Both the position numbers and the translations under genes were made by a program. Of a stretch of DNA of 44,205 nt, positions 1 through 44,205 are shown in pieces. A model generated the notes under the pieces. It was not told the origin of the DNA and did not search any database. It saw nothing but the letters and a program-made list of their open reading frames with translations. Source of the stretch: Clostridiales bacterium (lineage in GTDB: Bacteria; Bacillota; Clostridia; Caldicoprobacterales; UBA3941); NCBI GenBank assembly GCA_012735575.1, contig JAAYGY010000067.1:1-44205 (forward strand). Direction: 5' to 3'. Position 1 is the stretch's first letter, and each line of letters opens with the position of its first letter.

Positions 1-117
1 GAGTAATATATAGGATTTTCTTTTAATGGATTATATTCAAAAAAAAAGAAAATATGTTAATATATATATTAATCTATTGAAGCAGAATTAGTGTTTAATG
101 TTTGGAGGAATTTATTG

Positions 118-2271
118 GTGAATGACATTATTGCAAAGCTAGCCAAGGAGCTAGGAATAAAGGAAAAACAGGTCAAAGACACTGTTACTTTGATAGATGA
201 GGGAAATACCATTCCCTTTATTGCCAGATATAGAAAGGAAGTTACTGGTGGTCTGGATGATTCACTGCTTCGCAATCTCTATGACCGGCTTGTATATCTG
301 CGAAATATTAAGGCCAGGCAGGAGGAGATTATCCGGCTTATAGATGAACAGGGGAAGTTAGACGATGACTTGGTGGAAAAGATACAAAAGGCCAGCACCA
401 TTACAGAGCTTGATGATATCTACAGACCTTATCGCCCCAAAAGGCGAACCCGGGCTACCATAGCCAAAGAAAAAGGGCTGGAACCTCTGGCAGATATAAT
501 CTATGCCCAGCAGCTTATGGCAGGTAACATGCTAGAGCTAGCTGCTTCCTATATAGACCCGGACAAAGAGGTTAATACCTCCCAGGAGGCCTTACAGGGT
601 GCTATGGATATTGTAGCTGAGGTCTTATCGGATAATGCAGACTTAAGAAAGGCCATAAGGGAGTATACCTTTGAGCATGGTTTGCTGGTCACCAAGGGAG
701 ATCCCCAGGAGCAGTCAGTCTATGAAATGTATTATGAATACAGTGAGGCTGTGAAGAAAATAGTCCCCCATAGGGTTTTAGCCATAAATAGAGGAGAGAA
801 GGAAGACTATCTTAGCGTAAAAGTTGAAGTAGATGAAGAGGCTATAATAAGCCTTATTGAGGATATGGTAATAAGCAACAGGCAAAGCATAGTATTTCCC
901 TATATGCAGCAAGCTATTGAAGATTCCTACAAACGCCTTATCGCTCCATCCATAGAGAGGGAGATTAGAGGTCAACTAACGGAAAAAGCCGAGGAACAGG
1001 CTATTAAGGTTTTTGGAGAGAACCTTAATAATCTTTTACTTCAGCCTCCCATAAAGGGTAAGATAGTAATGGGAATAGATCCCGGTTATCGGACTGGTAA
1101 CAAGGTTGCAGTGGTGGATGAAACGGGTAAGGTATTGGATACCGGAGTAGTCTATATGACCCTGCCAAATCACGATAAGGAAAGGGCCAAGGATTACTTA
1201 AAGGCTTTAATTGCCAAGCACAAAGTAGATATAATAGCAATAGGTAATGGGACAGGCTCCAGGGAAACGGAAATAGTGGTAGCAGAACTTATTAAGGAGA
1301 CAGATAATCAAACCTACTATATAATAGTAAATGAAGCGGGGGCTTCTGTATATTCTGCCTCACCACTTGCCAGCGAGGAGTTTCCTGAGTTTGATGTAGC
1401 CTTAAGAAGTGCGGTATCCATAGCAAGAAGGCTTCAGGATCCTTTGGCAGAGCTGGTAAAAATTGATCCTAAGGCCATTGGGGTAGGCCAATACCAGCAT
1501 GATGTAAACCAAAAAAGGCTAGCCGATACCCTGCAGGGTGTGGTGGAAAACTGTGTCAATACTGTGGGAGTAGACTTAAACACTGCCTCTCCTTCTTTGC
1601 TTCAATATGTTGCAGGTATAAGCAAGACCGTTGCCAGAAATATTGTAGCCTATAGAGAAGAGATTGGAAAGTTTAATTCCCGAAAACAGCTTTTAAAGGT
1701 TAGTAAATTAGGCCCTAAGACTTTTGAACAGTGTGCCGGGTTTTTAAGGATACCAGGCGCAGCTAATATACTGGACAACACTGCAGTACATCCAGAGTCC
1801 TATGATGCCACCATAAAACTTCTAGAAATTAAGGGCTATACCCTGGAGGATTTGTCTGCAAGAGGCATAAAAGAGCTGCAAAGGGTTATGGACGCATGGA
1901 ATCTTGAGGAGTTGTCAGCCACCTTAGGCATAGGGATACCAACCTTAAAGGATATTTTAGAGGAATTGAAAAAACCGGGGAGGGATCCCAGGGAGGAACT
2001 GCCTCAGCCAATCCTGCGTACAGATGTCATGGATATAACTGATTTGAAACCTGACATGGTGCTTACAGGAACCGTTCGCAATGTGGTGGATTTTGGTGCC
2101 TTTGTAGACATTGGAGTACATCAGGATGGTTTAGTACATATCTCCCAAATTTCAGACAGCTATGTAAAACATCCCATGGATGTGGTGCAGGTAGGGGATA
2201 TAGTAAAGGTTAGGGTACTAAGCGTAGATGTAGAAAGAAACAGAATATCCTTGACTATGAGAGATGTATAG
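118..2271 (+). CDS. tex: Tex family RNA-binding transcription accessory protein
   Basis: Tex is a cytoplasmic nucleic-acid-binding protein linked to transcription and RNA metabolism; its precise role in Clostridia is not settled. The 717-residue product has the usual family length and order: an N-terminal helical region opening DIIAKLAKELGIKEKQV, a YqgF/RNase H-like domain (about residues 315-450, GIDPGYRTGNKVAVVD), helix-hairpin-helix motifs (about 485-560) and a C-terminal S1 domain (about 645-715, GTVRNVVDFGAFVDIGVHQDGL). I chose the GTG at 118 because a GGAGG lies 9 bases upstream and the protein then begins as Tex proteins do; an upstream in-frame GTG at 91 has no such site. It is followed 40 bp later by an amidohydrolase gene. 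Identification is firm. Confidence 0.96.
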   Translation: MNDIIAKLAKELGIKEKQVKDTVTLIDEGNTIPFIARYRKEVTGGLDDSLLRNLYDRLVYLRNIKARQEEIIRLIDEQGKLDDDLVEKIQKASTITELDDIYRPYRPKRRTRATIAKEKGLEPLADIIYAQQLMAGNMLELAASYIDPDKEVNTSQEALQGAMDIVAEVLSDNADLRKAIREYTFEHGLLVTKGDPQEQSVYEMYYEYSEAVKKIVPHRVLAINRGEKEDYLSVKVEVDEEAIISLIEDMVISNRQSIVFPYMQQAIEDSYKRLIAPSIEREIRGQLTEKAEEQAIKVFGENLNNLLLQPPIKGKIVMGIDPGYRTGNKVAVVDETGKVLDTGVVYMTLPNHDKERAKDYLKALIAKHKVDIIAIGNGTGSRETEIVVAELIKETDNQTYYIIVNEAGASVYSASPLASEEFPEFDVALRSAVSIARRLQDPLAELVKIDPKAIGVGQYQHDVNQKRLADTLQGVVENCVNTVGVDLNTASPSLLQYVAGISKTVARNIVAYREEIGKFNSRKQLLKVSKLGPKTFEQCAGFLRIPGAANILDNTAVHPESYDATIKLLEIKGYTLEDLSARGIKELQRVMDAWNLEELSATLGIGIPTLKDILEELKKPGRDPREELPQPILRTDVMDITDLKPDMVLTGTVRNVVDFGAFVDIGVHQDGLVHISQISDSYVKHPMDVVQVGDIVKVRVLSVDVERNRISLTMRDV

Positions 2272-2311
2272 CTTTCATGGTAAATAACTATAAAGAATTG
2301 GGGGTCATAAA

Positions 2312-3472
2312 ATGATTTTAATTAAAAATGGTAAGGTTCTTACCATGAGCCATAAGGTATATGAAAAAGGCGATGTACTTATTAAGGGAAAAGAAATTGT
2401 ACAAGTAGGTGAAAACTTAGAAGCGCCGGAAGGTGCTCAGATTATTGATGCACAGGGCATGTGGGTTATGCCGGGGATAATAGATGCTCATTGTCATATA
2501 GGAATGTGGGAGGATGGAATAGGATTTGAAGGTGCTGACGGAAACGAAGCTACCAATCCTGTTACTCCAGAGCTTAGAGCAATTGACGGCATAAACCCTG
2601 AGGACAACTGTTTCCGGGAGGCCAGGGAAAGTGGTATAACCTCTGTGGTAACCGGGCCTGGAAGTGCTAACGTCATTGGAGGTCAATTCGCTGCCCTTAA
2701 GACCTATGGAAGACGTGTGGATGATATGGTATTTAAAGAGCCTTTAGCTCTGAAGGTTGCCTTTGGTGAAAATCCCAAGCGGGTATATAATGGTCAGCGC
2801 AAATCTCCCAGCACCCGTATGGCCACAGCTGCAATCCTCAGGCAGAACTTAATAAAAGCCCAGGAATACAAGAAAAAGCTGGAAAAGGGCAAGGAAGATC
2901 CCGATAAGATGCCGGAGCGGGATTTGCAGATGGAGATTATGGTCAAGGTATTAAACCGGGAAATTCCCATAAAAGCACATGCTCACAGGGCTGATGATAT
3001 TTTAACGGCTATTAGAATTGCCAAGGAGTTTGACATTGATATTACCATAGAACATTGTACTGAGGGACATAGGATTGCTGATTATCTGATAGAGGAAAAT
3101 GCCAAAGTAATACTAGGACCTCTACTCAGCGACCGAAGCAAGGTGGAACTGAAGAACATGTCCTTTAAAGCGCCCGGTATTCTTTCCAAGGCTGGACTGA
3201 AAGTTGCCATTATGACAGATCATCCTGTCATTCCCGTACAATACCTGCCTGTATGTGCTGCCATTGCCGTTAAAGAGGGTATGGATGAAATGGAGGCTCT
3301 AAAGGCCATAACCATAAATGCCGCCGAGATTACAGGTATAGCAGACAGGGTAGGAAGCCTGGAAACTGGCAAGGATGCGGATGTTGTAATCTTTGACGGG
3401 CATCCTTTGGATTTTCGATCTAAAGCTGTTTGGGTATTAATAGAGGGAAATATTGTTAAAAAACCTGAATAG
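2312..3472 (+). CDS. Amidohydrolase (imidazolonepropionase-like family)
   Basis: This is a metal-dependent hydrolase of the amidohydrolase superfamily, 386 residues, cytoplasmic, with no signal peptide. Visible hallmarks are the N-terminal beta-sandwich (MILIKNGKVLTMS), the first metal motif H-C-H in GIIDAHCHIG (about residue 60), later metal histidines in KAHAHRADD (about 222) and IEHCTEGH (about 247), the catalytic aspartate in MTDHPVIP (about 303), and the C-terminal GSLETGKDADVVIFDGHP typical of the family. The substrate cannot be read from the sequence. Relatives act on cyclic amides, imidazolone rings or proline dipeptides. It starts 40 bp after tex behind a GGGGG-rich ribosome binding site and may be cotranscribed with it. 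Confidence 0.9.
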   Translation: MILIKNGKVLTMSHKVYEKGDVLIKGKEIVQVGENLEAPEGAQIIDAQGMWVMPGIIDAHCHIGMWEDGIGFEGADGNEATNPVTPELRAIDGINPEDNCFREARESGITSVVTGPGSANVIGGQFAALKTYGRRVDDMVFKEPLALKVAFGENPKRVYNGQRKSPSTRMATAAILRQNLIKAQEYKKKLEKGKEDPDKMPERDLQMEIMVKVLNREIPIKAHAHRADDILTAIRIAKEFDIDITIEHCTEGHRIADYLIEENAKVILGPLLSDRSKVELKNMSFKAPGILSKAGLKVAIMTDHPVIPVQYLPVCAAIAVKEGMDEMEALKAITINAAEITGIADRVGSLETGKDADVVIFDGHPLDFRSKAVWVLIEGNIVKKPE

Positions 3473-3485
3473 TAAAAAAATTAAC

Positions 3486-3514
3486 TTGATTTTTTATAGT
3501 AACTAACGTATTAT
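3486..3514 (+). promoter_or_regulatory. Sigma-A promoter of the ribU leader
   Basis: TTGATT (3486-3491) and TATTAT (3509-3514) are separated by 17 bases and lie about 30 bp upstream of the FMN riboswitch. Predicted by eye from the hexamers and spacing. Confidence 0.6.
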
Positions 3515-3541
3515 ATAGGTGACAATTGAATATATATAAAT

Positions 3542-3660
3542 TATCCTTCGGGGCAGGGTGGAATTCCCTACCGGCGGTATAGCCCGCGACTCCTTCGAAA
3601 TGAAGGATTGACCCAGTGAAATTCTGGGGCCGACAGTTAAAGTCTGGATGGGAGAAGGTG
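3542..3660 (+). promoter_or_regulatory. FMN riboswitch (RFN element)
   Basis: The leader carries the conserved RFN sequence blocks in order: CCTTCGGGGCAGGGTG, ATTCCCTACCGGCGGT, AGCCCGCGA, a variable hairpin (TCCTTC-GAAATGAAGGA), then CCAGTGAAATTCTGG, CCGACAGT and TCTGGATGGGAGAAGG. CCTTC (3545-3549) pairs with GAAGG (3654-3658) to close P1. The known role is to bind FMN and reduce expression of flavin synthesis or uptake genes. Here it sits upstream of ribU, with an intrinsic terminator between aptamer and gene, so control by premature termination is expected. Confidence 0.97.
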
Positions 3661-3698
3661 GTGATCTTGTGATTATCTTATGTCGTAATGGATAGATT

Positions 3699-3726
3699 CC
3701 CCCGAAGTTTTCGGGGGTTTTTGTTT
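3699..3726 (+). terminator. Riboswitch-linked intrinsic terminator
   Basis: CCCCCGAA (3699-3706) pairs with TTCGGGGG (3710-3717) and is followed by TTTTTGTTTT. It lies about 40 bp after the FMN aptamer and before ribU, so it is the likely expression platform. About 120 bp of T-rich leader follow before the ribU start, in which I see only the ribosome binding site. Confidence 0.9.
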
Positions 3727-3845
3727 TGTAAGGATATTGAAAGCTGGTTAAGTTAAGTTGAGTTTTGTAAATTTGTTTAGTTTTGTATTATTGGGACATT
3801 AATTTTAATTGTTGGGATATTAAGTTTATTGGAGGAGGATTAAAA

Positions 3846-4466
3846 ATGATAGACCAAAAATCCATAAAAGAGGAATATTTATCTCCTAAAATATATACTT
3901 TAAACGGAATAGTCAAGATTGCCTTGTTATCTGCCATTGCTTTTATATTAATGCTATTGGAGCTGCCACTACCTTTATTTCCTGCATTCTTGAAAATTGA
4001 CCTTAGTGACCTGCCAGCATTGATAGGTGGTTTTGCTCTGGGACCTGTAGCATCTATTATAATACAGCTGATAAAGAATATACTTCACTTTATTTTTAAG
4101 AATGATGGTACCGGAGGTGCCGGTAATCTGGCTAACTTCATAGTAGGCATTAGCTTTACCGTACCAGCAGCCATTATATATATAAAAAACAGAACCAAAA
4201 AAGGCGCCCTTATAGGAATGGTAGTGGGAACCATCTCTCTGATTATACTGGCTTCCCTTGCAAATTACTTTGTTTTAATCCCCCTATATGCCAAGCTTTA
4301 TTCAATGGATGTTGTAATGGATTTAATGACTAAGGCTAATAACTTTATAGTGGACGTTAAAACCTACGTAATATTTGCAGTTGTTCCCTTTAACCTGATC
4401 AAGGCAATCTTTACATCAGTCATAACTCTTTTGATCTATAAAAAAGTTTCTCCCTTGCTAAAGTAG
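3846..4466 (+). CDS. ribU: Riboflavin ECF transporter S component RibU
   Basis: RibU is the membrane substrate-binding subunit for riboflavin of an energy-coupling-factor transporter; it works with a shared EcfA-EcfA'-EcfT module that is not in this window. The 206-residue protein has about five to six hydrophobic segments. Its N-terminal third (KIALLSAIAFILMLLELPLPLFPAFLKIDLSDLPALIGGFALGPV) matches the family, as does the KNDGTGGAGNLANFIVG loop. The start at 3846 follows a strong GGAGGAGG (3831-3838); reading the frame further upstream would add residues encoded by AT-rich leader. The FMN riboswitch directly upstream independently supports a flavin role. A hairpin terminator follows at 4527-4560. 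Confidence 0.95.
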   Translation: MIDQKSIKEEYLSPKIYTLNGIVKIALLSAIAFILMLLELPLPLFPAFLKIDLSDLPALIGGFALGPVASIIIQLIKNILHFIFKNDGTGGAGNLANFIVGISFTVPAAIIYIKNRTKKGALIGMVVGTISLIILASLANYFVLIPLYAKLYSMDVVMDLMTKANNFIVDVKTYVIFAVVPFNLIKAIFTSVITLLIYKKVSPLLK

Positions 4467-4510
4467 CAGCTTCCACCGGTAGGATGCCGGTTTGTATGCA
4501 GTAGACTTTT
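4466..4510. repeat. Partial copy of a GC-rich hairpin repeat
   Basis: The segment starting at the ribU stop codon resembles the core of the 17380-17709 element: both read GCAGCTTCCACCGG, then AGGA-GCCGGTTTG, a GCxGTAG block and a T-run, with roughly 38 of 45 positions equal by eye alignment (4466-4510 against 17540-17584). The inner ACCGGT/GCCGGT arms form a hairpin. It immediately precedes another terminator-like hairpin. Confidence 0.65.
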
Positions 4511-4526
4511 TTAAATTAAATGTATA

Positions 4527-4560
4527 AAGGGAGCCGGATTTCCGGCTCCTTTGTTGTTTT
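4527..4560 (+). terminator. Intrinsic terminator after ribU
   Basis: GGGAGCCGGA pairs with TCCGGCTCC, with the tip at 4539-4540, followed by TTTGTTGTTTTT. This strong hairpin separates ribU from the tsaE promoter. Confidence 0.88.
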
Positions 4561-4572
4561 TGGATAAATATC

Positions 4573-4601
4573 TTGTTATACTGAAGAAATAAGGATATAA
4601 T
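4573..4601 (+). promoter_or_regulatory. Sigma-A promoter of the tsaE operon
   Basis: TTGTTA (4573-4578) and a perfect TATAAT (4596-4601) are 17 bases apart, about 60 bp upstream of tsaE. Confidence 0.75.
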
Positions 4602-4660
4602 AAGTACGGTTTTGTTTTCCAAGGATTAAAGGTATAATCATGTTATATGGAGATAGTGAT

Positions 4661-5128
4661 ATGAGGGAAATTAGAACTTATAGTGAAAAGGAAACTGAAC
4701 AGCTAGGTAAAAAAATCGGTAAACTGGCCTGGCCGGGTATGATCATACTCCTAAGAGGAGATTTAGGGACAGGCAAGACAGTACTGACCCGGGGCATTGC
4801 AAGGGGATTAGGTATAGACGAACCCATTACAAGCCCTACATATACTTTATTACATCAATATATTGGTAGACTGCCTTTATATCATTTTGACATATATCGT
4901 TTGACAGACCCTGAGGAGATGTATGATTTAGATTACGAAGAATTTTTTTATGGTCAAGGGGTGTCAGTGGTAGAGTGGCCTGAGAGGATGGAGGATCTAG
5001 GTCCTCATGAGTACTTGGAGATAAGGATAGGCAAAAACCTTGACCATGAGGGCGAGGAACGAATTATTAGGATAAAACCTGTAGGTGAAGAATACAAGAA
5101 ATTTGCAAAGGACTTGATGGATATATGA
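4661..5128 (+). CDS. tsaE: tRNA t6A synthesis ATPase TsaE
   Basis: TsaE is the P-loop ATPase that supports the TsaB-TsaD complex in making threonylcarbamoyl-A37 on ANN-decoding tRNAs. The 155-residue protein shows Walker A GDLGTGKT (about 34-41), the switch-like TSPTYTLLHQY (about 59-69), HFDIYRL and the conserved VVEWPERM motif near residue 107. The ATG at 4661 has a GGAGA 7 bases upstream and gives the usual start (MREIRTYSEKETEQLG); the in-frame ATG at 4640 lacks a good site. It overlaps tsaB by 4 bases, indicating translational coupling. First gene of a five-gene operon. Confidence 0.96.
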   Translation: MREIRTYSEKETEQLGKKIGKLAWPGMIILLRGDLGTGKTVLTRGIARGLGIDEPITSPTYTLLHQYIGRLPLYHFDIYRLTDPEEMYDLDYEEFFYGQGVSVVEWPERMEDLGPHEYLEIRIGKNLDHEGEERIIRIKPVGEEYKKFAKDLMDI

Positions 5129-5820
5129 ATGTATTAGCAGTTGAATCTTCTGGAATGGTGGCTGCCGTAGCCCTGGCTAGAGAGGGCAAACTTGTGGGGG
5201 AATATTATTTGGATCATGAAAGAACCCATTCCCAACATTTAATGCCACTTATAGACCAATTGTTATACGGTGTAGGTATAAAGCTTTCCGATATAGATGT
5301 TTTTGCAGCATCAAAAGGGCCTGGTTCCTTTACCGGCCTTAGAATTGGAATAGCCACAGTAAAAGGTTTGGCTCAGGCTGTAGATAAGCCGGTATTGGGA
5401 GTTGCTACCCTGGATGGATTAGCCTATAACCTGATAAGCAGGGAGGGCTTAATCTGCCCTATTATGGATGCAAGAAGGGAGCAGGTATATACCTCAATAT
5501 ACCGGTCAAAGGGTGATCTTCAGCGCTTAGATGATTATATGGCTATCCCGGTTGTTGAATTGATACAAAAACTAAAAACATATGATGAACCAGTCATGTT
5601 TAATGGCGATGGAGTTGCGGTATATTGGGATATTATAAAAGCAGAGCTGGGGGATAAGGCCTTGATGGCACCAATAAATCTTCTTACGCAACGGGCTTCT
5701 TCCATTGCATGTATCGCATTGGAGAGGTTTAAGTCTGGTGACGCCCAAAACTATACGGAATTATTACCTTTTTACCTCAGAAAGTCCCAGGCTGAACAAA
5801 AATTTGCTAAGAAAGGCTAG
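5125..5820 (+). CDS. tsaB: tRNA t6A synthesis scaffold TsaB
   Basis: TsaB is the catalytically inactive ASKHA-fold partner of TsaD and is required for t6A formation. The 231-residue protein has the TsaB N-terminus (MNVLAVESSGMVAAVAL), the RTHSQHLMPLI motif near residue 33, and the conserved AASKGPGSFTGLRIGIATVKGLA (split here: KGPGSFTGLR at about 66-75) followed by PVLGVATLDGLA. Length is normal for the family. It starts inside the tsaE stop (4-base overlap) and is followed 13 bp later by rimI. Confidence 0.96.
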   Translation: MNVLAVESSGMVAAVALAREGKLVGEYYLDHERTHSQHLMPLIDQLLYGVGIKLSDIDVFAASKGPGSFTGLRIGIATVKGLAQAVDKPVLGVATLDGLAYNLISREGLICPIMDARREQVYTSIYRSKGDLQRLDDYMAIPVVELIQKLKTYDEPVMFNGDGVAVYWDIIKAELGDKALMAPINLLTQRASSIACIALERFKSGDAQNYTELLPFYLRKSQAEQKFAKKG

Positions 5821-5833
5821 GTAGAAGCTGGCT

Positions 5834-6292
5834 ATGGAGGAGCTTTGGATACGGCCCATGAAAGTAGAAGATATAGATGAGGTACTTAAGATTGAGAGGT
5901 TATGCTTTTCAACCCCCTGGTCTCGCGAGGCTTTTAGAGCTGAAATAGAGGGCAATCATTGTGCCCGGTATTTGGTGGCTGAATTGGGTGGCCTTGTAGT
6001 TGGTTTCGGAGGAATGTGGATTATATTGGATGAAGCCCATATAACCAACATAGGGGTACATCCCCACTATAGAGGCCGGGGAATAGGGGAAGCCATAATG
6101 AGGGGGCTGATAGAGACAGCATCCCGTCTTAAGGTAGAAGGTATGACCCTGGAAGTGAGAGTATCCAACGTAATTGCCCAAAATCTGTACAAAAAGCTAG
6201 GATTTGTAAGTGTGGGGGTTCGGAAGGGATACTATTCAGATAACGGAGAAGATGCGCTTATTATGTGGAGGAATAAGTATACTAAAGTGTAG
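5834..6292 (+). CDS. rimI: Ribosomal protein alanine N-acetyltransferase RimI-like
   Basis: This GNAT-fold acetyltransferase of 152 residues is annotated RimI from its family features and operon position; RimI acetylates the N-terminal alanine of ribosomal protein bS18 in E. coli. Visible motifs: the N-terminal IRPMKVEDIDEVLKIERLCF, the SREAFRAEI block, the acetyl-CoA loop VHPHYRGRGIGEAIM (about 77-91) and the EVRVSNVIAQNLYKKLGF substrate/CoA region (about 117-134), all standard for RimI. The rimI gene lies between tsaB and tsaD in many Firmicutes. Substrate is inferred, not shown. Confidence 0.9.
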   Translation: MEELWIRPMKVEDIDEVLKIERLCFSTPWSREAFRAEIEGNHCARYLVAELGGLVVGFGGMWIILDEAHITNIGVHPHYRGRGIGEAIMRGLIETASRLKVEGMTLEVRVSNVIAQNLYKKLGFVSVGVRKGYYSDNGEDALIMWRNKYTKV

Positions 6293-6305
6293 CGGGGGTA
6301 TAGGT

Positions 6306-7022
6306 TTGAATAAGGCAAGTTCATGTTTTTTTACTGGCTTGTTGGGAATAACAGCTGTTTTACTATTAATTACAGGGCTTTTTATAAGTTCAATTATGCA
6401 GGTTGCCTTTGACATGGATTTCTATGACAGAGAATATAAGAAACTGGATATTTCCCAGTCTACGGGAATGAGTCAGCAGCATCTTTTAAACACGACCAAG
6501 GAGCTGCTAAATTATTTAAAGGATAAACGGGATGATTTAAACATATCAGCCATAGTACATGGGAAAGAACGACTGGTGTTTAATCAAAGAGAGATTGACC
6601 ATATGGTAGATGTAAAGGACTTATTTACACTGGGCTTTAGGCTCAGATGGATCTCTTTTGGTTTTTTTGGCTTAATTGTGGTTTTGCTACTATGGCTTAA
6701 AGGCAAAGCAGCCTTGAGAACTTTAAGTATTTCATATCTAACAGTCCTGGCCATATTTGCAGTACTATTCATAGTACTGCTTATACTAATGTCTATGGAC
6801 TTTACTGCAGTCTGGAATGGATTTCATTATATAGCCTTTAGTAATGATTTATGGATTCTAGATCCAGAAACGGATATACTAATTCAGATGGTTCCGGAGC
6901 CATTTTTTTATGATACAGTTATTAGGATTCTAAGTATATTTGGCACAGCTTTGGCTGTCCTGGCTATATTATCTATTATTATGTTATTAAAATCAGCCAG
7001 ACGGAGAAGGATCAACAGATAA
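6306..7022 (+). CDS. lit: TIGR01906/DUF1461 membrane protein, Lit-like lipoprotein transacylase candidate
   Basis: A 238-residue integral membrane protein with four predicted membrane segments (about residues 9-30, 117-137, 147-168 and 213-233). It carries family hallmarks of TIGR01906: REIDHMVDVKDLF (about residue 97) and GFHYIAFSNDLWILDP (about 178), then MVPEPFFYD. To my knowledge the characterised member is Lit, which moves an acyl chain from glycerol to the N-terminal cysteine of lipoproteins, and two conserved histidines are essential; the H of DHM and the H of GFHY are the matching candidates. The TTG start at 6306 follows a GCGGGGG and lies 13 bp after rimI. Family assignment is good; enzymatic function is inferred. 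It sits between rimI and tsaD. Confidence 0.75.
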   Translation: MNKASSCFFTGLLGITAVLLLITGLFISSIMQVAFDMDFYDREYKKLDISQSTGMSQQHLLNTTKELLNYLKDKRDDLNISAIVHGKERLVFNQREIDHMVDVKDLFTLGFRLRWISFGFFGLIVVLLLWLKGKAALRTLSISYLTVLAIFAVLFIVLLILMSMDFTAVWNGFHYIAFSNDLWILDPETDILIQMVPEPFFYDTVIRILSIFGTALAVLAILSIIMLLKSARRRRINR

Positions 7023-7058
7023 CAAGACTGAAAATGCTATAGATGAAAAGGTGAAAAG

Positions 7059-8129
7059 ATGACATACTTTAGTGAAATGAAGGAAAAGGTTAAAAATATA
7101 AAGCATAAGAATGAAATAATAATATTGGGAATTGAGACATCCTGTGATGAAACTTCAGCAGCGGTTGTAAGAAATGGAAGGGAAGTACTGGGGCATAAGA
7201 TAGCTTCTCAGATCGAACTGCACAAAAAATATGGAGGAGTGGTACCCGAGATAGCATCCCGCAAGCATATCGAGGTCATAAACCCCATAATTGACGAAAC
7301 CATAGAAGAAGCGGGGGTTACCTTAGCTGACCTGGATGCGGTGGCGGTAACCCATGGTCCTGGCCTGGTAGGTGCACTGCTGGTGGGAGTTTCTACCGCT
7401 AAGGCTTTGGCCTATGGACTGAATATTCCTTTAATAGGTGTTCATCATATAGAAGGGCATATATGTGCCAACTATATAGCACACCAGGAACTAACACCTC
7501 CCTTTTTAAGTCTGGTGGTATCTGGAGGTCATACCCATTTAATTTGGGCTAAGGACTATGGTGAATATGAGATACTGGGACAAACCCTGGACGATGCCGC
7601 GGGAGAGGCCTACGATAAGATAGCCAGAACTTTGGAGCTAGGGTATCCTGGAGGCCCCATAATAGATAAACTAGCTAAAGAGGGAGATGCCAACTCTGTA
7701 GAATTTCCTAGACCTTATATAAAAGACCCTCATTATAATTTTAGCTTTAGTGGCCTAAAGACCGCTGTTATAAACTATCTCCATACTTTGAATCAGAGGG
7801 GTCAAAAATATAGGGTAGAGGATATAGCAGCCAGTTTTCAGCAGGCTGTTATAGACGTACTGGTGGATAAAACTATCAAAGCTGCCCAGGATATCAAGAC
7901 AGATAAAGTGGTATTGGCAGGGGGTGTGGCTGCCAATTCAGCTTTGAGGGATCAGCTGGGGCAGAGCTGCCAGGAGAGGGGAATTAAGCTATATTATCCC
8001 AATTTACTGCTGTGTACTGACAATGGAGCCATGATAGCCTGTGCAGGATATTACAGGCTTTTGAAAGGTAAGATATCCGATCTTAACTTAAATGCAGTGC
8101 CTGGCCTGGCTTTAATTAATAAAATATAA
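7059..8129 (+). CDS. tsaD: tRNA threonylcarbamoyladenosine synthase subunit TsaD
   Basis: TsaD transfers the threonylcarbamoyl group from threonylcarbamoyl-AMP to A37 of tRNA. The 356-residue protein has [16 protein letters not shown], the [12 protein letters not shown] block (about 64-75), the metal-binding HHIEGH (about 128-133, HxxxH), VSGGHTHL, and the C-terminal [13 protein letters not shown] and [12 protein letters not shown] motifs. The N-terminus carries about 20 extra residues ([18 protein letters not shown]) before the usual start; the ATG at 7059 has an AAAAGG upstream, and ATG at 7077 is a possible alternative. Last gene of the t6A operon; a bidirectional terminator follows. Confidence 0.97.
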
Positions 8130-8145
8130 AGGAAAAACCAAACAA

Positions 8146-8171
8146 AAAAGCAGCTAAATTTAGCTGCTTTT
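8146..8171. terminator. Bidirectional terminator between tsaD and DUF378 gene
   Basis: AAAAGCAGCTAAA pairs with TTTAGCTGCTTTT as a perfect palindrome, flanked by A-run and T-run, so it can end transcription from both convergent genes. Confidence 0.88.
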
Positions 8172-8189
8172 ACTTTTACATTAGGGTGT

Positions 8190-8387
8190 TTAAGTAGCTC
8201 TTTCCCTATCCCTGAACAATAGGGTGATGGCATATAAGCCTGCCAAGCCTACCAGAGAATAGATTATTCGGCTAAGTATAGCGTCTTGTCCGCCAAATAA
8301 AGAGGCTACCAGATCAAATTGAAACAATCCGATCAAACCCCAATTTAATGCACCGATTATTACAAGAATAAGAGATAAACGATCCAT
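8190..8387 (-). CDS. DUF378 small membrane protein
   Basis: A 65-residue protein of two membrane segments, opening MDRLSLILVIIGALNWGLIGLF and continuing with the DLVASLFGG and RIIYSLVGLAGLYAI blocks characteristic of the DUF378 family, whose function is unknown. The start is the ATG ending at 8387, with AGGAG 8 bases upstream. It stands alone between the helicase gene and the t6A operon and shares a terminator hairpin with tsaD. Confidence 0.9.
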   Translation of the reverse strand: MDRLSLILVIIGALNWGLIGLFQFDLVASLFGGQDAILSRIIYSLVGLAGLYAITLLFRDRERAT

Positions 8388-8458
8388 CAAACCAACTCCT
8401 ATTTATTGTTTATACCTATAGTATATCCACAATAAAGGGATTGATTCTATAATTAAGC

Positions 8459-11400
8459 CTAAACAACTATTTTTTGTTCTTTTTCCGTATTTTTTATTTT
8501 GCTGAAAATATATTGTACTTTCATGTTTTCAGACTTTGTCAGGGTTTCAAAATCACCTATTAGTATCAGCCTTTTTCTGCCTCTGGATAGGGCTACATTG
8601 GTACGGCGATAATCCTTTAAAAATCCTGTTCTGGTAGTGGCGCCAGGGGCGGTGTAGTTGCTTCTTACCCAGTTTATTATAACGTTTTCCTGTTCCCTGC
8701 CCTGGAAGGAATCTATAGTATATATATTTTGTTCAATAAAGCTCTTTATGTCATGGTTGTTACTGTAAAAATAGTGAGCCTGCTCCTCAAAAATCTCTTT
8801 AAGCTTTTCTGCGTGAGCCTTATAGGGGGTTATTATACAGATATCTCTTAATGCTTCTCCCTCCTGTAATAGATTTATGACCTTTTTAACGGACAACATG
8901 GCTTCAGCCATATTGTAATAGGTGGAGTTAACCTCGGTTTCCATCCTTTCTTTAGGATCTAAAAACGTAGAAGTATCAATGATTTCTATGGGATTAGAGG
9001 GAAATTTCCTTTTCCGCTGTGCAGGGGGAAGCTGATAGTATTCCGAATCCAGATTAGTAGATAGCCTGCCGTCATAAATCAAGTCGGATATAAAGGAAAC
9101 CATTTGAGGATCCCGGGTACGATAGTTTATATCCAAGAAAACGCTGTTATACCTGTTAGTATCTGTAATTAAATTCTCAAACATACTTCTTTGCAGTTTT
9201 TCCCTGGTGTTTAGGTCAATATAGGGATCATACTCTAAGAGTATTTCATTTTGTATTGGAAAAGGAGGAATCTGCATATGGTCCCCAATAATAACACATT
9301 TATCGGCAAACTGCAGACTAAACAGGGTTTCAGGCACGTCCATCTGGGAGGCTTCATCGATGATAACTATATCAAATTTATCCTTTGAATAATTTCTGTC
9401 AAGATAGAAGCCAAAAGGAGTACCAAGAACAATACAATTTTTGCCAGCTAATAAGGATGTATAAGCCGGATTAGAGGTAGAAACGGTATAGGCATAGGGC
9501 AGATCCGACTTGGCTTCAATATTGTTTCCGGTCCTCAGAGCTCTTACATTATCATCTATGAGTTTTTCCAGAATATTGTCCACAGCTATATTGGTTTTAG
9601 CTAGTACCAAAACATCCTTACCCTCATAGTAGTATTGAAGAGCTATCTCTTTGATCAGGGTAGTTTTGCCTGTACCCGGAGGTCCCTGAACAATAGTCAA
9701 AGCGTTATTTACTCCATCCATATTACGGACTAAAGCGACAGCCTGCTTTTGTGCCAGGTTATTTACCAGCTCCTTGTTGTAATAGGCGTTGTCAGGTAGC
9801 ATTTTAATATCTTCAGGTGTTAGCTGCTTTTCTTTTCTCAAACCTAAGGCTATTGCCAGCAAGGGAGAAAGATTGTCACTTTTTATATCATTAACCATTT
9901 TTTCCAGGTAAGATGAAAGTATATTACTATTTGAATCCCGAGCCAGGGTGGTTATTTTAGAAACCTGGTCTTCTGAAAGATCATTTAGAGCTTTTAACTC
10001 TACAATATACCCATCATTTGTCTTTTTATCCCGACATTCCACAACTTCAAACTCCCAGCCTTTGCTGGAGGTAAGTATTTCGCCAGGATAGAAGGATATA
10101 GGCATACTAAAGATATATGAATTCCTATAGAATACAAGATAATCACACTGGATCTTATGAAACTTTTTAATCTGGATATCAAGGATATTCATATACAACT
10201 TTAGATCATCAATAACATCTTCTTTATCCTTTATATCAACCAGATCTAGGTTGGCAAGATCAATTTTCCATTCTTCTTCCTCATTTGGCTCTTCCAATTC
10301 TGCCAGCTTGTATAGATCAGATTTCAGCAAACGATAGTCACCCCTGCCCCTTGGCTTACGCAGCCCAAACCTGTCTCTGGGAGTATTTTTCAATATATCG
10401 AATACAAAGTCCAGGTATTGCCTTCGGTTTAGAGGCGCCAAAACCGTTACCAGACCCTTGCGGTAAATTCCCGCCTTTCTTGCATTTTTGAGCATAACAT
10501 GTTTTCTGCAAAGGCTTTTTAGGTCAAAATGCTTTAAGTAGGTATTAAAAAACTCCTTAATATTGGCTCTACTATCAAAGTATTTTCTATGCTCCATACT
10601 GTCAATGGTAGTCAACCTGCCGGTTTTTGGATTAATATCAATTTGGGGTATATTTAAGCTGTCAAAGATAAGGTCGGTGATTTTTGTATCATCCTTTACT
10701 TTGGCACTATAATGATAGTAAAGTCCAGCCAGGGTTTTGCCATTCAAAAATTCAAGTTTTACAGAATCAAATTCCTTAACTCCCATCAAGCGGGGATGAA
10801 ATATACCCATCTCAACAGCAGCTCCCATTATTACTTCCCGTTGAACTTTAAGAGGGACACTCTCCCAATGGCAAATACTAGAGTTTGCTATCATATCTAT
10901 CCATTGGTTCACGGTCAGCTTATCTATGTCCAGATCATCGCAAATAAACTGGACTACTGGTGTATCTTCATTCTCCAGCTTTGAACTATAGTTATAATAC
11001 AGGCCTCCCAAAGTTTTATTGTTTAAAAACTGGAACCTGGTATTGCAAAAGTCCTTGTACCCCATGAATCTAGGATTAGTAAATCCTAGTTCCTTGGCAG
11101 CTGATAGAACTATATTCTTTTTAACATCCTTAGGAATGGATTCCCAGGGTATTTTTGTGTCAGGTTCCCTTAATAAGCTGTACCATTCCTCTATGGAAAG
11201 AGGAGCTATGCCACAGATACCACACAGGTATGTGATTGTGTCCATGCCTGCCTTTGCAGCCTTTTGGGAATAGGCAGCATGGAGACTGGTTAGGGTCTTG
11301 TTGTTAATAAAGCCTGTAGGGGTGTTTAAATCCTCATGTTTAAGCAGGCGAGGATTGCTCTTGCCCATTTCCCTGGCTTTTTCCTGTAAAATACGGCCAA

Positions 11401-12361
11401 TATAGGGTTCGGGGACTGCTTCCCATTTAAAGTTCTTTTGATAAGAGATTACATTTAGCCATTCCTCATAAGTAAGTTCAGGCACCCCATAGACATCACA
11501 TATATAGTCGATGCTGCGTACCCCGCCCCGGTTTAAACCAAAAAAGCGGGAAGCAAAGCTGTAAAGGCTCATTCCCTTTAGAAAGGGAATACTAACCTTT
11601 AGATCTTCTGTGGACATCATTCTAGGATTATCATAACCAAGATAATTAGCTGCCTTAAATAAAATACTGCGAATTATATCATGGGGAATAACATCCCAGA
11701 ATATGGTTATAGAGGAATCAGTTATATAGGAGATCCAGTCATCCTGGGTTATTTCTATGTCCAGATCATGACACATATTTATGATAACACTGCCGCGAAT
11801 ATCGTTATATTTATTTTTATAATAATTATAGAAACCCGTTAGGGTACGGCCCTTTAAAAATTTAAACCTATTGGAAAAATCCTCGTTTTTAAAGAAAATG
11901 GGATGCTGGTAGCCCAGCTCATGGCATGCCCTAAGTACTATCTCCCGCCTTGCGGTTTTGGGGATGTTTTTCCAAGAAAAAATATTGTTGTTCCCTATAA
12001 ACTCTATCCATTCATCAACACTGACCTGGGGGATACCCAGCTGGTTGCATACATTAGTTATTATGTGGACTCCCTTTTCTCTGGGAAAACCGTTTTTATA
12101 ATAGGAATAAAGTCCATTTAAGGGAGTATCATTTAGAAATTTATAACGATGTTTTTCCAGATCCTTAGATGCAATAAATCTAGGGTTGGGAAGGTTCAAC
12201 TCCTGGGCGATTTTTTCAAGCAAAAGACGATGGACCCTAGGGCTGACCTTGCTCCATTGAAAAGCAGACGAACGTGTATATCCGTCCTTTGTAGATAATA
12301 TTTCTATAACTTTATCAATATCATCGAAAATTATATCTTTGTTAACCGATACAGTACTCAA
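8459..12361 (-). CDS. UPF1-like SF1 helicase with six N-terminal repeats of unknown type
   Basis: A 1300-residue protein. The C-terminal part (about 850-1290) is a superfamily 1 DNA/RNA helicase of the UPF1/Dna2 type: Walker A GPPGTGKT (about 888), motif Ia VLAKTNIAVDNIL, Walker B IIDEASQ (about 1000), motif III GDHMQIPP, LDINYRT, motif V TIDSFQGRE and motif VI TNVALSRGRKRLILIGD. The N-terminal half (about 36-590) holds six imperfect repeats of 91-94 residues, each running W-x-x-I/V-P, then A-x-E-L/M-G-x-x-N/H-P-R, F-L-N-x-K-T-L-x-G-L-Y-x-x-Y, and D/E-x-W; I recognise no family for them. A linker (about 595-850) separates the parts. TTG at 12361 is preceded by AAAGGAG with 8-base spacing; the GTG at 12379 is not. 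A TATAAT lies at 12400-12405 with TTGACC 20 bases upstream. It is a single-gene unit. Role unknown; a nucleic-acid repair or genome-defence role is possible. Confidence 0.85.
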   Translation of the reverse strand: MSTVSVNKDIIFDDIDKVIEILSTKDGYTRSSAFQWSKVSPRVHRLLLEKIAQELNLPNPRFIASKDLEKHRYKFLNDTPLNGLYSYYKNGFPREKGVHIITNVCNQLGIPQVSVDEWIEFIGNNNIFSWKNIPKTARREIVLRACHELGYQHPIFFKNEDFSNRFKFLKGRTLTGFYNYYKNKYNDIRGSVIINMCHDLDIEITQDDWISYITDSSITIFWDVIPHDIIRSILFKAANYLGYDNPRMMSTEDLKVSIPFLKGMSLYSFASRFFGLNRGGVRSIDYICDVYGVPELTYEEWLNVISYQKNFKWEAVPEPYIGRILQEKAREMGKSNPRLLKHEDLNTPTGFINNKTLTSLHAAYSQKAAKAGMDTITYLCGICGIAPLSIEEWYSLLREPDTKIPWESIPKDVKKNIVLSAAKELGFTNPRFMGYKDFCNTRFQFLNNKTLGGLYYNYSSKLENEDTPVVQFICDDLDIDKLTVNQWIDMIANSSICHWESVPLKVQREVIMGAAVEMGIFHPRLMGVKEFDSVKLEFLNGKTLAGLYYHYSAKVKDDTKITDLIFDSLNIPQIDINPKTGRLTTIDSMEHRKYFDSRANIKEFFNTYLKHFDLKSLCRKHVMLKNARKAGIYRKGLVTVLAPLNRRQYLDFVFDILKNTPRDRFGLRKPRGRGDYRLLKSDLYKLAELEEPNEEEEWKIDLANLDLVDIKDKEDVIDDLKLYMNILDIQIKKFHKIQCDYLVFYRNSYIFSMPISFYPGEILTSSKGWEFEVVECRDKKTNDGYIVELKALNDLSEDQVSKITTLARDSNSNILSSYLEKMVNDIKSDNLSPLLAIALGLRKEKQLTPEDIKMLPDNAYYNKELVNNLAQKQAVALVRNMDGVNNALTIVQGPPGTGKTTLIKEIALQYYYEGKDVLVLAKTNIAVDNILEKLIDDNVRALRTGNNIEAKSDLPYAYTVSTSNPAYTSLLAGKNCIVLGTPFGFYLDRNYSKDKFDIVIIDEASQMDVPETLFSLQFADKCVIIGDHMQIPPFPIQNEILLEYDPYIDLNTREKLQRSMFENLITDTNRYNSVFLDINYRTRDPQMVSFISDLIYDGRLSTNLDSEYYQLPPAQRKRKFPSNPIEIIDTSTFLDPKERMETEVNSTYYNMAEAMLSVKKVINLLQEGEALRDICIITPYKAHAEKLKEIFEEQAHYFYSNNHDIKSFIEQNIYTIDSFQGREQENVIINWVRSNYTAPGATTRTGFLKDYRRTNVALSRGRKRLILIGDFETLTKSENMKVQYIFSKIKNTEKEQKIVV
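10590..12256 (-). repeat. Six diverged tandem protein-coding repeats in the helicase gene
   Basis: Repeat units begin at tryptophans near residues 36, 130, 222, 313, 406 and 499 of the helicase. Units 5 and 6 are the most alike (WESIP and WESVP, GFTNPRFMG and GIFHPRLMG, FLNNKTLGGLY and FLNGKTLAGLY); units 3 and 4 are the most diverged. The sixth lacks the terminal D/E-x-W block. Confidence 0.8.
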
Positions 12362-12630
12362 GTAAGCTTCTCCTTTCACTATCCAACTACACTTGCTGCA
12401 TTATAAAGTACTATCCAGCTCTGTCGGTCAATTCATAGAACTAGGAATATTATAATGAATAAAAAGACATATATTTAATATTATACACTTAATAATCCTT
12501 TTTAAAAGCTCAAGAATTAATAAAAATTCATTGATTTTCTTGTGGAATTCACCAAAAATTGTGGTATATATAGGTAATGTGGCAAACTATTGTCATTATA
12601 TATGACTATTTTTATTGGAGGCATAAAGCA

Positions 12631-13896
12631 ATGTTAGAAAGTCTTATCAATAAGGTTGATATCAGAAATAAAATCGATATTCAAGAAGAAGGAAAAATTA
12701 TGACAGTTAATTTACTGGATCTAGCCAACATGTTATCGGTATCAGTTGATCTAATGGAAGATGGAGTCTATCATCATGGGCAGAGGGTTGCCTATATAGC
12801 CTATAGGATATTTCAGGAGTTATACCCTGGTGAGGATGCATTTAATCTGGTGTTAGCAAGTTTCCTACATGATATTGGTATTGATTCCGATGAAAAGAAG
12901 AAGGAAGCCAGAAATTTTATAGTAGACGAAATTATTCTATCAAGGCATACCGTTGATGGGGAAAAGCTTTTAAGCAAAGTGGATTTGCTAGAGGATACAA
13001 GATCCATTGTAAAACACCACCATACCCAATTTAAGGATATTATAAAGCTAAATGGTGAAATAGTTCCCATAGAAGCCCAGATCATAGCCCTGGCCGACAG
13101 GATAGAGGTGTTGATTGATCCCCACCAGTATATACTTGATCAAACAGTGGATATTATAAGCAAAATCAAGAAGTTTTCCGGAACTATGTTTAATCCTAAA
13201 ATAGTTGACTGCTTTATTGAGCTGGCGGAAAAGGAAGCTTTTTGGTTGGATATAGATAATGAGTATGCTCATTTTAGATTGTGGCAGAAAAAGTTTGGAA
13301 GAAAGAGTATTGCCTATGAAAAGGATATTCGCCAATTCGCGATCCTGTGTGGTGATATAGTTGACAGAAAAAGTCCTTTTACCTCTAACCATTCAAAGAG
13401 AGTAGCCTCTATATCCAGGAAATTGGGACAGACCCTGTTCATGAGTGATAAAGATGTTTTTCTGCTGGAGATAGCCGGAGAGCTTCATGATATAGGAAAG
13501 CTTTCTATACCAACATCCATACTGCATAAAAATGGGGGGTTAACAGCTGAGGAATACAGGATTATTAAGCAGCATTCCTACTATACTTATTATTTGATTG
13601 ATCGATTGAATACTATGGATATGGTTCGGGACTGGGCTGCCTTTCACCATGAAAGACTGGATGGTAGCGGATATCCCTTTCATTTAAAGGGAAACCAGCT
13701 GGATTTAGGCTCCAGGGTGATGGCAGTGGCAGATATAGTGACTGCCTTATCTGAGGACAGGCCTTATAGAAACAGGTTAGAAAAAAATCAGATAATGAAA
13801 ATTCTATGGGATATGGTTAAGAACAATAAAATTGACGGAGATGTGGTAAGGAGCCTGGAATCAAATTATGATTTTATAGTCTTGGATATCAATTAA
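12631..13896 (+). CDS. Tandem HD domain protein with C-terminal HD-GYP
   Basis: A 421-residue cytoplasmic protein with two HD-type metal-dependent phosphohydrolase domains. The first (about 45-165) has HHGQRVAYIA, FLHDIGID, RHTVDGEKLL, KHHHTQF and ALADRIEVL but no GYP. The second (about 240-410) is a full HD-GYP: NHSKRVASIS, ELHDIGKLSIP, KQHSYYTYYLI, FHHERLDGSGYP and MAVADIVTALSEDRPYR. HD-GYP proteins hydrolyse cyclic di-GMP, and the residues needed are present in the second domain. The ATG at 12631 follows GGAGG (12617-12621); an upstream in-frame ATG at 12577 would fall in a TA-rich leader and lacks such a site. It lies convergent to a chemotaxis receptor gene; target and signal are unknown. 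Confidence 0.9.
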   Translation: MLESLINKVDIRNKIDIQEEGKIMTVNLLDLANMLSVSVDLMEDGVYHHGQRVAYIAYRIFQELYPGEDAFNLVLASFLHDIGIDSDEKKKEARNFIVDEIILSRHTVDGEKLLSKVDLLEDTRSIVKHHHTQFKDIIKLNGEIVPIEAQIIALADRIEVLIDPHQYILDQTVDIISKIKKFSGTMFNPKIVDCFIELAEKEAFWLDIDNEYAHFRLWQKKFGRKSIAYEKDIRQFAILCGDIVDRKSPFTSNHSKRVASISRKLGQTLFMSDKDVFLLEIAGELHDIGKLSIPTSILHKNGGLTAEEYRIIKQHSYYTYYLIDRLNTMDMVRDWAAFHHERLDGSGYPFHLKGNQLDLGSRVMAVADIVTALSEDRPYRNRLEKNQIMKILWDMVKNNKIDGDVVRSLESNYDFIVLDIN

Positions 13897-13930
13897 GGGA
13901 TACAATAAAAATAAAGGATAAAACAAAAAA

Positions 13931-13950
13931 CCGGGTATTAAAATACCCGG
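13931..13950. terminator. Terminator between HD-GYP and MCP genes
   Basis: CCGGGTAT pairs with ATACCCGG around a TAAA loop. On the minus strand it is followed by TTTTTTGTTT, so it mainly ends the chemotaxis receptor transcript; on the plus strand the tail is weaker. Confidence 0.82.
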
Positions 13951-13963
13951 TATATTTATGCAT

Positions 13964-15232
13964 TTAAATCTTATACACCTGTACATATCTACGTAGCTCA
14001 AGAGCCAGTTGATTTAAGTTTCTGGAAGAAGCGGCCATTTTATCCATCAGGTTTTTCTGTTCCTGGGCATTGGCTGCAATTTCCTGGCTGGCAGCAGCTG
14101 CTTCCTCGGAAACAGCTGAAATATTTTGAATAGCATTTGTAACCTCGTTTTTATCTTTTTCCATAACAGCTATGGACTCAGTAACTTCATTTATGCTATT
14201 GGTTATGTTTTCAATGCTGTTAGCAATAACATTAAAGATGTTTGTGGTATTATCAACTGCTTCAGTCTGACGTTCTACCACTTCGCCCATGTTATTTATC
14301 ATAGAAGATGCGGTGTCAGCTTCCCTGAGAATATTTTCTATTATTTCTTCTACATGTTCTGTGGCCTGTTTACTATTATCAGCAAGTTTTCTAATCTCAT
14401 CGGCTACAACGGCAAATCCCATTCCAGCTTCGCCGGCTCTTGCTGCTTCGATAGCTGCGTTCAGTGCCAACAGGTTGGTTTGTTCTGCAATGTTATTAAT
14501 GGTAGTAACAAATTCCTCAATGTTTTTGGATTCATTTATAAATGAGGAAATAAACTGAAATACTTCTTGTGCAGTATTAGCGCTTTGCTTGTTGGCCAGT
14601 CTCAGAGTTTCAACGGTTTCCAGGCCCTGAGCATTCAGTTGTCTCATATTTTCTGAGTCCTTTGCCACCCCTTCAGCATTTTTTAGCAAAAGATCAATCT
14701 GATTAGACAGGCTGGTAATAAGGTCTACTCCTCTTTCTGCTTCACTGGCCTGCTCAGAAGCCCCATGAGCTATATCATCCATGGTGGTGGCCATTTCATC
14801 CATGGAAACATGGATTCTGTCCGAGTTGGTGTTTAGTAGATCCGAGGCTTGTACCAGTTCCAATGATATTGTTTTAAGGGATTCCATTATGGAACGAAGA
14901 TCATCTATCATATTGTTAAAGGCCATGGCTACAGACTCCAAGCCTTCAAACTGATCAAGATCCAGGCTTTGGTTAAGATCCTTATTCTTTATACGTTGCA
15001 TTATGTAGGTTACCGATTCAAGTTTACCACTGGCGTCCTTAATCAAGATATAGGTCATTGATTCAATAGCAAAAGTCATTAATACTGCCATCACAATAAA
15101 CTGTATAATATTCAATCTTAAGATTAGGGTTATTATTATACAAATTATTAGTGAAAAAAGTGTAGCTGTAAGAAAAGGGTTTTTTACAAAAAGTTTTAAT
15201 CTTTTTTGAATGAAATCGTTACCAAACTCCAT
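13964..15232 (-). CDS. Methyl-accepting chemotaxis protein lacking a large sensor domain
   Basis: A 422-residue chemoreceptor-type signalling protein. Two adjacent hydrophobic segments (about residues 19-38 and 43-62) are joined by only a few residues, so there is almost no extracellular ligand domain. A HAMP-like region (about 65-120) leads into the long coiled-coil signalling domain with the conserved hairpin tip [18 protein letters not shown] (about 255-272), which binds CheA and CheW. The start at 15232 has GGAGGGGG just upstream; the longer frame to 15265 has none. No other chemotaxis genes are in the window. It may sense membrane state or act through a partner, but that is inference. 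Confidence 0.93.
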
Positions 15233-15319
15233 ATGTCCCCCTCCAACTCCAAAAAATAATAACATTTTCCATATTATATCATTATTTGACTGGGTTGAAA
15301 AGGGTAACCTGATGTATTA

Positions 15320-15348
15320 TTGACAGGGAATGTGTTGTTGTATAAAAT
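15320..15348 (+). promoter_or_regulatory. Sigma-A promoter of the aconitase gene
   Basis: TTGACA (15320-15325) and TAAAAT (15343-15348) are 17 bases apart, about 80 bp upstream of the aconitase start. Confidence 0.75.
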
Positions 15349-15429
15349 AAAGACTAATGTGAATATATATTTTATAATATCCTGTATAGTCATTATTTTT
15401 GTATATTTATTAAATTGAGGAGGTTGAAC

Positions 15430-17364
15430 ATGGGCAAAAATATAGTGCAAAAGATTATTGAAAGCCATCTGGTAGCTGGCAAAATGATACCCGGTGAGGA
15501 AATAGCCATTTCTATCGACCAGACTTTAACCCAGGACTCTACTGGAACCATGGCTTATCTGCAATTTGAAGCCATGGGGGTACCCAGGGTAAAGACAAAG
15601 AAATCTGTAGCCTATATAGACCACAATACGCTACAAGCTGGATTTGAAAATGCCGATGACCATAAATACATTCAAACAGTTGCGTCAAAACATGGAGTTT
15701 ACTTTTCCAGGCCGGGTAATGGTATATGCCATCAAGTACATCTGGAGAGATTTAGCAGGCCTGGTTGGACTCTATTAGGTTCCGACAGTCATACTCCTAC
15801 ATGTGGAGGAGCTGGAATGCTTGCTATAGGCGCTGGTGGCCTTGATGTAGCCGTGGCTATGGCTGGCGGTGCATATTATTTAACCATGCCTAAGGTTTGC
15901 CGTGTAGTGCTAAAGGGCAGGCTAAATCCTTGGGCATCTGCAAAGGACATTATTTTGGAAGTTTTAAGGCGCCTGTCAGTAAAGGGTGGAGTAGGCAAGG
16001 TAATGGAGTATGCTGGCGAGGGTGTAAAGACCCTAACTGTGCCTGAAAGAGCTACCATTACCAATATGGGTGCCGAACTGGGAGCAACTACTTCCATCTT
16101 TCCAAGTGATGAGATAACCAGAGAATTCTTTAAGGCTCAGGGCAGGGAAGAGGAATGGGTGGAACTATCAGCTGATAAGGATGCCCAGTATGATGAGGAA
16201 ATTAAGATTGACCTAAGCCAAATAGAACCCTTGGTAGCTAAACCCCATAGCCCCGACAATGTAGACAGTGTTCGCAATGTGGGAGCAATAAAGGTTGATC
16301 AGGTAGCAATTGGCAGCTGCACCAATTCATCTTATCTGGATCTTATGAAGGTGGCCAGAATCCTAAAGGGTAAAACAGTACACCCAGATGTCAGCCTTGT
16401 AATAGCGCCAGGATCCAAACAGGTCTACACCATGCTAGCAAAAAATGGTGCTTTAGCAGATTTAATAGACGCAGGTGCACGGATATTGGAAAGTGCTTGC
16501 GGACCCTGTATAGGTATGGGTCAGGCACCTGCCTCAAATGCTGTGTCCATTAGAACCTTTAACCGAAACTTCTATGGCCGCAGTGGAACACCCAGTGCTA
16601 ATGTTTATCTGACCAGTCCCGAGGTAGCAGCTGCAACTGCTTTGACAGGATATTTGACTCATCCTGAGGATGTGGCAGATTATGAGGATATTAAAGATAT
16701 TACCATGCCAGAGGAGTTTATTATAAACGACAATTCCATTATACCTCCAGCTGAAGATGGCAATAAGGTAGAGGTGGTTAGAGGACCTAATATTAAACCC
16801 TTCCCCATCAACACTCCAATGTCTGATAAGGAGGAGGGAGTGGTATTATTAAAGATGGAGGACAATATAACCACCGACCATATAATGCCATCTAACGCTA
16901 AGCTTTTACCCTACAGGTCTAATATACCTTACCTGTCGGATTACTGTCTCACCCCTGTAGATCCAGGCTTCCCTGCACGGGCCAAAGAGGCAGGAGGGGG
17001 TTTTCTCATAGCTGGGCACAACTATGGTCAGGGTTCCAGCCGTGAGCATGCAGCCTTGGTACCGTTGTATTTAGGTATAAAAGGGGTTATAGCTAAATCT
17101 TTCGCCAGGATTCATATGGCCAACCTAATAAATTCTGGAATATTACCTCTGACCTTTGTCAATGAAGAGGATTATGATGATATTGATCAGGATGATAAAC
17201 TGGTTATTGAAGATGCAGTATCCCAGATAAAAGCAGGAGACAAGCTTATTGTTAGAAATGTGACAAAGAATAAGGATATCGAAGTTATGCTGTCCTTATC
17301 TCCAAGGCTGAAGGAAATCATACTGGCTGGAGGACTGTTAAACTATACAAAGATGAATGCATAA
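15430..17364 (+). CDS. Aconitate hydratase
   Basis: Aconitase isomerises citrate to isocitrate with a 4Fe-4S cluster, here probably in a partial, biosynthetic TCA branch towards 2-oxoglutarate. The 644-residue protein has TLTQDSTGTMAYLQFEAM (about 33-50), DSHTPTCGGAGMLAIGAGGLD (split: DSHTPTCGGAGML near 122), the cluster ligand region IGSCTNSSYLDL (about 296-307) and ACGPCIGMGQAPA (about 357-369), and the C-terminal swivel domain with LPYRSNIPYLSDY and GQGSSREHAALVP (about 536-548). Length fits the shorter bacterial aconitase class. Start at 15430 follows GGAGG. It is a single-gene unit with its own promoter and converges on the ABC-F gene across a long hairpin element. Confidence 0.95.
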   Translation: MGKNIVQKIIESHLVAGKMIPGEEIAISIDQTLTQDSTGTMAYLQFEAMGVPRVKTKKSVAYIDHNTLQAGFENADDHKYIQTVASKHGVYFSRPGNGICHQVHLERFSRPGWTLLGSDSHTPTCGGAGMLAIGAGGLDVAVAMAGGAYYLTMPKVCRVVLKGRLNPWASAKDIILEVLRRLSVKGGVGKVMEYAGEGVKTLTVPERATITNMGAELGATTSIFPSDEITREFFKAQGREEEWVELSADKDAQYDEEIKIDLSQIEPLVAKPHSPDNVDSVRNVGAIKVDQVAIGSCTNSSYLDLMKVARILKGKTVHPDVSLVIAPGSKQVYTMLAKNGALADLIDAGARILESACGPCIGMGQAPASNAVSIRTFNRNFYGRSGTPSANVYLTSPEVAAATALTGYLTHPEDVADYEDIKDITMPEEFIINDNSIIPPAEDGNKVEVVRGPNIKPFPINTPMSDKEEGVVLLKMEDNITTDHIMPSNAKLLPYRSNIPYLSDYCLTPVDPGFPARAKEAGGGFLIAGHNYGQGSSREHAALVPLYLGIKGVIAKSFARIHMANLINSGILPLTFVNEEDYDDIDQDDKLVIEDAVSQIKAGDKLIVRNVTKNKDIEVMLSLSPRLKEIILAGGLLNYTKMNA

Positions 17365-17379
17365 CTGATTCAATCAAAG

Positions 17380-17709
17380 AGCTGTTGCTAAGCTAAAATA
17401 GTATATCTCGCCAATTTAATAGACTTCATTTACAAGTAATATAATAATGGCTATTGATAAGTAAGCGCCTTTGTTGATTTGGCGAAGAAAACTTGGCTTA
17501 TGGAACGAAGAAAAGCCTTAGCAGAAGCAGGATGCTGAGGCAGCTTCCACCGGCAGGACGCCGGTTTGGAAGCGGTAGGCTTTTCAAGTGAAATAAGCCT
17601 TAGTTTTGTCCAAATCAATGATGAAGCGAACGATCAATAGCCATTATCCGATTGTGTAAAGCTTATTGAAATAGCACGATGTGATGGATTAATTAGTTTA
17701 GCAACAGCT
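17380..17709. repeat. Long nested inverted-repeat element (MITE-like or structured RNA)
   Basis: This fills most of the 354-bp gap between convergent genes and holds no convincing ORF. Nested arms are visible: AGCTGTTGCTAA (17380-17391) against TTAGCAACAGCT (17698-17709); ATAATGGCTATTGAT (17444-17458) against ATCAATAGCCATTAT (17633-17647); TTGATTTGG near 17474 against CCAAATCAA near 17610; CTTGGCTTAT against ATAAGCCTTAG; AAAAGCCT against AGGCTTTT; and a central ACCGGC/GCCGGT hairpin inside GCTTCC/GGAAGC. The whole can fold as one long imperfect hairpin. Parts of it recur at 4466-4510 and 26869-26909. Confidence 0.8.
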
Positions 17710-17718
17710 TTTTATATT

Positions 17719-19632
17719 TTATGCTAAATCCATCCATTTCATATAAAGTTCATCAACCTTATTCTTTGCCTTTTCATATTGTTGCTGGACTTTTAACATT
17801 TCTTCCTTATTCTCATACAGTTTGGGATTTGCCATTTCAAGTTCTAAATTTTCTATTTCCTGTTCTAAGCGATGAATTTCCTGTTCTAAGAATTCCAGTC
17901 TTTCTTTTTCCTCTCTTGCTTTCTGACTTTCCAGCCTCTGGCGACGGCGCTGTTCTTTCAGAGCCGTCTTAGTAAGTTCCGGAGTCTCTTCCTGGCTTTG
18001 ACTAGCCAAAATCTCCATTTCTCTCTTTTTATTTATATAATCATCATAGTTACCCAAATATTCGGTAATTTCTCCTGATTCCAGAACAAAAATCCTGGTG
18101 GCAATCTTATTTAAAAAATAACGATCATGAGAAATCATGAAGATGGTTCCAGGGAATTCTATCAAGGCTCTTTCCAGTTCTTCGCGGGTGGGCATATCCA
18201 AATGGTTGGTGGGCTCGTCTAACATAAGAAAGTTGTTGTTTGCCAGCACCAGCTTGGTAAGGATTAGCCGGCTTTTTTCTCCTCCACTTAGAGATGCTAC
18301 AGGCTGGTAAACATCATCCCCTTTAAAAAGCCTGGCTGCCAGGGCATTTCGTATTTCAGTTTCCGTCATTTGAGGGAAACTGTCCCACAGCTCTTCTATA
18401 ACGGTTTTATTGGGATCTAAACTGGTCAGTTCCTGGTCATAATATCCAATTTCAACCCCGGTACCTATTTTGACAGACCCTGATGTGGGAGGTATCTGAC
18501 CTAGTATAATCTTAAAGAGAGTAGATTTACCGCATCCATTTGGTCCCATAATGGCTACCCGGTCTCCAAGGCGGAGGTTAAATGTTATGTCGTGGAATAA
18601 AAGATTGTCTTCAAAGGATTTTGAAAGGGAGTCTACCATCAATACATCCTGACCGCTTTGCCTGTCTGCATCAAAGGAAAATCGTACCTTGTCAGCATAT
18701 AAGACATTCTCTACTTTTTCCATCTTATCAAGCATTTTTTGACGACTTTCCGCTGCCCTAACACTTCTTTCAGTGCCCTGGGACCGGTAGCGCTCTATTA
18801 TTTCCTGCTGGCGTGCAATCTCCTTTTGCTGAAGACCGTATTCTTTTTCACGCTGTGCTATCCATCGGGATTTTTGTTTTTGGTAGCTGGTGTAGTTTCC
18901 CTTATATAGCCGGCATGTGGTATTCTCTATTTCCAATATATTATTACAAAGTGAATCGAGAAAATATCTATCATGAGAGATAATCATAATAGTTCCAGGA
19001 TATGCTGAAAGATAATCCTCCAGCCATTGGATAGCATCCAAATCCAGGTGGTTAGTAGGCTCGTCCAGTAACATTAGGTCTGGTTTTTCCAGAAGGACTT
19101 TTGCTAAGGCTACCCGAGTTTTTTGACCACCGCTTAAATGGGGGATGGGCATATGAAATTCTTCAGGTGAAAAACCAAGACCTATGAGTACTCCCTTTAT
19201 ATAACTTTCATAGCTGTATCCCCCCTGTTCTTCAAAGGATTCCTGCAGCTTGGAATACTCATTTAGCAACCTGGAATACATGGCTTCATCCATAGAAGCA
19301 TAGTCGGCCATTTGCTGTTCCATTTTCCTTAAAAGTTTCTCTTGTTCCAGTAAAGGGGTAAAGACCTGCATAAGCTCATTCCATATGGTGTTTTCAGATT
19401 CCAACACTGTATCTTGTGGTAGATAGCCCAAAGTAGTGTCCTTAGCCTTATAGATTTCACCACTGTCCATGGGAAGAATACCAGCAATGATTTTAAAAAG
19501 AGTGGATTTTCCAGACCCATTACCTCCCACAACACCTACACGATGTCTAGCGTTGACACTAAAAGTTATTTGGTTTAAAATTATATCAATTCCATATGAT
19601 TTGGTGACCTTATCACAAGCAAGAACTATCAT
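17719..19632 (-). CDS. ABC-F family ATPase
   Basis: ABC-F proteins carry two ATP-binding cassettes and no membrane part; they act on the ribosome in translation or antibiotic protection. The 637-residue protein has Walker A GGNGSGKST (about 36-44), signature LSGGQKTRVALAK (about 163-175) and LLDEPTNHLDLDA in cassette 1, a charged P-site tRNA interaction linker (about 240-310), then GPNGCGKST (about 364), LSGGEKSRLILTK and MLDEPTNHLDMP in cassette 2, and a C-terminal coiled coil rich in E, K and R (about 545-637). The architecture resembles the YdiF/Uup-like housekeeping members rather than a clear resistance type. GGGAGG precedes the ATG at 19632. Confidence 0.93.
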   Translation of the reverse strand: MIVLACDKVTKSYGIDIILNQITFSVNARHRVGVVGGNGSGKSTLFKIIAGILPMDSGEIYKAKDTTLGYLPQDTVLESENTIWNELMQVFTPLLEQEKLLRKMEQQMADYASMDEAMYSRLLNEYSKLQESFEEQGGYSYESYIKGVLIGLGFSPEEFHMPIPHLSGGQKTRVALAKVLLEKPDLMLLDEPTNHLDLDAIQWLEDYLSAYPGTIMIISHDRYFLDSLCNNILEIENTTCRLYKGNYTSYQKQKSRWIAQREKEYGLQQKEIARQQEIIERYRSQGTERSVRAAESRQKMLDKMEKVENVLYADKVRFSFDADRQSGQDVLMVDSLSKSFEDNLLFHDITFNLRLGDRVAIMGPNGCGKSTLFKIILGQIPPTSGSVKIGTGVEIGYYDQELTSLDPNKTVIEELWDSFPQMTETEIRNALAARLFKGDDVYQPVASLSGGEKSRLILTKLVLANNNFLMLDEPTNHLDMPTREELERALIEFPGTIFMISHDRYFLNKIATRIFVLESGEITEYLGNYDDYINKKREMEILASQSQEETPELTKTALKEQRRRQRLESQKAREEKERLEFLEQEIHRLEQEIENLELEMANPKLYENKEEMLKVQQQYEKAKNKVDELYMKWMDLA

Positions 19633-19841
19633 GGTTTTCAGCCTCCCAAGACAAAAACAAACTAATCTATACTATACCAGGTTAATAAAGCAATTTTTTA
19701 AATAGCTTTATATGAAGTATAAGTAATTGTTTTTAAATGGTATAATTTGATTATTAATAAATACAGTTAATTGCATAGAATTAATGATAGCAGAAAATTA
19801 TAAAAAATGAAAGCTTTAAATTGGTAGGCATACTGTGCAAA

Positions 19842-19870
19842 TTGACAAGTTCAACTTTTAAATGTAGAAT
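19842..19870 (+). promoter_or_regulatory. Sigma-A promoter of rex
   Basis: TTGACA (19842-19847) and TAGAAT (19865-19870) are 17 bases apart, inside the 326-bp gap between the ABC-F gene and rex. The rest of that gap is AT-rich and I see no gene in it. Confidence 0.72.
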
Positions 19871-19880
19871 GGATATGTAA

Positions 19881-19898
19881 TCGTTAAAAAAATAACAA
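19881..19898. promoter_or_regulatory. Candidate Rex operator (autoregulation)
   Basis: TCGTTAAAAAAATAACAA matches the clostridial Rex consensus TTGTTAANNNNTTAACAA at 12 of its 14 fixed positions. It lies 10 bp after the -10 box of the rex promoter, where a bound repressor would block transcription. Confidence 0.65.
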
Positions 19899-19958
19899 TG
19901 CATAGGGTGATATGTTTCAGCATGTGTAACTGTGCATAAAAGTTAGGGAGGTAGGACT

Positions 19959-20588
19959 ATGCAAAAGAGTAATAAAGTATCAGAAGCGGTTATAAGAAGA
20001 TTGCCCAAGTATTACAGATACTTAAAAGATATGGAGAAAAACGGGGTACAAAGGATATCTTCAAGGGAATTAAGTGATAAAATGGGATTAACTGCTTCTC
20101 AGATACGTCAGGATTTCAATTGTTTTGGTGGATTCGGACAACAGGGATATGGTTATAACGTAAGTGAACTTTGTAATGAGATAAGAAAGATTCTAGGACT
20201 CCATAAAAACTATAATGTCATTATTGCAGGGGCGGGCAACCTGGGGCAGGCCCTGGCTAGCTATGTAGGCTTTGAGAGAGAGTGTTTTACCATAAAGGCA
20301 ATGTTTGATGTTAATCCTAAACTAATAGGCTTGTCCATTAGAGGAATTCAGATCCTGGATATAGATACAATGAGAGACTTTATAATCAACAACGATATTC
20401 ACGTAGGAGTGGTCTGTGTACCAAAGAATAAGGCCCAGGAAGTAACCGATGCAATGGTAGAATGTGGTATAAAAAGCATATGGAACTTTGCTCCTATAGA
20501 TGTGGGAACACCTGACAATGTTGCAGTAGAAAATGTTCATTTAAGTGATTCCTTATATACCTTAGCATATAAGATGAATGAAATTTAG
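19959..20588 (+). CDS. rex: Redox-sensing transcriptional repressor Rex
   Basis: Rex senses the NADH/NAD+ ratio and represses fermentation and respiration genes when NADH is low. The 209-residue protein has an N-terminal winged helix (about 10-75) with the family motif ISSRELSDKMGLTASQIRQDF followed by FGGFGQQGYGYNV (recognition wing), then a Rossmann domain with VIIAGAGNLGQALASY (about 86-101) and VVCVPKNKAQEVTD. The last segment (WNFAPI, LYTLAYKMNE) matches the domain-swapped C-terminal helix. GGGAGG precedes the ATG. The candidate operator upstream suggests self-repression. The motif quoted first spans residues 36-56. Confidence 0.96.
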   Translation: MQKSNKVSEAVIRRLPKYYRYLKDMEKNGVQRISSRELSDKMGLTASQIRQDFNCFGGFGQQGYGYNVSELCNEIRKILGLHKNYNVIIAGAGNLGQALASYVGFERECFTIKAMFDVNPKLIGLSIRGIQILDIDTMRDFIINNDIHVGVVCVPKNKAQEVTDAMVECGIKSIWNFAPIDVGTPDNVAVENVHLSDSLYTLAYKMNEI

Positions 20589-20676
20589 TGTGCAATTGTA
20601 AGTATGCTAGTTGTAAAATGATAAGAGTTGAATTTTTATAATAGATGATAAAAAAATATTAAGTGGTGGGGGTAGT

Positions 20677-21354
20677 ATGAAAAAAGCCCATGATATAGTA
20701 GGACTTCCTTTAATAAGTGTTGAAGAAGCCAAAGAACTGGGACAGATAAGGGAAATACTTATAGATCCTCTTGAAGCCAGTGTTAAATATCTCATGGTAA
20801 TGGATGATAAGTGGTATTTTGGTGCAAAGATAATCCCTTTTGACAAGGTCCTTTCTATAGGTCAGGATGCTATTACAATTAGGAAAGCAGATGATCTTAT
20901 CATGCTGTCTCAAGTCCAGGATGCAATAGAGCTGGCTGAAAAAGATATAAAGATCATAGGTGCCAGGGTCTTTACTGAAAAAGGTGAAAATTTGGGGATG
21001 GTTTTAGAATACTATGTCAATCAGGATAATGGAAAAATCCTTCGTTATGATCTGGAAGGAGTAAATGGCCCTATTATTATGGATAATCCTAAAATAGTTT
21101 CCTTCGGTACAAATACTTTGGTGATCAAAGATGCAATGATAGAACAGGAAGAGAATAAGCCCCAGTATATTAGCAGTGCCAAATTATTTGAAGAAAAGCA
21201 AAGGCAGTTCCTAATAGGCAGAAGAGCTAAAAAGACAATTCTGGATAACTCAGGTAATGTGTTAGTGGAAGAAGGTCAGGCAATAACCAGGGAGATATTG
21301 GACAAGGTTACTGACAAGAATAAGATTATTGAGATCACCATCAATACTGTGTAG
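20677..21354 (+). CDS. PRC-barrel domain protein
   Basis: A 225-residue soluble protein with two PRC-barrel-like domains in tandem: about 4-80 (HDIVGLPLISVEEAKELGQIR) and about 90-150 (IIGARVFTEKGENLGMVLEY), followed by a charged C-terminal part (about 170-225) with a KKTILDNSGNVLVEEGQAIT segment. The first quoted motif spans residues 5-25. PRC-barrel proteins serve RNA processing, photosystem and sporulation functions, and none can be assigned here. A ribosome binding site GGTGGGGG precedes the ATG. It lies 88 bp after rex and ends at a strong terminator, so it may be cotranscribed with rex. Confidence 0.85.
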   Translation: MKKAHDIVGLPLISVEEAKELGQIREILIDPLEASVKYLMVMDDKWYFGAKIIPFDKVLSIGQDAITIRKADDLIMLSQVQDAIELAEKDIKIIGARVFTEKGENLGMVLEYYVNQDNGKILRYDLEGVNGPIIMDNPKIVSFGTNTLVIKDAMIEQEENKPQYISSAKLFEEKQRQFLIGRRAKKTILDNSGNVLVEEGQAITREILDKVTDKNKIIEITINTV

Positions 21355-21360
21355 TTATAT

Positions 21361-21388
21361 AAAACGCGCCCTTTTTAGGGTGTGTTTT
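21361..21388 (+). terminator. Terminator after the PRC-barrel gene
   Basis: AAAACGCGCCCT pairs with AGGGTGTGTTTT (two G-U pairs) around a TTTT loop; the right arm supplies the T-run. About 180 bp follow without a gene before the VanW gene. Confidence 0.82.
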
Positions 21389-21571
21389 ATTAATAATATA
21401 AATAAGTTGTTACAAGATTCTAAAATTGGGTTAAAAAACTGTTAATTTGGTTACATATCTACTTCAAGGTATTAATTTTTTTTCAATTCTGCCATTTAGT
21501 CTATTTACTTTTTCAGGTATATACTTTATGATTAAATATGGCAATTATATGTACCGATGGAGGTAGCGTGA

Positions 21572-23179
21572 ATGGAAGCTAGAACAAGGACTAAAATGAT
21601 AAATATAGTAGGCAAGGCCTTCCTGACATTAATTATAGTTGCTTTAATGGTAGCTATTGGATGGATTGCTACGTATATTTATCAGATACTAAACATAGAC
21701 ACCTTCTATGCCGGGGTAGAGGTAGATGGTATTTCTCTGGAAGGCATGACAAAAGAGGAAGGGTTGTCTGCAGTCAAGGCTCATAACCAGCCCAAACTGG
21801 ATCAGATAAAGATAGTCTTGACCCACGAAGATAAAAGGTGGGAATATGGATATCAGCATATCAACGCTCAAATAAACATTGAGGAAATTATTGAAGAAGC
21901 TTATATAATTGGTAGGCAGGGTACTGTTGTTGATAGGCTTAAGGAAATTTATTATACTTCAACAGAGCCCAGGAAATTTCAAACAACCCTTACCTATGAT
22001 GTTTCCCTGCTTAGGGATGAAGTAGAAGCAATTGCTAAAGAAATAAACGAAGAGCCTGTTGATGCAACCATAGAGTTTAATCCTGATCAAAAGGAAAAAT
22101 TTAGCTTTACTGCTGAAAAGATTGGTAAAGGCATGTTAACCGATAAAACTATGGAGGATATAACCGCCAAGGTAGATGCTGGCGATTTTACGCCCTATGA
22201 GATTCCAATAGAGGAATTGCACCCCCAATATACTCTGGAGGAAGTGCAAACCTGGACTTCAAGAATAGCTTATTATTCAACCAAGTTGACGGATAATAGT
22301 AATCGTAATCACAATATTCGTCTTTCATCCTCAGCCTATTACAATGTACGGCTGGATCCCGGTGAGGTATATTCCTTTAATGAGGCTACCGGTCCCAGGG
22401 GCGCAGCTCAGGGATACAAACCTGCAGCAGTAATAAAGGATGGTAATAGATTTGAAGATGAGCCCGGGGGAGGCAACTGCCAGTCTTCCACTACATTATA
22501 CGGTGCAGTTTTAAGGGCGGACTTGGAGATAGTAGAAAGGTTGCCCCACTCTATACCTTCTACTTATACAGCAATTGGAACCGATGCTACTGTGAACTAT
22601 CCTTATGCAGATTTTAAATTTAGAAATAACAAGGATACCCCTATTTTTATAACCCGATATATTTCAGGTGGAAGACTCCATGTAGAGATATACGGCAAAC
22701 CCTCTGAGGAGTATGATAAAATTGAGATCGTAAGCTATGAGACTGGCCGCAGTAAAGTACCTGAGTATAAGATAGTCAAGGATCCTAATTTATATGAAGG
22801 GGAAGAGATAGTAGAAATTGTATCCCGCCCCCGGATAAAGGCAGTGTCCTATAGGGTTTATTATAAGAATGGTAAGGAAATAAACAGGATTAAGGAAACT
22901 AATTCCACCTATCCTGCCGTTACAGGCCGAAAGCGGGTAGGTACCAAGAAAAGGCCCGAAGAGACTGTAGAAGAGGAGCCTAAAGACAATAACAATAAAA
23001 AACAGGAAGCAGGCAATGAGAAAAAGCCTAAACAGCAGAATGAATCTGAGCAGGAAAAACCAAAACAACCAGCTGAATCTTCACAGGAGGATCTAAAAAG
23101 AATGACTCTGGTAATAAAAAGAACGATTCTGATAAAAAGAAATCTGCTGAAGAAAATAATGAATAAGATTTATCTATAA
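21572..23179 (+). CDS. VanW/G5 domain membrane-anchored surface protein
   Basis: A 535-residue protein with one N-terminal membrane segment (about 13-38), two peptidoglycan-binding-type (YoaR-like) regions (about 45-215), a VanW domain (about 235-375; YYNVRLDPGEVYSFNEATG, GGGNCQSSTTLYGAVLRA) and a G5-like domain (about 385-455), then a low-complexity tail rich in K, E, N and Q. It is expected to face the cell wall; the function of VanW is not known. GGAGG precedes the ATG. Near 23090 the tail changes from K/N/E/Q-rich to hydrophobic-basic (RMTLVIKRTILIKRN). The -1 frame continues the charged composition (SKKNDSGNKKNDSDKKKSAE) to a stop at 23164-23166, which suggests a one-base shift. Confidence 0.88.
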   Translation: MEARTRTKMINIVGKAFLTLIIVALMVAIGWIATYIYQILNIDTFYAGVEVDGISLEGMTKEEGLSAVKAHNQPKLDQIKIVLTHEDKRWEYGYQHINAQINIEEIIEEAYIIGRQGTVVDRLKEIYYTSTEPRKFQTTLTYDVSLLRDEVEAIAKEINEEPVDATIEFNPDQKEKFSFTAEKIGKGMLTDKTMEDITAKVDAGDFTPYEIPIEELHPQYTLEEVQTWTSRIAYYSTKLTDNSNRNHNIRLSSSAYYNVRLDPGEVYSFNEATGPRGAAQGYKPAAVIKDGNRFEDEPGGGNCQSSTTLYGAVLRADLEIVERLPHSIPSTYTAIGTDATVNYPYADFKFRNNKDTPIFITRYISGGRLHVEIYGKPSEEYDKIEIVSYETGRSKVPEYKIVKDPNLYEGEEIVEIVSRPRIKAVSYRVYYKNGKEINRIKETNSTYPAVTGRKRVGTKKRPEETVEEEPKDNNNKKQEAGNEKKPKQQNESEQEKPKQPAESSQEDLKRMTLVIKRTILIKRNLLKKIMNKIYL

Positions 23180-23189
23180 GTATCTTATA

Positions 23190-23218
23190 TAGCTCCCGCC
23201 TATGTGGCGGGAGCTAAA
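23190..23218 (+). terminator. Terminator after the VanW gene
   Basis: TAGCTCCCGCC (23190-23200) pairs perfectly with GGCGGGAGCTA (23206-23216) around TATGT. The following AATTTATCC is only weakly T-rich. Confidence 0.75.
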
Positions 23219-23335
23219 TTTATCCTTTAAATTTTAGGCTTTTTCATTTATAATGAATAGATAATTAAAAGATAATCATAGAGTAAAATGTTAGTATAAA
23301 TAAATACTTATGAATTACAAGCGAGGAGTGGTATC

Positions 23336-24397
23336 TTGTTATATCCATTGTTGTTTGAGCCTATCTTGAAGGAGAGAATCTGGGGTGGGCAGAAATTAGG
23401 AAAACTATTTAACAGGCAGCTGACAGGTGATAAAATCGGTGAAAGCTGGGATGTGGCTTGTCATAAAAATGGAACCAGTATAGTTTCCAATGGCAGATAT
23501 AAAGGAAAAAGCTTAGATGAACTTATTGAAAAGTTTGGCAGATGTTTATTGGGAGATAGCCTCGAAGATAAGCACATAGAAAAATTTCCTTTACTCATTA
23601 AGATGCTGGATGCTTCTGATGTATTATCGGTTCAGGTCCATCCTGATGATGAGTATGCGGCTCTTAAGGAAAATGGAGAGTTAGGAAAAACTGAAATGTG
23701 GTATATTGTAGATGCAGAGCCTGGCGCACATCTCTATTTTGGAATAAAATCAGGAACAACACCTGAAGAATTTAGAAAGGCTATTGTTGAAGGCAACGTG
23801 GAACCCTACCTGTGTTCTGTAGATGTTAAAAATGGAGATGTACTATATATCCCTGCAGGGATGGTTCATGCTATTGGCGCCGGAATAGTGATATGCGAAA
23901 TTCAGCAAAATTCAGATACTACCTACCGGGTTTTTGACTGGAACAGGATAGATGATGATGGAAATCCCAGGGAATTGCATATTGAAAAAGCTCTGGATGT
24001 AATTGATTTTGATGGCCGGCATTCCAAGGAAAAAGCTAAAGGAATAGAGGTTATGGAAGACGGTGGTAAGAGGACATATCTGGTAGCATGTCCCTATTTT
24101 GCTGTTGAGAAGTTAGAGGTAAAAGAAAGCATTGAGGAAATAGCCAAGGGAGACAAGTTCTATATTTTGACCATCTTGGAAGGCCAAGGCAGCATAGAAT
24201 ATAATAATGGCAAGCAATCCTTTGAAAGAGGAGACTCTATAATGATCCCTGCTAGTCTGGGGTATTATTCCATAAATGGTAAATGCACAGTGCTTAAATC
24301 ATATATACCAGACAGGCAGGAGGACATCATAAAAAAACTTGAGAAAAAGGGTTTCTCTCGGGAAGAGATGGAGGCTATTGCAGGATTGTTTGACTAA
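23336..24397 (+). CDS. manA: Mannose-6-phosphate isomerase, class I
   Basis: The enzyme interconverts mannose-6-phosphate and fructose-6-phosphate and uses zinc. The 353-residue cupin protein has FEPILKERIWGGQKL at the start, the zinc-ligand motif SVQVHPDDEYA (about 97-107) with a following E in LGKTEMWYI, and the YIPAGMVHAIGAGIVICEIQQNSDTTYRVFDW region (YIPAGMVHAIG at about 174-184), then a C-terminal cupin. The TTG start at 23336 has GAGGAG 7 bases upstream. It is about 45 bp ahead of the rhomboid gene. It may supply fructose-6-phosphate to glycolysis or mannose for glycans. Confidence 0.95.
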   Translation: MLYPLLFEPILKERIWGGQKLGKLFNRQLTGDKIGESWDVACHKNGTSIVSNGRYKGKSLDELIEKFGRCLLGDSLEDKHIEKFPLLIKMLDASDVLSVQVHPDDEYAALKENGELGKTEMWYIVDAEPGAHLYFGIKSGTTPEEFRKAIVEGNVEPYLCSVDVKNGDVLYIPAGMVHAIGAGIVICEIQQNSDTTYRVFDWNRIDDDGNPRELHIEKALDVIDFDGRHSKEKAKGIEVMEDGGKRTYLVACPYFAVEKLEVKESIEEIAKGDKFYILTILEGQGSIEYNNGKQSFERGDSIMIPASLGYYSINGKCTVLKSYIPDRQEDIIKKLEKKGFSREEMEAIAGLFD

Positions 24398-24443
24398 TAT
24401 AATAGTGGATAAATATTGTTTTATGAAAGGATAGAGTAGCATT

Positions 24444-25691
24444 ATGGATCATGAATGGAGGCGGGACCCTGAGGTTATTGAAGGCGAATATGAGATAATT
24501 GAGGAAAGGTATGACGACGACAGATATACAAGACCCAGAAGACCCTTTATTCAAATTGATGATAGTACGCCCTATGTAACCTATATTCTCCTGGCTATAA
24601 ATATAATTGTTTGGCTGCTGATGTCCTTTACGGGCTTGATAATGAGATGGAACCAGAGCCTGCAGTTACTTTATTTTGGTGCAAAAGTGAATGAACTAGT
24701 AGCTCAGGGAGAGTATTGGCGGCTATTCACTGCCATGTTTTTGCATATAGGAATTCTGCATCTGTTTTTTAATTCCTATGCACTATACCTGTATGGCCCC
24801 ATAGTAGAAAGACTATTTGGCAAAATAAAATTTATTATACTGTATATAGTATCAGGACTAATAGGCAGCTTGTTAAGTTATCTTTTCAGCCCCAATCCAT
24901 CTGCAGGAGCATCAGGTGCTATTTTTGGGCTTATGGGCTCCCTATTATATTTCAGGCGGGAAGAAAGGGGCCTGTTTCAAAGGATATTTGGTCCAGGACT
25001 GATGATGATCATATTTATAAATCTTGTTTATGGCTTTATTCAGCCTGGAATAGATAATTGGGGTCATATAGGAGGGCTGTTGGGAGGATTCATAACGGCA
25101 AATGGTCTTGGCTTGTACCGTCGTAGAAACAAACAATATGGTAAAAAAATACTAATATGGTTGCTTATCATTCTTATCTTTGCTTTAGGTCTAGTATTTG
25201 GTGAGATAAAATATAGCAAGGCTATTTACCTTAATCAGGCCTATAATGCTGCACAACGAGGGGATCTGGATGCAGCCAAGTCCCATATCGGGAATTTATC
25301 CAAGAGGGACAGAAATAATCCGGAGGCCAAGAGAATTATCGAGGCTGTTTATATAGAGGATATAAACTCCAAATTAAGGCAGGGACAACTACATGATGCT
25401 CTGGAATCCATAAACACACTAATAGGCTACTATCCCAAGGATGCCAACTATTATTACTACAGGGGACAAATATATGAGACTTTGGAAGATTACGAAAAGG
25501 CCCTGGATGATTATGTTTATGCTGCTGAAACCACAAAAAATGTAGCGGAGATATGGTTTCGAGCAGGGAGAGCTGCATATAACTGTGGCAATGTAGTTGA
25601 CGCTAAAAAATACATGGAAGAAGCACTAAAAATAAATCCCAACTATAGGGAAGCCAAGGAATTCTTGGATAGCATTACGGACATGGTTTAA
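24444..25691 (+). CDS. Rhomboid intramembrane serine protease with TPR tail
   Basis: A 415-residue membrane protein. The rhomboid core (about 45-245) has about six to seven membrane segments, HLFFNSYALYLYGP (about 108-121), the catalytic serine motif GASGAIFGLMG (about 154-164) and the catalytic histidine in NWGHIGGLLGG (about 205-215), so it should be active. The C-terminal region (about 265-415) carries tetratricopeptide-like helices (DANYYYYRGQIYETLEDYEK, AEIWFRAGRAAYNCGN, ALKINPNYREAKEFL), a fusion also known in YqgP/GlpG-like Firmicute rhomboids. The short acidic N-terminal tail is cytoplasmic. It lies between manA and the DUF362 gene with 22 bp to the latter. Confidence 0.93.
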   Translation: MDHEWRRDPEVIEGEYEIIEERYDDDRYTRPRRPFIQIDDSTPYVTYILLAINIIVWLLMSFTGLIMRWNQSLQLLYFGAKVNELVAQGEYWRLFTAMFLHIGILHLFFNSYALYLYGPIVERLFGKIKFIILYIVSGLIGSLLSYLFSPNPSAGASGAIFGLMGSLLYFRREERGLFQRIFGPGLMMIIFINLVYGFIQPGIDNWGHIGGLLGGFITANGLGLYRRRNKQYGKKILIWLLIILIFALGLVFGEIKYSKAIYLNQAYNAAQRGDLDAAKSHIGNLSKRDRNNPEAKRIIEAVYIEDINSKLRQGQLHDALESINTLIGYYPKDANYYYYRGQIYETLEDYEKALDDYVYAAETTKNVAEIWFRAGRAAYNCGNVVDAKKYMEEALKINPNYREAKEFLDSITDMV

Positions 25692-25713
25692 TAAGGATAA
25701 GGGGTAGTGGGGG

Positions 25714-26862
25714 ATGGATAAGGTATCAATTATAAAGTGTGATAGTTATGAACTAAATCAAGTAGAAAAAGCTTTAGAAAATAGCCTTAGATTAATCGGC
25801 GATCTAAATCATTATATTAAACCAGGCATGAAGGTACTGATAAAATGCAATCTTCTTATGAAGAAAAAGCCAGAAGAATGTACAACAACCCATCCAGCAG
25901 TGGTGGAAGCCTTGGTCAAAAAACTGCAGGCTATAGGAGCTGTACCCATAATAGGTGATAGTCCTGGTGGCTTGTTTACTCCCAGATTATTAAAGGGTAT
26001 ATATGCTGCAACTGGCATGGCGGATGTGGCACAGCGTACAGGAGCTCAGCTGAATTATAATACTAATGCTATAGAAGTTAGCTACCCGGAAGGGGAAATT
26101 GTGAAAAAGCTTACTGTTATGGAGGTGCTTAACGAGGTAGATGCAGTTATTACTGTGGCCAAGCTGAAAACCCATGGAATGACCCTCTATACAGGGGCTG
26201 TCAAAAACTTATTTGGGGTTATCCCGGGAATGACAAAGGCGGAATACCACCTTAGAATGAATAAGGTAGAAGATTTTACACAGGCCCTGGTTGATATATG
26301 CCAGTATGTAAAGCCAGTCCTGTCTATTATGGATGGAGTCATAGGTATGGAAGGGGATGGACCTTCTGCTGGAACTCCTAGGAAGATAGGAGCAATACTG
26401 GCTAGCAACAATCCCCATGCCCTTGATGTGGTTTGTGCATCACTGGTAGGAATTGCACCTGAAAGGGTGCCCACCATTCAGAGAGCTGTTGAAAGAGGAC
26501 TATGCAGCTATAGCTTGGATGCTATTGAACTCTTGGGAGATTCCTTTGATGAGCTATATATTGATGATTTTAAGCTACCAGTAACAGGAGAGATAAGTTT
26601 TTTCCATAGGGTATTAGGCAGCAATAGTAAACTGGCAGCATTTCTCAATCATCATTTAGGTCCAAAGCCTTACTTTAATCATGATGAATGCATTGGATGC
26701 AGGGATTGCCAGCGCTATTGTCCGCCCATGGCAATAGAAATGATCAATAGAAAGCCTGTAGTTGATCTTAAAAAGTGTATCCGCTGCTACTGCTGCCAGG
26801 AGTTATGCCCCAAAAAGGCAGTGGAGATAAGGAGAAGTTGGTTTTTCAAGATGTTTAATTAA
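25714..26862 (+). CDS. DUF362 protein with two 4Fe-4S clusters
   Basis: A 382-residue soluble protein: an N-terminal DUF362 domain (about 5-295; VLIKCNLLMKKKPEECTTTHP, GDSPGG, VAKLKTHGMTLYTGAVKNLFG) and a C-terminal bacterial ferredoxin domain with CIGCRDCQRYCPP (about 326-338) and CIRCYCCQELCPK (about 355-367), enough cysteines for two 4Fe-4S clusters. The first quoted motif spans about residues 40-60. DUF362 iron-sulfur proteins are widespread in anaerobes and their reaction is unknown; an electron-transfer role is inferred. It is the last gene of the manA-rhomboid-DUF362 run and converges on galT. Confidence 0.9.
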   Translation: MDKVSIIKCDSYELNQVEKALENSLRLIGDLNHYIKPGMKVLIKCNLLMKKKPEECTTTHPAVVEALVKKLQAIGAVPIIGDSPGGLFTPRLLKGIYAATGMADVAQRTGAQLNYNTNAIEVSYPEGEIVKKLTVMEVLNEVDAVITVAKLKTHGMTLYTGAVKNLFGVIPGMTKAEYHLRMNKVEDFTQALVDICQYVKPVLSIMDGVIGMEGDGPSAGTPRKIGAILASNNPHALDVVCASLVGIAPERVPTIQRAVERGLCSYSLDAIELLGDSFDELYIDDFKLPVTGEISFFHRVLGSNSKLAAFLNHHLGPKPYFNHDECIGCRDCQRYCPPMAIEMINRKPVVDLKKCIRCYCCQELCPKKAVEIRRSWFFKMFN

Positions 26863-26868
26863 TTATAT

Positions 26869-26909
26869 AATAATGGCTATTGAGGATTTACTACTCAATA
26901 GCCATTATT
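26869..26909. terminator. Bidirectional hairpin terminator sharing arms with the 17.4-kb element
   Basis: AATAATGGCTATTGAG (26869-26884) pairs perfectly with CTCAATAGCCATTATT (26894-26909) across a 9-base loop, between convergent genes. Its arm core ATAATGGCTATTGA is identical to the inner arm at 17444-17457. Confidence 0.8.
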
Positions 26910-26928
26910 TATACGTGTAATAGGTTAC

Positions 26929-28506
26929 TTATATTGTAAAACCAGCAGTAGCCAAGAACTTGTTAAAGGCCTGTCTGCCTTGTTCATCGGTTTTAAACAC
27001 ACCGGCATCTTTAAGCACTTGTTCACATTTTGCACCTACTGCATTCTCAATTATAGTCTGAGCCTCTTTATCACTATTTTGGTTTCCATATTTATCAACC
27101 AGTTCCTCAATCCATGTACCATGATGGTGTAATGGATGATCTTCTGCAGAGAGTGTTTCCATATCTAGGGGTACTTGGCCTGTTAAGATATCCTTTATCT
27201 GAGCCAATTCTTTTTGTAAACGGCCAGGGAGTATAAACAGTCCCATTACTTCAATCAGACCGATATTTTCCTTCTTAATATGATGAATTTCTGGATGGGG
27301 ATGGAAAATACCCAAGGGGAACTCTTTACTGGTTCTATTGTTCCTAAAGACCAGATCCAGTTCATAAAGTCCTTGATCATTTTTCCGTGCAATAGGAGTT
27401 ATGGTATTATGGGGGATGACCTGTCCATTTTCATCTGCAGACTGTGACAGTACATCCACTTCAGCATCAGAATAGTCTCTCCATAAGTTAAGTATTGTAT
27501 CAGCCAATTCCACCAATACTTCAGAACTGTCACTGATCAAGCGCAGGGTAGACATGGGCCAGTTTAGAACTCCCGCCTTCACCTGAGGATAGTCCTTGCA
27601 TGTTAAGGAATATTCTATAGGAGAAACTTCCATTGGGAAGGTATAGCTGCCTCCCTGAAAATGGTCATGATTAAGGATAGAGCCTCCTACAATGGGCAGA
27701 TCAGCGTTTGAACCAATGAAATAGTGGGGGAACTGGTCTATAAAGTCAAAGAGCCTTTCAAAGGTTTTACGGCTGATCTTCATAGGAACATGTTCTTCTT
27801 TAAGTACAATACAGTGCTCGTTATAGTATACATAGGGAGAATATTGGAAATACCACTGTTCTCCAGCCAGTTTTAAGGGCAGGGTACGATGGTTTTGACG
27901 GGCAGGATGATTGATCCGGCCGGCATAACCCACATTTTCAGGACAAAGAACACACTGAGGATATCCAACCTGGGGTGCATTTTTTAATGCAGCAATCTCT
28001 CTGGGATCCTTTTCTGGCTTGGTTAAATTAATGGTAATTCTGAGGGTGCCGTAGTCACTCTCATAGGACCATTCCTGGTTTTTGGCAATCCTGTTTACTC
28101 TGATATAGTCGCATTTACGGCATAAACGATAAAAATCATCTGTTGCGGATTTAATACCATGAGTTTCTTTTATACTGTTAAATCGGTCAATAACCTGAGA
28201 AGGCATAGGAGTGATAAGGCCCATAATCTTTGTATCCAGGAGGTCCCTGTATACTAGAGTATTTTCAGGAATAATACCCTCCTGGGCAGCATAATCCAAA
28301 ATCTTTTCCAGTATAGGAGTTGCTGTGTCGGGTATATACTCTTTGAAAGAGTCAAGGGATCCTTCCCAGGGCTCGGGAATATTTAGTAGATCTAATAATT
28401 GATTTCGCACAAAAAATATATCCTCATGGCGAATCATTTCATTTTCAAGGCCATAGGCAATAAGTTGCTCAATCAATTTAGCTACATCTTTTTTACTATA
28501 GGTCAT
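26929..28506 (-). CDS. galT: UDP-glucose--hexose-1-phosphate uridylyltransferase (class II GalT)
   Basis: GalT exchanges UMP between UDP-glucose and galactose-1-phosphate in the Leloir pathway. At 525 residues this is the long Gram-positive class II form rather than the E. coli-type enzyme of about 350. Visible features include CVLCPENVGYAGRINHPARQ (about 196-215), GSILNHDHFQGGSYTFPME (about 270-288) and FHPHPEIHHIKKENIGLIEV, all conserved in this class. A ribosome binding site AAAGGAAGG precedes the ATG. It is transcribed away from galE and galK, from its own promoter in the shared 280-bp gap. Confidence 0.95.
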   Translation of the reverse strand: MTYSKKDVAKLIEQLIAYGLENEMIRHEDIFFVRNQLLDLLNIPEPWEGSLDSFKEYIPDTATPILEKILDYAAQEGIIPENTLVYRDLLDTKIMGLITPMPSQVIDRFNSIKETHGIKSATDDFYRLCRKCDYIRVNRIAKNQEWSYESDYGTLRITINLTKPEKDPREIAALKNAPQVGYPQCVLCPENVGYAGRINHPARQNHRTLPLKLAGEQWYFQYSPYVYYNEHCIVLKEEHVPMKISRKTFERLFDFIDQFPHYFIGSNADLPIVGGSILNHDHFQGGSYTFPMEVSPIEYSLTCKDYPQVKAGVLNWPMSTLRLISDSSEVLVELADTILNLWRDYSDAEVDVLSQSADENGQVIPHNTITPIARKNDQGLYELDLVFRNNRTSKEFPLGIFHPHPEIHHIKKENIGLIEVMGLFILPGRLQKELAQIKDILTGQVPLDMETLSAEDHPLHHHGTWIEELVDKYGNQNSDKEAQTIIENAVGAKCEQVLKDAGVFKTDEQGRQAFNKFLATAGFTI

Positions 28507-28578
28507 GGGTAATCCTTCCTTTCAATGATTTCTCTAAATTTTTTTTAAAATACCACAAAATACCCAATTCTTATCTTA

Positions 28579-28607
28579 ATTATATATATTAATATGCCCT
28601 TATTCAA
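28579..28607 (-). promoter_or_regulatory. Sigma-A promoter of galT
   Basis: On the minus strand TTGAAT (28607-28602) and TATAAT (28584-28579) are 17 bases apart, about 70 bp upstream of galT. Confidence 0.68.
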
Positions 28608-28660
28608 CTAAAGGCGATAAAATGAATTTAGTTACTGGAGTAAGACTTTTATTCAATCAA

Positions 28661-28689
28661 TTGTATTAACAGAGATTCAGCGGTATAAT
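28661..28689 (+). promoter_or_regulatory. Sigma-A promoter of galE-galK
   Basis: TTGTAT (28661-28666) and a perfect TATAAT (28684-28689) are 17 bases apart. The -35 boxes of galT and galE are separated by 53 bp that hold the short inverted repeat AACTAAA/TTTAGTT (28606-28612 and 28627-28633), a possible operator. Confidence 0.7.
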
Positions 28690-28786
28690 AAAGGTGGTAT
28701 TAAGCCATGTAATAATAAAATTAATAAATTAAAGTTACATAAAAAAATATGCTAGTTTGTAAAAAAATAGTAGAAAGGAGAATTTT

Positions 28787-29773
28787 ATGGCTATTTTAAT
28801 AACTGGCGGTGCAGGATATATTGGAAGTCACACAGCCTGGGAACTGAAAGATCAGGGGCGGGATATAGTTATATATGACAACCTAAGCAGAGGCCACAGA
28901 CAGGCGGTAAAGGATATGCCCTTGGTTGTTGGAGATCTAATGGATACAGAGCTTTTGGAAAAGACCATAGAAGAGTACAATGTAGACTCTGTAATTCACT
29001 TTGCAGCAGAAAGTCAGGTAGGGGAGTCAATGGCTGATCCTCAAAAATATTATATTAATAATGTATCAGGTACATTGAGTCTGCTAAAGGCAATGAAAGA
29101 AAAGAATGTAAACAAGATAGTATTTTCCTCCACTGCAGCCACTTATGGAGAGCCGGAAAGAATCCCCATCGATGAAGACAGTGCTAAAAATCCTACCAGT
29201 GTATATGGAAGAACTAAGCTTATGATGGAGCAGATTTTAACTGATTACGACATGGCCTATGGCTTAAAATTTGTGGCACTTCGCTATTTCAATGCTGCCG
29301 GTGCACACATCTCCGGAAAAATTGGAGAGGATCATGCGCCAGAAACCCATTTAATTCCCATTATAATGCAGGTATTACTAGGACAGCGAGATGAGATCAG
29401 CATCTTTGGAACTGATTATCCTACCCCCGACGGAACCTGCATACGGGATTATATCCATGTAACTGACCTGGCCCAGGCTCATATTCTGGCTTTGGATGCA
29501 CTCTATGATGGAATGGAATCCAAGATCTATAACCTTGGAAATGGCAATGGCTTTTCGGTAAAGGAAGTTATAGACACAGTAGAGAAGGTTACAGGTAAAA
29601 AGATCCAAAGGGTGGAGAAGGGAAGGCGGCCAGGAGATCCTGCTGTGCTAATAGCCAGCTCCGACAAGATAATCAAGGAGTTAAGCTGGAAACCCCGTTA
29701 CAACACACTGGAACAAATTATTGAAACAGCCTGGAATTGGCATAAAAATCATCCCAATGGGTTTGATAATTAG
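28787..29773 (+). CDS. galE: UDP-glucose 4-epimerase
   Basis: GalE interconverts UDP-galactose and UDP-glucose with bound NAD. The 328-residue short-chain dehydrogenase-like protein has the NAD-binding GGAGYIGSHTAWEL (about 6-19), the catalytic serine in VFSSTAATYGEP (about 117-128), the YGRTK catalytic Y-x-x-x-K (about 144-148), RYFNAAGAH and CIRDYIHVTDLAQAHI (about 213-228). Length is normal. AAAGGAG precedes the ATG. It is followed 84 bp later by galK, and the two form the plus-strand galactose unit. Confidence 0.97.
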   Translation: MAILITGGAGYIGSHTAWELKDQGRDIVIYDNLSRGHRQAVKDMPLVVGDLMDTELLEKTIEEYNVDSVIHFAAESQVGESMADPQKYYINNVSGTLSLLKAMKEKNVNKIVFSSTAATYGEPERIPIDEDSAKNPTSVYGRTKLMMEQILTDYDMAYGLKFVALRYFNAAGAHISGKIGEDHAPETHLIPIIMQVLLGQRDEISIFGTDYPTPDGTCIRDYIHVTDLAQAHILALDALYDGMESKIYNLGNGNGFSVKEVIDTVEKVTGKKIQRVEKGRRPGDPAVLIASSDKIIKELSWKPRYNTLEQIIETAWNWHKNHPNGFDN

Positions 29774-29857
29774 GATTGTTTAAAACATGGTAGTTGCCAA
29801 TCACCAAATTATAATCATGAACTAGGAATTTAATTATGAATTTTTAAGGAGGAAAAA

Positions 29858-31129
29858 ATGGATAAATTATTTGCAAAACTATATGGTAACGATGATAAAG
29901 ACATAGAACATCAAAAGAATCGCTATAAGGAAATCTTAGAAAAACACAAGGAGCTGTTTCCTCAAAACACAGAAAAAATTCAGTTTTTTAGCACTCCAGG
30001 GCGTACAGAAGTAGGGGGCAACCATACCGACCATAATCATGGCCGGGTACTGGCAGCAGGAGTTAATTTGGACGGAGTGGCAGCAGCTGCCAAGTCAGGA
30101 GATTCTGTAATTACTGTTTATTCAAAGGGATATGATGGTGCCTTTGTAGTGGATACTAATGATCTGGAGATTAAGGAAGAGGAACAAGAGACCACCTCAG
30201 CTCTTATTAGAGGTATTGCAGCCCGGTTTAAAGAATTAGGCTACAATGTAGGAGGATTCAATGCCTACATAGCTAGCGATGTTTTAGGTGGATCAGGTCT
30301 TAGCTCTTCAGCCTGTATAGAAGTATTGCTGGGAACCATTTTAAATTACCTGTATAATGATGGCCAGATAGATGTCCAGCAGTTGGCTATGATAGGCCAA
30401 TATGCTGAGAATGTTTACTTTGGCAAACCTTGTGGCCTCATGGACCAAATGGCATGTGCTGTTGGCGGTTTTGTTACTATCGATTTTAAAGATCCAGAAA
30501 AGCCCATAGTAAGAAAGATAGAGTTTGGTATTGAAAATCAGAATTATAGCTTACTAGTTGTTGATACGGGAGGCAATCATGCAGACCTAACTGATGATTA
30601 CGCGTCTATCCCCGGCGAAATGAAAGCAGTTGCCCAGGTTTTAGGTGCCCAGGTATGCAGAGAATTGACCAAAGACCAGGTTATAGCTAATATTTCTTTA
30701 CTCCGGAAAAAGGTAAACGACAGGGCGGTACTAAGAGTGCTGCATTTCTTTAATGAGAATGAAAGGGTGGCAGAGCAGGTAAAGGCCCTTGAAGAAGGCA
30801 ATTTCCAGGAATTTTTGTCCCTGGTAAAGGATTCAGGAAATAGTTCATGGAAATGGTTGCAAAACTGTTATACAACCCATAATCCCCTTGAGCAAAGTGT
30901 CACCCTTGCTTTGGCATTAACTGAAGACTTTATAAACAAGATAGGTGAGGGTGCGTGCAGGGTTCATGGAGGAGGTTTTGCAGGGACTATCCAGGTTTTC
31001 TTGCCCACCGATAAAGTCAAAGACTATATCGATGAGATAGAACCAATACTGGGAGAGGGTGCTGTAACAGTACTAAGCATTAGACCCGTTGGTACCATAA
31101 AGATAGATTTAGATGAAAGTGATTTTTAA
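29858..31129 (+). CDS. galK: Galactokinase
   Basis: Galactokinase phosphorylates galactose at C1 with ATP. The 423-residue GHMP kinase has the signature PGRTEVGGNHTDHNHG (about 48-63), the ATP loop LGGSGLSSSACIEV (about 143-156), PCGLMDQMACAVGGF (about 191-205) and a C-terminal RVHGGGFAGTIQVFLP. It is slightly longer than E. coli GalK (382) and like the longer Firmicute forms. AGGAGG precedes the ATG. A terminator follows, closing the galE-galK unit. Confidence 0.96.
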   Translation: MDKLFAKLYGNDDKDIEHQKNRYKEILEKHKELFPQNTEKIQFFSTPGRTEVGGNHTDHNHGRVLAAGVNLDGVAAAAKSGDSVITVYSKGYDGAFVVDTNDLEIKEEEQETTSALIRGIAARFKELGYNVGGFNAYIASDVLGGSGLSSSACIEVLLGTILNYLYNDGQIDVQQLAMIGQYAENVYFGKPCGLMDQMACAVGGFVTIDFKDPEKPIVRKIEFGIENQNYSLLVVDTGGNHADLTDDYASIPGEMKAVAQVLGAQVCRELTKDQVIANISLLRKKVNDRAVLRVLHFFNENERVAEQVKALEEGNFQEFLSLVKDSGNSSWKWLQNCYTTHNPLEQSVTLALALTEDFINKIGEGACRVHGGGFAGTIQVFLPTDKVKDYIDEIEPILGEGAVTVLSIRPVGTIKIDLDESDF

Positions 31130-31169
31130 AGAAAAATTTAGCAATAACTAGAAAAGATAAGTTATTTTT

Positions 31170-31207
31170 ATAGGATAGGTTATTATAAAGCCTATCCTAT
31201 AAATTTT
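31170..31207 (+). terminator. Terminator after galK
   Basis: ATAGGATAGG (31170-31179) pairs perfectly with CCTATCCTAT (31191-31200), followed by AAATTTT. Confidence 0.75.
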
Positions 31208-31220
31208 AGACTTATTTAAC

Positions 31221-31237
31221 TTTGACTATCTTTGACC
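31221..31237. promoter_or_regulatory. CtsR operator overlapping the hsp20 promoter
   Basis: Read on the minus strand this is GGTCAAAGATAGTCAAA, which fits the CtsR consensus RGTCAAA-NAN-RGTCAAA at every position. It covers the -35 box and half of the spacer of the small heat shock gene promoter. ctsR itself is not in the window. Confidence 0.85.
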
Positions 31238-31250
31238 TTTAACTTATAAT
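31222..31250 (+). promoter_or_regulatory. Sigma-A promoter of hsp20
   Basis: TTGACT (31222-31227) and TATAAT (31245-31250) are 17 bases apart and overlap the CtsR box. Confidence 0.8.
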
Positions 31251-31315
31251 ATAATCAGCACAAGAGGAAATAATACTCTTAGAAAAATAAAATCCATTAG
31301 GGGAGGAGTGTTAAA

Positions 31316-31765
31316 ATGAGAGGTATGATACCTTTTAGAAGAAGAAATGGTTTTGCACCTGTAGATTTGTTCAGAGACTTTTTTGGAAGAGATATAATGG
31401 ATGACTTCTTTAGCAGCAGCATGTTGCCAATGAGCATGGCAGGAAGTTTCCGAGCAGACATAAAGGAAAATCAAAAGGAATATATAGTAGAAGCTGAGCT
31501 GCCAGGCTACAGCAAGGAAGATATTGAAATTGACCTAGTGGATGACAGACTAACCATTTCCGCACAAAAGAATGAAGAGATAAGCGAAGAAAGGGATAAT
31601 TACATTAGACGGGAGAGAAGGGTAGGAAAGGTATCTAGATCCTTTTTAGTATCAGGCATTAAGAACGATGAAGTAAAAGCTGAATATACAGATGGCCTGC
31701 TTAGAGTCATCCTACCTAAGGACGAAGAAGGCAGAAAAAGAGGCAGGAGAATAGATATTAATTAG
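31316..31765 (+). CDS. Small heat shock protein, Hsp20/alpha-crystallin family
   Basis: A 149-residue ATP-independent chaperone that binds unfolding proteins and forms oligomers. The N-terminal arm (about 1-40) is rich in F, M and R (DLFRDFFGRDIMDDFF). The alpha-crystallin domain (about 42-138) has the family landmarks FRADIKENQKEYIVEAELPG, FLVSGIKNDEVKAEYTDGLL and the short C-terminal tail R-R-I-D-I-N with the I-x-I-like motif. GGGGAGGAG precedes the ATG. It is a single-gene unit with a CtsR-controlled promoter and a strong terminator. Confidence 0.96.
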   Translation: MRGMIPFRRRNGFAPVDLFRDFFGRDIMDDFFSSSMLPMSMAGSFRADIKENQKEYIVEAELPGYSKEDIEIDLVDDRLTISAQKNEEISEERDNYIRRERRVGKVSRSFLVSGIKNDEVKAEYTDGLLRVILPKDEEGRKRGRRIDIN

Positions 31766-31815
31766 AGTAATAATCATCAATCAAAGTAACAGATAAGTTA
31801 CAGATAAGTAACATA

Positions 31816-31856
31816 AACGGACCTAATTGATAGAGGCAATTAGGTCCGTTTTTTGT
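31816..31856 (+). terminator. Terminator after hsp20
   Basis: AACGGACCTAATTG (31816-31829) pairs perfectly over 14 bp with CAATTAGGTCCGTT (31837-31850), followed by TTTTGTTT. Confidence 0.92.
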
Positions 31857-31966
31857 TTAACAATTTGCTATGGGGGTATTAATTAAAAAACATATACAGC
31901 TATAGAAATTAATGTTGAATTTATTTTGAAGAATTTGAAACAATAATTCAAAGGAGGGATAGTAGC

Positions 31967-32920
31967 ATGAGAAAAAATATGGTCTTTGATAAGGTGACCA
32001 TAATAGGTGCCGGATATGTGGGAGCCACCATTGCCTATGCTTTAATGATGGGAGGAACCACATCGGAGATAGCTATGGTAGACCTTAACGAAAAAAGACT
32101 GGCCGGTGAAGTGATGGATCTTAATCACGGGGTGGTCTTTGTTCCTCCAGTCAAGGTCTATGCCGGTACCTATGAGGATTGCAAAGATTCTAATATAGTA
32201 ATAATTTCAGCAGGGGTAGGGCAAAAGCCGGGAGAAACCAGGATAGACTTGCTGAAAAGAAATATAGATGTGTTTAGAGATATAGTACCCAAGGTAGTTG
32301 AAAAAAACGATAAATGTATTATTTTAGTGGTTACAAATCCAGTGGATATTTTGACCTATGCTACCCTGAAGATATCAGGCCTGCCTTCAAACCAGGTTAT
32401 TGGTTCAGGAACAGTGTTGGACAGCGCCAGGTTTAAGTATTTAATAAGCCAGCATTGCAATGTAGGGCCGGCTAATGTTCATGCATATATAATTGGAGAA
32501 CATGGGGACACAGAAGTGCCTGCCTGGAGTATAACCAATATAGCAAGTATGCCTATAGAAAAGTTTTGCCTGCAATGCAGTAAGGGGCGGGAACACCAAT
32601 GTAAAGATATAATATTTAATGACGTAAAAAACGCAGCATACAAAATTATAGAAGGCAAAGGTGCTACTTACTATGCTATTGGTTTAGCAGTAAGAAGAAT
32701 AGTAGAAGCAATATTGAGGGATGAAAATTCTGTTCTTTCAGTATCTTCTTTAATGGAAGGCTATTATGGAGTAAGGGATGTATGCCTAAGTCTCCCAACC
32801 ATTGTCAATGAAAAGGGAATTGCCAAAGTACTGGAGTTACCCCTAAACGATGAAGAGATAAAAGGCTTTAGGCATTCTGCCAAGACGCTAAAAGAACTAT
32901 TAAAGGAGGTAGGTTTTTAG
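31967..32920 (+). CDS. ldh: L-lactate dehydrogenase
   Basis: This enzyme reduces pyruvate to L-lactate with NADH. The 317-residue protein has the NAD loop IIGAGYVGATIAYAL (about 12-26), the substrate-specificity loop AGVGQKPGETRIDLLKRN (about 86-103), whose Q marks lactate rather than malate dehydrogenase, VVTNPVDIL, GSGTVLDSARF and the catalytic histidine in IGEHGDTEVPAWS (about 176-188). A short cysteine-rich stretch follows (FCLQCSKGREHQCKD, about 200-214). AAAGGAGGG precedes the ATG. I found no convincing Rex site upstream. It lies between the hsp20 terminator and the trmL promoter. Confidence 0.95.
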   Translation: MRKNMVFDKVTIIGAGYVGATIAYALMMGGTTSEIAMVDLNEKRLAGEVMDLNHGVVFVPPVKVYAGTYEDCKDSNIVIISAGVGQKPGETRIDLLKRNIDVFRDIVPKVVEKNDKCIILVVTNPVDILTYATLKISGLPSNQVIGSGTVLDSARFKYLISQHCNVGPANVHAYIIGEHGDTEVPAWSITNIASMPIEKFCLQCSKGREHQCKDIIFNDVKNAAYKIIEGKGATYYAIGLAVRRIVEAILRDENSVLSVSSLMEGYYGVRDVCLSLPTIVNEKGIAKVLELPLNDEEIKGFRHSAKTLKELLKEVGF

Positions 32921-32923
32921 ACC

Positions 32924-32952
32924 TTGACATTTTCAAAAATGAGCTATAATAT
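32924..32952 (+). promoter_or_regulatory. Sigma-A promoter of trmL
   Basis: TTGACA (32924-32929) and TAATAT (32947-32952) are 17 bases apart, beginning 4 bp after the ldh stop codon. Confidence 0.72.
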
Positions 32953-33006
32953 TTCTTAGCAATTATATAATAATTGTTTAAGATAATATAGAAAGGTCTG
33001 AAAACT

Positions 33007-33465
33007 ATGCCACTAAACATTGTTTTAGTAGAGCCTGAAATTCCACAAAATACAGGAAATATATCCCGTACCTGTGCAGTAACAGGTTCAGTATTGCATC
33101 TAGTCAAACCATTGGGTTTTTCTGTGGATGATAAGCACCTGAAAAGAGCAGGCTTAGATTATTGGAAATTTCTAGATATACACTACCACGAGTCCCTGGA
33201 TGATTTTTTTAGTAAATATCCGGAAGGTGATTTTTATTTGGCTACTACAAAGGCAAAGAAATTTTATACTGATGTGAGATATACTGAAAACAGTTTCCTT
33301 TTTTTCGGAAAGGAAACGGCGGGACTGCCTGAAAGTTTGTTAAAAAAATATCAAGACCGTTGTATACGAATCCCCATGCGCAGCCATGTCAGATCCCTAA
33401 ATTTATCCAACTCAGTGGCTATTATAGTATATGAGGCTTTGAGACAGCTAAATTTTCCAATATAG
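33007..33465 (+). CDS. trmL: tRNA (cytidine/uridine-34-2'-O)-methyltransferase TrmL
   Basis: TrmL methylates the ribose of wobble nucleotide 34 in certain leucine tRNAs. The 152-residue SPOUT-fold protein has the family order: LNIVLVEPEIPQNTGNISRTC (residues 3-23, motif 1), a central LFFGKETAGLPESLL (about 98-112, motif 2) and IRIPMRSHVRSLNLSNSVAI (about 119-138, motif 3), which form the trefoil knot that binds S-adenosylmethionine. Length is typical. It has its own promoter just after ldh. About 220 bp without a gene follow, containing the glycolytic operon promoter. Confidence 0.95.
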   Translation: MPLNIVLVEPEIPQNTGNISRTCAVTGSVLHLVKPLGFSVDDKHLKRAGLDYWKFLDIHYHESLDDFFSKYPEGDFYLATTKAKKFYTDVRYTENSFLFFGKETAGLPESLLKKYQDRCIRIPMRSHVRSLNLSNSVAIIVYEALRQLNFPI

Positions 33466-33559
33466 TTGCGATTTTATCTTGAAATACTATGTAATTTAAT
33501 ATACAATAAATGATGGTAGTAAATCACAAAAATCATTCTCATAACAGACTATGGAATGG

Positions 33560-33588
33560 TTGTAACAAAGGCTTTTATTTTATAAAAT
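33560..33588 (+). promoter_or_regulatory. Sigma-A promoter of the gap operon
   Basis: TTGTAA (33560-33565) and TAAAAT (33583-33588) are 17 bases apart, about 100 bp upstream of gap. They are flanked by an inverted repeat described separately. Confidence 0.6.
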
Positions 33589-33625
33589 TATATAAAAATA
33601 CATACTTTATAGACAAGCCTTTGTT
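33564..33625. promoter_or_regulatory. Inverted repeat bracketing the gap promoter
   Basis: AACAAAGGCTT (33564-33574) is the exact reverse complement of AAGCCTTTGTT (33615-33625). The left arm overlaps the -35 box and spacer; the right arm lies about 20 bp after the expected start of transcription. This suits a paired operator, but no regulator gene such as cggR is next to the operon. Confidence 0.5.
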
Positions 33626-33671
33626 TATATATTAACTAATTTATTATGCTGAGGGGTCAGCAAAAAAATAA

Positions 33672-34703
<1,032 letters not shown>

Positions 34704-34734
34704 TCTAGAATTATAGGATAAAGCAAGAAATTGG

Positions 34735-34816
34735 ATATTAGAGCTGGGCATCAGGATAGCCAAGGGCTTATTTTGAGCCCAGACTCTAATATTCTGATTT
34801 TATTCTCGAAAATCAG
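34735..34816 (+). promoter_or_regulatory. Two consecutive hairpins in the gap-pgk spacer
   Basis: Hairpin 1: ATATTAGAG-CTGGGC (34735-34749) pairs with GCCCAG-A-CTCTAATAT (34777-34792), with a single bulged A. Hairpin 2: CTGATTTT (34794-34801) pairs with AAAATCAG (34809-34816), ending directly against the pgk ribosome binding site AAGGAG (34817-34822). Neither is followed by a T-run, so they look like RNA processing, stability or translation elements rather than terminators. Confidence 0.65.
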
Positions 34817-34831
34817 AAGGAGTGATTCCTG

Positions 34832-36016
34832 GTGAACAAAAAGACTATTGAAGATATAAATGTGAAAAATAAAAAAGTTTTAGTTCGTGTAGATTTTAAT
34901 GTTCCCCTTGATGAGAATAGGAATATCACTGATGATACAAGGATCAGGGCAGCACTTCCTACTATTAAATATCTTTTGGATCAGCAGGCTAAAGTAGTCT
35001 TAATGTCTCATTTGGGAAGACCTAAAGGACAGTTTAAGCCAGAGTTTAGTCTAAGGCCAGCAGCCCAAAGGCTGTCAGAGCTTCTTGGACAAGAGGTAAT
35101 CATGGCCGAGGATGTTATTGGAGAAAGCGCTCAAAAGGCTGTAGCCGAGATGAAGGATGGGGACGTGGTTCTATTAGAAAATTTACGTTTCCATAAAGAA
35201 GAAACTGACAATGACCCCGATTTTGCGAAAAAATTAGCAAGCTTTGGTGAGGTATATGTAAATGATGCTTTTGGAACTGCCCACAGAGCACATGCTTCTA
35301 CAGAAGGGGTTGCTCATTACCTACCTGCAGTAGCAGGATATCTAATCAAAAAAGAATTGGACGTTATGGGTAAAGCTCTAAGCAATCCAGAAAGGCCTTT
35401 TGTTGCTATACTTGGCGGTGCCAAAGTATCTGACAAAATTGGCGTTATAGACAATTTAATAGACAAGGTAGACACTTTGATAATTGGAGGAGGAATGGCC
35501 TATACCTTCTTCAAAGCCAGAGGCTATGAGATAGGTAATTCACTGCTTGAGGCCGATAAGGTAGAACTGGCAAAATCCTTAGAGGAAAAGGCCAAGGCTA
35601 AAGGTGTTAAATTCCTGTTACCTGTAGACAATGTAGTTGCTACGGAATTTAAAGCCGATGCAGAACATAAAGTTGTAGCCAGCACTGAGATTCCAGAAGG
35701 ATGGCAAGGTCTAGATATAGGACCTGAAACCCGAGAGCTTTATGGTCAGGAAATAAAAAATGCCAAGACTGTTGTATGGAACGGTCCTATGGGTGTGTTT
35801 GAGATGCCTGCCTTTGCCGAAGGAACCAAGGCCATAGCCCAATACATGAGTGAATGTGAAGGAACCACCATCATAGGTGGCGGTGATTCTGCTGCAGCGG
35901 TAGAGCAAATGGGCTTTGCTGATAAGATGACCCATATTTCTACCGGCGGTGGAGCATCATTGGAGTTTTTAGAAGGTAAGGTACTTCCAGGAGTAGCTGC
36001 ACTTAACGATAAGTAA
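34832..36016 (+). CDS. pgk: Phosphoglycerate kinase
   Basis: The kinase transfers phosphate from 1,3-bisphosphoglycerate to ADP. The 394-residue two-domain protein has [19 protein letters not shown] (about 13-31), [10 protein letters not shown] (about 60-69), [20 protein letters not shown], the [14 protein letters not shown] motif (about 145-158), [13 protein letters not shown] and the nucleotide-binding [11 protein letters not shown] near residue 350. The GTG start at 34832 has AAGGAG 9 bases upstream. Second gene of the glycolytic operon, preceded by two hairpins. Confidence 0.98.
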
Positions 36017-36035
36017 ATAATATATAAAAACTAAT

Positions 36036-36066
36036 TATACCGCCCGGGGTATCCCGAGCGGTATAG
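36036..36066 (+). promoter_or_regulatory. Stable hairpin in the pgk-tpiA spacer
   Basis: TATACCGC-C-CGGG pairs with CCCG-A-GCGGTATA with one C-A mismatch and a GTAT loop. No T-run follows (GTTAAG), so full termination is unlikely inside this operon; mRNA stabilisation or attenuation is more plausible. Confidence 0.65.
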
Positions 36067-36088
36067 TTAAGATGTAAGGAGAGTTAAT

Positions 36089-36835
36089 ATGAGAAGACCC
36101 ATTATTGCAGGAAATTGGAAGATGAATAAGACACCATCTGAGGCAGTAGAGCTAGTGAATCAGCTAAAGCCCTTGGTAAAGGATGCAGAAGCAGAAGTAG
36201 TGGTTTGTCCCCCCTTCGTATGCCTACCTGCTGTAGCTCAAGCCTTGGAGGGTTCAAATATTGCACTGGGAGCTCAGAACATGCACTTTGAAGAAAAGGG
36301 CGCATTCACAGGTGAAATAGCTCCTGGCATGCTTAAGGAAATTGGAGTTAAGTTTGTTATTATCGGTCACTCCGAAAGAAGACAATACTTCGCTGAAACC
36401 GATGAAACTGTTAATAAGAAGGTTCATGCAGCTTTTGCTCATGATCTGACACCAATTGTATGTGTTGGTGAAACCCTGGAGGAAAGAGAACAGGGAATTA
36501 CCGAAAAGGTAGTTGAAAAACAGACCAGAGCTGCATTAGCTGGACTTAGCAGTGATAATGCAGAGAAGACAGTTATTGCCTATGAGCCTGTATGGGCAAT
36601 AGGAACAGGTAAAACTGCCACCAGCCAGCAGGCTAATGAGGTTATTTCATTTATCCGCAGCATAATTGCTGATATGTTTGGAAATGATGTAGCAGAAAAG
36701 ATCAGAATACAATATGGTGGTAGTATGAATGCCGGCAATGCATCAGAACTGATGGCAATGCCTGACATTGATGGCGGCTTAATAGGTGGAGCAAGCCTAA
36801 AAGCTGAGGACTTTTCAAAAGTAGTAAACTACTAA
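36089..36835 (+). CDS. tpiA: Triosephosphate isomerase
   Basis: Interconverts dihydroxyacetone phosphate and glyceraldehyde-3-phosphate. The 248-residue TIM barrel has the start [14 protein letters not shown] with catalytic N and K (about residues 10 and 12), the catalytic histidine in [11 protein letters not shown] (about 91-101), the catalytic glutamate in [16 protein letters not shown] (about 162-177) and the phosphate-binding QYGGSMN and GGLIGGASL loops. Length is normal. AAGGAG precedes the ATG. Third gene of the operon. Confidence 0.98.
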
Positions 36836-36874
36836 TAAATTTTTATGTGTTATGCATGATTTAAGGAGGAACTT

Positions 36875-38425
36875 ATGGCCAAAAAATTAACTGCCCTAAT
36901 TATAATGGATGGATTTGGATTAAGCGAAGTAAAAGAAGGCAATGCAGTCTATCAAGCAAAAACACCTAACTTCGATAGATACTGGAATGAATACCCACAC
37001 GCACAAATTCATGCTAGTGGATTGGATGTTGGACTTCCAGAAGGGCAGATGGGCAATTCTGAGGTAGGACATCTAAATTTAGGTGCTGGTAGAATAGTAT
37101 ACCAAGACTATACCCGTGTCAGCAAAGCCATAGAAGACGGAGTGTTCTTTGAAAACCAGGCACTTTTAAAGGCCATAGACAATGTTAAAGCCAATAAATC
37201 CAAGTTACATCTTATGGGGCTTGTTTCTGACGGTGGCGTACACAGCCATTTAGAACATCTGTATGCTCTGGTAGAATTAGCGAAAGAAAAAGGGTTGGAT
37301 CAGGTTTATATTCACTGTTTTATGGATGGCAGGGATGTACCACCTGCCAGTGGTAAAGACTATATAATAACCTTGGAAGAAAAGCTGCGTCAGCTTAATT
37401 TTGGAAAAATAGCTACTGTTATGGGACGCTATTATGCCATGGACAGGGATAACCGCTGGGATCGGGTTAAACTGGCATATGATGCACTGGTACTAGGACA
37501 GGGTGTATTTGCCCAAAGTGCAACCGAGGCTATGGATCAGTCCTATAATGCACAGGAAACCGACGAGTTTGTCAAACCTACGGTTGTTTTAGAGGATGGA
37601 AAACCGGTAGCAACCATTGACGAAAATGATTCTATTATATTCTTTAACTTTAGGCCTGATCGTGCCAGGGAGCTTACCAGGTGCTTTATTGAAGAAGACT
37701 TTAAAGGTTTTGTCAGAGATAAGGGATATTTCCCAGTGACCTTTGTGTCCATGACCCAGTATGATGCCACCTTTGAAAATATTCATATTGCCTTTTTACC
37801 TGAAGATTTAACCAACACTTTTGGGGAATATATAAGTAGACATGGCAAGACCCAACTCCGCATTGCTGAGACAGAAAAATATGCCCATGTGACTTTCTTC
37901 TTCAATGGAGGTGTTGAAGTCCCCAATGAGGGTGAGGATCGTGTGCTGATTCCCTCCCCTAAAATATCTACCTACGACAAGAAGCCTTCTATGAGTGCCA
38001 TTGAAGTAACTGATGAGGTTATAAGGCGTATAGAATCAGAAAAATATGATGTAATTATCTTAAACTATGCCAACTGCGATATGGTTGGGCATACTGGAAT
38101 AATGGAAGCAGCAATGGAAGCGGTAGAAACTGTAGATACCTGCATGGGAAGAGTAGTAGAAGCTATCCGTAAGGTAGGAGGTAGCGTGATAGTTACAGCA
38201 GACCATGGAAATGCAGAAAAAATGGTAGACCATGGTACTGGGGAACCACACACAGCACATACCAGTAACCCCGTGCCCTTCATCTTTGTAGATGACAATT
38301 TAAGGAATGTTACCATAAGAGAGGGAGGAAGGTTAGCTGATGTTGCACCTACCCTACTGGATTTGATGGGGTTAGAAAAACCTGTGGAAATGACAGGTGA
38401 AAGCCTGATCATAAGACAGGACTAG
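36875..38425 (+). CDS. gpmI: Cofactor-independent phosphoglycerate mutase
   Basis: Converts 3-phosphoglycerate to 2-phosphoglycerate with manganese. The 516-residue alkaline-phosphatase-fold protein has IIMDGFGL (about 9-16), the phosphoserine motif [15 protein letters not shown] (about 60-74; S is the nucleophile), [20 protein letters not shown] (about 258-269), [12 protein letters not shown] (about 398-409) and [10 protein letters not shown] (about 444-453), which supply the metal ligands. TAAGGAGG precedes the ATG at 36875. Fourth gene of the operon. Confidence 0.98.
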
Positions 38426-38429
38426 ATAA

Positions 38430-39755
<1,326 letters not shown>

Positions 39756-39790
39756 TAAAACAGAATTTAATGAGTCTTAAATCATAAAAG

Positions 39791-39840
39791 GTGCAAAAGG
39801 GGAGGGCTACTCTCTCCTTTTGTGCTATTTTCTTGATTTT
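39791..39840 (+). terminator. Terminator of the glycolytic operon
   Basis: GTGCAAAAGGGGAG (39791-39804) pairs over 14 bp, with three G-U pairs, with CTCTCCTTTTGTGC (39812-39825), followed by TATTTTCTTGATTTT. Confidence 0.82.
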
Positions 39841-39861
39841 AGCACAGCCCTATGATAAAAT
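39833..39861 (+). promoter_or_regulatory. Sigma-A promoter of secG
   Basis: TTGATT (39833-39838) and TAAAAT (39856-39861) are 17 bases apart and begin within the T-rich tail of the preceding terminator. Confidence 0.65.
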
Positions 39862-39901
39862 AAGATAACTGTAACCTTATCTTGTCCACAGAGGGAGGAA
39901 T

Positions 39902-40147
39902 ATGAGAATGGGAACTCTTGAGTTAATAGCAACCATATTATTGGTTATATTTGAACTATTTTTGATTGTTGTGGTACTCCTTCAGTCAGGGAAATCTGCT
40001 GGTTTATCAGCATCCTTAGGTGGGAGCACTGAAACCTTCTTTGGAAAAAACAAGTCCCGAAGTTTGGAAGGTAGACTGAAAAGACTTACAACTATTTCTG
40101 CTGCCGGCTTTATTATATTAACAATATTATTAGCAATTCTTGATTAG
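39902..40147 (+). CDS. secG: Protein translocase subunit SecG
   Basis: SecG is the small subunit of the SecYEG membrane channel. The 81-residue protein has two membrane segments (about 4-26 and 60-79) joined by a loop with the family motif VVLLQSGKSAGLSASLGGS (about 24-42) and ETFFGKNKSRSLEGRLKRLT. ATG at 39902 and ATG at 39908 are both possible: the GAGGGAGG at 39891-39898 fits either start. It occupies its usual Firmicute place upstream of rnr, smpB and ssrA and ends at a terminator. Confidence 0.95.
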   Translation: MRMGTLELIATILLVIFELFLIVVVLLQSGKSAGLSASLGGSTETFFGKNKSRSLEGRLKRLTTISAAGFIILTILLAILD

Positions 40148-40155
40148 TTTTAAAG

Positions 40156-40182
40156 AACGACCCAAAAAGGTCGTTTTTTATT
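40156..40182 (+). terminator. Terminator after secG
   Basis: AACGACC (40156-40162) pairs with GGTCGTT (40169-40175) around CAAAAA, followed by TTTTTATTTT. Confidence 0.88.
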
Positions 40183-40326
40183 TTCAGAAACAAAAAATAA
40201 TCTCTTAGATGGTTAAAATAATGGGTATAATACATATATAAAGAACTAATATAATGAGTTAGATTAATGAGCCAGATTGAGGAAAGAAAGCAAGATAAAG
40301 CAACATAGAGAATAGGAGGAAAGGTA

Positions 40327-42450
40327 TTGGATATAAAAGAGAAGATACTTGATATATTAAGAGAAAAAAATACACCACCTTTATTTCCAGATCAAATAAT
40401 GGAAATTCTAGAAATATCCCAGCAAGATAGATATTTATTCTTCAATATATTAGATGATATGGTTGAAGACGGAAAATTAGTGATGACCAGAAAGAAAAAG
40501 TATGCGCTGCCAGAAACATTAGGATATTTAGTCGGGCGCCTGCAAGGAAATGCAAAGGGATTTGCCTTTTTCATACCTGATAACAATGAGGAAGATGATG
40601 TCTTTATTCCTGCAGAGAATTTAAATAGTGCAATGCACAATGATAGGGTTATGATCAGGATTCTAAAAAATGGTCATAACATAGCCCGATCCAGAGAAGG
40701 TGAAGTCTATAAGGTCTTGTCCAGAGCAAATAAGACCGTAGTTGGTACCTTAGAGAAAGATAAGCATTTTGGCTTTGTAATACCGGATGACCCTAGAATC
40801 AGCAATGACATCTTTATTTCTAAAGACAATATGCAAGGTGCGGAAACAGGCCATAAGGTAGTAGTGGAAATATTAAAGTGGCCGGATTTGAGAAGAAACC
40901 CTGAAGGTAGGATTGTAGAAATATTAGGGCATAAGGACGAGGCAGGAACCGACGTATTATCCATAATACGCCAGTTTAATCTTCCTGAGGAATTTCCTGA
41001 AGAAGTCATTGCTGTAGCCAAGAAATTACCTCAAAGCGTATCTAAAGATGATATAGCTAAAAGAAAAGATCTCAGGCATTTAAAAACTTTCACCATAGAC
41101 GGTGCAGATGCAAAGGATCTAGACGATGCTATATCCATTGAAAGGATGGACAATGGTAATTTTAAACTTGGGGTTCATATTGCCGATGTGAATCACTATG
41201 TCTTTGCCGATAGCCCTATAGACAAGGAGGCATATACTAGAGGAACCAGTGTTTATCTGGTAGACCGGGTAGTACCCATGCTGCCCAAGGAGCTGTCTAA
41301 TGGTATCTGCAGTTTAAATCCGGATGAAGACCGACTGACCATGTCTGTAATTATGGAAATTAACAGACAGGGAAAAGTTGTAAATTTCACTATAGACGAA
41401 ACCGTTATTAGAAGCCGTAAACGAATGATATATGAGGAAGTAACGAAAATATTGGAAGAAAAAGATCCAGAGCTTATGGCAGAGTATGAAGGATTTATTG
41501 AGGAACTGGAAATGGCTAGGGAACTGTGTCAAATCCTTAATGCCCGAAGATCAGAGCGAGGCAGCATAGATTTTAATCTAGTTGAAACCCAAATAATATT
41601 AGATGAAAATGGAAAGCCTGTGGATATAAGACCTTTAGAGCGGGGAATATCCAATAGAATGATAGAAGAATTTATGTTGGTATGCAATGAGACCATAGCT
41701 GAGTATATGTATTGGCAGGAGCTTCCCTTTATGTATAGGATTCATGAAGATCCTGATATAGAAAAAATGCTGGACTTTAACGAATTTATCCATAACTTTG
41801 GATATCATTTAAAAGGAATTGGCGATGGGGTTCATCCAAAAGTACTCCAGGAGCTCCTGGAAGAAGTAAAAGGTAAGCCAGAAGAAGGGATCATCAGTGC
41901 TGTTATGCTTAGATCCTTGCAAAAAGCCAGATACAGCCATGAAAACCTAGGGCATTTTGGGTTAGCCTCGAAAAACTATTGCCATTTTACTGCACCTATT
42001 AGGCGGTATCCTGACTTAATTATTCATCGAATAATTAAGGAATCTATACATGGCAAGCTGAATAAGAAGAGGATAAAGTGGCTGGAGGAAATGCTACCTG
42101 GTATGTCAGAGCATTGTTCAAAACGGGAGAGGGTTGCCGAAGAAGCAGAGAGGGAAACTGATGATCTTAAAAAGGTTGAGTTTATGCAGGATAAACTAGG
42201 CGAGGAGTTTGAAGGAATTATTTCCGGAGTTACTGGCTATGGGCTATACGTTCAGTTGCCTAATACTGTAGAAGGTTTGGTAAGAATAAATACCATAGAA
42301 GATGATTATTACGTTTACAATGAAAAGCATTATTGTCTGATAGGAGAAAGAACAAGAAGAATATTTAGGCTAGGAGATTCAGTAAAAGTTAAGGTTGTCA
42401 AGGTGGATATGGTTATGAGAAATATAGATTTTATGCTAGTTGAACCATAA
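40327..42450 (+). CDS. rnr: Ribonuclease R
   Basis: RNase R is a processive 3'-5' exoribonuclease able to degrade structured RNA; with SmpB-tmRNA it removes faulty mRNAs. The 707-residue protein has an N-terminal winged helix (about 1-65), two cold-shock-like domains (about 70-225), the RNB catalytic domain (about 255-580) with DGADAKDLDDAISIE (about 258-272; the clustered aspartates bind magnesium), GVHIADVNHYV, SPIDKEAYTRGTSVYLVDRV (about 298-317) and HFTAPIRRYPDLIIHR, and a C-terminal S1 domain (about 625-705). The TTG start at 40327 follows AGGAGGAAAGG. A TATAAT at 40226-40231 may be its promoter. Confidence 0.97.
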   Translation: MDIKEKILDILREKNTPPLFPDQIMEILEISQQDRYLFFNILDDMVEDGKLVMTRKKKYALPETLGYLVGRLQGNAKGFAFFIPDNNEEDDVFIPAENLNSAMHNDRVMIRILKNGHNIARSREGEVYKVLSRANKTVVGTLEKDKHFGFVIPDDPRISNDIFISKDNMQGAETGHKVVVEILKWPDLRRNPEGRIVEILGHKDEAGTDVLSIIRQFNLPEEFPEEVIAVAKKLPQSVSKDDIAKRKDLRHLKTFTIDGADAKDLDDAISIERMDNGNFKLGVHIADVNHYVFADSPIDKEAYTRGTSVYLVDRVVPMLPKELSNGICSLNPDEDRLTMSVIMEINRQGKVVNFTIDETVIRSRKRMIYEEVTKILEEKDPELMAEYEGFIEELEMARELCQILNARRSERGSIDFNLVETQIILDENGKPVDIRPLERGISNRMIEEFMLVCNETIAEYMYWQELPFMYRIHEDPDIEKMLDFNEFIHNFGYHLKGIGDGVHPKVLQELLEEVKGKPEEGIISAVMLRSLQKARYSHENLGHFGLASKNYCHFTAPIRRYPDLIIHRIIKESIHGKLNKKRIKWLEEMLPGMSEHCSKRERVAEEAERETDDLKKVEFMQDKLGEEFEGIISGVTGYGLYVQLPNTVEGLVRINTIEDDYYVYNEKHYCLIGERTRRIFRLGDSVKVKVVKVDMVMRNIDFMLVEP

Positions 42451-42469
42451 ATTTGGTACATGACTATCC

Positions 42470-42501
42470 TTGACAGCATATCTCAGGTATGCTAATATAA
42501 T
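42470..42501 (+). promoter_or_regulatory. smpB promoter with a palindrome in the spacer
   Basis: TTGACA (42470-42475) is followed by the imperfect palindrome GCATATCT-C-AGGTATGC (42476-42492), then TAATAT (42493-42498, 17-base spacing), overlapping TATAAT (42496-42501, 20-base spacing). Confidence 0.6.
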
Positions 42502-42514
42502 AATGCAACTAATA

Positions 42515-42555
42515 ATAATGCCCCTATTTGTTGGTTTCAGCAGATAGGGTTATTT
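42515..42555 (+). terminator. Weak hairpin ahead of smpB
   Basis: CCCTAT near 42522 pairs with ATAGGG near 42545 around a long loop, followed by TTATTTTAT. It lies downstream of the smpB promoter, so it may act as a leader attenuator rather than an end point for rnr. Confidence 0.4.
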
Positions 42556-42571
42556 TATCGAAGTGGGTGAG

Positions 42572-43042
42572 ATGTTGGCTAGCGATAGCATCAAGGTTAT
42601 TGCTCAAAACCGAAAAGCACGGCATGACTATTTCATAGAAGAAACCTTTGAAGCAGGAATAGTGCTTTCTGGTACTGAAGTAAAATCCATCCGTTTGGGC
42701 AAGGTAAACCTTAAAGATAGTTATGCTGATATAAGAAATAGCGAGGTTTTTCTCAATAACATGCATATAAGCCCTTATGAAAAGGGAAATATAGCTAACA
42801 AAGATCCTATGCGTAGCCGTAAGCTATTGCTTCATAAGAGGGAGATCAATAAACTGATTGGCTATGTACAACAAAAAGGATTTACCCTAATTCCTCTAAA
42901 AGTATATTTAAAAAGAGGGTTAGTAAAAATAGAGTTGGCTGTTGCCCGTGGTAAGAAACAATATGATAAACGTCGAGACATTGCTAGACGAGATGCTGAA
43001 AGGGCTATGGCCAGGGCTTTTAGGGAAAGCCAAAGAGCATAA
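42572..43042 (+). CDS. smpB: SsrA-binding protein SmpB
   Basis: SmpB binds the tRNA-like domain of tmRNA and delivers it to stalled ribosomes. The 156-residue protein has the standard core: [20 protein letters not shown] (about 7-26), [21 protein letters not shown] (about 30-50, split motif [11 protein letters not shown]), a [10 protein letters not shown] loop, and the basic C-terminal tail [19 protein letters not shown] that enters the mRNA channel. The start is uncertain: ATG at 42572 gives the usual length, and GTG at 42563 adds three residues; neither has a strong ribosome binding site. It lies 61 bp upstream of ssrA. Confidence 0.96.
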
Positions 43043-43103
43043 CCTCTATTAATAAATATTATTTAACTATATCCTCTGTATGTTTCTAGTTATACGCTAA
43101 TAT

Positions 43104-43766
43104 GGGGGCGTATTGGTTTCGACGGGGATGATAGAGGTGAAAGAAGCGAGCTGCGGACTCCGGGGCCGCATCAACAACCTGGAATAAAAAATAAACGCAA
43201 ACAACGATAATTACGCTTTAGCTGCTGCTTAAGAAAGCAGCTACGTCTCTCCTATAGTTCCCGCGCTATAGGAAGGGGCGACAACTTAAGCGGGGAACTA
43301 GCCTAACAAAGCTTTGAGTTAGGTCGGACTTTATGAAGCTACTGAAGCTGGAATCCTGTCAGTGGGAGTCCAGTGGAGGGAAAGTCAAAACACTGACTGC
43401 GCTCGGAGATGCTTTCGCTGATATATCCTCGGACAGGGGTTCGATTCAAAAAGAGTCGCCTTGCAGAGCGATCTGCAAGTGAAAACCCGGCTTAATCGGT
43501 GAAACCGTAACGTATAGCTTTAGTGCTTTGACGACGGCAACGCCGAGGGGTATGAGGAGAAATCCAACAGCCCTGTATCGACTTATAGGCTTCTAAATCT
43601 AAGGATGGAACTTGTATTATCATCAATCCATAGACATGAAGTACTAGGATGGAAGCTTTAAACTATAATATGGCTTTCATAATACGCCGGGAAGCTCAGG
43701 TAAGAGCTTAAGACATAGTCAGCACCATTGGAAACAATGGAGTAATGTGTCCCCTCGCCTCCACCA
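43104..43766 (+). ncRNA. ssrA: tmRNA gene interrupted by a group I intron
   Basis: tmRNA rescues stalled ribosomes by acting as alanyl-tRNA and then as a short mRNA. The 5' end GGGGGCG (43104-43110) pairs with CGCCTCC (43756-43762), followed by A and encoded CCA (43763-43766). TTTCGACGGGG near the 5' end is the tmRNA hallmark. The tag frame runs 43198-43233 and encodes ANNDNYALAAA with a TAA stop. The T-stem AGGGG (43435-43439) and its partner CCCCT (43751-43755) are split by an insert at 43446-43749. Joining the exons restores the loop TTCGAT-T and a 359-nt RNA of normal size. A TATACG box at 43091-43096 may be the -10. Follows smpB. Confidence 0.96.
43446..43749 (+). mobile_element. Group I intron in the tmRNA T-loop, no ORF
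   Basis: About 304 nt. P1: exon CGAT plus intron TC pairs with GAGTCG (43453-43458) around AAAAA, putting a U-G pair exactly at the exon end 43445. P2: CTTGCAG (43460-43466) with CTGCAAG (43473-43479). P3: CCCGGC (43486-43491) with GCCGGG (43686-43691). P8: AAGCTC (43692-43697) with GAGCTT (43704-43709). The P7 3' strand AAGACATAGTC (43710-43720) has the group I consensus form; its 5' partner is uncertain, perhaps GACT at 43580-43583. P9: CCATTG-GAAA-CAATGG (43725-43740). The intron ends in G (43749). About 100 nt between the proposed P7 5' strand and P3 suggest P7.1/P7.2, as in subgroup IA. Self-splicing is inferred from structure. Confidence 0.9.
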
Positions 43767-43771
43767 AATAA

Positions 43772-43811
43772 AAAGGACTGTTATTTGATGAAAATCAATT
43801 AACAGTCCTTT
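43772..43811. terminator. Bidirectional terminator after ssrA
   Basis: AAAGGACTGTTA (43772-43783) pairs perfectly with TAACAGTCCTTT (43800-43811), and the stem can continue (TTGAT/ATCAA) to a GAAA tip. The minus-strand tail TTTTTATTT also suits the opposing endonuclease remnant. Confidence 0.8.
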
Positions 43812-43813
43812 AC

Positions 43814-44205
43814 CTATTTTGTGGATATGAATCTCTGATAGAAATCCTCTTTGGCTTTTAATAACTCTGGTGAACATCTCCCATTCCTTGGTGTTAGTGC
43901 CTTGTTTTCAGTGGGGATTAACTTCGCTCTTTGTTTTTTTTGTGGGATAACAAGATAGGGTTCAATTTCTTTTAGTAATAGAATAGCATCGTTGTATCTT
44001 ACTGTGATCGTTGTATCTTACTGTGATCGTTGTATCTTACTGTGTATGTATATGAATCCTGATGCTTATGTGGTTTATAATTTTTCTTAGACTTAATTCG
44101 ACCCATTTTAGTTGTTTCTAGTATCCATTTAAGTAATTCAATAGATCCAAACGAAATAATTGAGGAGTATTTCTCTAAAAATGCTGCTTAAGATGATATT
44201 GCTAC
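43814..44205 (-). pseudogene. Decayed LAGLIDADG-type homing endonuclease fragment
   Basis: Minus-strand translation gives two fragments. Upstream: SIELLKWILETTKMGRIKSK, then KNYKPHKHQDSYTYTVRYND, reading into a stop. Downstream, in another frame: AILLLKEIEPYLVIPQKKQR, then PRNGRCSPELLKAKEDFYQR, ending at TAG (43816-43814). The order G-x-I, Y-K-x-H-x-x-x-S-Y, A-x-x-L-L-x-x-I-x-P-Y-L and P-R-N-G-x-x-S-x-E-L-L matches the C-terminal half of single-motif LAGLIDADG endonucleases. The break coincides with three copies of a 19-bp unit; with one copy the frame would be continuous. An in-frame TAA at 44190-44188 lies further upstream, and the N-terminal half with the LAGLIDADG helix is not in the window. 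Recognition is from memory of the family. Confidence 0.7.
43988..44044. repeat. Three tandem copies of a 19-bp unit
   Basis: The unit ATCGTTGTATCTTACTGTG occurs three times without interruption or mismatch (43988-44006, 44007-44025, 44026-44044). It lies inside the endonuclease remnant; the 38 extra bases change its reading frame. Confidence 0.97.

Follow-up and report, generated by a model that had tools for sequence, protein, structure and literature searches.

The window analyzed here, a complete contig of 44,205 bases (C41 in a 105-contig genome), contains a tmRNA gene (ssrA) that is interrupted by a 304-nt insert. The ORF directly upstream (42563 to 43042, plus strand), named from our own reading of the sequence, is smpB, which encodes the partner protein of tmRNA. 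With the interrupting 304 nt present, ARAGORN found no tmRNA, and the Rfam tmRNA model matched 43112 to 43448 (147 bits), leaving the 3′ strand of the T-arm and the 3′ acceptor strand unplaced. The original prediction held that the T-arm forms only upon loss of these 304 nt, and indeed, when 43446 to 43749 were removed in silico, ARAGORN found a complete tmRNA of 359 nt, in which the 7-bp acceptor stem is perfect, the T-stem has 5 bp, and the tag reads ANNDNYALAAA*. No second tmRNA copy was found in the genome, in which the next match reached 33 bits, below threshold.

All three parts of the gene lie on the plus strand. Exon 1 (43104 to 43445) encodes the tag and extends from the 5′ strand of the acceptor stem to base 6 of the T-loop, the 304-nt insert (43446 to 43749) contains no ORF and ends in G, and the 17-nt exon 2 (43750 to 43766) supplies the last T-loop base, the 3′ strands of the T-stem and acceptor stem, and ACCA. 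The exon flanks re-form the T-stem AGGGG/CCCCT around the loop TTCGATT, which places the insert between T-loop bases 6 and 7, that is, at T-loop position 7. Since a T stands at both flanks, the boundary pair 43447/43750 would leave the mature RNA unchanged; 43446 to 43749 was chosen because group I introns follow the rules of a U.G pair at the 5′ splice site, here U43445.G43455 in P1, and of a terminal G, here G43749. These boundaries are exactly those first proposed, as are the splice-site pair and the terminal G. The segment from 43446 to 43749 is thus a group I intron that splits the T-loop of tmRNA.

The covariance-model search that had been suggested as a check came out favorably in one respect and not in the other: Intron_gpI (RF00028) matched 43436 to 43741 across its whole length (model positions 1 to 253; E = 2e-7), but the score of 36.5 bits falls below the gathering score of 50. 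Folded as a single sequence, the intron has a z-score of −5.78 relative to dinucleotide shuffles, none of 100 of which folded equally well. The helices originally read from the sequence (P1, P2, P3, P8, the 3′ strand of P7, and P9) are all present, along with P4, P5, P6, the 5′ strand of P7, P7.1, P7.2, and P9.0. For a comparative analysis, 11 homologous introns at the same site (that of the window and those of ten other genomes) were aligned and a group I structure was written onto the alignment. Standard pairing occurs in 98.5% of the pair cells, and 61 double-sided changes, distributed over 24 of 67 pairs, were observed versus 16 ± 3 in shuffles; no shuffle or slide was comparable on these measures, the structure being somewhat favored in the slide control since it was drawn from the window sequence. 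This covariation backs helices P1 to P9, P7.1, P7.2, and P9.0, except that P7 itself gives no such support because it never varies.

P1 (43442 to 43447 with 43453 to 43458), found by both fold and alignment, holds the splice-site pair, and P2 (43461 to 43467 with 43472 to 43478) is closed by a GNRA-type loop, GCGA, and has double-sided changes in five of its seven pairs. The conserved core consists of P3 (43486 to 43491 with 43686 to 43691; double-sided changes in three of six pairs), P4 (43496 to 43501 with 43541 to 43546), P5 (43505 to 43508 with 43534 to 43537), and P6 (43547 to 43551 with 43570 to 43574), the last three backed by the alignment, together with P7 (43580 to 43583 with 43717 to 43720), the guanosine site, aligned by RF00028 and invariant in 11 of 11 introns, and P8 (43692 to 43697 with 43704 to 43709; double-sided changes in five of six pairs). 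Double-sided changes are also found in P9.0 (43722 to 43724 with 43746 to 43748), in P9 (43725 to 43730 with 43735 to 43740), which has a GAAA loop, and in two helices characteristic of subgroup IA, P7.1 (43589 to 43593 with 43638 to 43642) and P7.2 (43649 to 43657 with 43672 to 43680). Because P7.1 and P7.2 lie between P7 and P3, the intron is assigned to subgroup IA, at the IA level. In two of the loci examined, L014 (1537 to 1827) and L038 (3594 to 3997), both sides of the splice-site pair have changed together, from U.G to C.A, a variant also reported in a 2025 survey (PMC11915505). In L038, the start of a group II intron lies at 4186 to 4266, about 180 nt past the intron-bearing tmRNA of that genome (G023).

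The anatomy is that of a group I ribozyme of subgroup IA in the tmRNA T-loop, and by homology it almost certainly splices. In P1, the last bases of exon 1 would pair with the internal guide of the intron and so set U43445.G43455 at the 5′ splice site, which would be attacked by a guanosine bound in P7; the freed exon 1 would then attack after G43749, and the joined exons would form the T-arm. The only identified tmRNA of the genome would depend on this splicing, and with it, we predict, ribosome rescue, a dependence known for other bacteria.

Group I introns in tmRNA were reportedly published in 2002 by Williams for Clostridium botulinum. The caution in the original prediction that the class might already be known was well placed, as 883 unique tmRNAs with group I introns have been cataloged from 21 phyla, mostly Bacillota (PMC11915505). 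Published tmRNA introns lie most often at T-loop position 7 and mostly have no ORF, so the suggestion that the ORF-less form might be new does not hold (PMC11915505). The homologous C. botulinum intron is stated to self-splice (PMC2729099). The intron of the window shares with the published ones its site, the U.G pair at P1, the terminal G, the absence of an ORF, the presence of P7.1 and P7.2, and a length within the range of about 255 to 390 nt, and we found no essential difference in the intron itself. At most it is a new member of the class and may already be in the survey's database (PMC11915505). Within the same order its occurrence is patchy: it is present in six genomes (G005, G009, G011, G012, G015, and G023), while an intron-less tmRNA is found in the same genus (G001, locus L036) and in others of the order.

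What is new here is the neighbor of the tmRNA gene, which the original prediction had also singled out as perhaps new and which, followed up, is a homing endonuclease gene (HEG) of the LAGLIDADG type. It lies antiparallel to the tmRNA gene (43814 to 44187, minus strand), ends 47 nt past it, and is broken, with a C-terminal part (43814 to 44017) and an upstream part (43999 to 44187) in different frames that are 63% and 54% identical, respectively, to an intact homologue at locus L032. The N terminus would lie past the contig end at 44205, and the window copy is without a LAGLIDADG motif because the contig ends there. The change of frame falls in three perfect copies of a 19-bp repeat (43988 to 44044) near the contig end and may represent either true decay or an assembly fault. 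Between tmRNA and HEG, an inverted repeat read from the sequence (43772 to 43811; arms AAAGGACTGTTA and TAACAGTCCTTT) is probably a bidirectional terminator.

The L032 homologue is an intact 135-aa gene that ends about 45 nt from its tmRNA. Its AlphaFold2 model (mean pLDDT, 92.7) has helices and strands in LAGLIDADG order, a profile search against the PDB returned I-MsoI (E = 1.5e-8), and Foldseek matches were I-Vdi141I, I-MsoI, and I-CreI variants. Motif, fold, and homology to solved members are thus all found on intact homologues. The Pfam match to LAGLIDADG_1 (E = 0.004) was below the cutoff, Pfam returned nothing for the two pieces in the window, NCBIfam gave no meaningful family, and no close relatives were found in viral contigs, where the best match was 39% identical over the full length. 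The structural model and the profile and structure searches together point to a family of I-MsoI/I-CreI-like LAGLIDADG endonucleases. It shares with the homodimeric I-MsoI and I-CreI a single LAGLIDADG motif, a size of about 135 aa, and the predicted fold but is only about 20% identical to them, and its gene is antiparallel to the host gene and not contained in the intron. No HEG beside an intron-bearing tmRNA is reported in the 2025 survey or in the open-license literature searched, although others may have noticed it before.

When the class, the phylum, and four families or orders were scanned, 62 genomes proved to have a close HEG homologue, a count that includes L032 from a separate collection and G005. 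In 58 of the 62, the tmRNA gene is on the same contig and convergent with the HEG; in the other four (G165, G838, G954, and G909), it is on another contig or was not found. Many of the HEGs directly adjoin tmRNA. In other genomes the orientation is kept but a distance of 1 to about 75 kb separates the two, which we attribute to integrative elements that entered between them at the 3′ end of the tmRNA gene. Within the order of the window, the HEG occurs only in G000, G004, G005, and G009, always at the tmRNA locus.

A pattern search for the intron, which may miss divergent introns, covered 391 genomes of the class and leaves 19 carriers: G096 was dropped as a chance match, G156 was excluded because it has an intron-deletion scar, and G316 was added by eye. 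Ten genomes have both HEG and intron, six have the HEG only, and nine have the intron only, so that the intron is present in 10 of 16 HEG-bearing genomes versus 9 of 375 without a detectable HEG (Fisher P = 3e-11), a P value that, like the others given here, overstates independence, as the genomes are related and two-way counts ignore relatedness. Intactness of the HEG shows a similar association. Full-length copies, defined as having the motif, accompany 29 intron-containing and 2 intron-less tmRNAs, versus 11 and 16 for broken copies (P = 1.5e-5; counted by genus, P = 4e-4), in a table that was sorted by hand with the hypothesis in mind and that excludes G165 and three HEGs cut by contig ends. 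G862 was scored as broken for its motif, GIIDSKG in place of the GIIDGEG of the others; by comparison with I-CreI, the E lost there is assumed to be the catalytic acid. The only full-length HEGs beside intron-less tmRNA are in G880 and G851, of one genus. In these two (L114 and L115), the T-arm is divergent (ACGGG-TTCGACA-CCCGT) and about 1 kb of inserted DNA separates HEG from tmRNA. Six close pairs of full-length HEGs, G880/G851 among them, have dN/dS values of 0.04 to 0.18, indicating that the protein is maintained.

Collaborative homing, in which an ORF-less group I intron lies beside a free-standing homing endonuclease gene, is known from phages, and the same arrangement is found here at a single locus. 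It differs in that the host gene is a bacterial chromosomal tmRNA, the enzyme is of the LAGLIDADG class, the gene is antiparallel, and the cutting site is inferred. The gene for the intron's mobility protein would then be the antiparallel HEG that follows the 17-nt exon 2, outside the intron. While the HEG is intact, its enzyme would cut tmRNA genes that have no intron, at or close to the T-arm, an inverted repeat that would suit a homodimer. Repair would copy intron, exon 2, and HEG together, the intron would shield the carrier's own tmRNA gene from cutting, and the HEG would degenerate after fixation of the intron, as in the window, or in its absence. This fits the linkage, the co-occurrence, and the decay. 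A group I intron with a linked HEG outside it is, as a whole, very likely the right explanation; that the free-standing HEG homes the ORF-less tmRNA intron by putative collaborative homing seems to us probable, and that collaborative homing thereby operates on bacterial chromosomes at an RNA gene is a reading that we favor slightly.

The main rival is that an ordinary ORF-less intron happens to share its address with an independent parasite for which the tmRNA 3′ end is a favored insertion site. Islands often use tmRNA 3′ ends, and HEGs adjoin intron-less tmRNA too. Distances among HEG, intron, and exon 1 correlate across 24 genomes, with HEG distance following tmRNA exon distance, but when the exon is controlled for, HEG and intron are only weakly correlated, and not significantly so (partial correlation, 0.12; P = 0.17); the main signal is shared vertical inheritance, and recent joint horizontal transfer of HEG and intron was unsupported by this test. 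Several observations speak against an independent parasite, however: HEG and intron co-occur strongly, full-length HEGs survive almost only where the intron is present, the HEG is convergent with one and the same gene in 58 of 62 genomes, and close relatives are lacking in viral contigs. We consider this rival unlikely, if worth serious attention.

A part of the same evidence, namely, that full-length HEGs go with the intron and evolve under purifying selection, would also be expected if the protein were a maturase for the tmRNA intron that decays upon intron loss, and some LAGLIDADG proteins are maturases. Yet the HEG is undetectable in 9 of 19 intron-bearing genomes and broken in about 11, and full-length copies retain the presumed catalytic acid of IAGIIDGEG, whereas the one lost in G862 belongs to an otherwise full-length HEG beside an intron-less tmRNA. 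Together with the self-splicing of the C. botulinum intron (PMC2729099), this makes a maturase improbable. Least of all do we expect that the 304-nt insert stays unspliced in a dead gene or that the tmRNA is made in two pieces. The Intron_gpI score below the gathering threshold could be taken that way, but the conserved catalytic core with its covariation, the exact splice-site rules, the intact exons and tag, and the lack of an identified second tmRNA gene make it extremely improbable.

The preferred reading, with the enzyme outside the intron, is relevant to a puzzle from the 2025 survey, in which an endonuclease gene was found in 54% of archaeal rRNA introns versus 4.1% of tmRNA introns (36 of 883), HEGs being reported only inside tmRNA introns and a neighboring HEG going unmentioned (PMC11915505). 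Those introns have the host gene and the LAGLIDADG class in common with the present case, but their HEGs are in P7.1 or after P9, while that of the window comes after exon 2 (PMC11915505). A linked HEG may explain the spread of enzyme-less introns and, if truly the mobility gene, would account for the apparent absence of endonucleases from nearly all tmRNA introns. With the enzyme next door, intron spread would be directly testable using small proteins and a short DNA target.

Several further remnants were noted. Contig C32 of the same genome has, at L035 (5883 to 6043, minus strand), a decayed duplicate of the 3′ end of the intron, tmRNA exon 2, and some of what follows, an alignment equaled by none of 300 shuffles; an integrated element may once have used it as its attachment site. 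In L096 (G294, C324, 6000 to 13500), an intron-bearing tmRNA gene is complete, and 2.4 kb beyond it lies another copy, a partial one, that begins at TCGCC in P1 and continues into exon 2, with an intact HEG after it. The intervening sequence encodes AAA ATPase-like and RloB-like proteins, named from reading. The T-loop in L078 (G156) holds only a 14-nt intron scar (TCATAAGAGTCGCC) joined to exon 2 at the shared TCGCC, and its T-arm looks broken. Elsewhere in the window, an FMN riboswitch is found at 3540 to 3663 (116.8 bits).
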